A DNA stretch of 64,000 nucleotides from Panorpa germanica (taxonomy: Eukaryota; Arthropoda; Insecta; Mecoptera; Panorpidae): assembly GCA_963678705.1 (NCBI GenBank), contig OY783218.1, forward strand, positions 13,774,152 through 13,838,151, written 5' to 3'. Position 1 is the first letter of the stretch. The number at the start of each line of letters is the position of its first letter. The position numbers were made by a program, and so were the translations under genes. Below, piece by piece: positions 1-64,000 of this stretch. A model generated the notes under the pieces. That model was given only the letters and a program-made list of their open reading frames with translations, made no database searches and was not told the DNA's origin.

Positions 1-478
1 TTTTGTCTCTTTAATTATTAAAGGGATTCAACGTTGTATACATTCCAAATGCATGTGACATCATAACCGCTACCAACCTTACAGCTCATAAATCTCTGCT
101 ATATGTATTTATATATCAAAATATCAAATATTATTTACAGCTATTTCAAGGAACATTCAAATTTCAATACTATGTCTGCCTTAGCAGGGTTAAATAAAAT
201 AAAAACTTATTATTCTTTCATTTGACTACCAACAGCTACAGAACATTATCACAGCACTGACCTACTCAACAAATAACTGACGCTAAAATGCATTTGACGT
301 CATACAAATATGGCCAACCATTTCTAGTGCTAAAACTACAATTCAAACTTTTAATTGCTATATCTCCGTCAATATTTAGATATTTAATAAAATAGACACG
401 CCAATACATATTTATTAACACCAATTTCAATCAACAATTGAAAAATCGACCACTAAGAAATGAGGACACAAGCCCATT
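1..478. repeat. Inverted-repeat family, copy 1 (right part of element)
   Basis: Bases 1-417 match the reverse complement of about 45111-45540 at roughly 90% identity by eye, with small indels. The copy runs off the left edge. Its right boundary may be the motif AGGACACAAGCCCATT at 463-478. The same motif, in the same orientation, lies on the far side of the inverted copy at 45662-45677. A motif appearing as the right end of both a forward and a reversed copy is what a terminal inverted repeat would produce, so a non-autonomous DNA transposon is the likely identity. No coding sequence was seen. Confidence 0.6.
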
Positions 479-759
479 GTATGAGTATTAAAATATTAGA
501 GAATATTAAAAATATTAAAAGAATATTGTCCAGGCTCCAGGCATACAGTAAGAATGTATACCCATATTTACCTATTAAAAAGCTCTCTTCCAGAAATAAC
601 TATTTACTCATATTTAAATTGCATAATGGAAAATAAAAATAAGAAAAATTTAAATAGAACGTAACGTTAACGTAATTTAATTTAATTTAATACAGAATAT
701 AATTTCACTACGAAAGATATTAGATTGTTAATATAAAGAAACATTAAAAGAAAACATAC

Positions 760-880
760 TCTGAGTTATTTCAGGTTCCAGGAAGCTGTCGCTGATGGGA
801 GCAGATCTGTTCCCAGCTAAATACTCGGCCTCAGCATGTAGAAAGTAAGATAGAGTCCCTGTTGTAATTGTGAAATAAAC
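760..880 (-). CDS. Second coding exon of the membrane-protein gene
   Basis: This is a 121-nt exon between a polypyrimidine tract plus CAG acceptor (complement of 881-890) and a GTATGT donor (complement of 754-759). The one open frame gives 40 codons plus one base. It begins VYFTITTGTLSYFL, the second half of a membrane helix, and ends in an acidic stretch containing SFLEPEITQ. The other two frames contain stops. The phase matches the exon at 47415-47489. I saw no third exon in bases 1-759. Confidence 0.65.
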
Positions 881-3800
881 CTGAAAGAAGAAAAAAAATC
901 TTTTAGAAGTAATTAATTGAAAAACGTGTCACCCATACTAATAAACCTGTATCGAATTATAATTAGGTAAAGGACTGAAGCCATAGCCATGGTCGTGGCC
1001 TATAGAAATGAACTTCACCTTTTAAATTACTTGTAAAGGTCAGGTATTTTAATTAAGATTCATTATTCATGAAATAAATAATAATTAAAATCTTTTACCA
1101 CGAATTTACAAGTAATTAACAAAATTCTTTTGTTTTTATTTTTGAGTTAAATTCTTGTTCTAATATATCGAGCGCACCACAATGTTTTCTAAGGCTAGGC
1201 GTCCACTGTTTAGCACGGAAACCGGGCATTTAAGACAGTGTTTCACAACACATGGCACAACTGTGAGCACGCGAAGACCTGGGGTTCCGCAAAACCGTAA
1301 TTAAGCTAACATTTTCTACTAATTTTACAATTTAAAATATTAGAATTTAGTTTACATTTTATTCAAATTTTTTTATGTTGATACACCCTATGAAAATGTC
1401 TACAAGATAAAATGTAAACCTTTTTGCTAGACTTAATTTAGTTTTTTGTGTCTATAGCTTTCGATTGATTTCTTTTTCAATTGATAAGTCGTCTGTTCCC
1501 AAGTTTTACCAACGAAATTCCCGTCTATATCTAAAAATTAATCTATCAAGGGTATAGTCCTGAAACTAAGTCTAAGAATTATTAAGAATTGAAACAGAAG
1601 ATTGTCTTTAATTAATGAACAAAATATTAATTATTATACAGAATGAAATTTGATAAGAATTTGATATAACTAATGATTTTGTCTACTAACGCGGATTCCT
1701 TTTTGTCTTTGTTATAATGAAATTAATATTGAAACTTTATTTTAAATGAGAAAAACGATAATTAGTGCGAAAAATAATTACTACTTCTTAAATTTATTAA
1801 TATTCTGTCGAAATAAAATCATTAATAATCAAAAGAGATGTTCGATAATTGAAAAATTAAAAGAGTAGATAAAAGATATTTCCAATAAAGCTCATATTTT
1901 TGAAAATTGAATCAACCCCTAAGATTTGTTAATAATTCTTTTATAGTATCTAAAACCCTAAAAAAGAAAGTTTTTAAGCAAAGTTTAAATAGGATTAGGC
2001 TTCTTAAATAGGTTATTTGTAAATTCTAAGGTTGATCTTGTTCAGTCATCATTAGAGCCAAACTAAGGCCATGGCCATGGCTCTCAGAAAGCTATTAAAA
2101 AGGGTAAAAGGGTAGTAAAGCCTGATAGTATTTAATCTAAAAGAGTCAAAATAAAGATACTTCATTACCATTTAATCCTTAAAAAGGACTAGTTACGATT
2201 TTAAAAGTGATCCGTAAATTATGCCGCACAAATTTCCCCGTTTTTTTAACAAGCAATAGTGATTACTTCCTCTTTGTCAAGATAGCGGCCAAATGCATGT
2301 GCTCCTTCAATTTAAATTAAGGTTTGATCAAGTTAGCCTATAACACATCGGATTTCTCTGCCTAATAAATCATTTTTTGCGTTTGCCTGATAACGATGTT
2401 CATAACACTCCATAAAAAACAACCAGCGTAAGGATATTTTTTCGTAATTACATTTTAATTATATTCAAAATATAAAAGCAGGTTGAGGGATTGCTTTCTC
2501 AAGGGATGCCTTGAAAGCTTTTTACGTTTTATCGATACTTAAAAAAAAATCAATTGAGAAATATTGAAAAAGTAATAAAATTGTAATTGATGAAAACGAA
2601 TAACAACACATTTCACAAGCAGCAACACCAGCGCTGACAACCTCCAATCCAAACCACTTAAATAAATTGATATTGGTTTTTTCTTATTTAATTTAATTTA
2701 ATTTTGTCTTGCCTCACCTGTTAATGTCGCGGACGGTTTCGTTTGTTTACTTACAGAGTAAAGTAACTTTAGAAAAAGCTCAAGATATTAAAATATATTT
2801 TTAACGCATATTCTAAAAAAAATATAGAGTTTTTGTAATCAGTAGAGGGTAGTTAATCACTTAGTGCTTTTCTATGGTTTTATGATCAAGATTTATTCAT
2901 CAGACTCTTTATGAATGTCAAATGGACCAATTCAATTTAATTTTATTGCATCCGTCCAATTATTATGGAAATTTCAAAGTGCTTACTCATAGTCTGCTAC
3001 ATTTTAATTATATTTTACTCTGAAGCTTTAACGATCGCAGTACAGGGATACTAAATCTATTTAGGGGAGATTGGCACATCAGTAATTCTATAAATGCATG
3101 CATTTAGCACAAAGAATTTTCCCTCTCACTCCTCCTATAATACTTATACCCGTTTCCAGGTGTGGAGAAGCTTTAAAGTTTGTTTGCTAATAACTAATTC
3201 AAGTCACGCATTTTTTGCACTTTTATTTCTTGTTATTTATAACGCATTTTATATATTTATGCCCTAACGCAGTTTACGCTTTACCTTGAGTAATAAATTA
3301 TCTTGTCACTTAGTAAATAAGATGCTTAATATTAATGTTCCAGTAAAACAACCTAATGTCGTTATATATTCTAATTACTGATGATATTACCATTACCTTT
3401 GCGTAATAAGAAACTCCATCCCCTTTCCCCCTCCTTCGTCATAAAAAAAACGTTTGTTATAAATAAAAGCACTTTAAAAATAATGGAAGTTTTATAAAAT
3501 GAAAAATGCTTTACTGAAAAACGTATTTATTTTAATCAAATTAATGAGATAAGGTATACAAAGGATAGGATTTTATTTATCTATGTACAGCATCTTCATA
3601 ATATCAAAACTTTGTGTTATCGAGACAGCTGTAAGTAGTATGTAACGTTTGATTATTCATCTTTTTTACTGTCTGTTGTGTTCTATAACAGAGGTGCCAA
3701 TTCTTAGAGAGTAAAGAAAATATGTCAATATGTGAAGAATTCTTTGTTTAATTTTTATCATTATTTTTAATGATGAAACTAACAAAAATGACTACTTTTT

Positions 3801-6800
3801 ACAGTACGGTTTTATAGAAATTCGTAGAGATATTATAATGACATAACACGTTGCATCGTTGCGCCACGTGTGATAACAGCGACAACTAAAAAGAACCGTA
3901 AATAATACGGTAGCCCATAAAGTGGCGTAAACAGAATTTAAATTTACCTAATGATGACATTAATATTTACGTGTATGTTACAAACTACCTCAATAAACAC
4001 ACAACTACATTAAAGGACAAACTATAGCACTATGGGGGTATATATAAACTAGCGTAAACACGTGGTGAAAGTCAACTAACGATAAACCACGATGTTTGTT
4101 AGCAAAATGGGGTATACAGTCGTCTGTTGTGGTGTCGAGTTTGTTTTACATAACTCAAGTTCAAGCTACTAATGAGTTCAATGTCAAAACCATTATATAA
4201 ATTGTTTTCACGATGTTTCCTGAAACCACTCATGCGCAGTTATTGCTATAACGGTGAAAGAACGAACTACGATACGATAACAAGCAGAGTCCTCTTTGAA
4301 CCAACGAACAAACGAACGTATCTAATATGTGGTTGAAATTAATTTTATCTCCTTCGAGAGAGCTAAAACAATATTAATTTTGTAACCACACAAACATGAA
4401 AGTAAATTACGTAACTGGAAAATTTTGTGTGTTTTACATTTATTTGTATAATTAAGACATAGAGGTCGTGTTACATGTTAACTATGGTTCAAGTTTCTGT
4501 TACTATGCTGGGTTAGGTGTATGTCAAAGTACACAACAACTTGTTTGAGTTATTCATGAGGAGACAGGGTGTTTCAATAAGATGTGACAGACTTGCTTTT
4601 AAAATAACTTTAAAAGGTATGTTTCATTAAGGCTGCCCTAGAAGACTTGGAGTAAGAATCATATGGAAGAGATTACGCACAATTCGTCTACGACGAATTC
4701 GTATACCAACATACTTTAACGGGTTAATTACAAATTTGTTTCGGCAAGTATTGATTATCAGGATCGTCATTAAAATTATGAACCTTTTAAGTACACGTTC
4801 CTTGACTATACGTGGTATACACGTTTCCTATTTTATGTGTTAGAAAATCAAGATACATATTTTGGGTGATACTTCCCAAACTCTAAATCTTAATTACCAT
4901 AAAAACAATAAACACATGCTTCTTATGTTGGGAAACTTTTGGGGGCAATGGAGGAGACGTAAGCATGATAGGCTACGGACAGGGCTAGTGTGAATTTCAC
5001 GGTATTAATACCATGCAAAGTCATGTATGATTTATTCTAATGGAGGATGCCTTTCACGTACTGATACCACCGTCGTTGTTTGTGTTTGCACGGAATATGT
5101 TTCGAGTTAAATTAGTTTGTTTTCGTATACATTCATATCATGGGTTATACGATATTTGTTTGTGTTGTCCTCTTTTCTTCATCCCCACACCATCAATCCA
5201 CCACCCATTCACCATCTTTTAACACCCAAAAAGGGTAGGCGATAAGGAGACATAATGTATTGTCAAAGTATTTTAGAAACTTCTAGAATTATTTAGATTA
5301 TTATGTTTATTGTGCGAGTGCAAACTATTTGCATATCATTATGAACAACTTCATAAATATCAAAATGTTATAACAATTAAGTTTATGAAAGCTTTTAAGT
5401 TGAAGGTTTAGCTTTAACTTGAAGTTTGTTATATTATATATGGTACAGTCACCTTAAAGCGCAATAGAGCTTTGAAAAACACTTTATAAATTATATAATT
5501 TGTATAAAACTATTCTAGTAAAGAAGAACAAAGGTATAAGCACAGAAGAAGGGGAAAGGGAGTGAAAAGCGAGAGGAGATGCTGAAACAAATGAGAAGGA
5601 AATATGAATTTAAGATAGATAGTGAAAAGAAGATAGAAGCATTGTTGAAATGAGGCAAGGAAAGAAGGAGGTAGATGGCGGAGGAACAAGATAGAGGAAA
5701 GGAAGGAACGGGAGCGACAAAAGGAGGAGTGCAGGACAGACAGGAAAAGAGGGACGGAAGAGTAGTCATTACTAGTAATGGAGGAATGCAAATATGGATT
5801 ATACTAGTTTTTTGTTTATTAAAAAAGTAAAACCTTGCTGCAGATATTAAATAAATAAAAAATACTTAATCGAAACTTAATAATATTCAATCTCAAAGTG
5901 ATTTATTTCATTGTATTTAAGCAATTATAAAAGTCTTTAATCCTTAAAAATGACTTCCTAAGATGTTATGTATGTAAGGAAGATTTTTTTCATTTCCAAC
6001 TTTTGGAAAACGCTATTTAAGATGAGGTACAGTTGCCTCTCTACATATAATCAATATATTTCCGCTATAATAATTCGAAACGTGTCCTATCCGTCTCCTT
6101 ACAACCACATTCATACATTACTACCCTAGATTCTAACAAATACATGTTACATAATACGATATTAAGAAAGAATAGTGTATATAAATTATATCCCACTTCT
6201 GAAATATAGTGTTTACTGTCTGTGAAGTTTCATTCGTTAGTTCATTTATTTCCTTTTTGAAAATACGACAAACATACACTTCACTACGACGTACAAGTAC
6301 TACGTTGGTCGTTGCTGGTGACCTTTAACCTTTCACTTTATATACCGTCAGGTCATACTCTGAATAAATCAAGAGAGACTAATAAGATTTTTTGTTCTGT
6401 GTACTAGTAAACTTAAATACGAGTATTATGTGAAAATTTGCTTTATTATGGTACTTAAGTTGAATTATTTGTGTTGTTTTGAAAGTTATAAAAATTAAGG
6501 GGAAGGTATTCTTAAATATATAATATATATAGATATATAAATTTAATTGCAAACTATTATTTTGTAGAGTGCATAATAAGCTAATGTATTCACATGTCAT
6601 ATTTTGATCTCAACAACAAAAAAATATATTTTTAACTTAAATTTTTAGAGACAAAATATCAATGGTCACCCTGTTATAAACTAATAAGGGAGTGAGATTA
6701 AAATTTGTGACAAATACTGTATGAAAGTAAATGATTTCCCTAAAGGAAAGTATTTTCAAACAAAGTTGAGTAACATCCGAGTCAAACTAACTTTAAAAAT

Positions 6801-9800
6801 GCAAGTTGATTTTTCTTATTTTGTGTAATTTGGGAATGATGGTTACCAAAGATTTTTCTTCTTAGATATTATTAATATATCTATTGCTGCTTAGGAAGAG
6901 ATAAGTGAGGTCTCATCGACAGAAACAACGTCCCGATTTAAAGATATCCATAATTGTCAAGCAATCTGCAGGGTCTATCTTGTGTGTAGGTGCCTTTAGA
7001 AAAGCTGCACCTTTCCAACTTTTGAAGTGGTAGTCTTTTGGTTTTTTTGTTGTATGACATGAGGAAGATAGGACAATCCCAGGACAATAGTTGGCCAAGA
7101 CAGATTACCTTACTTCATGTTGTGTATTTCCTCCGCGAACGAAATGTCATTGCTAATGTACAAGAGACACACAGTTAAACATAACCCATGACCCCAACCC
7201 AGCGTGATGATGCTGGCTACTACATGTTTCTCGAAGGATCTGTTGTCTCTAGAGATAAGATATATGCTTCTGTTTCGGGACTAGCAACTTACTTGCTTGC
7301 TGTTGTGCAGTGGCGAATCAAATTGGGGGTTGGGAGGCCCTAACGGTAAAATTTACGTGGTCTTCAAAGGAGATAAGCATCAGATTTATACGTAATAACA
7401 CGTGGTCGTCGCTGTAGAAGACATTTGACTAAATCAGAGCATAAACCTAAACGACTCTGCCTAGAAATATATACAAATGAAAAGCTATCCTCAGATATGA
7501 GATTCTGTGGCGTGGGCGCCTCTGGGTAAATTCGCCACTGTTATTGTGACTGTGTGTATGTAGAACTTACATAGATATAAAAATCGTGAGGAAAATTTAA
7601 ACTGTTATTACACAAAGGAGACAGTTTTAAATGAGAACTGTAGATGACACTGTGTGTGTTAAGTCTGGTTTGGTGTTTTATACTCAAAACGCTCTCAGGA
7701 ATTTCAAATGAAACGTTTTCAAAGAAACTAATATTCTAATTCTATTTCTCAATATTTAAACATTACAATATTAAATTTGAAGACCATAATAATAGTCAAT
7801 AATAGTTTAGGTAATTTAGGTTTATTTAAAAAAATATATAAAGGTTAAAAGTTTATGTCTTTTTTTATTTAGTCTTATGTATTTAGTTTCTAGTCAATTA
7901 TCTTAAAAGATGCTATTAATTATGAGCGTGACAAAAGCGCCATCAAACGAAGATCATTGTAACTAATTCCAATACATTGCGTGCTAAAATATAGCGTTGG
8001 TAGTCTATTTATGGAACATATTATTATTTGATCAAATACCATTGTGTACTGATAGTATTAGTTGCTCCAATTATTGATATTAATTTGTTTAGTTCGTGAT
8101 ATATTATCAGGATTAAGTGGCCGCAAATCAATTTGTTTTACATCATTATTTGTCCCTCTGTTTGTTTTGTTGTCTCTTCTTGTCTTGTGAATTATCATTA
8201 ATTGTTAAGTTCTGCATCTGTATGTATGTTTAGTCATATGTATTATAAGCTTTATATTAAGAAATATTAATTTTCTCAAGTATATCATAACTCTCCCACA
8301 CGTTGCCTTACTTCTCTATGACAAAAGAAACGAGATATTGAACTGTTTTTAAAATGACGTGATTATTTCTCATCTGATTTGACCTGCAAACCGTGATTTG
8401 CATTACTAACAATATCCATAAAATATTCAATCCATTTTCTAATATTTGTATAGAGGAAAAGCTTCTAAGTTAATGCAGTCATTCAGTTTATTACTTGCTT
8501 TATAGAACATCTGGTACTTCAATAATTCATACTTCCATAAAGGTCATACACTAGTTACGATTATGACATTTTCCGTTGACTGTTATAAATATAATCTAGG
8601 TTTATATCTTCAGCGTAATCTATAAATGTTACGGTATTCCATAAAAATAGAAAACATAAAATTCTTTATCACAATATTGCTTGCGCTTCTCTTAGTGCTC
8701 TTGACTTGCATATGTTCCAATCTAATGCAATAAAAGGTTGTTGTATATTTTTATTTGCATACATAGTAACTGATCTGCAACAGGAGAGATGCAACAATGA
8801 TACTAGCATTATGACGAGTGCTACTGCAAATATGATATTGTTATGCAAGTATACTTTCGTTGCTTTTGAGTGAAATATTTCTGCAATGATATTCTATATC
8901 TTTCTTTGAAGAATGCTGTTTCTTTGTGTAAGCATGAATACCTCTCAAATTAAATTTCATAAGGTTCAGTTTGACGTTTCAATCAATATATTATTTGGTA
9001 TTTGTTTAATAGCCTCGCAAAAAAATCAAGTCGCGATACTTAGAAGTAGCGAGGAAACAGTTAAACTTCAGTCCAGAAAAATAGAGGATTTTCGAAAAGG
9101 AGATAAGGACAAGAGGTGGATGACGGAGATATAGACAATAATAAAAAAGTAAAGGAAGAGAGTCAAGAAGAAATAGTAAAGTAAGACAGTCAAGAGGAAA
9201 TAGTAAAGATAGAGCGTTTATGCCTGTAATAGACATAAGTGGAGAAGTGAAAACGAAGAGAGAAGGCAGGAAGGATAGTGAAAAGATAATAGAGGGTTTG
9301 TCGAGAGGAGACAAGGAAGGCAAGAGGTGATAGATGAAGATACAGGCAATAAGGAAAGAGAAGCAGGAAACGGTGTACATAAAGAAAGAGTAGGGAACAT
9401 GAAGAGAAAGGCTCAAGAAAAGAAGAAACAGAAAGTACTATTCGAAGTAGTAATAGTCTAGAATAGTTTAAGTTTAGTTTTAACTTTGAACTTATATGAA
9501 ATGCATTAAGAAATATAATAATGTAGATTGTAAAGCCGAAAGGCACACAATTAATATAATAAAAAATAATAAATAAATAATACTTTGCAAACGACGCTTT
9601 TGTACAATACTCTATAGATATTTCTTAGTATGGGTGAACAACTTCTCCGCTATTGTTTACTGTTAAATTTGATGAATCTTTTCTTTTTAGGAAGGTGCGA
9701 GGTGTCTTCAAACAGTAACGAGAATGTGTAAGAATTAAAAAAGAAAACTAAAACTACAACGGAAACAATAGCTGGGAATGATACTTGTAAATTAGGAAAC

Positions 9801-12800
9801 TTAATTAGAGATAAGCCTAGTGCTTTGTATGAATTTAATTAGAATAATTTTGTTAAAATAAAGGATAAATTGTATACGAGTATATCCTAAATATCTTTTT
9901 ATATTTATTATTTGACAAATAAATTAAAACCCTTTCGTTATGTACAATGATTAATAAATTATGCCAGAAATGTTAAATAGGTTTATAAGAAATCAAAATT
10001 ATTTCGCCATATGCCCACACTTTATGAATTTAGTGATAAATTTTATCAACTCATACAATGACATATAATCAATGATATAAACAAAAAAAAACACAACATC
10101 CTGCTGTAGATATATGAATATGCTGCTACTCAATAAATGCTGTGATTCCGATTCTACCACAGAATTAATTACGTTGTGAACTGATTTTTTAGTGGTCGAT
10201 CTTAATCTATTGGTTGTTAAATATCACGACATTATATGAAAATTGTATGGATTACCGCAATAGCTGTTAGCGCTGGGCGTGTGATTCTGTATTTTCTTTA
10301 GAGAACGGTATAACCATCTCTTTTTTAACATCGATGGCAAAGGTAGGCAAATGGTTGTGGAGAAAAAAGTGAGGAAGGATATGATATAAACTTCTAAATC
10401 AATTTTTATAATGTTTTCTTCTTTTTCTAAACCTTTTTGCTACTACGATGAATACTGCTTCCTGTTTAAAGTCGACGGTTTAAATAATGTAGGAAATCGT
10501 GCAACTATTCAGCACTATTATTCTAAACTGTCAATAAAATCGAACAGTCTATAAAACATTTCCAGCGAGTAAACATGACGTGACGTATTTCAGACACTTG
10601 AATCGGCTGATCGTATCGAGGAAGCATCTCCAGCATCTCAAATGCCAGCGTTTGAAATATTGTAATAATTTATGTTGTATTTGGTACAAAGAGTTTTAAA
10701 CAATAAATCAGTTTTATACCCGTAATACGTTTGTTGGTTATAAATGACTAAATAAACGCAAAAACAACAAACCCACTTATTTATTACAATGGAGAAAATA
10801 AACAAAATGAAGTTCATTTAATATCGATCTTATGCCTTCTGTTTGTTTTTGTGTATTATATCATTTAAGCACTAATTCTGTTAATTATGAATTATGAGGG
10901 TCAAATATTTAAACAAAGAAAGAGGAGGACTTCTTTGAAACAGAGAAGGTAGGTAATTTACTTAGAATACTAAGATTTATCTCTTACGGAGAAAAATGTA
11001 CTCTCTTATGGCTTTTACGTAAATGTTCGACTCTTTCAGTCTGATATATTGTATTGCAATTACTTTGCAACAATTAAGAATAAAGACTACTACGATTAGC
11101 AAAATATTGTTATTAGTTTAAACCTAAAACATAAAACAAAAACATATATTTCAACAAGAATCTTAGATACCACCATTTCTAAAAACATCGATTGTGGTTT
11201 GTTCCAAAATAAAATAAAATAAAATAAAACCTTAAGAACACAATAGAAATTTTAAAGTAATTAAAAAAAATTAACAAAAACAAATGAATAAAATAATTAA
11301 CATATCAGTTGGCAGCGAACTAAATTCTAAGTTACCTAATATACAATTATTCCTGTAGCAAATCAGAAAAATGAAATTTCCGTTATCAATTGTAAAAAAA
11401 ACCGTCAGTGTTGTAAAACCTCAAAGCAAATTGATTATCAGCGCATTGAGCTCATGCGCATCTCCACCTGATGACAGGGACGTTGTCTACAAGGTAAGTA
11501 GCTCATAGTACTAGTAATTAGAGCATGTGGTGCTAAGAAGGAACACTCTTGAAATGTTAAGTAAGGAAATCCGGACAAAGTCTAAAGCAGTTCGTTAAGT
11601 TGGCAGAACTTTGGTGAAAACTACGAGGGAAGTAACTCATATTATGATCCTGCATATAGATCTGGTAACGACGGAACGATTTTGATGAAAGAAGGGTCAC
11701 TCAGAAGAGGAACATTAAACGTCGCATTATGCCAGACCTGTGTACAGGACCATGTTATAAGTACTAAACATTGAACGGCAGATCTGAATCTGAAAGCATA
11801 AGTAGACTATTTCCGAGAGGTTTAAAATCGAATCAGATTTTGATGAAGATTGATTGATAGATTAGTTCAGCAAATTACAAAAGATGCTATCACTATATTT
11901 TAAGTAGACCTCGTAGAAACATATTGGAGGACACATACTTGCGACAAAACTATCTTAAAACAAAATTGTTCCTGTTTTCTCTGTTTCTTCAATGTGTTCC
12001 TATGGTGTTGTCTCATCATTTTACCACCCTAAGATTATTTAATAAGTAAAGTGTTTGTAAATTAGACGCTTTTTTCTCGTTAACATTTGTAAACAGCTTG
12101 TGTTGTGATTATTTCAGAAAGGTCTACTTCTAGGAGCTTACGAATCTAATTCAAGTACTCCAATCTTAACGAAAGCTGCTCAGTCGTTTAACGACAGAGT
12201 TGGTGGCAGACTGCTTGAAAAAATTGCGCAGTAAGCAACAAATATTAGTACATATATATACACTCTTCGTATATTAAAAATAGAACACAGAAGCACATAT
12301 TTATTTTATGTTGTAATATTGTGAAAATAATATTAACAGATGTGGAGAATTTAAGAAAGGAGCTGGCCATTTACTGGAGAATATTTCTTCAGAGTTTAGT
12401 TCTATAGCAGTTGTTGGAATTGGGACGGAGGAACGGGACTATAAAAAAATTAATACGTGCGAAGAAAGAAGTGTAAATATTAACTTTGTAATTATGCATA
12501 AAATTTGAGTTTGAACCATTAATGTTCCTAGTAAGTGTATGTATGTGAGGGGTAAATTGTTGTAAAAGCAAAATAGGTAATCTACTAATAAACTTGTTAC
12601 TAAATCTATGGAAAGGGGAGATAAATTAAAACATAAAATACAACAATTTGTCACTCAGGTATATATACTCTACTAAAATAATAAGATTAGTAATTTTTGG
12701 CAAAACTATTGACGAATCTTTTAAAAATAATTTTATACCTTTTATTAATGAATTTTCTTAATTAATTCAAACTTCTACTAAAGCAAAATTTTCTTGGTTT

Positions 12801-15800
12801 TTATGTTCGGCTGTTACATCCTTCACTTCATGCGCTTCATACAATTTTGGACCAATTTTCCTTGGGATCAGATTGATGTCCCTTTGAATCCGGTAATATA
12901 CTATTTAACCAACTTTAATTTCTTTAAATTAGCATCTCCTGGAGTTTAATTCAGACTCCATAAATTATCTCTATATTTCATATATTTTGCTGTGATCCCA
13001 AATAGTGCGTGAAGTTGCAGGTTGTAATAGAAGAATGTATCTAGAATGAATCTTTCCAAACATTAAAACTAAACGTCATTTAAACCATGTGGGAATCACA
13101 GCAGAATAAATGTAATATAGTCCATTGAAAATTCATCCAATAATTATTAAATTAAAGCATTTTGTTTAAATATGTAGTTGTTTTATAAAATTTCCAGGAA
13201 AATGTTAAGGAAGCTGCATCACTGGGGGTGAGATGTCTTAGAGAAGCTGGCATTAATCATATTTTAGTTGATGAAATGGGTTATCCAGAGTATGCTGCTG
13301 AAGGAAGTGCCAAGGCATTTTTAAAGTATTACAATTTCACTATACATATAAGTTAATTTTGATCAATTTTGACGAATCTATTAAAAAACAAAATGTTAAC
13401 GACATATTTAACTAAATTTTCAATAGGCTGGATGAAATGTACCAGAGTGGAGTAAATAATCCATGTTTGGAGTTGTTTGAATCTGATGAAATTGATGCAT
13501 GGTCAAAAGGAATATTTCGGGCAGAGACAGAAAATCTAGCAGAGAAAATAACTACTCCTTGTGGAAAACAAATGTCGCCTTCAATGTTTGCACAGGCAAC
13601 TGTTGAAGCGTTGTGGAAGTGTGGCGTTAATTTACAAGATTGTGATAAAGATTGGATTGAAATGCAGTTGTTGAATACGTTTCATACTGTAGCTAGAACC
13701 GCAAGTACCTCTCCAATGTTTTTGGAGCTGAACTATTCGTGTTGTTCCACGCTAACTGATAAGCCGGTTGTTTTGGTAGGGGTTGTTGGAAAGTATCTGC
13801 CATTGGAAGGGTAAGTTTTCAGCCAGACTGAAAATCTGAATCTGGATATCAAATAATTAATCTATTAAATTTCTTTTCAAGTGATAATCAAACGTATGGT
13901 TCTACGGATGATATAAAAAATCGGGTACCGAATGCCGCAGTGGTTATGGCATCATTAAGACCAACATCTCCACTAACTCTTCCTACAACAATTACGGCTG
14001 TTGTACCATTTTCTGATAGTTTTGCTAATGATTCTTCTTTTGATAACAATGCATTACAGGAGCTTGAAAATGAAAAAAGCATTGCTGTCAATGTTAAAGC
14101 ATCTAAGGGTCTTTTTCCACTGTATATAGTCAAGATAAAAAAATTAAACTGAAATTTAGTTCCTATTGATTTATATATATTATTTTATACTCTGTTATTT
14201 ACTTTTATGTTTAGAAAGTAATTGAAACTAAAATAAAATAAAAATACAGACAAGTTTAGGTAGTGTATATCTTATAATAATATATATATATATAATTAAA
14301 AGCTGATTTGTTTGAGAGAGCCTATGGACTAAAGATTCGTTTGATATTATCCGTGACATTGACTAAGTGTGGATACTTCTGTAATTTTATATAATATTAC
14401 TACATAACATTATTACGAATGTAGCTTTTTTAAAATCTATATTTAAAAACACCTGAGGGCTTTTAGACAATCACTCTTCTACAATATTCGCACTAAATTT
14501 TTATTTATCTTGTTACAAAATCAATTTCGTATCAATTTTAAATATAAATTTATTTATTTTTGTCATCACACAGATGAGTAAACATCAAATGGATGTGCGA
14601 GATATTTTTATGAAATAAAATTGAATTAGTAGCACATATAGGGAACTGATAAAAGCATACTTATAAAAGGGCAGAAGTTACTCTTTTCTCAGCATACGTC
14701 GCTCTTAACTCTGTTTTATAAAGTTGAAAATGAAAATGGGTTATGAGTTTGAACCAAATGCCTAAACTTAATTAATTATGTCGAAGTAATTTGTGTGTAA
14801 TGTTTTATAAAATATTCTTTTATGTTTTTTAATTTGATGTTTAATTATAAAATGTTTGTTAAACTTAAGAGTAATACAGATTTGGAATTATATGTTTTGC
14901 AAAAGATTTAATGATATTAAAAAGACGTACTTGTGCGATAATAGGATTTTCCTTTGACGGAAATGATCCCTTATTTGAGCAGCTTATTTTAAAAGTGGAC
15001 TAAGTCTATTTTCAGTAGTTTAATTTTAATAACAGATAGCTCTTATGTATTTTCTTTTAGGTTATGTAACTTTATTATGTACTGAGAAACTTAACTCTAC
15101 TTATTGTCGTCATTAACTTCAACTTTTCAAACATGGACTTATCTCCCTTTCAAAATATACACCCCATTTATTTTATAATACTGTATTATTATAGAAATAT
15201 TTTCCTTTTCCGTCTACACATTTTTCAGTTGGGTAAAGTACAGTAGGAGATCGAGGTATATGCTAAATAACCATGAACAGAAATTGTGTAATAACAGGCT
15301 CGACTGGACAGGCGAGTGGCTCAAATTCCCTCCAGGGGATGATGTGTGGGAATAAAATGAGATGGGAATACCAATGGGACACATACAGTACATACTACTG
15401 GTACATGCTCCTGTATATCATAGTACACATTTTATTTGTATTAGTAAAGAATTGAAGTTTACTCGTTATGAAATATTTTCAAACTGTTTTTATTCATTTT
15501 GAAATGTGGAACTTTAATTTCTATTTGAAAATATTCACACTTTTTTAGTTAGTTATATTTTTGAACATACTTTGAATTCGTAATTATAACCATGACGACA
15601 TTATTTTGTTTGGTTGTTCATATCGAAAAGAGTTTTTTTATTTTTGCTCTATGAAAGGAACGGAGAGTCAGTAGAAGAGAGAAATTTGGCTCTGGATGCG
15701 GAGGTACAAGAGAATCTGTGAGAGTGAATTATCGGCATACTAAAAGGAGAAAGACACAAGCAAAGAGAATAGCAAGATATAGAATGAGCAATGAGGAGAA

Positions 15801-18800
15801 GGGAAATAGGTATTGGGAAGAAATAAAGAGCAGAGAATTTGGGATAGAGACAGAAAGAAAAGAAGAAATCAATAGAAACTATGTATTGTATAAATCGAAT
15901 AAAGCGAAACAACAATGAAACTCAGTAAATATAACTTTGTAATCAAATAAAATGATAGAGTAATGGCACAAACAACTTCTTTTACCGTAGACATTATTAA
16001 AAATGATTATTATTTCTGAGTAACAGACAATAAAAATTAGTAAAGCAAACACAATTTATATTTCTGTGAAAAGATAATATTTACCTTACAAATTCTAGAA
16101 TAAAATACGAGAGGAAGCAAATAACCCCCATCCAACCACCCCCGCAGTCCCCTTCATCCTTAGGGAATATAAAATAGAAGAAAATACTCGTGTATTTCAA
16201 AAGACGATTTACTATTTTATATTTTCCCGGTGCTTTTCCTTGTGTATGTGTATGTGCGTGTGTGTGTATTTTCCCGTAATAATTATATAATGAGATGTTA
16301 TTCTCTGAAAATAAAATTAATTAAAAGGAATGTACACACATTTCTAAATATAAGTGGCAGTGGAGTAAAAATGACCAGTGGTTTTTCGGATAATCTTTTT
16401 GGTTGATTAATGATAATCTTTTGATCTGTTATCACGTGACATTTTAACCCTTTTATATATATTAATCTGTCACTCTGTCAGATGAGAAATGGATATCATA
16501 TATGTGTCATACATCAACTCATTTCTCTGTGTGTATGCGAGTATACATGTATAGATGTAATGAAATAATTACCATTTATGGGTATTGCTTGACGATAAAG
16601 AAAAATCTAAAACGGATAATAAAATTAATTTAATTTAAGGCCTTACTTAATATGTGGGATGAAACAAATATTAAATAGACGCCACAGCTAATAAGCTGGC
16701 AAGTTGACTCTTGCACACTGCCTTACAATTTCTATGGCAATCTGTTAATTCTTATGGCAGTATTTTTCTATTTCTTAGAATTCGTCTAAAAAAAATGTAT
16801 AAAACAAAAATTCTTAAATACCAATATTAAACCAATACGTGTATCAAATTTAATATTAAAGAGTCAATAACATTATTTTTGAAATGTGCTTCAGGCAAGT
16901 GGTTTCTCTTATTGAGTTTCAGTTCAATACGAGTATAAGAATCACTTAAGAAAATATCCTTACCAATCTGAACGAGTTTAAAGTTCAAATGATATTATAT
17001 TTCAGAAAATGATAAACCCAATAAACAATAAAATATTATAAGATAAAAGAAGGGAGAATCTTATTTCATAAAATTGAATAATATATTTTTGATTGAAAAT
17101 CAAATATTGACATATGTCGTTGACTGACCACGAACGACAGTCATGTGTCTGCAGCGGAAGCAGAAGTTTTATAAGTTTAACATTCCTTAGGGGTTGTGGA
17201 AAGTTCTGCAATATCGCTAGGGGTTGAGAGGGTTGTCAGTGTCACTCATATTTCAACGTACTGTGGTGCAATGCACGGAAATACATACTGTAATTGCTTT
17301 CTTGCGTGTTGGTTTATAATATTTTATTGCCGGAACAAATAAACTGACAAATATATTTATGCTCCAAAATGTAAACATAGAAATAAATTGCCCAATAGTT
17401 GTGACACAGAAATTAAGAGAAAAATAAATAAATTCAATTTACTGTTATATAATTTTACTTATATTAAACTACAGATAAAAGATTTTATTTCAAAGGTAAT
17501 TTTTTTTATATTAAAAAAACCGTTGTGAGTTTTTTGAAGGCTAACATCATTTTAACATTGTATGAAGAATAAATAAAATGTGAAAATAGACTACCCCAAG
17601 CAAACCACCCTTACAGACATCAGTAACGATAGTCGTTTATTCAGTTCTATGTGTAATTCGATAAAACCAATATTTTAGTAGAGATAAAAAGTTACTTTTT
17701 ATTTTAGAGTCCAGTCAAAGTATGTACTAAGCTTGTAATAATTTAAATACATAGTTCTTTGAATTGTGAATCGTAGGTAATTTGAAGTTCATTTAACATA
17801 AAAAATTACCTGTTACATAATAGATTTAGATATATTACATAAAATTATACTTATAAATTAGTGTTTTCTGACGTAAATTAAACTTTTATGCTACACTACA
17901 TAATGTTACATATTAAACTAATATAATAGTAAAAGATATTAAGTGTATTTTGGTTTTATTTAATAACAAACTTCGAAAATAATAAATCGTAACTTTAGGT
18001 AAAAAAAATAAATTAAGATTAGTATGTCTTGCTTACAAATTATTTGTATTACATGTATTTGTAGTTATTATTAAGCTAAATATTGTTGAATACGTTATAT
18101 ATTTTCGTTGCATATTTAAAACAATTATTTCACTAGTAAACCATAGATGTCCTGGACTATTAGCCTACAATAACTTTTCTTTCCTTGAGAGTGATGCTTC
18201 TCAATGCAAGTCATCGTCAGGTCGTTACACTCAAGGTAAAGCAGCGCGGCGCAAGAACTTGGACTTTACAGTTCTGTGATTTATGGGTTACAAACCACCC
18301 CCTCCCTCACATTTCCACTCTAATCAGACAGATACGATAACGGAAACGTTTATAAAATAAGAAAATATTATTTATTGATACTATAAAATACCGTTCAATA
18401 TTTCTGACAGTTTTAAAATTGTTTACAAAGTTTCAATCTGCTGCCAAGGTTTTAAAATAATTAAATACATAAATAAGGGTTAATGGGGTTTAAGTCAGTT
18501 CTTTAATACATCATCTTTAATTAATCGGTGTGGTGGTAAACTTTTTAAATTATTTTCTTTTTCAAGAGATTTTATTATAGAATATAGAAAAAGTGGGAAA
18601 AAATTTTCAGCTTTATATTGTCTAATAAATTTTCTTAAAAGATTTTTGGATTAAAAAAATATAGTTAAGAAATTGAAAAATTATACTAGAAGTTTGTTAA
18701 AAAGAAATAAATCATGCCAAATATATAAAGAACCAAAATATAAATTAAAAAAATGCTTCTAAAGGACTTATTAATTATTATATTTATTGTTTATTTAATT

Positions 18801-21800
18801 AACGTTATTTCACAAATACAAAAGTTTGATTTAATAATTTATATATTCAATCGTTTATAACTTCAAGGATATTTTATTCTGAGTTTTGAATTTTCTAAAC
18901 TTTAATAATTAAGTTTTGAATATTTAAATATTTATAAGATGTAAAATGTTCAATATATATGAATGAAATGAATGTATAAATAAAATATATCAGCGCGAAA
19001 GAGAAAGAATGATTTGTGTGTACATGGATTACATAAAACATGAAAGCAGGATTGAACTTCTAAGAAACTGTAAAGAAAAGTCTGTAAAGATGTCTGTAGC
19101 GACAAGATAAAAACAAATGATTATTGATGTAAATTATGCGGATTATTAATGTTTACATTAAGTGGAATCTATGATTTCTTTATCTCTATAATAGGGTAAT
19201 ACAATAAAAAATAAATTTATTGTAATGATATAAATATCATTACCATTAAAATCACATGTATTACTATAATGCATAATATTTCCACTGTAGTTCTTCATTT
19301 ATTTGGCGTTGCTATCGTTCTCACTCCGATCCTGCGTGGAACCTAATCATGGAAAAGATAGATCGAATATTCAAATGTCTTCAGAAATACATATTCGAAA
19401 GTATGTTTGTATTCTTATCAAAGAGTAACGTAGCGAGACGTTCAATGTAACTGTATGTCACAAGAAGAGTTGCCTAACGGGAGCTTTTGGAGCAAATATC
19501 CGTAGTAAAAGCATATTGAAAATACGAGTATATCAATTTTTTACATATGTAAATATATCTGAAGATCAGGCCCTAGTAAATAGTACGTTTTGTGTAATAT
19601 TGTTGATGTGAAATATATATGAAATATGTTTTATAGGGGTCTTCAACCCCTCGCTCGTCTTATGTCAAAGAAGGCGAAAGGGGAATCCTCTTTGAATGTT
19701 TCCTTTTCTAATATTTTAAATATTTTGTCGATTTTCACGTATTGTATCTTTTGATATGTAATGTATATTAAAGTATATGTGTATATATACTTGCGTGTGT
19801 GTGTGTGTGTGTAGGAAACACCACTGATACGAAACTGTCAAATGCTGTAGAAAGCTTTAATGAAAAACCACAAAAAACCCTTTTCACAAAATTATTTAAA
19901 ATAAATTGAACAAAACCTAATTAAAAGTTGTTCTTAAATATGATGATAATCAAATAATTTTAAATCATGATGTCGCATGTTTTAATGATCTGTCATTACC
20001 AGATTACATGAAGACATAATCACATAGAAAATGAAACCTTAATTACATATTTCAGAAAGTTGAAACGTGTCAGAAAGTCAGAATTAAAGCTCGAAAGAGA
20101 AAGTTCTCTCGAAGCAACCATTACCACTAAAAAATATTTCTACAGTCTCTCCTTCTCTCTCATTTCTCTATTCCCTTGTGAATAGACACATTCTGCGTCG
20201 TACACACTTATTAGTGAGTTGAGGGAAATAGTGGACAACCGTCTTTGCTTATTTTATTTTCGAACTGATTTTTTAAGAAGTGAAAACTAATTTATGTTGA
20301 TGGTGCTTTAAGCCCGGAGCTGCGTACAATTTACTATGAAAAAACTTGTTGTTAAGAATTTCTCTTTCTAGTTGTAAATATTAAGACCAACAAATTTTCC
20401 AACCATTTGTAAAGCCTTGAGAAAATGTTCCGTGATCTAGAAATCGAAAGAACTAATTTGGATATTTAAGTGAAGCTAAGAATGTCATAAAATCATGACT
20501 AAAACTTTATTTTATTTTTATTGTAAACGACATTGACGCTGACTGTCATATCTTCGGGTCTCCGAGTTATATTTTCTGGGTTTAGTTGTTATTAATATAA
20601 ATTTATGATGTTGGATATTATTAACATAATTTGCCATAATTATAGACTTATTAAGCATCGGTGTTGTAGATATATGAGACCACGACATCACAAAAACATA
20701 GTAGAAAGTTTATTAAACTGGGGCCTTAACTCAACTGTTTAGGTTTTATCAAGTAATATATATATATATATATATATGAGCTTGACTCAAAATATATATC
20801 TAAGTGAATTTATTTAAAAATTCTAGGCCAGTAAATTTTGAATTTGGCGCGTATATCTCTATATAAGAATTTAACACAAGAGTTAAAATAATGAAACTGC
20901 ACCTGCCCCTGACACCTCTCTTTCCACACTATCAGCACCCACTCGACAATGGTTTGTCGTTCAAGTTTCGACTTGCAAACGAATCAAATATTTTTTTAAA
21001 TTCAAATAAGTACATAGTTCCTAGTTATTCTATTAGATTGATCTGAAAACTATATTTATCTCTTTTCTTCAAATGACAATCATTATTCAGTCGAATATGT
21101 CTCAGACTCGTGTTTATCTGCAAGACAACCACCGACATAACCCTAACATTAAATACAATTGTTTACTTTATAAATATTTTTAAAATAATATTGCTGTTTC
21201 TTTTTTTACATATAAAAATATTATATAAAACTATGCACTGCTCTAACACATTATAAAAATATTTCTTTAAAATGAAACATTGCAAAAAATTAATATAACT
21301 TGATGGTGCACGTGCGTTCAAATATAAACAAAACACTGATGCGTTGCCATAGTTACATAAATTATTTACTTTATAAATATTTTTGAAATAATATTGCTGT
21401 CTCTTTCTTTTACATATAAAAAACTTAAATGAAACTAAGCACTGCTCTAACACATTACAATAATTTTTCTCTAAAAATAAACATTTCAAAAGAATTAATA
21501 GAAATTGATATGACTTATCGGTCATTGACCTCTGACCGACAGTACTACCTTAAATTTGTGTTGCAACCTATTTTATTTACATTCCAAAGGTTGGAGAATT
21601 TTTAGCTAGTACAATATGAGGTTTGCTGGTTTTGGTCCGAGGGCCCCCTGAGCTTGAGGGCCCCGGTGCCCAGCACCGACTGGCCCATACCTAGCTACGC
21701 CAGTGGTTTGTAAGGTATAAACTGCCGATATAACTAAAAAGCACTGACTCACTTATTTTTCTATAATGTGTATAGAAACGAATAAGATAAAATTAATTAT

Positions 21801-24800
21801 CATTATTAGAGATTTATACTACTCTTATAACCTCTCTTAAATATAAGTCGCCGCCGAACTACCGTGATTTGAACTATATATTTATTCTTATTGTAAATTA
21901 TAATTTGATTTATGGTTTACCATATTCCTAGTAAGCCTACAGTCAGAAACCAGCAACGAGACATTGTACTTCGGCCCTAGTCAACCAACCCTTTGCATGG
22001 TGTGATATACAAACGCACAAGTTTCAAAGAGAATGAAATATTTAATTTATATGTAGGATACGAACGTGGTGAACATCTCACATTGTTATGCAGAAATGTG
22101 TGACTATATATATGAATAACTAATGATCATATGCAAATACTATTAAAGATAAATATTTATTAGGCAGTGGTGCACTGTACATAAACGAATCTGTAAAAAA
22201 CCACACATTTAAATTAATAAGTCGGTTTGAAAGCGTTAACGAAGTCAATTTATACGTTTTCATATTGAAATAAACAATTTCCTTTTTCTATGTATCACAC
22301 GTTAGCAAAAAATTGAAATTACTCATAATTAAAAATTATGAGTCGCGTAAAAGCCAATGCGGTTTCATTATGATATATATTAATTTTATAGAGGTATTTT
22401 TTTCTTGGGCTTAACCGCATTGGCTTCTGAGCGACTCATACATTAGCTTACATCTAATAAAATAAAGCTGTGTATTAGGTTGTTGTGCAAGCAATCAAGT
22501 AGCTGAAAACCTCTTTTCCTTTTCCATTCCAAATTTCTTTATTTTCTTGGGGTAGATTAATCTTTAGATCTCGATGTATGTTGCGAAAATGGTGAACTGG
22601 TGAAAATGGTTTCTAATACCCTGTTTTTGAAGGTTTGCAGAAATTTTATCTATGCTTCCAATTTCAGAATAAATAACTATCTGTATTTAGTCATGTAAAT
22701 GTCTATCCTAAGACTCTCATTGCATCGGTAATTTTTTTAGAAATACATAAATGCTAAATATATATTTGCATATATCTAAAGATAAAGTATTCTTGTCTCA
22801 AGCATCAATGTTCCTGGCCACTGTGTTGTATTAAATTAAATTAAAAATAAATACTCATTCCGTTTTTACTACACCGCAAAAAAAAAAAACATGAAAAAGT
22901 TTTAATATTTTGTTTATTTAAGTTCTGTGCATTTGTAACCTAACCCAACCCAGAGAAGGGTATTTTATAACGCTATAAAAATACACGCTTAAATATCACA
23001 ATTATGTAATTAAATTGAAAGAGTTGCATGTTTATAAAATGATTCAGCATATTCGCAAAGCTCCATATTCACTAAAATATCCGGCGCGTCCACTCTATCA
23101 CAGAGCTTTTAAACTTTTCAATTGTCATACAAGTGATATTCATTATATATGATAAAAGCTCTTTCTATATCAGAGTAATTAATAATATTCAATATTACGT
23201 TGATTGATATGTACAGTCTGTTCAATTATTTTTCTAATAATATTTTCACGCACATCAAATAAGTTTTCCTTTTCCTTTTCTAACTTTATAAATTGTTTGA
23301 AAACCTTTGTAGAAAGTTCGTTCGTCAAACATTCTTTTGTAAAAGTTGTAAAGGCCTTTCATTGCAACGTAAATATCATCGAATTGAAAATGCTCAATAG
23401 TAAGAATGGTTTTTGAAATTTTTATTTCAGTAAGAAATATATGGGTCTATAGTATTTTGAAAATAAATAGAATTTAGGTAGGTTCTTTTTTAATTAAAAT
23501 TATATAAAAGGTTTTAGTTAAATTTTAAAGGTTATTTGTAAAATGTTACCGAGATTTGACTGAGGTAAATTTGCACTGGATTTTTAGCCATAATAGAACC
23601 TGGGATAGCATAGGATTATACAGAAAAAAGCAAAGAAAATGTTTTACATACTTCTCAGCTCTGAGTGGTATGACAGCTGTCATTATGCCGCTATCTAAAA
23701 AGTAAAGTAGTCCATTTTCTTTCAGCTAATAAATAAATAATAAAGTTCTGACGATATTCATATTTAATAATATATAAGGGAATTTTATTTATCAACCTAG
23801 ATTGTACTTAAAGATAAGTCAATCTGAATAAGTAAGGCATAAGTAATATTATAAATTGGTTGTTACATTATTAATCTTGTATTTTATACATAACAAGCGT
23901 TTGAATGTGGAAGTAACAACATTACAGTCTTATTACAATAGCTAATTGCTTTTGAAATTGAAATTGTATACAATAATCCTACATTTGCAATCAAACAGAA
24001 AGTTTAATCACAGAAACAACACTGCTTAGCGGAAATTGTTTCCTTAATGAAACCCGTTGGAAGCGGGAAATATAAAATAAGAATGATTATATAATATAAA
24101 TATATTGAGTTTATAAATATTAAAATTTGTATATAAAATTCAGTTGTTTTATACATTCTTGAATTAAAAATATTATTTGGTCTTTTTACTTAATTAAGTT
24201 AGAAGTATCTATCAAAAGAAACTAAAATTTCCAACTTTTAAGATTATAATTTTCTCATGGGAATATGTTGTTTATAATTTTATAATATCCTAGTGACATA
24301 TTGAGCTAGTTTAAAGTTTGTGTTGACCTTAGTTAAAGTTAAACTTCTGTCAACAAGAATATAAAATTTTATATAGAAGTTTTTAAAAATAAAATATTCA
24401 GTAAGTTGCTAAAAGTGCAGAGCCGGATAGAAACCCATTCAATAGCAATTATCAATCAATAATATGTGAAAATTTATTTATGTAAAATATTATGAAAAAA
24501 ACTTTATCGTGATTTTTATTTATATTTATTAAGCTTTGGCTTATACAGCAGCCAAACTGATTAATATCTTATAATTCCATTAAGATTTCAATCTCAGACA
24601 GCCAGACAGTTAAACATGCAATACAAATATTTCGATCAATTAGTAAATATATATTTCATGTTTAAATATTATTTCTGAAACAATTCATCTAGTAATAAAA
24701 CGCAAATATTTACTTGTCTAATTTAGAACCGAAAACAAATTGCTGGTGAACTAGATATCCATCTTGACTTTGTGTTCCAAATGTTTCGAAGTGGTATTAT

Positions 24801-27474
24801 AAATTTTCTGTTGGGATAGTCCCTTCCTTGCAAATTACTTCAATTTAAAATATATATCTAAGTGAATTTATTTAAAAATTCTAGGCCAGTAAATTTTGAA
24901 TTTGGCGCGTATATCTCTATATAAGAATTTGACACAAGAGTTAAAATAATGAAACTGTACCTGCCCCTTACACCTCTCTTTCCACACTATCAGCACCCAC
25001 TCGACAATGGTTTGTCGTTCAAGTTTCGACTTGCAAACGAATCAAATATTTTTTTAAATTCAAATAAGTACGTAGTTCCTAATTATTCTATTAGATTGAT
25101 CTGGAAACTATATTCATCTCTTTTCTTCAACTGACAATCATTATTCAGTCGAATATGTCTCAGACTCGTGTTTATCTGCAAGACAACCACCGACATAACC
25201 CTAACATTAAATACAATTGTTTACTTTATAAATATTTTTAAAATAATATTGCTGTCTCCTTTTTTACATATAAAAATATTATATAAAACTATGCACTGCT
25301 CTAACACATTATAAAAATATTTCTTTAAAATGAAACATTTGCAAAATAATGAATATAACTTGATAGTGCACGTGTTCAAATTGGTTCAAATATAAACAAA
25401 ACACTGATGCGTTGCCATAGTTACATAAATTATTTACTTTATAAATATTTTTGAAATAATATTGCTGTCTCTTTCTTTTACATATAAAAAACTTAAATGA
25501 AACTAAGCACTGCTTTAACACATTACAATAATTTTTCTCTAAAAATAAACAATATTTCGATTAATTAATAAATATATATTTCATGTTTAAATATTATCTC
25601 TGAAACAATTCATCAAGTAATAAAACGCAAATATTTACTTGTCTAATTTAGGACCGAAAACAAATTGCTGGTGAACTAGATATCCATCTTGGCTTTGTGT
25701 TCCAAATGTTTCGAAGTGGTATTATAAATTTTCTGTTGGGATAGTCCCTTCCTTGCAAATTACTTCAATTTAAAATATGCTTGGAGACAGACAGATTTAA
25801 TACTATACTTAATTAATCTATATATGCGAATATGACTTTTGTAGTTGCTTATGAATTTATCAGGTATTAACTCTTAGACATTAATCAGTATAATGATTTA
25901 ATTTGTAATGTATACTGGAGTAACTCAAACCGTTACAACTAATATTAAAAGCAATTAAGAACAAATTCATTAAAATAAGTTCAAGAAGTTATTGTCGTCA
26001 AGAGTTTTGATTCCCTTTGCGAGTTTGTTCTTACCAGGTTGAGTGTAGTTTGAAGTGAAGTATAAAGTAATATTCCTTGGAGAATTCCTGGAAGAAAAGG
26101 AGGATTGATTGCTTGTGTAAGGACATAATGAAAAACCAGTGTATTGTACGCGTAAAGGACAGAACAATATAGATGGTGTACTTGCGCTTTATCTGTCGCA
26201 CTACTAGGAGTATATCACTAAACAATTTATTGATTTTGAAGTGTTTTGTTAAAGTATCACTGCGTTTTTAACAACTAGGTTATATCTCATATTAATTATA
26301 ATATAATAATTGTGTGTTTTATAGATTTGTTTATCATTATTATAAATTTATAAAAGTGTTTTCTTAATCTTTGAAAATTGATCATTTGATTACATTACAT
26401 TCAACAACTAAATACACTACTTTCTCTTTAAATAAAATGGACGTTTTATTTATTTCAGGTACTTTGATAAGAGTATTTCCTTTCAGGTTTTTAGAGTTAG
26501 AGTTCTATCCACAATATTTAAATAAACATTCATTCAGCATTTTCTAGAAGTGTCCACTCTACGTATAGTTACTGCTTGAAACCATACATCCAAAACGAGA
26601 CAAAAATAATGGTAAACTTTCGAAAATGTCCACTCAAAAATAAAATAAGCAGCTTTATTTTAAAAACTCTTTGAAAGGCTGGTTGAACGTACACCAGCTG
26701 TGACCAGTTACGTGGAAGGATTACACGGAATTGTGCTTAAAATATATGAAACCAACCACTAGCAATATATGACCACAGGGTGGGTCTTTAATTAAAATGT
26801 ACTTTTAAGGAGAACTGCTTAAGGGTATAATAAAACGTGGATTGTCACAAAACGATACCCATTATTTTACACGTATTTTAAATTTAAAATAAATAAACAT
26901 TGTTTATTTTAAGAGAATCTGATTTACGAGTATAAAAACTTTGTTGTTGAAGTGTATTCGCAGTTTGTGTTAATAATAACAGTAGTTTCTTGCACCGGTA
27001 TAACGATGAATATCTAAAAATGGAATGAAGAGAAATGCAGCAGGTACTGGAAAAATACAGAGGAGAGGTTTTGCAAGAAGTGCAGGAAAGCAATAGAAAC
27101 TCTGGACCACTTAAAGGATGCATACGAGTATAAAATAAAAATTGAAAATAAGATAGAGCAGTTAGTGAAGAGGTGGATGGCGGAGGTAGAGAGAAGGATG
27201 GAAGGAGGGAAAATGGAAGGAAGAGTAACAGAGAAAGTAACAGGAAGACAAGTAAAAAGAATGACAAACTCGACTAATGAAATGTAATTTAATCGAATGA
27301 AGGCGAAAGAATGTAGTGCTAGTGGCAAAACCATTAAATAAAATAATAATTCAAAATAATATAATAAAAATGTATTTTTGTTTTTATGCTTTATAGTGCA
27401 TTTAGACAAATAACCTTTTATCGCTCTAATTGGTCATAAGTGTGTGAATAAAAACTGAAGTTACAATCATTTAA

Positions 27475-27553
<79 letters not shown>

Positions 27554-30500
27554 CTATTTATTATATTAATTGTGTGCCTTTCGGCTTTACAATCTACATT
27601 ATTATATTTCTTAATGCATTTCATATAAATTCAAAGTTAAAACTAAACTTAAACTATTCTAGACTATTACTACTTCGAATAGTACTTTCTGTTTCTTCAT
27701 TTCTTGATCCTCTCTTTTCATGTCCCCTACTCCTCCTTTATTCACACCGTTTCCTGCCTCTCCTTCCTTATTGCCTGTATCTTTATCTATCACTTCTTGC
27801 CTTCCTTGTCTCCTTTCGACAAACCCCCTATTATCTTTTCACTATCCTTACTGCCTTCTCTCTTTGTTTTCACTTCTCCACTTATGTCTATTACAGGCAT
27901 AAACACTCTTATCTTTACTATTTTCTCTTGACTCTCTTACTTTACTATTTCTTCTTGACTCTCTTCCTTCCTCCTATTTTATTATTGTCTCTGTCTCTGT
28001 CATCCACCTCTTGTCCGTATCTCCTTAACGTCCTTAACAAATGAAATTAAAACATTAATGAAAACCAGGACCACCCTTAGGCTCTTAAAGTATAAGATCC
28101 AGAAGTACAAAAGCAATATTTACAAAACATTATTAAAACTCGTCCCCTGTACAAGTCAATTTCGCATCAAAAAGGCAATGCCTGCGGCGAAGTCTTGGCC
28201 TTCGTTTGTTGGTCGCCACGACAATAAACAGACGAAGACGAAGACGAAGATGCATCGACTTTAATAAAAGACAATGGAACGTGAAATTGAATTGTGAACC
28301 AAAGACAAAAGGACTCTCTTTAAATATATATTTCTTTGCTAACTTATTATTGTCTGAATGAGGATATTTCCTTCTTAAGTATCTTTACCGGAAATTTAGT
28401 GTCTTAACTGAGTTATTTATTTCTTGAATATTTATAATCAAATTATAAAAAATATATTTATGACAATATCTTGTTTTTTCTTACAATTTGCTACAAAAAT
28501 AAACAAAAACAAGTTCAAGTAAATATAACTTTCTTATTTAAAGATGTGTGTGTGTGTGTGTGTGTGTGTTTTATTAAATAAGAAAAAAAGTTGGAATGAT
28601 AAAATCAAATATTTCAAAAGAACTCGAGTACCTTTTACTTGTTTTTATTAATTTCCGACTACTTTTTGTATTTCTTTAGTTTTAAAAGTAATCAGTAACT
28701 GAACAAGACAAAACTAAAAATGGAAATAAAATTCTAAGAAAAAAAGTAAAATAAATTCTTTTTAATCAAATATTTCTATGTTTATAAAGCAGTATGTAGA
28801 GAGAAGATGAAATTCGTATCTCAATAAGAGCAGATTCTTCTTTGATTTCAAAAATATTTTTATTACATAGCGTATAGCAATAAGGTAATGTTGCCAGCGG
28901 CGTCTAAAGCAAATAAATACGCAGGGCGGCATAGAAATTGTTAGCTCCAGTTCTATACGTCCTCTTTCCAAAATATTTGTAAAATATATGTTCCCATGTG
29001 TACCATACATCACATTCGTGTATTTGCGAATGTTTATTTTTATTTGATTGACATATGTCTATTACAGATTCCCCCGTTAATGACAAAAACAAACTACACG
29101 GCAGCTGGAAGTTCTAACCATCGAGCAAAGCCAACCACCAGACACCACCACAGAGCAGCCAACCACAATACGACTTTGTTGAACATATCAATGGAGACTG
29201 GGGACCACAACAAGGAACAAACAGCGAACAGAACAACGTCTTTTTACAAAAAGAAGTTAAAGTGAAGGTGTGCGTAGAAGGGGAGTGAGGAGAGGGGGGG
29301 AGGTGTTCAAAGTGAGTAATATACCCCAAACACGCACAGAACGCCTATGCCAAGAAATATGTAGAGAAAATGCGCGCACAACCCAAACAAAAGAAAACTC
29401 GGCTTTGGTGTGGTATATTGTTTGTTAATGTAGCGCAGTGGTTATTAACCTGTGCTATGCGTAACTGTTTCAATTTTGTTATAGTTTTCAATAGCATATA
29501 GCTCACATTTTCTAATGAACCAATTAGTATGTAAGTAGGAACGAACAATTATAGAAAGTTATTCTCTAAATTAATTAGAACAAAATAGCCGGTAAACACA
29601 GTTATGTATATTTAAGGTTTATCTAACGTAAGAGAAGTTACGTAACATCGAGATACGAGAAGTAACATCAACGATTTCAACAAATATACCACTTTTTGTA
29701 ACCTATTTTAGTTCTATTTCAAAAATAAAACTCCTGTAATAAAAATACCTGTATAAGAATTATAAAATTAAGAAGATATCCTTTTAATGATTAAAGGCTT
29801 TTAGAATAACTATAAAATAAGATAAATCTAGACCCTTTTAGATTAAATATTACTAAATTTTGCTTAAATAAAATAATGCATGAATATTAGGTGTTTTACA
29901 CGTTTTTTGTTTTGAGTAGGCGGTCCAAATTTAATGTTATCTTTTGAAAATTTGTATATATCTTTTCTCGCGTCCGTTTATTTCAAATTCCGTTCTATGT
30001 TATGTAAATTATCACCGTTATCAATATTAGTTTACAGTTCTCATAGACATTTCATTATATAGTATTTTCTTTTCTTATCTCAGTGTTTTTGATGTTTCAT
30101 AATTGTTCTCCATAATCAAAAATATTCCATTTCTTGGAAGAAGGTTAGGAGCCACTGATGTAGAAAGATGTTATCGTCAAATACACACGTGGTTGCGGTT
30201 TGGGAGGAAGGGGGGGGGGGGTGTTCCTAGAATACAGAGCTATTGCTGCTTTATGTAGCTGAACACAATATTAATTTGTTTATGAAATTGTGAACAATCT
30301 ATTGGAAGGAAGGAATGTCAGGTGTATCGCTCCACGTCAAACATTATGCTATGGAATTGAATGGGACTGATTGTTACTAGACACTGATAAATTTACAATT
30401 CGATCAAGATTGCGTCATGTTTGACAAAACATTTGTGTTGCGCTTGTATACGGAATGCCTTGTAAGAGTAAAGTAACATTATCAGTAGCGTAAAATATTC

Positions 30501-33500
30501 TGAATGAAGAATTAAAGAAAATATGCCTAGTTTTTCTTTTCCAACTACATTGAGACATACTGGGTAATTTTATCATAAGCTTAAAGTTATAATACGAATC
30601 AGAAAATCTATTATGAAGTAACAAGTAACGAAGTTAATTGCTGTAAGTATCGCAAGACTTTGAAAACACGTGCTTAGAATGTAAACGCTTAGTCTGTAGT
30701 ACAGACGTAATTTGAACAAATTATATTTTATGTATCCAAGTAATGTTTCAAGTCTACTCTAACTCACACATACGACAGACACCGTTACCTTCATTCAGCA
30801 AACAAAGACGTGGGGGATGGGGGTGAGGGATCAATGAATGTTGTAATTAAATTTCACTATCATTGACAATCGTTTGTATGTATTAGTAGGTTTACGAGTA
30901 TATAAAGCTGGTCGTGGGTTGTCCTAAATATCAGTGAAAATCGTTGACATTTTTCAGATGAGGAAAGTTTCTAATCATGTTTTCCTGTACGATGAATTTC
31001 AAGCAGTTTATTCTATAATATAAATTATATTAGGATAAGAGTATTAGTGGTATATATGTAGTGGAAAAGTATGTCCTTTAGAAAATGTTATTAATGGTAG
31101 AAACAAAGTGTTTTTGCGAAGGAATGCTTTCAAAATATAAAGTGCTAGCCCCTAAAAAAAGTTTCCGGTTGCAAATTTATAATTTGGATAAGATTTAGTA
31201 AAAGTAATATAGATTACAAATCTACTATACGAGTATATAAAATATTTGAGCTATTCTTTTATTGTATACACTGTGAGAAAAATCTTTAAGTAATATGTTA
31301 ATTTAATATGTAAAATTATATCATCTTTATTAACGTCAAAAATAGTAAATTGATCATAGATGTACATACATATTTTTTGTTATGTAACCTTACATTATAT
31401 TACCTAAAAAATGTTATGTCAGTCATGATTTTTGGTGACCGGTATCAGAAACAAGCCGGCGGGATAATATGCGGTAAATGTCTTAGAAGGATCCAAGGAA
31501 TTTATCACTGTGTACATTTTTTCATATTTTCGATATGTATATATCCTTGAGCTTTTCTCCATCTTACTTCCTATGAATATTTTTTGTGCATCTTTCTTTA
31601 TTATATATATAAACATCTCACAATTCAGTTCTTACCACATTATTCTCCATTATGTCACTATATTTATAACAGAAAATGGGATGTTTACAACATGAATTCA
31701 TAAATATATGGACTGCTTTAGAATTCAATTTGGTGTGGAATTGGAACGAAAGATATATGATTATTTTAACAGTTAATAAGAAAAGAATAGAAGATGTATT
31801 CCATCTCTTTCACATAACACATAAATTGATTTTGTACCGTGTTTATATTGTCATTACATTAATGATTGTTTGAACGCAGTAAAGTTAGAAGATGTAATAT
31901 TAAAATGATGTAATCAATAAAAGCTCTTGTGTAGTTTCTTGTGAAACCATGGTTTTAACAATATGTAAACGAAGAAATAATAAGTTGTTCATGTTGTTAC
32001 TGTTATATCAGTGATTTGGTAGTAGTAAAAGGGCCAGGAGATTCATTTCATTCTATCTTTAAACTCAGAACTAATTTTGAACTGAGAATCATTCTAGTTT
32101 CTTAATAATATTATATTTCAATCATTAAAATTTCATAATTCTAAATTAAATTCAACGCAAATATAAATACATCCAAACCTGTATTTTTTTCTTATTTCAA
32201 ATTGCGTTGTTACAACAAGATCCATAACAGTATTTTAACGTAGTGGTAAATTTTAGGGCCAATAGATAAAGTAGGGAGGCCACTAGGCCCCCACAGTGGA
32301 ATTACTGCTACAGTAGCTGTTACCGATACTAAATGCCGTGGTTTATATAATATTAAACACCGCATTATTATTATAGTGTACACATTGAGTAGTCTTACAC
32401 CAATAATACGTGCTTATGTTTAACAGGAACACATATTATTTTAATTTAAGTTATACGATACATTCAATACCCCATTAAACACGCCGTTACGCACTTAATG
32501 AGTACAACACGTATTACACGTGTCATACGCGTTGTTTACTTTGTTCTTAAATAAATTATTTCAACAATTAGTTACTTAGTAATTAACTACGAGTGGTTAT
32601 TCATGCTGTCACACGCTGAAACGATGTCGTAAGAAACCTTAATGATACGCAAAATTAAACTTATGTATTAAATTAAACTAACGTACGTCTCGAAGAGTCC
32701 TTTACACTACTACCCCCCCCCCCCTCTCGGTTCTTTATCACTATGCTGCTTCTAACTCATTTGTATCATAATCTGAGACGTGTTCAACATCTATATTCCG
32801 TAAATTAGCGCGTAATTGTTTGCATATGTGTAGGCGAAGCCACCACTCGGTTCGGTGTCTTAATTATATGTAAATAAATTCGCGTGTAATTAACAAACAT
32901 TTGGTAGATTGTTTCCATTTGGATTTAATTAATATATATTAATTATTCTCTTCAAAAAATGTGTATTTGTAAATGTAACAATTAGTATTGTTAAATGGTT
33001 TTAAATAAGTAAAATATGGCTTGGAATTAGTTTGTGACAAGCTAACATGCACTGTAAGATAATTTCTATATAAAAAGTAGAAAATGAACCTTGGAATCAG
33101 CTTGCAGTAAGCAAGACAATTTTCTACTTAAGCATTTTAAATTAAAAAACACTCTTTTTAATTTCTTTATTTAAGGTTGTGAAATCAACAATTCTTTTTG
33201 AATACAAGTTATTTTGAAAGTAATAGTATAAGATTTTCAAAATTTTTCTTGTCAGTTGCTTAGTTGAGAGTGCAGGACTAGAATAGAAGAGATGGTATTG
33301 GAAGCGTGATAGAGGAAGTGTTGACAGGAAGGAGATAGATGGCGGAAGTAGCGAGATGTAGCAGGAGTGAATTAAAGACCGCTAAAAGACAAGAAGATAT
33401 AGGTAAAGAACTAAAGATTCTGAATATTAGGTATATTTTAAAGTTTTGTTAGACTAAGGTCAGATAAAAGGCAAAAACGATTATAAGAAATTGTTATAAA

Positions 33501-36500
33501 TTGCGAAATTACCAGTTAAATGAATATTAAGTTAGGAAAGGGTCTTGTTTCTTATAAAATGCAAGCGCATCGACTGCTGACTTCCTTTCAACATGAGTAT
33601 CCCTATAAGTATTAACCTCACATAGCCACAATAAAATTATTTCTAATTTCCCAGCAACTTTTATGCACATAATGATATAACTTTGGACTCTCATGGGTTC
33701 TAATATAGTGTCTGTTGGTTGGCTCAGCTATAACAAATACTCATACATCTAAATATAGTTATGTACAGTTTTAATACAACTAATTATACAAGAACCAGAC
33801 TATAAATCCAATTTAAACCAACCCACCGCAATAATAAAGTTTTCTATAGTGTAATTTATTTAATCCGAGAAAACGGATAATGCAAATTTAATTTATCTAC
33901 AACAAAAATATAAAAGAAATCAATTTAAAATTCAATTATTTTTTTCTTAGAATTTATTTGATAGTATTAGAATTTTTGATCCAGTTTTATCGATAAACCT
34001 TTTTCAATTTGATTATCTCCAGATTATTATTGTCAGTTACTTCTTTTTTATTTTCTTTAGCGACAAATATACAGTACCGCACTTTTCTTTAATTTACGTA
34101 AAATATATTGTTAAAAACAACTTATCACCTTTTATGCGAAAAACACAGATATTAAGTAATATTGTATACCTATTATATTATAATTACATTTCTATGTATT
34201 ACTAATATAAATAAATGGAGTAAATTCAGTATATATATATATTTTCCTGTAAATCCATCACTGTTATCGCATGAAAAGTATTTCCACTTTATTCCGTCAT
34301 TTTAAACAGGAAATGATATAAATTATATCTTTTTCCGTATTTAGAAGTTATATGAATAATTTAAATTAATGACTGTAATAAAAAATAATAATAAAAGAAA
34401 CATATTTTACCAGAAATTTAGTTACAACAATTTCAAATATTTTATTATTTGTTTTTCATTAAATTACAATAGTCGTGCTTGAATATGTATTATTTTTATC
34501 GTTTTAAATTATACAGGATGGTAAGATCAAATTAGAATACTATATAACATTATTTAAGACTAAATTCTTGGATTAAACAACCACATATAACATATTTACT
34601 TAATATAATTATATATTCATTCATCTTGACTTAGCCATATCACCCTTTCTATTCTTTATATATTTTTTATTACGTATTTGTTCAAATCTAAAAATATTAT
34701 TGATTGAACAAATTTATTATTAATACGAATAAATATTTGAATATCTGAAAATATTTGAAATTGAGAAATTTCCATATATAAATATTTAATAAACAAAATC
34801 ACACAACTTATTCATGTTCTGTAACAAAGTTGTTCAATTCATCTAGAAAATATGAAACAGCGTTATTTTGAATAAAAACTGATTACATTTTAAAACAGCT
34901 TCATCTCTTAATCCAGCAGCTAAATATTTTTAAATTTATATTTCTAATACAGACTTAAATCCAAAGACAATATTTTAATGTAATTCAATTTGAAATTACG
35001 ATTTAGTTGTACAATAAAACCGGAGATTTATTTCAAACTTTTTGTTTACGAAAATAATAAATCCTAATTTAAAACTGATTTAAGTTTATTCATTTCAATA
35101 AAATAATTAAAAAGTTTATGGGGTTTTTTTCTAACTTGTGAATGGACGCCTACTTTATAATTAAAATTATTTTGGCGACAGGAGATAGCTGTAAGTATTT
35201 CTGTACCATATTGACATTTGACAAACACCACAATTACACAAAGAATATTTCTTTCTAAGCAGTAATTAACTTTTTAAAAAACTATCATAATTAAAACACA
35301 AAAGCCAAATGTAGTTTCCTATATTCACAGAACACTTACTGGTAATTCAAAATAATTTACTAATAATATAAATAATACAATTAATAATAAAGATAAATCT
35401 AAAAACTAAAAGTTGTGTTAATTCTTAACGACTAGTTTCAACGCACCAGCAACTGTACCATCTTTTATACTTTGTATTACAACTTTGCTAAAGTGACACG
35501 ACCTCTTTTAAAATCATAAAAAAGTTTATCTCTATTAAATAGAACGATGTCTATATAATGCAGTAGTATACATTTATTTTTCATTAAGTATTATGCATTT
35601 CAAAGTGAATACGGTATACACGAGACGAGCTCTGTTATATTTCTATTACCACACAGTGCGTTTTATTAAAATTAAACTGTATATTATGCCATAACTGTAA
35701 AGATAATGCCTGGAATATATTTATATTAAATATTTATAACTGTATACAACAAACATATATAATATATAATATGTATAAATGAGGGTTAAATTGTGAAACA
35801 TATAGACGTCTATACATCCTCGTCTAATGAACACACGCCAGGGCAAAAACACATAAAAAACAGGATGGATAAACGAGGATTCAAGGATACGGTACTAGGA
35901 TAAGGGGGGAGATCGTTGTTTTGTTGGTTCGTTAGGGGGTTGCTTAGACTTTAGAGAGTTTAAGGGGGTAGGTACTGTTGCAAACAAAAAGGATTTTGTC
36001 AGCAGTTCCTTTTATATGTCATTGTCAAGACCAAGAAACGTATACGCGCATGTATTGTAATATCAAAGAAATACGGGCACGTGAAGAAGCTCTCGCACTA
36101 AATGGTAAGGAGGGGGGTGATGCTAAAAGTTCAGATTTGTTTATAGATGAAGACTTATACTCAAAGACAAATGAAAATATTATGGAAAACTGTAAAAGGG
36201 GAAAGTTTATTATGCTGCTCATTTCCTTGACGTAACAATTAAGAAAACAGGCGGTTGTGTGATAAGCAGTCGTCAAAAATATGTATTTAAAAATCTCTAA
36301 ACCGCGTGCGCTAAAAATATATAATCCTTTTGTTTCGCTTGGTTTATGAAATCATTTATTGATCATTCGTTGAGTTATTTTTATCTGTAATGTAATTTAG
36401 GGGAAAACCAATTCCGGGTTGCATTTTACTTTTCTTTATTTCATATTTTACAATTTTATTAAAAGTGTGGCAAAAAACTTCACCAGAAAATTTACGACGG

Positions 36501-37507
36501 AGAGGAAAAAATAAATCATTTTGCGGACACCAATAGCCAAAGCGATAATCAAGCAATGATTATATATATTATATTTATAGCTTATCAGAATTTAATACGA
36601 TAAAAGCCAATAAAATAACCTCAAAGAGTAAGCCAAGACCATGACTTATTGGATATTTCATAAATTTAATTGTTTCGGGTAATAAACAGCGTGTAAAGAA
36701 AGGGATCCAGGGTCGGCCCTCTATTAAATCCTCCTAGCATCAGTTGTGTTTATTGTATTTTTCATTTCGTTAAACAACATTTTTTATGCCACTTTTATTG
36801 TCACACATTAAACGAAACCAAACACGAGGATGGGCGATAGATAATGAAGTACTCTTACTGTAATAAAAATAATATTTTTCAAGCCGTTTTATAGGGTGTT
36901 ATATTACTGGGGTTTTTAGGGGTTGTTTCGTGAGATACTCGAATACTAATAAAGAGAATGAACAGAATTATTTAAGCATTAAGAGTTTATTTAAGGAACA
37001 TTATGTTAAATTATATTTTTGTTCATTTAATAAAAAACCAATCGTATATTATTATATTATTATTATACTATTGTGTAAAATTTCTAACTGTCACATACAT
37101 TAATTTCTATAATGGTCATAAACTTAAGTTTGATATTTCAAGCGATTATGTTGCTTGCCCACTAAACACAAAACGTAAATTTATGTATTATATAACGTAA
37201 CATTTCTACCAAAGATTACATTTTATTATTTACTTCTTGGCTTCATCATATTGTCTTATTACTCTTTTGGCCGTCCTCACATGTTTATTATCAATTCCTT
37301 TGACATCATGTAAGTAACCATATCACAGCAACCCTTATTATTGCTTTGGTACAGACTGTATAAGGTTATTTAATAATTTTAATACTCCTTGACCTCGTTT
37401 CGTATCCTGGAGGGTGGATTTTGATGAATCGTGTGACAAGGTAATTTTATTTTACCCTTAAAATTCAATTTGGATCACTTTAGGGGACATATTGAATTTA
37501 TTCAATG

Positions 37508-37590
<83 letters not shown>

Positions 37591-40500
37591 AATTAAAGAA
37601 TATAGCTATGCAATAGATTTTTATTATGTTGTTTAGTCTACAGAAAACTGCATTAGATCAAAAGCTTTCAGAATCCTAATTCGATGACTATAAAACATCA
37701 TTTCAATTTACTTTACGATCAGTATCTGATCCAGCTCACTGAATGAAATAATTCCATCAGTTAAGTATATTTTTCTGTTGCAGTGAACGAACCTTTGTAT
37801 TAGGCTCCCGTTCAGAGACGTATTTTTATTTCCAAGGCTTTTGTAAGGTCTCTATAATATCTTCAATGATTTCAAAAAACCGCTGGATGTGGCATTAATT
37901 TAATTACAGTCCTATGGAATATTTAAAAATACCTTTTAAAAATAAAATAAAACATAAAAATTGTCTAATAAAGATCGATGGTAATAATGTTGGAGGGAAG
38001 CTTTAAAAGTGAATATATTTTTACTAGATTTTGATGTTTCGTTTGACGATTTTGTTTGACTCCAACGATTTTAAGTAAATACCATAATCCAAAAACTCTC
38101 AACAGTGTAATGGTAAGCGTCTACGGTTCACCACGAATCAGCAGCCGACGCATTTCGCTTAATAATGAAGTATAGAAGAGTGCTGGTGTGTGAATAGAAA
38201 TAATATCAAAAAAAATTCCGTTAAATACAATTTTAATTTAATTTAAAGTTCTGTTAACAATTAGAGCCCTACAATTTCAAGAACAAGGCTGCCAGTGTTT
38301 CTGAAAGCGGCTCTGGCTGTGATCATCATCATGATTGATCTCAAAAGTAATAGATTCACTGATAATAATCATTATCGGTGATTGACCTATTTCACTAGAA
38401 AGGTCACATGTTAGTTTAATTTATTTATTTCATTGAATCTAAACGACAATAAATTCAATGATTTTGAGGGGTTGATATACTGTTAACAGTTTTCACGTGT
38501 TTGGAACAAGACTTTGGAGAAATTGGAAACAGATAGTTCACTGATCATTGCAGTAGGATAGAAAGTATTTCTTGTTGTAACTTATTCATTAATCAGACAA
38601 AACTGATGCAACAGTGTACTATCTGTAAACGTGGTGAATATCTCTTATGATTGTGAATTTTGTGGAGTCATATAAAAAGGATATATTGTGTGCCATTAAA
38701 TATTATTGATCTAGTATAATTATACCATTTAAACAAGTGATTTTTGCATGTAGCCATATGAAACTAACTTTATTAATTAAAACTTTGTAAGGCCCAGGAA
38801 GTATATACATATAGCAAAAGCTTTTGGTCAGCCGTTTATATATGGTATGTGCCATATACCATATACGCTCTCTAATCTGTTATACATTTACTTGTTAATA
38901 TTTAGTTGTGGGAGAAAATCAATAAATTGCAGCCGAGCGTTATAAAGGGCTCACACAAGTACTCACGAGTATTAATCATTCATTAAACATATGTAATGTT
39001 TTTTTGTTTCATCTTAAAATTTCTCTATGCACGTAATCTGAGTATGGGATGGAATTTCCTTATGCTAAGTTTATTACAAGGTATCATAAAACATCACACG
39101 AAAATCCTAATAGAAAATATCGAATCTTGAATATCCCAAAACACATCCACTGAGCTGATGCGATTTACGTTGAACTTTGAACTATATCTATAGCGATACG
39201 ATGGATATTGGGATCGTATATTTTAAACAGCAGCTAAATCGATTGATGACAACCTTTCCCTTATAAAATATTTTACCCCTGTATTCGTGTATGTGGTAAA
39301 AACTGATATATACACAGTGGCGTAGTTAGATACATCAGATGGATCAGATAATTGGATACTTGTACTTTTTTAGAAGTAATTTTATGTATCTAAGTTACTT
39401 ACCGAGTGGATGGAGCCCGAAAAAACTCGGTCAATTATATCTAGATACAATTGATTTACGTGAGATTTAAAAGGTAAAACTTAAAGAGATTTTATGTTGG
39501 AACTGGAAAAGAGATAACATTTTGAATACATAATTCTGATAGGCTCCTATCAAGCACTCTTCATACGCTACTGTGAAGTATCCTTGCGAAACCTGGCTAT
39601 TAAAATATATATATCTGGTAGTCAATGGTAACAATTGTTACATTCACGAGTTTTATGATCACGTTTTGGTTAGCAGAGCTTGACATTTGGAAAACAAATG
39701 ATGTACATCGAATAAGATAGGGTGGTACTCAATTGTTATTACACACAAACAAACATACATACATGTAGATTTGTATCTTTTGAAATTCGACAATTAAATG
39801 TAAAGTAAATTCTAGTTTGTCTATGTTGTGAGTTACTTAATTAAGTAAATGCAGCAACGTGCTGTTGAGGTAACTACTTCCTCTGACAGAACAAAGAACA
39901 ATGACAATCGCACATGAAGTTCTCTGCGGAATGTATTTTGTAATTGCAATTTACATACTCGTACGCTGCTACCTAGCAAGTCGATTTGCATAAAATAGCT
40001 CCGAGGAAATAACTAGCATGTAGATTGGTTTTAACATGAATTAGAAAATCCATGTGAGATCTTTAATTCGTCAACTGGTTCAGGAGTGTGATGCTGTGGT
40101 AATATTAATCAAAGACTTGTGCTTTAACTTCGATTGTCACAATTCTGTTACAGGTGAAACATAAACATTAAATGTTTTATGGAAATATTACATCATAATC
40201 TAATTCCCATTCTGTCACCATCTTAAAAATAAAGGTGGACTCAGTTTCTTTTGTTTATCTTAAAAACTATACCTTCCACAAAAAGAAATTAAAGAGTTTT
40301 GTAAGAGATAACAATATTATCTACCACTTATATCAATAATTTTTTTTTATATAAGGTTTTTTATAATAAAAAGTTATAGGCAAAGATAAATACAGGTTTT
40401 ATCCTGCTGTCTACCCAAATATACGGTTGCCCTCTTCTTACCGATGAATTTCGCTGACTACATACTTTTATTGTTTATATATTTCTGCGGGTATATTCCA

Positions 40501-43500
40501 ATTAAAATATCAGTGTTGTTGTTAGTGGTATTGGTCATTATAATGACGGTTACACAGTTTACACAAAATATCTATAGTTACGCTTTTTGTTCTTGTTTTA
40601 AAGGATTTTTAATTAAAATACCGTACAAATAGAACTCAGTCAACAGGAGTTATAACACTATTGTGATATATATATCACTACAAATGCACAAACTTTACAC
40701 GAATGGAACATTTTCCACAGGATGTTTGTTCATTCCTTTGAAAGCAGACTTTATACAAAAACAATGCCATCACACAATTTTGTATTTACTTTATATTTTG
40801 TTGGTAACATACAGTTAATGTTGAGAAAATAATGAAATAATATAGTGCTGTTACAGATAGTGTAAAACATGCAAAAATAAATAATGAGAACGAAAATATT
40901 TGTGTTGTTTAAGCCATGGAAATGTAATTACAAATTCAGTTGTGTACAGGGCCGGTCTGAGGGGGATACTAAAGTTAATTCGTTACGCAGTTTCCAATTA
41001 GCTAATGGATTCCAACTTAATCACTAAATAGTGGGAAGTACAATGTTTCAGATTAAAATATATTTCTAAATATAAATTCTTCCATTATATAATAACTGTG
41101 ATTGCTTCATATTGCAGCGGATTTATAAGTGTGTGCTTACGGAAAGAAAAACAACAAACATGAAATAATCTTGGGATGATTGTTTCATCAATTTGGAAAT
41201 TTTCCTTAAGATTTAAATGACAAAATATTTCAGCAGTTTCGTTTCCTGAATTATGTAATCCCATTAGAAACTATTAGGTGTAATTAACAAATAAGTTTGA
41301 TGTAATCTAATTAACCCATTTGGGAAATTTGGTAGACTTGTCTTTTGTCATAACGTCGGTCATAATTATGTCACAAAGCTCTTTCCCTTAGAGGCCTTTT
41401 GGGACATGTACAACTGTCAAGTCAAGAAGACTTCTACAATAAGACAGTCTTCATCCATGTACACTTGGAGCATTACTCCTAACTTTCGGCAATGAAACCT
41501 CGATCTTCTTCTCTCCAAATTCCATATAATTTTTTAAAAAAGAACCAGAGCAGAAAAAAGTTCTTTTTCTTACACAATCCTATTGCTGTAATGCCCGCTT
41601 ATTTAAATATTCCATAGATACTTAACATATGTAACATCCTGTTTTACATTTAATGTATTTATGTTCGTTTTACAAATAATTTCCAAACACGAGAAGGCCA
41701 TTTCAAACAAGCATAATCCAGTTACAAGATCTCCGGGTCCCTAATCTGTCAGAATGCTTTCCACTTGAGTAGGAGACATGGAAAGAGAAAACTAGAAAGA
41801 TAGACAGAGATGCAGAGAGAGCGAGAAAGCAGATGGGGTGTCTGGATACCACACTACACTGTAATTTGTCCCACCGCCTTCCTTCTGCAACAGCTACGGC
41901 ACATACTTATGATTATTTTACAAACTAAAGCGTAAATTTTACACGTTTCTGCGAATTTATAAAATGTGATCATAATAAATAATAAAAAAAGCTTTGTAAA
42001 TGTGAATCTAGAATCTAGGTGGCAGTGTGGTTTGTTGATTCCCGGAATTTTAATTCTATTTTTGTAAATATTTAATTTAAAATGTGTCAAGTATTATGGT
42101 GTGTTTGTTTACAGGTATAGTTGAAAATAGAAATGAAAAATAATGGTTAAAGGATATGTTGTTGTACATTACAGGATAAAAATAATTGATGTTGAAAACG
42201 ACCTGTAGCGGAGGACATTACGGTATCAAGGGTCTCAAGTTCCTTAAACGCAAGCGCTATTTAATGTTTGGTTACTTAAATATAAGTAAATACACAAAAA
42301 ATTATATCGCTGTACCGTAGTGACCTGCACCATAAGTTGTCCCTCTGTTCTAAAAACGGTCTGTGTACCAGCTGAACATGACAACAATATTTTTAGAAGA
42401 GTTTCCAGTTTTGGCCGCCAAGATCATATTATTTAACTTCGTTATTTAGATTTGTAAGACACAACTATCTTTACGCTAAAATAAAGTTAAAATTAAGCTG
42501 CGAGTTTTAAACTGTACTGTAATTTTTACAATATTTTACCAGGGTAGCATTTTATTCGATGACGAAAAACAAACTGCAGTCTTAGAAAGTAGTAATCCAT
42601 AAATAAATTCAACATATACGTAACTGTGTGTACTAATCAAATAATTTACGTTTCATTCAAACACAAATAATCAACAGATCGTATTTATTTTCAATCATCA
42701 TTTATTTTCTTTCAAGAATATTACATTCACAAACAAGCTCTTCTATGTGTATTACTTTCTATGATGATTGCAAATAATATGCTTGCATTCTAAATGAGAC
42801 ACTTTACAAAAACAGTCATAAACAAACAAACAATAAGCGAATAAATAGAGCGTGACTCTGTCAAACAAGTATTGATAAACAAATCATCGAATAATATTAC
42901 GTTCCCTTGCAACTGAGCACTAAAGCTCTACAATCTATTCTATAGTAACTCCATCTGTGAACTAAAATTGCATTTATATTTATAAAGCGTCACATGATTT
43001 TATACTAAAACGTGAAAATTATATTCATAATGATGTCTTTTCATCGTATGTATGATGTTGTTATTCCCTAAATAATTAAATTTATTTCAATGAACAGTGG
43101 CAGATATGATATGCATATTTCAGTACAATTTGGTTAATGAAAAGTTGTGATACTCGTGTATCGTCTATAAGGGTGTGAAACTGATAACTTTTGTCCTAAG
43201 CAATTATCGTTAACTAAATAAATACAATAGACATTATTAATTAAAACCTAGTCTGACCCACCTTCGCTGGAAATATTCTTATAATAAGTCTTCAATTGCC
43301 TACTCAATGATAAATCCTTAAACAAACACAGAACGAGTTCACTAATTAAGCAATAATTATAGTAACAATAAAATGTATAGCTACTTATTTATTAATCATC
43401 ATTCCACATATATATTTCAGCTAATTACAAACTAGATTTATTATATCAATCGTAAAATCAATTCTAGCATGAAGCCATTTCAATAAAAGAAATAAAATAA

Positions 43501-46500
43501 CATTTCCACGAACAATATCATTGATTTTTCATGATGTCGCATTATTTCAACTTTAATAAATATATTTTTATATAAAATTTACTGTATGGAAAGCTTAATA
43601 TTTTCTGTTAACGGTATTTAGTTTCAAAATGGTTGTTTCGAAAATGGAGTAGAGGAGAGAGGTAAGAGGAGAGAGTAAATTTGACATAGGTACATTCCTT
43701 GTGATTGTTCAGCGAATTTTTCCACTTGATGAACAATTTTCATATTCAAATATCAACAGAAATAACTGAACTAGATGTTGATGGAAGGATTAAAGGAATG
43801 GTTCTTAATCTTTCAAGCCTATGTTATAGTTTATTTATTATATTATTATTTTAATTAACTACTAGAATTAACAAGAATGAATTATTGATTGAACTTTTGT
43901 TAAAAAAAGAATTATGTAATATGAGAGACAAAACCACAGTCTGTTTTAATATAAGTGTATGATAAAGATTTAATTTATATTTTTATTAATTCCACTCTGT
44001 GTTCCCACGCACCTGTCACATTTTGATCGAAGAGAATTATGGTTAGCTTACTGATGTGGACAGGTGAATTTAGCGTGGGAATTGCAACAGTTACGAGTGA
44101 GTACTGAGTATATTTCATTGAAAACAAATTATTAAATAAAACTTTGCTTTGTATATACAATTTAAATTTAAAGTTTTAGAAACAACGACATGTACTTCGT
44201 TTTATGTGACATGTAATTAAAATTTTAATAAAACACTTTTAAGCAATGTTTACTGTATTTTCAAATATTGTTAATTTATATACATGAAGTAGATTTTAAT
44301 TTAGCAATATATGTATGTTATTAACTGTTGCGATAAAAGGTTTGTATAAATGTATGTGAATTTGGATTTTCAGAACACCTTTTTAAGGATTAAAGGCTCT
44401 TAGAATAGCCATAAAATAACAAAATAAGACCGTTTTAGATGAAATATTACTGGCATTTGTAGATACTGGAGTATGCAGTATTTAATCTAAAAAGGTTTTA
44501 TTTTGAGTAAAATGCATATGTACAGGACGTAACGAGGTAACCCGAATGCATGCAACCATACGCTCGTTACGAATATTCATCCCATATAGGATATCTGCTT
44601 TTACAACACTAAAACAAAACGATTTATATTCTAAACTTGTTTAACTTATATATCTCAACTTTAAAACATAGATGGCGTACTTAACGGTGTAATTATGAAG
44701 TATTCTTCAATGAGAATTACAAAACGTACTGGTACTCGAACACGGAATACGCCATTATTATTTAAACAGCACGGTGTTCGCCCCAATTAAGGTAAGTGCT
44801 TTGTAATTTACCAAACAAAACCGCGAACAAATATAACTTTGTGTTCTATAGACAGAGACTTTTTAAAATAAACAGTTTATAGGGTTTTAACAAGTTTCCC
44901 TTTCCGAGAAAATTCCTTTTCCCACATAACGAGATTGAAACTTTATATGGATACGTAAGTGTGGTAGTAGGATTTTCCAAGCCAGAAGGTTGGAAAAGCA
45001 AGAAAATATTTTTATATTGTTACGTACAATTACATTTTAACAAGAAACGTAATTGTTTAGAAATTGGGATGGTTATAGAGTGCTACAGACCTGAAAATAT
45101 TATTGAATAGGTGTATTGGCGTGTCTATTTTATTAAATATCTAAATGTTGACGGAGATATAACAATTAAAAGTTTGAATTGTAGTTTTAGCGCTAGAAAT
45201 CGGCCATATTTGAATGACGTGAAATGCATTTTAACGTCAGTTATTTGTTGAGGAGGTCAGTGCTGTGGTAATGTTTTGTAGCTGTTGGTAGTCAAATAAT
45301 CAAGTCAAGTCAAAGAATAATAAGTTTTTATTTTATTTAACCCTACTAAGGCAGACATAATATTGAAATTTGATTGTTCCTTGAAATAGCTGTAAATAAT
45401 ATTTGATATTTTGATATATAAATACATATAGCAGAGATTTATGAGCTGTAAGGTTGGTAACCTTACACAAGGATTGTGATGTCACATTCACTTGGTATGT
45501 GTACAACGTTGAATCCCTTGAATAATTAAAGAGACAAAATGACTTTTTTAATTGTTAATATCTCTTAACATATAAGGAGTTCTTAACAAATAATTGGACA
45601 TTTGAGGTTCTAGTAACCCACTTTATCAATATATAGTACACTTTTATAGAAATTAAGACATAGGACACAAGCCCATTAGCGTTGAAAAAAGCGATGTAAA
45701 ATTGCACTATTAACTATTAAACAACTACTACAGTGGAAAACAAAATACAAAAGAATTAAACAAAAAGCTCTGCTTTTGTGTGAACAAAATAAAACACGCA
45801 AGCATTGCTGTCAATAGAAACACTATATTACGTTTTACAAATTCACTGGTAAATTGTCATTCGCATGAATAAATTCACGAACGTTTCAAATCAATTGATG
45901 ACGTCATAACACTTGTACTGCACATAGAATTTATAATTGTAATTTGTTTTTGTTATTCAATTAAAGAAAATAAGAAATAGGAAAATGATTTTGCTATGCC
46001 AGTTAAGTGTGCATTTTAAATTACAATTAAGTTACTTTGCTTTGACATTTATTTTCCTGCAAAATATATTTACGCTTCATTTCATGTTATTCTAATTTAA
46101 AATATAATTGGATGACTTTGTAGCATTGTTTTTTTGATATTTATTTCATAATATTGTATAGAGTGATCAACTGCGAACTGTTCGACTTTATTCGAGTTCA
46201 GATTGAATTGAAATCATCAACTTTCAGTGATAAACACTCAGATAAACTTAGATTCAGAAAATAATATAACAAAAAGTGAAAAGATAGAACAATGAACAAA
46301 ATGCGTTGCCGGTTGCGGCAATTTTGTTGTAATAAAGCAAGATTAGAATGCTAGAATGATCAATTCTTTATTAATAATAATTAAAAAATAGTCATGAGTA
46401 AACGTATATGTATTCTCTTTAAATTCTAATGTTATTAACCACCAATTTTATGATTGATGTCTTTAATATAAACAAATAGCTAAGTTATGTTCCTAGAAAA

Positions 46501-47489
46501 GGCGATTGTCTTTACATAAGTATGATATTTGTAAGAAAATCCTTTCAGACATTGAAAATCTTCTACATACTCGTATAATTTTTTTTTATTTTATACAAAT
46601 AGAAGAACACCGTCGTTGGCGTTATCTACAGGAGGTTGAGGGTTGATCCGCCCCTAAGTCCCGGTTGTACAATTCGATGAAGCATTCAAAGCATGCTTCA
46701 AAGAATTACCATAATCTACGAGGGTTTTGTGACATCTATGATAGAGCTGCACCTACAGATCATCGTAGAAAATTGAAAAACAAATATTTGAACTTGAAAA
46801 TAAAGCACATGATTTGTAAAGAAATAAATTGTTTTTAGACAAAAAAATACTATAATACTATTTTAGCATCTTCTATAGTTTCTTAACGGATTCAGTGTTG
46901 AGTGCTTGTATTATATGCATCGACAACAAGACCACCATAGTCTTTAAGTTAATACATCATTTTCATTATTAAAGATGTGTCTTTCAGTGTAGATAAACGC
47001 TGATGGCAAAGCTGAATTCAAGTACCAGCTATAAAAATCTAATTATAAGTTAGTATTGTTCATTAATCCATGGAAACAATATAAGCGCTTCGCTTTTACT
47101 TGGTTCTATCTATAGCATTAATTAGTGAATGTGTTATATTATTGATGTGTTAGAAAGAGACCACTAATTCTGAAGCTCATCCCAGAATCCCAATGAATAT
47201 TACATAGCCTGATAATGAGACAAATGTCAACATTATTGATGATATGTCTATCTCTAAGCTGAGGGATTTTCGATAAGTCTTCATCGGCTTTGCGAGTATT
47301 AAGTATAGCTAAAGCGACTATAAATTCCTTACACGACTGCTTATTAATTTATTGTCTAATACCATATATCAAGCAATGAAAGTAACCAATTGTGAATGCA
47401 TAACAATTACTTACCATGGTGTAAGCGGCACTAGCATAGCTTCCCTTGCGTACGGATCGCCAGCAACAGCACGAATGTAGAATAGTCAT
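760..47489 (-). CDS. Partial gene for small multi-pass membrane protein, LAPTM/DUF4728-like (tentative)
   Basis: Two coding exons on the minus strand (47489-47415, then 880-760) join in phase 0 across a 46,534-bp intron. Seen directly: the donor is GTAAGT, the acceptor is TTCTTTCAG, the frame is open through both exons, and a second consensus donor (GTATGT) follows codon 65, leaving one base for a third exon left of the window. The 65 residues start MTILHSCCCWRSVRKG and continue with a hydrophobic helix at about residues 17-38 that is split by the splice site, which supports the pairing. After the helix come an acidic segment and a possible N-glycosylation site (NRS). A short cysteine-cluster N-terminus ahead of a first helix is typical of insect LAPTM/DUF4728 and related tetraspan proteins of endosomal or septate-junction membranes. 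The family assignment is inference from a short segment. The remaining helices are outside the window. Confidence 0.6.
5520..5790 (+). mobile_element. Decayed non-LTR retrotransposon ORF2 C-terminus
   Basis: This is a purine-rich segment with in-frame stops. Translated on the plus strand, it contains a run from about 5583 (LKQMRRKYEFKIDSEKKIE) that aligns with the LINE tail at 27105-27180 (LKDAYEYKIKIENKIEQ), followed by a degraded counterpart of that copy's RWMAEVER. The long minus-strand ORFs here are shadows of the purine bias. It is too decayed to function and carries no reverse transcriptase domain. Confidence 0.5.
7308..7540. mobile_element. hAT-like MITE with 8-bp target duplication
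   Basis: This 233-bp element starts CAGTGGCGAAT and ends ATTCGCCACTG, a perfect 11-bp terminal inverted repeat. The flanking octamers at 7300-7307 (CTGTTGTG) and 7541-7548 (TTATTGTG) match at 6 of 8 positions. An 8-bp target duplication with CAGNGGCG-type ends is characteristic of the hAT superfamily. There is no coding capacity, so it would have been moved in trans. Confidence 0.7.
9010..9575 (+). mobile_element. Non-LTR retrotransposon 3' fragment (family shared with 27.6-28.0 kb)
   Basis: This is a purine-rich coding remnant followed by a 3' UTR containing AAAGCCGAAAGGCACACAAT and an A/T-rich tail (about 9550-9575). From about 9100 onward it is highly similar to the reverse complement of 27553-28040, so the two are copies of one element in opposite orientation. 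The GTGGATGACGGAG segment corresponds to the RWMAE tail seen in related fragments. The minus-strand ORFs are antisense shadows. The element is 5'-truncated, as is usual for LINE copies. Confidence 0.6.
11371..14152 (+). CDS. Leucyl aminopeptidase-like (M17) protein, probable truncated pseudoenzyme
   Basis: Six exons join to a 383-codon frame without stops: 11371-11493, 12118-12230, 12340-12472, 13198-13325, 13427-13810 and 13882-14152. All junctions are GT-AG and in phase. The protein matches cytosol aminopeptidase (peptidase M17) over the N-terminal macro-like domain and linker. Diagnostic stretches are GLLLGAYES, AQSFNDRVGG, AVVGIG, ERSENVKEAASLG, YAAEGSAKAFLK, SKGIFRAETENLA and MFLELNYS. 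In the catalytic half, the lysine after VG in the family VG-K-G motif is V, the aspartate of the TFD-GG segment and the following lysine are gone, the RAD position reads NRV, and the NTDAEGR position reads NVKASKG. The chain ends about 16 residues later, where the family usually runs on to roughly 480-520 residues. Peptidase activity is therefore not expected. The first 36 residues are basic and lack acidic residues, compatible with mitochondrial import. Insect sperm LAP paralogues with lost active sites are a precedent, but a sperm role is inference. A recently inactivated pseudogene is the alternative. Confidence 0.8.
14232..14242 (+). promoter_or_regulatory. Overlapping polyadenylation signals of the LAP-like gene
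   Basis: Two AATAAA hexamers overlap about 80 bp after the stop codon and are followed by a GT-rich stretch (GTAGTGTATATC). This fits the 3' end of a short 3' UTR. Placement is by motif only. Confidence 0.5.
15650..15945 (+). mobile_element. Non-LTR retrotransposon ORF2 C-terminal fragment
   Basis: The plus-strand open frame at 15718-15915 contains AKRIARYRMSNEEKGNRYWEE followed by a degraded segment with IET. The pattern resembles the region just before the C-terminal CCHC zinc finger of insect LINE ORF2 proteins, where a run like ARFRLGNE-RYWEEE precedes C-x2-C. The cysteines are no longer present here. An A-rich tail (TCAAATAAAATG) follows near 15940. It is 5'-truncated and dead. Confidence 0.5.
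19793..19813. repeat. (TG)n microsatellite
   Basis: A short GT dinucleotide run in an AT-rich stretch. Confidence 0.8.
20530..20705 (+). repeat. Degenerate copy of the tRNA-derived SINE
   Basis: The order of blocks matches the intact SINE at 49739-49988: TTGACGCTGACTG, TCTTCGGGT, TTTTCTGGGTTTAGTTGTTAT, the CATAATTATAGA-TTATTAAGCA-CGGTG block, and ATATGAGACCACGACA. The A box and tail are lost and the B box is damaged, so this is an old insertion. Confidence 0.6.
20757..20777. repeat. (TA)n microsatellite
   Basis: A short TA run between the old SINE and the lone B repeat. Confidence 0.8.
20789..21482 (+). repeat. Lone copy of 0.7-kb repeat B
   Basis: Bases 20789-21482 match 24847-25550 at about 95% or better in direct orientation, from AAAATATATATCTAAG to CTAAAAATAAACA. 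Similarity stops abruptly at both ends. Inside it, two units of about 190 bp (near 21163 and 21356) form a partial tandem duplication around TTTACTTTATAAATATTTTT. Open frames are short and disrupted, so no protein is claimed. Confidence 0.7.
21638..21705 (-). mobile_element. GC-rich hAT-like terminus (solo end)
   Basis: A GC-rich island in AT-rich DNA ends CCTAGCTACGCCAGTG. Its reverse complement begins CACTGGCGTAGCTAGG, a sequence type common at the ends of hAT-like elements. No matching opposite terminus or target duplication was found within about 400 bp, so this is probably a truncated end. Confidence 0.3.
22338..22439. repeat. Long hairpin with 27-nt arms
   Basis: Arm 22338-22364 pairs with arm 22413-22439 at 23 of 27 positions: nine pairs, a 4-nt internal mismatch, then fourteen pairs through AAGCCAATGCGGTT. 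The loop is 48 nt. A second palindrome (ACTCATAATT-AAA-AATTATGAGT, 22321-22343) overlaps the 5' arm and would compete with it. A fold-back transposon remnant or a small-RNA precursor are both possible. No coding frame was seen. Confidence 0.7.
24626..24853 (+). repeat. Direct repeat A, left copy of A-B-A' composite
   Basis: This 228-bp unit is repeated at 25551-25778 with the same length and six substitutions that I could count. It ends in TTCAATTTAAAATAT, where repeat B begins. The pair looks LTR-like in its arrangement, but there is no TG...CA end, primer-binding site or coding interior. Confidence 0.75.
24854..25550 (+). repeat. Repeat B, copy enclosed by A and A'
   Basis: This 0.7-kb unit also occurs alone at 20789-21482. 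It lies exactly between the two A copies. The ORFs on both strands are short and frameshifted relative to the other copy, so they are not treated as genes. Confidence 0.7.
25551..25778 (+). repeat. Direct repeat A', right copy of A-B-A' composite
   Basis: The partner of 24626-24853 at about 97% identity. After its shared end TTTAAAATAT the sequence becomes unique (GCTTGGAGACAG). Confidence 0.75.
27000..27290 (+). mobile_element. Non-LTR retrotransposon ORF2 C-terminus with CCHC-type finger
   Basis: The plus-strand frame from about 27017 reads WNEEKCSRYWKNTEERFCKK and continues CRKAIETLDHLKD. The C-x2-C-x8-H spacing followed by a lost final cysteine matches the zinc-finger end of insect LINE ORF2 proteins. 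After it come a coiled, charged tail (IENKIEQLVKRWMAEVER) and a stop at about 27286. A TA/A-rich 3' UTR runs to about 27370. The 5' side is truncated, with no reverse transcriptase present. The minus-strand ORFs are shadows. Confidence 0.65.
27480..27551. repeat. (TA)n microsatellite at a LINE 3' tail
   Basis: About 36 TA units. The tract lies directly at the 3' end (minus strand) of the LINE copy at 27553-28040, so it probably grew from that element's TA-rich tail. Confidence 0.9.
27553..28040 (-). mobile_element. Non-LTR retrotransposon 3' fragment, opposite to the 9-kb copy
   Basis: Its reverse complement closely matches 9100-9566, including the AAAGCCGAAAGGCACACAAT 3' UTR motif and the GTATTACTACTTCG-type block. 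The sense strand is minus. The plus-strand frames that look long here are the antisense of a purine-rich tail. Together with 27000-27290 it forms a tail-to-tail LINE pair separated by the (TA)n tract. Confidence 0.6.
28544..28570. repeat. (TG)n microsatellite
   Basis: Thirteen or so TG units. Confidence 0.85.
29785..29865 (+). repeat. Copy of a dispersed fold-back repeat
   Basis: GATTAAAGGCTTTTAGAATA, then TATAAAATAAG and CCCTTTTAGATTAAATATTACT, match 44387-44452 and, reversed, 58812-58860. It lacks a clear second arm. Confidence 0.5.
33270..33420 (+). mobile_element. Short LINE tail fragment
   Basis: A purine-rich stretch containing GGAGATAGATGGCGGAAGTAG, which parallels the RWMAEVER-coding segment of the copies at 27.1 and 5.6 kb. 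Frames are broken. Its assignment rests on this short match. Confidence 0.4.
37507..37578. repeat. (TA)n microsatellite
   Basis: A long, nearly pure TA run with one early interruption. Confidence 0.9.
39315..39573. mobile_element. Possible decayed hAT-like element
   Basis: It starts CAGTGGCGTAGTTAGAT, and a possible end is TACGCTACTG (39564-39573), matching at 9 of 10 terminal bases when reversed. The flanking octamers do not match, so this is either old or a chance pairing. Confidence 0.25.
44387..44505. repeat. Fold-back repeat with about 30-bp arms
   Basis: Arm 44420-44452 and arm 44476-44505 are imperfect reverse complements (CAAAATAAGACC... against ...GGTTTTATTTTG) around a 23-nt loop. 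The left flank AAGGATTAAAGGCTCTTAG is shared with copies at 29.8 kb and, less clearly, 2.12-2.19, 5.94 and 58.8 kb. This is a small non-autonomous element family. Confidence 0.55.
45111..45677. repeat. Inverted-repeat family, copy 2 (opposite orientation to copy 1)
   Basis: About 430 bp (45111-45540) are the reverse complement of window bases 1-417. The copy includes shared indels and an extra CAAGTCAAGTCAAAG segment near 45302. Beyond 45540 the element continues with sequence whose counterpart in copy 1 would lie left of the window, and may end at the terminal motif AGGACACAAGCCCATT (45662-45677). The expected opposite terminus just before 45111 is not recognisable, so that end may be truncated or rearranged. 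Confidence 0.6.
45678..47408. other. Intron start region, no recognised feature
   Basis: AT-rich DNA between the inverted repeat and the first coding exon. I saw no exon, RNA gene or clear repeat. Confidence 0.5.
47415..47489 (-). CDS. First coding exon of the membrane-protein gene
   Basis: This exon has 25 codons, from ATG (complement of 47487-47489) to a consensus GTAAGT donor (complement of 47409-47414). A TAA lies in frame three codons upstream of the ATG, and an A sits at -3, so this start is well supported. The peptide has a CCCW cluster at residues 7-10, followed by basic residues and the first half of a membrane helix. Its base composition is clearly richer in GC than the flanking DNA. 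No 5' untranslated exon could be fixed with confidence. Confidence 0.6.
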
Positions 47490-49738
47490 TTTGATTTATT
47501 TTCCAGAAGCTTTAAACAATTATTTCGTGGATCTAATTACCACATTATTTACATACTTTAATTATTGGATAATTATTTAATTAATTATTATTTACATTAA
47601 CTGTTATTAATTATAATTAAAACACTGTTAATTAGATAATTACATTGAAGTTTTCAATTAGTCCTGTTGGTTTTATACGTATTATATTTCGCAATGTTTA
47701 ACATATAAGCTATAATAAATATACATTACAGAAAGGCAGATAATGATAGAATATTTGGTTTGAATCTATACTGTAACAAAAAATAAGTCGAAAAATACAC
47801 TTTAACTTTATTTTTATCGTAGAAAGATGGAGATAAGACTATATAAGCACATTTAATAAATAGAGACTTCTTAACACTGAGATCTCTCATGTTTCCAGCC
47901 TCTCTTAATTATATGTCATGTAAATCCAAAAAAAAACAATTCTTCAAAACAAATATTTCTTTCAATATCTCGCTAAACCAAGTTCTATTTTGTGCTGCTC
48001 TCTCTCCCTAACCATTTCTTCTGCTAAACTAACTTTTCTTCACATTCTATTGATTTGTCTTGGCTTATTACAACACTTAGATATTTGGAGGCAAAAATAT
48101 CTTGTTGTTTTAATAACGGGTGATTTCATAAATGTCAGCCCATATAAAAGAAATACGAGTATATAAAGAAAATCACCTACTTCTTGGTGGATAATACAGA
48201 ACAATTTATTTGCTCGAATGGACTGGACTGGATTGTACCCTCTATTTTCGGGAAATGTCCAATTGTTCTTTCTTTATTTATTCGAGCGGTAAGTTAATAT
48301 TAACTTTTTAATATCTTTTTATAGCAATTATACGCACTTCTGATACTAAGAAATTAATGAATAGTGCGTAAATATATTTAATTTGTACGTTTCAGTAAAT
48401 TATTGATCAACTATTGGTTATAGCCTCACACACTCGAATGTTGGATTGGTCACCGGCTCGGCCAACATGCTTGTATTTGTCTTTATCTTAGTTCCAGTAA
48501 CATATTTTTATTTATTCCGGCCCTGATTAAACCAGGCCTCCACATCTACGAATTAAGAGTTCATATGACTTTTATAGTAATCTTCTTGTAAACTTAGGAG
48601 ATATTATTAAATAACGCATTTAATGGAAGGATAAGACGATAATATTTAGGACAACGCTAAGAGCGTATCAAAAATTCTGCTTTCCAAAATACATGTTATT
48701 ATAGTTTACCGAATTAAGACCGGATAATCAGCTTTCTGTATAATCCAAATCTTGTTAATTAAATATTACATAAGAGTCAGTAAATAGGCTCAACATACAA
48801 GTATTTACTGCTATACAACATGATGTAATGCTTCTGGACATAGCCGTCCGTAAAAAGGGGTAAAAAGAACTTGCTTCAAGATGAATTCGATATTCCAACA
48901 CATAGAAGGTTAACGACACAAACACGTGTTCAACATTCTTTCTTGAATTGCTTTTTTGCGTACGCCAGTGGATATAGACCATTTTGAACGTGGTTAATTT
49001 TATTTAGTCCCAAAAGGATTTTGTATAATATAGAGCGCAATATTTAAGCTAAGCGAAATAATTATTAAAATCTTTTATTTTTGTAGTTAATATATAAAGG
49101 AACCACATTTCATTTAGCTTGAATAATTTTAACATTTATATTACTCTGTTAAGACAATATTATAGCCGAAATATTCGTGCTGTAGTTTCAGGGAAGATAA
49201 ACATTTGATTCTCTTTATTTTTTAAACATTCATTTCAAGATATGTTTAAATTTTAGAACTGGAACATTCCATTGACATTACCATCGTCCACTACCATCTT
49301 TCAAACTAAGTTTTGATTTAACATCCATTTGTATTAAATATGTTTCGTGTTTTTCGATACAATGAATAAAGATCAATAGTAAATAACTATTCCTTAGTAA
49401 GGCGAACTTATGCGAACTTATTGATTCACCCACGTACTAATAAAAAATCGTCGTTAGATTTAAATCTGTGTACATAAGACTGGTCAACAATCATTAATCA
49501 TGAATTACACCTGCTGAGTTTTGTCCCAGAGACGACCCAATTATTGTCTGACACAAAAAAATAACCCAATTACAATAATTTGATAAAATTTAGGACAAGC
49601 AAATATCATGCGTTGTTATTATCTAATGATAGTAGTTATCGTAATTGGAACAAATCACAGACATAATCTCTAGATTTAGTTTATCTTTCACGTAATTTAT
49701 TATTTTCTTTGTCAAAGCGTACTTTTACTACTACTACC
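47490..49738. other. Upstream of the first coding exon, nothing assigned
   Basis: This should contain the 5' UTR or a further intron of the minus-strand gene, but no convincing TATA box, initiator or splice pair stands out. Short ORFs are probably chance. Confidence 0.4.
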
Positions 49739-49988
49739 GTAGACGACACAGTGGGCGAGAGCATTGATGCTTGACGCCGACTGCTGTGTCTTCGGGTTCG
49801 ATCCTCGGACCAGATATATATTTTCTGGGTTTGGTTATTATGAACTTATATTGATTATGGTCATACATAATCGTACAGTTATTAGGCAGTGGTATAGCCC
49901 ACATATATGAGGCCACGACACCATAAATACTGCCAACATTGAAGGAGGTCGTCGGTGATAGGCCGACGTTAAATAAAAAAAAAAAAAA
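49739..49988 (+). mobile_element. Full-length tRNA-derived SINE with perfect target duplication
   Basis: The head resembles a tRNA: an A-box-like CAGTGGGCGAGAGCATTG at 49749-49766 and a B box GGGTTCGATCC at 49794-49804, about 45 nt apart. A tRNA-unrelated body (TTTTCTGGGTTTGGTTATTA... and GGCCACGACACCATAAA) and a 3' end GGTGATAGGCCGACGTTAAA run into an A tail. It is flanked by identical 12-mers ACTACTACTACC at 49727-49738 and 49989-50000. The perfect duplication marks a fairly recent LINE-mediated insertion. Related copies are at 20530-20705 and 52322-52440. Confidence 0.85.
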
Positions 49989-50000
49989 ACTACTACTACC

Positions 50001-51736
50001 ACTTCATTAAACAAATAGATTTTTGTGTAGACAGTTGATCACATTCGCAGACATTTTGGAAAAAGTTTTTCTATTGTAAGGTCATCGAAAATATACTCCT
50101 GATACCAACCTCAGCACGTTTCAACTTTTAATTTAGTTTCGTTACTTTTTTGTTTTGTTTATTAAGCTCTCATTCGTTCTCTTAATTGTTATTTGTTCAT
50201 TGTTAGTTTCAATTCAATTGTTGCGAGTTTTTTCTTTCTCTTTTAATCACAATTCAAATTCCGAATTCGAAATAAATCTAACAAGAGAAAGATGTTTGTT
50301 TCTATCTGAGTTTACAAATTTGTTTGTTTTTAACTTGTCGCCAAGTTTTACAAAACCAATCTTAAATGTTGAAATTTGGTATGAGTCAGGTTAAGCAACC
50401 TTTTTCAAGAACATTGCAATTACAAATTTAATTTTTTTTATTGTATTAACAAAATCAGAATTACCCTACAAATAATAACAATAAAAAAAACAAAAATTCA
50501 TCACTGATTTTAGCATAAGAAAAATCTCGTATCGCATTACAAGGATTACACTGTTAATGGTACGCCACTGATCTGCTTCTAACTAACTTCTCGTTGTATA
50601 AATTTGGGCTAATTAAATATTATATTAAAAAATAAATAACAAATAGTCGTTGTGATTTCTTTAGACTATTTAGAATATAAACCCACAGACCTTTATCATT
50701 ATATTTGTTTGATACCACAATTTAGGTAAAAAAAATGTAATTTCTGCAATATAAATACTAGCCCAGTGTTTTATTAATTCTATTAAGAACGGCCCAGTAC
50801 ACTTTTACGCTCCAGTTAATATCTTACCGTATTTTATAATGTTTTATTTCTATATCGTTTCGCATTGTCGCTTCAGTGCGAGATAAATTTTTCCTTTTTT
50901 TTTTTTAATAAAACGCAATTAACACGCGTTTCGCTTTACTTGTTCCTGTGATAATTTGTGTCAATATTTAGATGGGCTTACATTTATTCGACGAGTATTT
51001 CCGTTTAAAATAACATTTTCGTCGAACAGGACCGTTTTTAAACATTGGAAGCCCCTGAATTACGGATACTGTGAAACCCCTTTACTTATTTTGTTTGAAA
51101 TTATATGCTCTTATAATAAATTGAATTCTATCTAGTCATAAGCAACTTTTTTAACTTTCTAGACCATGGCGTTAATTCGTTAATTTGGCTCTGGTTTTGA
51201 GAATGTACAGACTTTCGAATTGTCAATCAATACCACTAATTTTCATGATTTGTTTTACTTTAACAAATATTTTATTATACATTACATTGTTTTATATCCG
51301 TAAAACAAATAAAACTATAAAACCATTAAATCAATTTCAAAAAAAGAGAATCATTTTATGTGTGACTTATATAAAAAAAGAATATCAATGACTTTAACAT
51401 GAACATGCAATTAAAACCATAAATTAATAATTATCATCATAATTAATTATTTTAATTTCATTTGGGTCGTTACAAAGTTATAATTACCGAGAATAATAGT
51501 TACATAAACGCCGCAAGACACGAAAGACATAAAATACATATAAAACTAATATTTCATTACTATATGTCAAAAAATAAAGAAAAACATTGTGAAAACTCCT
51601 TTTAAATGTTATTCCACACTTCACGAACTTGAGTTATATATTATTTAGGATTTTTGGATAAGTTCCAAATACTTTGATGTATTTATAATACATGCATTAC
51701 ATGAATAAATGTACAGTCCGTATGCAGACGAACACT
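50001..51736. other. No recognised feature
   Basis: AT-rich sequence with short chance ORFs. I see no gene or repeat that I can name. Confidence 0.5.
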
Positions 51737-51744
51737 GTTTTATA

Positions 51745-51827
51745 CAGAAGCGGATTAGGGGCCTTAGGTGGTACAAATAAAATACGCTTGAGCCTTTAAA
51801 ACACGCTCACCATTCAATCCACTTCTG
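51745..51827. mobile_element. Tiny hAT-like MITE (83 bp) with target duplication
   Basis: The ends CAGAAGCGGATT and AATCCACTTCTG are inverted repeats matching at 11 of 12 positions. The flanking octamers GTTTTATA (51737-51744) and CTTTTATA (51828-51835) match at 7 of 8. This is probably an internally deleted hAT derivative. Confidence 0.6.
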
Positions 51828-52321
51828 CTTTTATATTTCTTTGTTATATATTTCACTATCTGTCTTATATTTTATTTAAAATAATTTCAACGTAAAAATC
51901 TTTCAGAAAATCTTTTAAGAAGGTGTGAATTAGTAATAAGAGTGCTTTGAATATAACAAAGATATATATTTTATGATAAAAAGAAAAGGAAAAGGTTTTA
52001 AAGTTCGTAAAATTTAAATTACTAGCACCTTTATATCGGTTATATTCTGACAAAAGTCGCTAGGTGATTTTTTCACAAACTTGGAAATCAAACCAGAAAA
52101 TATTTAATGGAAAAAGTATCCCAGATTCAAGATAATTAGAATTTTATGGAGTTACTATAAAAATATTGTCTACATTGAATTTCTACAATATTGTTCTCAC
52201 TAAATAAGTAAAATCTCTGATATTCGAACCCAGGTTCTACATAGTTGGAGCCCTTCTTAACAATCTACTACTTGTAAACAGATGACTCCTATTATTATTA
52301 TACTATACTATATTATTTAAC

Positions 52322-52440
52322 TGACGACACAGTGGGCGAGAGCATTGATGCTTGACGCTGACTGCTGTGTCTTCGGGTTCGATCCCCGGACCAGATATAT
52401 ATGTATTCTGGGTTTGGTTGTTATCAATGTATATTGATTC
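52322..52440 (+). mobile_element. SINE head, 3'-truncated
   Basis: It is almost identical to the first 120 bp of the SINE at 49739, with intact A-box-like and B-box (GGGTTCGATCC, 52375-52385) sequences. Similarity ends abruptly after TATATTGATT, before the 3' half and tail. LINE-mediated insertion normally truncates the 5' end, so loss of the 3' part points to later deletion or rearrangement. Confidence 0.75.
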
Positions 52441-53097
52441 AAACTTTGATAATTCAATTTATATATCTCTATAACTATCTACAAAAATAATACAATAATT
52501 ATATTACAATTAATGTGAAATATACGGCAAGAAGGTTGAATAAGCCAAAGCCAAAATACAAATATATTATTTAATACTTAGATATAAAGTTATAATGCAG
52601 ATAAACTACTCGGAGATGTCTCACTAATGAATTGGACGACTATGTATTGTTTTAAAGAATTAATAAAATAAAACAGCAATTCCCAGAGCAAATCATGAAC
52701 AAAGAAAACACTTTAAAAATATTAATATTAAAAATAAAATGTTTCTAAAAATAATTTAATAATTTCTTAATACATGGCAGCTAAAGATAAAGGAAATGAT
52801 CTGGGAGAAAGATATCAGACAGTTTTATTAAGCTGAGTTAAAAATATTTCGAAACGTGCATATCTACCCATCTTAAAGGGTAGGTATTATTTATATCTTT
52901 GTGTATCGTAGCGCTTGAGACGTGAATTTTATGGAGCACTGGAAAATATCATAAATATTAAACGTAACTAGGAAATGAAAGGGAAAATGAGAGGTAATAA
53001 ACATAAGGATGAAAATAAAGCTGTTTTCCGCGAGTAAAATTTTAAAGAAAAATTGTTTCAAATGAAAAAAAATATATTCATTATTAGTTTATAATGT

Positions 53098-53135
53098 GTA
53101 CTAGCTTTTACCCCTTCGCAAGGCAACGTGAGTTT
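53098..53135 (-). repeat. Short end-fragment related to the 59-61 kb tandem repeat
   Basis: ACTAGCTTTTACCCCTTCGC is close to the reverse complement of the terminus of the repeat unit at about 60938-60968 (GCGACGGGGGTAAAAGCTAGTT). Only this end is recognisable. Confidence 0.4.
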
Positions 53136-55020
53136 TAAATATTAAAATTACATTATTCAAACTTGCAAAATAGAGGAAAATAGATTATTAGATAGAAACA
53201 TAACTTTTACCTAAACATTTACTTAGAAATATTTCAAAAACTTCGATTTTTTAAATTAGTTGACATTTTAGATCAGGGACTCGTATCTTTCCACTTCAAT
53301 CTTGAATCTCAAGTAACAAAAATGTAACATTACATATAAATCACATAAAACTAAACCTTTGACATTGAAAAAAGTTTCCACCAAATGAAGAATTGATGCT
53401 CACAAAAAGTTATACACGAAACTTTAATGTTTGTAGACTTTTTTACTTAGAAATTGTAGAATTTTCTTTTTTTAAAAAAGGATGTTAGAATCTAGGTTTA
53501 TTGAGAAGGAAAACTTTTGAAAAGCAATTGGATTAAAGAAAAAAAACAATAAACTTTTTTTTATAAAATTCAGAAACTTAGAAGTTATAATTATTATACA
53601 TATTTAACTTACAAGTTAAGCAAAGTAACGGTTTACTTTTAATATTTACTAATGTGAGTCTGCGAAGTTTGCGTCTGAATTACTAAAAATTAAAGTTAAT
53701 ACTCGTACATACAGAGTGTTCAAAAATATATGTGAGTTTAGTTAATATAATTAAAAATATATTAATTGCTTTCTTGTTCAAACGAGGGGTTGGCTTACCA
53801 AATTTATGACAGAAGAAGATTGATATGTATCCAACACCCTGTTGTTTATATTTTAAGTGAAACAAGCTATTTACTCAAGTCGTTAAGATGCAGTTTTGTA
53901 TTTGCGGTACAAAATAACTCGTCGTTAACCTACTTCCATAATTCTTGCAGTTGGAAGTAGTGGTGGTTATGATTGATGCTTTTAACAATTTACAGAAAAT
54001 TGCATTTGTTAAAATACAATAGTTTTTCTAGAAGTAGTTTCTAATAGAAAAACTATGTAAAATAAAGGTTCTTGAAGTTAACAAAGAGAATTAAAAGTGA
54101 AATAAAAGATAGACGTTTGTTTAATTAAAATACTGTAATATTAATTACAAGAGAATTATTTTGAAACAATACATTTGTTTAATTAATTATGATAGAGTTT
54201 TAACAGTAATTAATTATGGCATCTGAACACGACTGTACACTATGACAGTTATTTTAGACGCATGGAATCTAACCACGTAATGCATTTGAAATAATTAGAA
54301 TATGGTTTCATTTTAATTAAAAGTTCAATGTCAAGTAGATGACATTGTGGAGTATATTCAGAAAAAGTTAAATGCATTTCAATTCAATATTATAAATTGT
54401 TTCTTCGAGTTCCATCTACAAAACATAGCAATATTAAAATTGTAATTGGTAAAAGAAAAAAAATAAGCTTCAATCTAAGCCGAGAATTTCATTTTTATCA
54501 TTCCTTTTTATTAACCATTAGCCATTTATTTTAAGCTATTTTTTAAACGCCTATATTGTCAAAATTATGCTATTTACGCCCACTCAAAGTTTTGGGTAAG
54601 ATTATATGACAATTTGAATGCAATCTATTTTTAGCATACTATTTACAAGCAAAGGAGATTCTATCACGTTTGTTTAGTTATTTCAATTGATAATATGTCC
54701 AATCTATAAATGTAATATGTGTTGAGGCTGTTTTTATCTTTGAAGAACCGAGATAATAAATGTAAAAAATAAATTTATATGTAAATAATTAACACGATTC
54801 AAAACAGGACAAAGGTTACATTTTATAAATATTTATTGACTATATAATTTAGCAAAAAAGTAATAGATAAATTATATTTTGCCAAAGGTAACTCGAACTA
54901 TGAAACATTCTATATATGAAATCGAAGAAGCCATTTTTTTAAATTTTGTTTATTTACTTCAAATTATTTCTATTGTAAGATTAACTTAAAAATAGAAATA
55001 ATGGAAGTAAAGTACGACAA
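53136..55020. other. No recognised feature
   Basis: AT-rich sequence with many homopolymer runs and no supported gene. Confidence 0.5.
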
Positions 55021-55029
55021 TTGCCTTTC

Positions 55030-55100
55030 TTACCAGCCTCGCAATAATTATACGTCGAATCTGGGAATCGAACCGAGTGTCAATGTGATGCGAGTCTACT
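55030..55100 (-). repeat. tRNA-like B-box fragment (SINE or tRNA relic)
   Basis: On the minus strand GGTTCGATTCC (complement of 55064-55074) is a perfect B box, preceded by ACACTC as in SINE heads. No A box or cloverleaf can be drawn upstream, so it is not a functional tRNA. Confidence 0.35.
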
Positions 55101-55810
55101 TCCTTCATATTAACAAAAATTTTAATTACTATTTTTACCACAATATTAATTAAATATAAATTTTGTTTATCATGTGGAAGGTTATTATGAGCGGAACCTA
55201 ATCTAATTTATTAATTTCAATTAAAAGTTAGTAAACATATAAAATTAATTACCATAAGTTCATTTAGCTATATCTAATTAATTTTTATTTAATTTCAGGT
55301 TAACTCAGTTCACGTGGCTAATTAAAAAGTAATCAATAAGTAAAATTAACGTCAGGCTTTTAATATTAATTAATATGAACCTGATCAAGATAAACACATT
55401 AATAATTAGTGTATTCTATAAATAGAAATTTAAAAAATATATTTTCCAGAAAAACTTTTCAAAATTATTTTGTTGTTTTCCTTATTCTATTTTTATCAAA
55501 AATTCATTGAAAAATGTCACAAAGATATGTATCTAATTCTGCGGCTTTGTATTTATTTTTGCTTCGGTATCACATACTGCTAATGGCACTTTTGTCTGGA
55601 GAAATATGATACATGTTTTGTCCTGATGGTGACAACGCCAAAAACATATTTCTCTTTTTGACATATTTTTTTGTATATGAACGACATCCCACGTGATGTT
55701 AATTTTTCTATACTTATACCATTTCCAATAATCCTGAAGATGGCACAGTGTTGGGGTATTGACCTCACGTTTTCAGAATAAATTCTTATTTTAACTGAAT
55801 TATGTCGAAT

Positions 55811-55850
55811 ATTATTAATATAATTCTATAGTTATTAAGCAGCGGTGATT
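55811..55850 (+). repeat. Small SINE-body relic
   Basis: AGTTATTAAGCAGCGGTG matches the AGTTATTAGGCAGTGGT block in the SINE at 49878-49892. The surroundings are too decayed to extend it. Confidence 0.35.
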
Positions 55851-56520
55851 TCAATTAATACAAACCTAAACGAATTATAAAAAAGTATATTACGTTGTTT
55901 TGTTTAAGAGCAAAAATGCATCTTATTTTATTAAGAGACACTTAAAAAAATTTAAACTTAAATATATAAAAATGCATTTAAAAAATATATCTATTGAATT
56001 GAAAAGTAACTATGCAAAAATTTACGTAAATATGACAGATATGATAATACTCGTGCTAATTTTTCTTTTTAAGTAATTGCTAATTAGAGATGTACACATT
56101 ACAGGACTGTTTATTAATATTATAAAAAGTATTTAATTAAAACCAAAAAAATAATTATAATTTAAACATAATTAATAAAACTGTTCAAATATAAACAAAG
56201 ATAAATAATTTTAATTCATAACAAAAGTTAAATTATTGAATATTTAATGTGATAAACTCATTATTGTTTACTTTATGAATTTTTGAAATAACAATTTGGA
56301 ATAACAACATATAAATAAAATTATTATTCCTATAATTGAACAATTAATAATATAAATGTTTATAATTATAATTACCAAAAAATATGTAAATCAGCTTACA
56401 ATTCTGTTATGAAAAATGTATATTCGTATATTATATATTTTACTTTATTTTAAATAGTGTAATTTAAATGTAAATATTAGTTCACTGAATTACGTTAGAT
56501 ATAAGCACGTGTTAAGTCAC

Positions 56521-56720
56521 ACAGTTGCATATTAGACGGATCGTAGCGCGGTCGAGTGTTCGATGTTGTTCTCGCGGCGGTCGGATGAACACTATGTCTA
56601 CGTGAAGCTACAAGCTACGAGCTACAGGCTCTACGAGCTACGTCGCTCTACGCTCAGAAGCTGTTCTTAGTCGCTATAACATTGTAATATTAGTCGTAGC
56701 CGTTATAGTCTCTGTCTGTT
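56521..56720. other. CpG-rich patch with GAGCTAC/AAGCTAC heptamers
   Basis: In AT-rich surroundings, this stretch has many CpGs (GTAGCGCGGTCGAG, TCTCGCGGCGGTCGG) and then irregular repeats of a GAGCTAC-like heptamer (about 56605-56650), ending in (CTGT)n-like sequence. No long frame or splice-defined exon could be fixed on either strand. It could be a promoter or first exon, or the 5' region of a mobile element. Confidence 0.4.
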
Positions 56721-56986
56721 TGTCTGTCTGTGTCTGTATGTGTTTGGTGTTCTATGTAGGTAAAACTACAACCAGAAAATTATATTTTTCTCAGGGCCTT
56801 TATTATGTAAAAAGCTTTATTGAAAGAATAATATTAAATGCGATAAAAATAGAAGTACACAAAAAGGCGGAAGTAGAACATAAACAACGCTTATATAACT
56901 TTATTTTATGTTATTATTTCATAAGGTTTTGAAACTTTGAATTATTATGATTTATGTTCATCCATTCAATCTGTCACATTATGTAT

Positions 56987-57046
<60 letters not shown>

Positions 57047-57070
57047 TTTTTTTTTTTTTTTCTTTTTTGT
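56987..57070. repeat. Compound (CA)n-(TA)n-(T)n microsatellite
   Basis: About 9 CA units, then about 20 AT units, then a T-rich run. Confidence 0.9.
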
Positions 57071-57279
57071 GATATAAGGTCCTGGATAACTTTATCAGAA
57101 TATAATATTAACTAAACAGAGTTATTAAAAACTAATTATTAAATAATTAAAAAAATAATAATCAGAAATGAGTACATAGTAAGGCTACTGATAACGGTAA
57201 AAGGATAGTGGTTCAGCCCGAGCCTGACTAAGATCAAAACTTTCCAAAAGTGAACCTCTAGATTTACATTGCAAATTGG

Positions 57280-57545
57280 CTACAAAACCAAAATGAGAAA
57301 GATGGGGTACATGGGAAAATATATGAAAAGAAAATGCAGGAAATGGTATTTAAAAAACCAAGGTACGTAATACGCAAGGAAGAGGATAGTGGAATGAAAT
57401 TAAGAGATAGCAGCGAAATGAGAAAGAAGAAATTGTTGACAGGAGACACAGAACGAAGACAGGAGTATAAAAAAGAAGGAATGATGGATATACGAATATA
57501 GGCGAACTAGAAAGAGACAAAGAAGACTTAATGAACGACTAAAAA
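57280..57545 (+). mobile_element. Possible LINE tail fragment
   Basis: The purine-rich composition and charged plus-strand translation resemble the other LINE tails in the window, but no specific shared block was found. Tentative. Confidence 0.25.
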
Positions 57546-58558
57546 CTTTAAAGTTTTAATTAATTTCGAGTATATGTTGGTTAATTTTATTTTAAATTAT
57601 TTTAGAGTAACGTTAGATGAAATGGATTGGAGATTATTACGTTGGAAAGCAAAAATAACTGCAAGAAATACAAACGCGGTCGCGTGTAGCTGTCGATTTT
57701 TAGCTAGAAGTATTCATACTAATTCACCTATAACAATATACTACTAAATATTTTTAAAAGTAGAATCATCTATACTATTATATCGTTATTTTCATTAATA
57801 TCCGTTGTACGTGCTAAATACCTATATTTCCGCATTAAGGTAATCCCTAAAACAGTATTTTAAATAAATAGATACGGAACACACATAATCTAACTGTAAC
57901 CATTAAATTCTCGTTTAAAAATCAGTAATATCATCACACCTAGTAAAGTGTAATATATGTTACACGTTGAGTTATGATATTTTTGGGTTCAGTTGGGGTG
58001 GAATATGTGCGACCACCTGCGGCTTAATCCGCGCATGCGTTTGCGAAGTGCAAGGTCAACACGGGGTCGACACGTAAAGACAATATAATAAACCCCGTCT
58101 GGGAAATATTGCTTTCACTATATGGAGGAATATTTCACGTTTTTAATAAACATATACAGAACCGTTAAACGCGGTTTATTTAATGTTATGGATTACTTAA
58201 ATCTAAAGAAAACCTTTTTAAAAATTAAAAAAAAGTTAACCAAAATTTTCCAAGATTTTATTTTTTACTAAATTTTATAAAATTTCCTGAACGCACTTCT
58301 ACCCTCTAGAATTCTTTAGTGCTTTAGTTTAAATAAATTTAAAATCTATATATTATCTTCTACTCTCATTACTTTTGCTACATTATTAATTACACCCACG
58401 TCTTCTTCTACAGCTTCCTGTTTTAAATGACAGCTTATCATAACTAATTCTTCCTTACATATCTCGTCAATTTATCCCTCTAATTCTTAACGTAACGTCA
58501 AAGGTTTCATTAGCTCAACCAATAAAATAATTAGGAGGGGATTTTAAAGAAGCTGGGG

Positions 58559-58620
58559 TGGCGTAGTGGTGAAACAGCTGCTCGACTGCGCTGGCTGTTT
58601 ACATTTAAAATGTGTTGAAG
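58559..58620 (+). repeat. tRNA-like A-box sequence
   Basis: TGGCGTAGTGGTGAAACAGC fits the RNA polymerase III A-box consensus of tRNA-derived SINEs. No B box follows at the expected distance, so it is either a relic or chance. Confidence 0.3.
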
Positions 58621-58811
58621 GTAGGTGAGATTTTGAAGACAAGCCTTAAGCGTAATGTGTGATAATTATATTAATTATATAGCATTATTACTTGACTTAA
58701 AACTGAAACTATCTTCAGGATAAATTGTCAGCGGAATTTTGTTACTAACACGTTTGAAATTATAGCGATATTACTTAACATTCATGTAAAATTTTACCTA
58801 AAGAAAACTTA

Positions 58812-58860
58812 GTTATATTTAATCCAAAAGGGTCTTATTTTACAGCTATTTTAAAAGCAT
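58812..58860 (-). repeat. Dispersed fold-back repeat, minus-strand copy
   Basis: The reverse complement matches the repeat at 29.8 and 44.4 kb (TAAAATAAGACCCTTTTGGATTAAATAT). It directly abuts the Gag-like fragment. Confidence 0.45.
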
Positions 58861-59369
58861 TCACGAAAAGTATGGGCAAGCTATAGAAACCAAAGGAAAA
58901 CATGCAGACTATGTGACGGCCTAGACCATTTGGGACAGGATTGTCCGACAAACTTTAAAAATAGAACCTCAGAAAAAAGGACAACTCTCAGTTATGCGTC
59001 GATAACAGGAAACAATAGGCTTACCAGGTGTTATCAACGAACATGACTTCAACGAACATGACATGGGTTAATGAAAAAGGAAAAAATAGTGCAAGGAAAG
59101 AAGCTGAAGCGGTAAATATTATTGGCGAAGAAAAAGATATATTTAAACTACCAGGCCCAAGAATAGAAAATAAAAGGAAAAAGAATGAGAGCACGACAAC
59201 AGAAACTGCAATTACCGAGTCAGATAATGAGGATGATAGCTCGGATTCAAACATGGTATTGGAAAAAGAAACATCAAGCAATGACATAACCAAGAAAAAT
59301 GCGAAAAAGAAATACAAGAAAACAGAAAGAGTTACTAGAGCAACGGAAAAGAAAAATACGAATTTATAA
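58855..59369 (+). pseudogene. Retroelement Gag/ORF1-like fragment with CCHC zinc knuckle
   Basis: The frame at 58855-59043 encodes TCRLCDGLDHLGQDCP, a perfect C-x2-C-x4-H-x4-C knuckle, followed by TLSYASITG, a combination common in retroelement Gag or LINE ORF1 proteins. A TGA ends that frame. The following charged frame (about 59028-59366, rich in E, K, T and S, with SDNEDDSSDSN) is in another register, so one frameshift separates them. The 5' part is missing: a stop lies just upstream and the fold-back repeat abuts. No reverse transcriptase follows. This is a dead fragment of a mobile-element gene and the exact clade is unclear. Confidence 0.55.
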
Positions 59370-59384
59370 TTGAAATGTAATCCT

Positions 59385-60176
59385 ATATTATAATGTTCCA
59401 ACTGTTTGTTTATATTCTTATATGTTTATATGTTTGGTACTGAATTTTGTATGGCAGCGCGAAAACGGCTCCATCAATGTTTTTGAAAATTTCCTATTTC
59501 GTAGAGAAAAAAATTCTAAGACTTTTGGTGTACCCGGATTTTTCCCTGAATTTCCTGGAAACCCGTAATTTTAGAAAAACTGGAAAAAAAGTGATCCCTT
59601 TTTTGCTGTATTACTTTCAAGTCGTAAAAGATAGAAAGTTGAAATTTTGCATGTGTATTAAGCTATTTAATGCTGACATTTCTCAAAAATTAGAATTTCA
59701 AAAATAAAAAAAGGGGGGGTTAAAGAAATTCGGGGGCCCGGTAGGAAACTTTGGAGAAAGTTCATATTCTGAATTCTAGAATAATTAAGTATATTATTAA
59801 TAAAAAAAAAATCAAAATTTCAAAATTTTATTTGGGGGCACGGGGGCAGTATTTTCCGAGAGTAAAAATTGTGCTAGAAAGTTGAAATTTTGTATATAGG
59901 CTAACCTTGGTAACTTATTTACGAATCGAAAAAAAAATACCCAAATTTTGAAAAAAAGTTGGTCAAATAACGCATAAATTGAAAATATTTTTTATTTTGA
60001 TAAAAAAATAATATTTTTTTAGTCAATTTATATGTGTGTATATGGGCGCGAGTTTATTTATTATTTCAATTTAAAAATAGAACAGTTAAATATGAAATTT
60101 AATTACGAATTATTTTATTGAATTCAAATGATACACGCCAAAAAGACGTCGCATTGCGACGGGGGTAAACTCAAGT
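59385..60176 (+). repeat. Tandem repeat unit 1 (about 795 bp)
   Basis: Shared landmarks recur at a spacing of 791-799 bp in the next unit: the ATGGC-CGAAAACGGCTCC block, AGAAATTCGGG, GGCTAACCTTGG and CGACGGGGGTAAA. The unit is AT-rich with G-runs. The ORFs in it are not conserved between units because of indels, so they are not called as genes. Confidence 0.75.
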
Positions 60177-60968
60177 ATATTATAATGTCCCAAGTGTATA
60201 TTTATATTCTTATATGTTTATGTGTTTATATGTTTGGTTCGAATTTTGTATGGCATCTCGAAAACGGCTCCAGGGAAGTTTTTAAAAATTTCCTATTTCG
60301 TAGAGAAAAAAATTCTAAGACTTTTGTCCCCGGATTTTTCCCTGAATTTCCTGGAAACCCGTAATTTTGGAAAAACTGGAAAAAAAGTGATCCCTTCTTT
60401 GCTGTATTACTTTTAATTCGTATAAGATAGAAAGTTGAAATTTTGCATGTGTATTAAAGTATTCAATGCTGACATTTCTCAAAAATTAGAAATTCAAAAA
60501 TTGAAAAAGGGGGGGTTAAAGAAATTCGGGATCCCGGTAGGGAACTTTGGAGAAAATTCATTTTCTGGATTCTAGAATAATTAGGTATATTATTAAAAAA
60601 AAAAAATTCAAAATTTTAAAATTTTATTGGGGGGCACGGGGGCAGTATTTGCCGAGAGTAAAAATTGTGCTAGAAAGTTGATATTTTGTATATAGGCTAA
60701 CCTTGGCAACTTATTTACGAATCGAAAAGAAAATCCCAAATTTTGAAAAAAAGTTGTTCAAATACCGCATAAATTCAAAATATTTTTTATTTTGATATAA
60801 AAAATGTATTTTCTTAGTCAGTTTGTATGAAAAATTAATTGTTATTAAATGTTAAATCAATATAACACGAGTTTATTTATTATTTCAATTTAAAAATTAA
60901 ATTTTGACTTGAAATTCAAGCCACTCACAAAAAACAAACGTCGCTTGCGACGGGGGTAAAAGCTAGTT
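60177..60968 (+). repeat. Tandem repeat unit 2 (about 795 bp)
   Basis: A direct copy of the preceding unit, starting TATATTATAATGTCCCAA and ending CTTGCGACGGGGGTAAAAGC. A related terminus, reversed, lies at 53.1 kb, so the unit also disperses. The type is unknown. Confidence 0.75.
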
Positions 60969-62615
60969 ATTATATATTGTGTAAGTTATGTTTTATAAGA
61001 AAAAAAAAAGAATCTAAAAATGTAATATTGATTGAAAGTGCTAATAACTTCCAATAGTTGATGCACTTAAAAATAAATATTAAAAAAAAGCATTTAATTC
61101 TTTAAAGAGTTTTAGATATTATTAAAAGTTAATGGGCAACAATTCACTAAACGTTATATATTAGGTAAAATAGTTTACGTAACAGATAAATTTAATTTTG
61201 TTCAATCACGCTTTAATACACGTAACTCTATTTAGCGGGACACATATAGAAATAGTAAAGGTTGTCGGTAAAACGACTTATATTTAAAACAGGCCTGTGG
61301 TTACATCCAATTTTTTTGGTTATTTATCACGCCTATCTGTAACATTTTTCATTAAAGCAATGCGCGGATATTATATTTTCATTCGGCTTGTTTTCCCACC
61401 AGTATATTGTTTACTATAGACTATATGTAGGTTTACAAGGTCTAGCTACCGAATATTCAGTTCCCCTTATCAATATGTATTCGCCTTCCAATATATTGCT
61501 TATTATTAATCCATTATCAATTTTTTTATCCGTTTTTTTCTTGTCGTATAATTTATTTTATCAATAACATATTCATATATGTACAGGACGTTTATAAATA
61601 AGTTTTTATATAACTTTTATATAAAATAAATCTTTATATAACCCTCAAAATACATAACATAGATGATACCTTGCATTGCAGTGTAGACGATGTAAATATC
61701 CGAAATAATATTTCATCATTCTTGCAAGAGTGGTGTTTAAAGAAAAGCATAGAGTACTATTTTGATGAATATCACACTTTTGTCAAGAAAAAAATTAAAA
61801 GAAAATTTATAATAACGAGTGCTGGATTACAGAATACGTCGAACCATAAAATATTGAATTAAATAGAGGTTTAATGTTATAGTTATACAAAGATCAAATG
61901 ACGACATGAGGATAGTGACGTAGTGATTATACCTTTCATGCAGTGTCTCTTTAAACTATTCAATTAATTATCAATATCTTCTATAATATTACGTTTAAGA
62001 AACTGCCAAAAATTTATGTAACGTTTACAATAAGTAGTTAATTAAATCCTGCATTACTTTGATGCTTAATTAAAACAAAAAGTTCTGAATGTATCTTAAC
62101 TCAAACCTTGTTAAGATACCTTCAAAAAACAACGTATATATTAAGGCTAATAATGAGCGTAACAATTTTTATACTCCCTTCATATATTTTTAACATAATA
62201 TTTTAAAATTGATTTTCCAATAAGACTTAATTCTGTTTCCTCCGCTGTTAACATGAGCCATAGCCAAAGCTGTATCTAATGCTGAAGGTTGAGCTTGAGT
62301 TGAGCCCGGAGGCATACTTTCTCTCCTGTTCATAAATATCATTTCATTAGTTACACTTTGAAGTAACCCGAGTATAAAGAAAAATATTCGTAAACCCCCT
62401 TTCACCCCTACTACCCCTCTAATCCCTTCATCCTTATTAAAAGCACGACATACACCGACCGCCCGCCCAACCCACTACAGTCTGTCTCTGCCAGTGACGC
62501 TGCAGAGGCTCTTATTATAAATTATCTGATGATTGTATATAGGAATATAAAAGTATACACACTTATAAATTAATTTCCAATCGGAATACCGTAGTTTACT
62601 GATTGATAAAGACAT
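60969..62615. other. No supported gene
   Basis: AT-rich DNA. A 60-codon frame at 61682-61861 follows a possible acceptor (TTGCATTGCAG) and looks mildly protein-like (FLQEWCLKKSIEYYFDEY), but nothing confirms it as an exon. Confidence 0.4.
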
Positions 62616-62623
62616 AATACGAG

Positions 62624-62958
62624 CAGAGGCGGCCTTAGCGATTGCGAGGCACTTGTTGTTTGTATAATTTGTAAATTGTAAGTAAGTATTTTTGATGACA
62701 ATTGACGAGAAATAAAATTTTATATTGGGAGTTTTATAAAAGTTAACAAGCTCAAAGACGACAAATATTAATGATGATAAACTAAGGCACATGAATGCCT
62801 TAAAAGATATACGCAGTGATTCTAGTGGGATTTCTAAAGAGCGAGGTGCGAGATTCAAATACATATGTAGTAATGAATTTATCTACTTGGGTTGTTGCGC
62901 GAGAATGCGAGGCCCCGGGCGGTTTTGCCCTGCTTGGCACCCCCTAAGACCGCCTCTG
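62624..62958. mobile_element. hAT-like MITE with 8-bp target duplication
   Basis: This 335-bp element has ends CAGAGGCGGCCTTAG and CTAAGACCGCCTCTG, inverted repeats matching at 14 of 15 positions. The flanking octamers AATACGAG (62616-62623) and AATGCGAG (62959-62966) match at 7 of 8. Its right end is GC-rich (GAGGCCCCGGGCGG...). It has no transposase. Confidence 0.75.
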
Positions 62959-63169
62959 AATGCGAGTTTTATTTATTGAATAGTAGATCATCCAAACGTC
63001 CTCTGTCTAATAACGATATATCCAGAATTATTCTATTCCGTTCCTAGTTGTTATTTAGAAACACCTTATACTTACAGCGAACATACGAACAGAATGAAGA
63101 TTAAGATTAAGATTATCGAACAGATGCTGAATCCCTAGTCGATTATTATCTCATCCCGCATCCGATAAT

Positions 63170-63503
63170 TTCAGTAACTACATTTAGGACTACATAAAGT
63201 TATGTAAACTATTATCTGTACTACGGTAACGGTGAAGGTAATGGTAAAGTAGTACGACACTGAGTCGACTGCTGAGTAATAGGACAGGGAATTCCAATTG
63301 GGCGGCGATCGTTGGAATAAATTAACCGTGAAACAAGCGGATTCGTTCATGCTGTAGATTGTACAGACTGTGTAGACCGCTCTGCAAAGCATCTCTTGTC
63401 TCTCTATGTATGCACAAGCCTTGTTTAGCTGTGTGTTGTTGTTTCGTGCCGTGCCTTTCAGAGGCGAACTAACTATCTCGAGTTTTAGGATGAAAGATTT
63501 ATA
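63170..63503 (-). promoter_or_regulatory. Possible minus-strand promoter and first exon
   Basis: GC-richer DNA with a TATAAAT on the minus strand (complement of 63497-63503) and an initiator-like TTAGTTC about 33 bp downstream (A at 63470). If real, it could serve the membrane-protein gene through a further intron of about 15 kb. The 73-codon minus frame here (63171-63392) has no family resemblance. Weak. Confidence 0.2.
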
Positions 63504-64000
63504 CTATTTCCAGACTATGTTCTCAATAAATAGTATATTAGTGAAGCAACTAAACAAAATCGTCACATTGCGTTAAAAAAATAATTGATGCTTCTTACTA
63601 CGCAAAAGAAGAAAAGAAATTTCAAGACAGCATTCTAATAAGCAAAGACGTCCATCGACTTCAACCAATCAACCAGTGACACACTCTCCAAATACCCATG
63701 CTCATTTCTAGCGCGTGCTAAACTCACAGATAGCTTTTGTTCGATATTAGCATGCTTATGGTACGTATCATAAGACAATGTTTTATCATCAATCGAATTT
63801 CATTCAATTTCAGGATCAATCGAAACACATTCAACAATCAGGAACAATTCTAACAAATTTGTCTAAAGAATCTGTATGTTCTAGAAAAAGAGACTGTAAC
63901 CCAAAATATAAACCTTCCCAGTAAACATTTAGTGAAGTGTCCTGTTTTGTGACGTTTCTATCACTATTTCACTTCAATTATAGTTCGCATCAACTTTATC

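Follow-up and report, generated by a model that had tools for sequence, protein, structure and literature searches.

A probable pseudoenzyme of the S-LAP kind, shortened in its catalytic domain, among the M17 aminopeptidases of Panorpa germanica

In Drosophila, all S-Laps have been identified in the paracrystal of sperm mitochondria and mutants are male sterile, according to PMC6388916. The same text reports that recombinant S-Lap1 and S-Lap6 had no enzyme activity, that consensus positions differ at three sites in S-Lap1 and at six in S-Lap6, and that the bovine LAP fold served as the template for models of all eight proteins, with hexamer formation and binding described there as still to be determined. 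The seven metal and catalytic residues of M17 enzymes are set out in PMC3078892, and these two papers present S-LAP 1-8 as structural proteins from an expanded set of M17 paralogues in which active-site residues have been replaced. An S-LAP is needed for eupyrene sperm in Bombyx (PMC13115824), and relatives have been described from the sperm of monarch, Manduca and Pieris and from the testes of dung beetles (PMC5712127, PMC13060016, PMC8382682). Truncation is also on record in PMC6690552, where over half of the 3' end is missing from S-Lap2 in D. pseudoobscura and D. persimilis, and the 3'-truncated S-Lap2/S-Lap1-duplicate is a tandem X copy at a locus with antisense transcripts and small RNAs. 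That paper was the only source on truncated S-LAP aminopeptidases of sperm in the full-text literature searched, which mostly excluded subscription papers; titles and abstract openings among the literature matches listed mentioned no truncated dead M17 protein, and a review from 2024 on metallopeptidase homologues without activity (PMC11266112) nowhere uses the term M17. Dead S-LAPs and a 3'-truncated S-Lap2 are already known.

The gene considered here lies on the plus strand of a 64,000-nucleotide stretch of the P. germanica genome (assembly GCA_963678705.1, contig OY783218.1, positions 13,774,152 to 13,838,151), the whole of which is called the window, and occupies positions 11371-14152. Six joined exons give 383 codons and a TGA at 14150-14152, with neither stop nor frameshift inside the frame and GT..AG at all five introns (624, 109, 725, 101 and 71 bp). 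Exon 1 (11371..11493, 123 bases) holds the start codon and a presequence in 41 codons, and is followed by intron 1 (11494..12117), with a dispersed repeat at 11917-12048. The M17 N-terminal domain begins in exon 2 (12118..12230, 113 bases; KGLLLGAYES...), matched by tblastn with the paralogue L010 at 1.75e-07 and by the profile alone at E 6.2, and continues in exon 3 (12340..12472, 133 bases; profile E 1.2e-06) and exon 4 (13198..13325, 128 bases; profile E 6.1e-11). Exon 5 (13427..13810, 384 bases; profile E 3.6e-28) encodes the domain linker and the catalytic domain from its beginning to a partly deleted metal loop, and exon 6 (13882..14152, 271 bases; profile E 7e-04) encodes a degenerate active-site region, with NVKASKG for NTDAEGR, then a probable last strand and the stop. 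An AATAAA at 14232..14237, 80 bp past the stop, is a candidate polyadenylation signal.

A spliced aligner written for the analysis, and guided by L010 alone, recovered introns 2-5 at identical bases and stopped short of exon 1. The latter is the weakest part of the model, having almost no sequence homology with four paralogues (identities of 3/34 to 9/36); it is placed by its ATG, consensus donor and basic, acid-free start. GC3 of the gene is 0.287, which is the background level, and some paralogues are likewise. A recent copy was considered, and among the 40 DNA matches listed from the same genome (40 of 104 candidates scored) one was the gene itself and the other 39 were short and inside intron 1. 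Intron 3 had no second match in the genome in a search skipping very common words, and a 62-aa intron frame showed no Pfam family. The telomere repeat TCAGG, looked for as a pointer to the order, was absent.

The protein scores above the curated Pfam cut-offs for both M17 domains, with 40.5 bits for PF00883 (cut-off 25) and 26.2 bits for PF02789 (cut-off 23.4), although only positions 2-163 of the 310 in the catalytic profile PF00883 are covered. Together with the open frame, the five GT..AG introns and the recovery of introns 2-5, this bears out the sequence-only reading, made from the letters without database searches, which had described a complete six-exon M17 frame of 383 codons. It had also proposed alignment to M17 structures, and bovine lens leucine aminopeptidase was matched over residues 42-365 (PDB 1bll and 1lam, E 3.9e-31 and 4.8e-31). 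The bovine chain is a full-length enzyme of 484-488 residues, against 383 here, and forms an active hexamer with all seven active-site residues.

Active-site positions were read from an alignment of the protein with 13 M17 proteins of its own genome, using the seven columns that we take to be K250, D255, K262, D273, D332, E334 and R336 in bovine numbering. The residues found there are V, a gap, P, R, A, K and a gap, so that every one of the seven metal or catalytic positions departs from the consensus, just as had been claimed from the sequence; with the one-residue shift of that earlier alignment, the last three positions become K, S and G and are likewise non-canonical. The metal loop is shorter by six residues. 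The protein is therefore not an active M17 leucyl aminopeptidase by its residues, and its C-terminal catalytic domain is incomplete. The C-terminal loss likewise stood, but the chain does not simply end just after NVKASKG, as had been proposed, since a 14-residue gap at this point takes out the helix that follows NTDAEGR and the final 13 residues fit best to the next beta strand beyond it. This last assignment is suggestive only, since 228 of 20000 shuffled versions of the 13-mer do no worse, and neither do 92 of 7239 window peptides. Mapped through the M17 alignment onto an AlphaFold2 model of L010 (mean pLDDT 72, 11 aligned rows), the deleted helix corresponds to residues 369-382 and the matched strand to 386-391, with elements 396-518 missing from the protein. 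The shortfall against L010 is about 131 residues; about the last quarter of the enzyme is gone. The view that such truncation is unusual needs softening given the 3' loss in S-Lap2 (PMC6690552); unlike that truncated gene of D. pseudoobscura and D. persimilis, the present one is lone, strongly diverged and multi-intron. Compared with S-Lap1 and S-Lap6, changed at three and six sites (PMC6388916), it is altered at all seven and lacks the C-terminal catalytic part as well.

A search of the P. germanica genome (464,208,970 bases, 249 contigs) gave 30 exon-level M17 matches, which were grouped by us into at least 18 loci. Eleven of these contain a single long ORF (L001-L011) and two are canonical LAPs with several exons (L012, L013); the remainder are L014-L017, likewise multi-exon M17 loci, and the window gene. 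The two canonical LAPs are multi-exon M17 genes like the window gene, and unlike it have NTDAEGR and all seven residues. At least one of the seven is lost in 9 of the 11 long-ORF paralogues, with only L001 and L011 keeping all of them. A Pfam N-domain search of the genome, in which other stand-alone N-domains were also sought, gave 10 matches, in L001-L007 and L009-L011, and was not exhaustive, as it missed both the window gene and L008. The window gene groups with L010, L011, L002 and L009 (100/99; 92/97 when only the region preceding the metal loop is used), and in these nearest paralogues 3, 0, 3 and 2 of the seven residues are changed, respectively. Its end branch, at 2.3 substitutions per site, is by far the longest (median 0.26) and measures 1.5 in the region preceding the metal loop (median 0.28), and its exact place in the tree is for this reason unsure. 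Grouping with the canonical LAPs was disfavoured (p-AU 0.027), as was grouping with the other seven long-ORF paralogues (p-AU 0.031). Judged by reading the models, the five introns share no position with those of L001-L011, and introns 3-5 are at none of the L012/L013 positions, those models ending short of introns 1-2. Because a clade of the four nearest paralogues without the window gene is not rejected (p-AU 0.118), intron gain in this gene and loss elsewhere are both left standing. The gene thus belongs to a group of M17 paralogues that has expanded and whose active sites have eroded, and the group may be called S-LAPs by analogy.

Constraint was evaluated by codon maximum likelihood on a fixed tree of 14 sequences and 314 codons, and on a set of 8 sequences; dS is saturated, with branch lengths from 3.8 to the bound of 30, so the omegas are rough, and the free fits in both sets ended at the iteration limit. 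In the larger set the window branch had an omega of 0.095 and the rest of the tree 0.045, and setting the former to 1 cost 7.96 lnL (2dlnL 15.9), rejecting neutrality; the cost in the smaller set was 7.3 lnL. By exon (8 sequences, convergence unprinted), omega of 1 cost 6.23 lnL in exons 2-4 (104 codons), 1.23 in exon 5 (127 codons; 2dlnL 2.5) and 0.65 in exon 6 (83 codons; 2dlnL 1.3), and forcing the paralogues' omega on the window branch cost 0.00, 0.79 and 1.05 lnL, respectively. Within the limits of saturated dS, exons 2-4, which encode the N-terminal domain, are constrained like their paralogues, and for exons 5 and 6 neutrality and the constraint seen in the paralogues are nearly equally good fits. 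Of the columns invariant in the other rows, the protein keeps 2/2 in exon 2, 1/3 in exon 3, 5/6 in exon 4, 13/22 in exon 5 and 3/14 in exon 6, where each of four paralogues keeps 14/15. The retained non-enzymatic role claimed from sequence is upheld to this extent: the gene is dead and open on a long branch, with neutrality rejected overall and in exons 2-4, but constraint does not come out in exons 5-6 by themselves, so that "retained" can be said with confidence of the N-terminal domain only.

These results bear unequally on other accounts of the locus. That a fast-evolving dead S-LAP was cut short and is now a young pseudogene, decaying neutrally with its frame open by chance, is unlikely, though it must be given real weight: neutrality would suit exons 5-6, exon 6 is without most of its invariant residues, the 3' part is gone and GC3 is at background. 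The 383 codons without stop or frameshift and the five intact introns count against it, as does the constraint on the N-terminal domain, averaged over the branch. Simulated neutral change of a frame of this length, from three starting paralogues and with frameshifts uncounted, left 27 to 64 of 2000 runs stop-free at 0.05 substitutions per site, 0 to 3 at 0.1, and none at 0.2 or 0.52, and any neutral phase must therefore have been short. Exon 6 alone stayed open in just 17 to 28 of 5000 runs at 0.8 substitutions per site, the length that the neutral fit needs, so it was probably coding through most of its history, though fast-evolving. The same simulations, the independent recovery of introns 2-5 and the homology of exons 2-6 make it scarcely credible that splicing was predicted by chance over an old M17 relic, slight as the homology support for exon 1 is.

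It could also be supposed that the C-terminal half is encoded in further 3' exons, since exon 6 ends shortly past the NTDAEGR equivalent, at a possible exon border. A C-terminal M17 profile run in six frames over window positions 1-40000 had no credible match (two only, E 4.8 and 6.6), yet it detected the last, C-terminal exon of L011, a protein outside the profile, at 7.1e-22. As a control this is undemanding. With the N-terminal profile, exon 2 of the gene itself scores no better than E 6.2 and its exon 6 reaches E 7e-04, so exons that are short or have diverged strongly might be missed by a profile. Searching the whole window by tblastn with the 11 paralogues, the one search to cover bases 40001-64000, found nothing on the plus strand beyond 14092 and two weak minus-strand matches (E 0.69 and 0.79); the terminal strand match, moreover, suggests a frame in register to its stop. 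An incomplete gene model is accordingly very improbable. A role at the RNA level, with the truncated copy yielding small RNAs against its paralogues, has been proposed for the D. pseudoobscura S-Lap1 duplicate, and PMC6690552 describes both antisense transcripts and small RNAs for an S-Lap copy truncated at its 3' end. The longest exact run that the coding sequence of the gene shares with any of 17 M17 loci is 18 nt (L009), the others being at most 14 nt, which is too little and makes near-perfect pairing with paralogues implausible, and inverted repeats of at least 24 bases are absent from window positions 9000-17000; cross-silencing of this kind is here highly improbable.

Frame and splice sites, the M17 domains, the loss of all seven residues and the eroded sites of three of the four nearest paralogues are points in favour of a coding gene of S-LAP kind; the points against are the fit of exons 5-6 to neutrality, the invariant loss in exon 6, the intact seven of L011, saturated dS and background GC3. 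On balance, the gene is probably a protein-coding, catalytically dead member of the S-LAP-like M17 expansion of this genome. The best reading of its sequence is of a retained pseudoenzyme of the S-LAP kind, in which the N-terminal domain is conserved while half a catalytic domain decays.

For such a pseudoenzyme, a course by analogy with S-LAPs can be outlined. The protein would be made in testis and imported into sperm mitochondria through its presequence, which has 5 K/R and 0 D/E among the first 28 residues and may be a mitochondrial targeting signal; its amphipathic moment was reached by 143 of 1000 shuffles, and five paralogue N-termini are not significantly amphipathic either. It would then act without catalysis, with the N-terminal domain as a binding or packing module for S-LAP paralogues in the mitochondrial derivative, along the lines suggested for the S-Laps of Drosophila. 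As the C-terminal part is absent, a normal LAP hexamer would not be expected, and the protein would more likely be a divergent, possibly capping, partner than a regular lattice subunit.

It is a tentative, on the whole doubtful, proposal that the N-terminal domain has been split functionally from the peptidase and is maintained by selection as an independent structural element of sperm mitochondria, the half catalytic domain attached to it being free to decay. If true, this would be a step from a dead enzyme to a new protein family, caught in progress. If real as a protein, it would show how much a sperm-type LAP can lose, here every catalytic residue and the C-terminal part, and still be kept, and would single out which part of the LAP fold does the structural work in the sperm mitochondria of insects.

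Comparison of gene models showed that none of the five intron positions of the six-exon M17 relative (window 11494-13881) is shared with any of the long-ORF, sperm-LAP-like paralogues of the same genome (L001-L011), which have zero or one intron apiece within the modelled part. The two canonical multi-exon LAPs, L012 and L013, have five intron positions in common, and in the models compared introns 3-5 of the window gene lie at none of the L012/L013 intron positions. The window gene is either retrogene-derived, with several introns subsequently gained, or its kin lost a different set of introns. Part of intron 1 (window 11917-12048) is a dispersed repeat, which accounts for 38 of the 40 genome matches listed, at identities of 76-93%.

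In L011 918-2650 (contig C19), one of the two long-ORF paralogues retaining all seven active-site residues, the final domain is read from a different frame; the model bridges the break with a 68-bp phase 1 intron at NRLKP|TEPC, the alternative being a frameshift. Three further multi-exon M17 loci (L015-L017) are clustered at 9.46-9.48 Mb of contig C4, with NTDAEGR present and weak similarity to the sperm-LAP-like set.

Paralogues L004 and L005 form a convergent pair on opposite strands (contig C15, 7.17 Mb), with about 1.1 kb between their catalytic-domain matches in the M17 search of the genome. In the alignment, these two and L006, L007 and L008 have Leu for catalytic Lys262 and retain Lys250, Asp255, Asp273, Glu334 and Arg336. 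Judged from sequence, these five paralogues would have reached inactivity by a different route from that of the window gene, through the Lys262 to Leu substitution with five other active-site residues retained.
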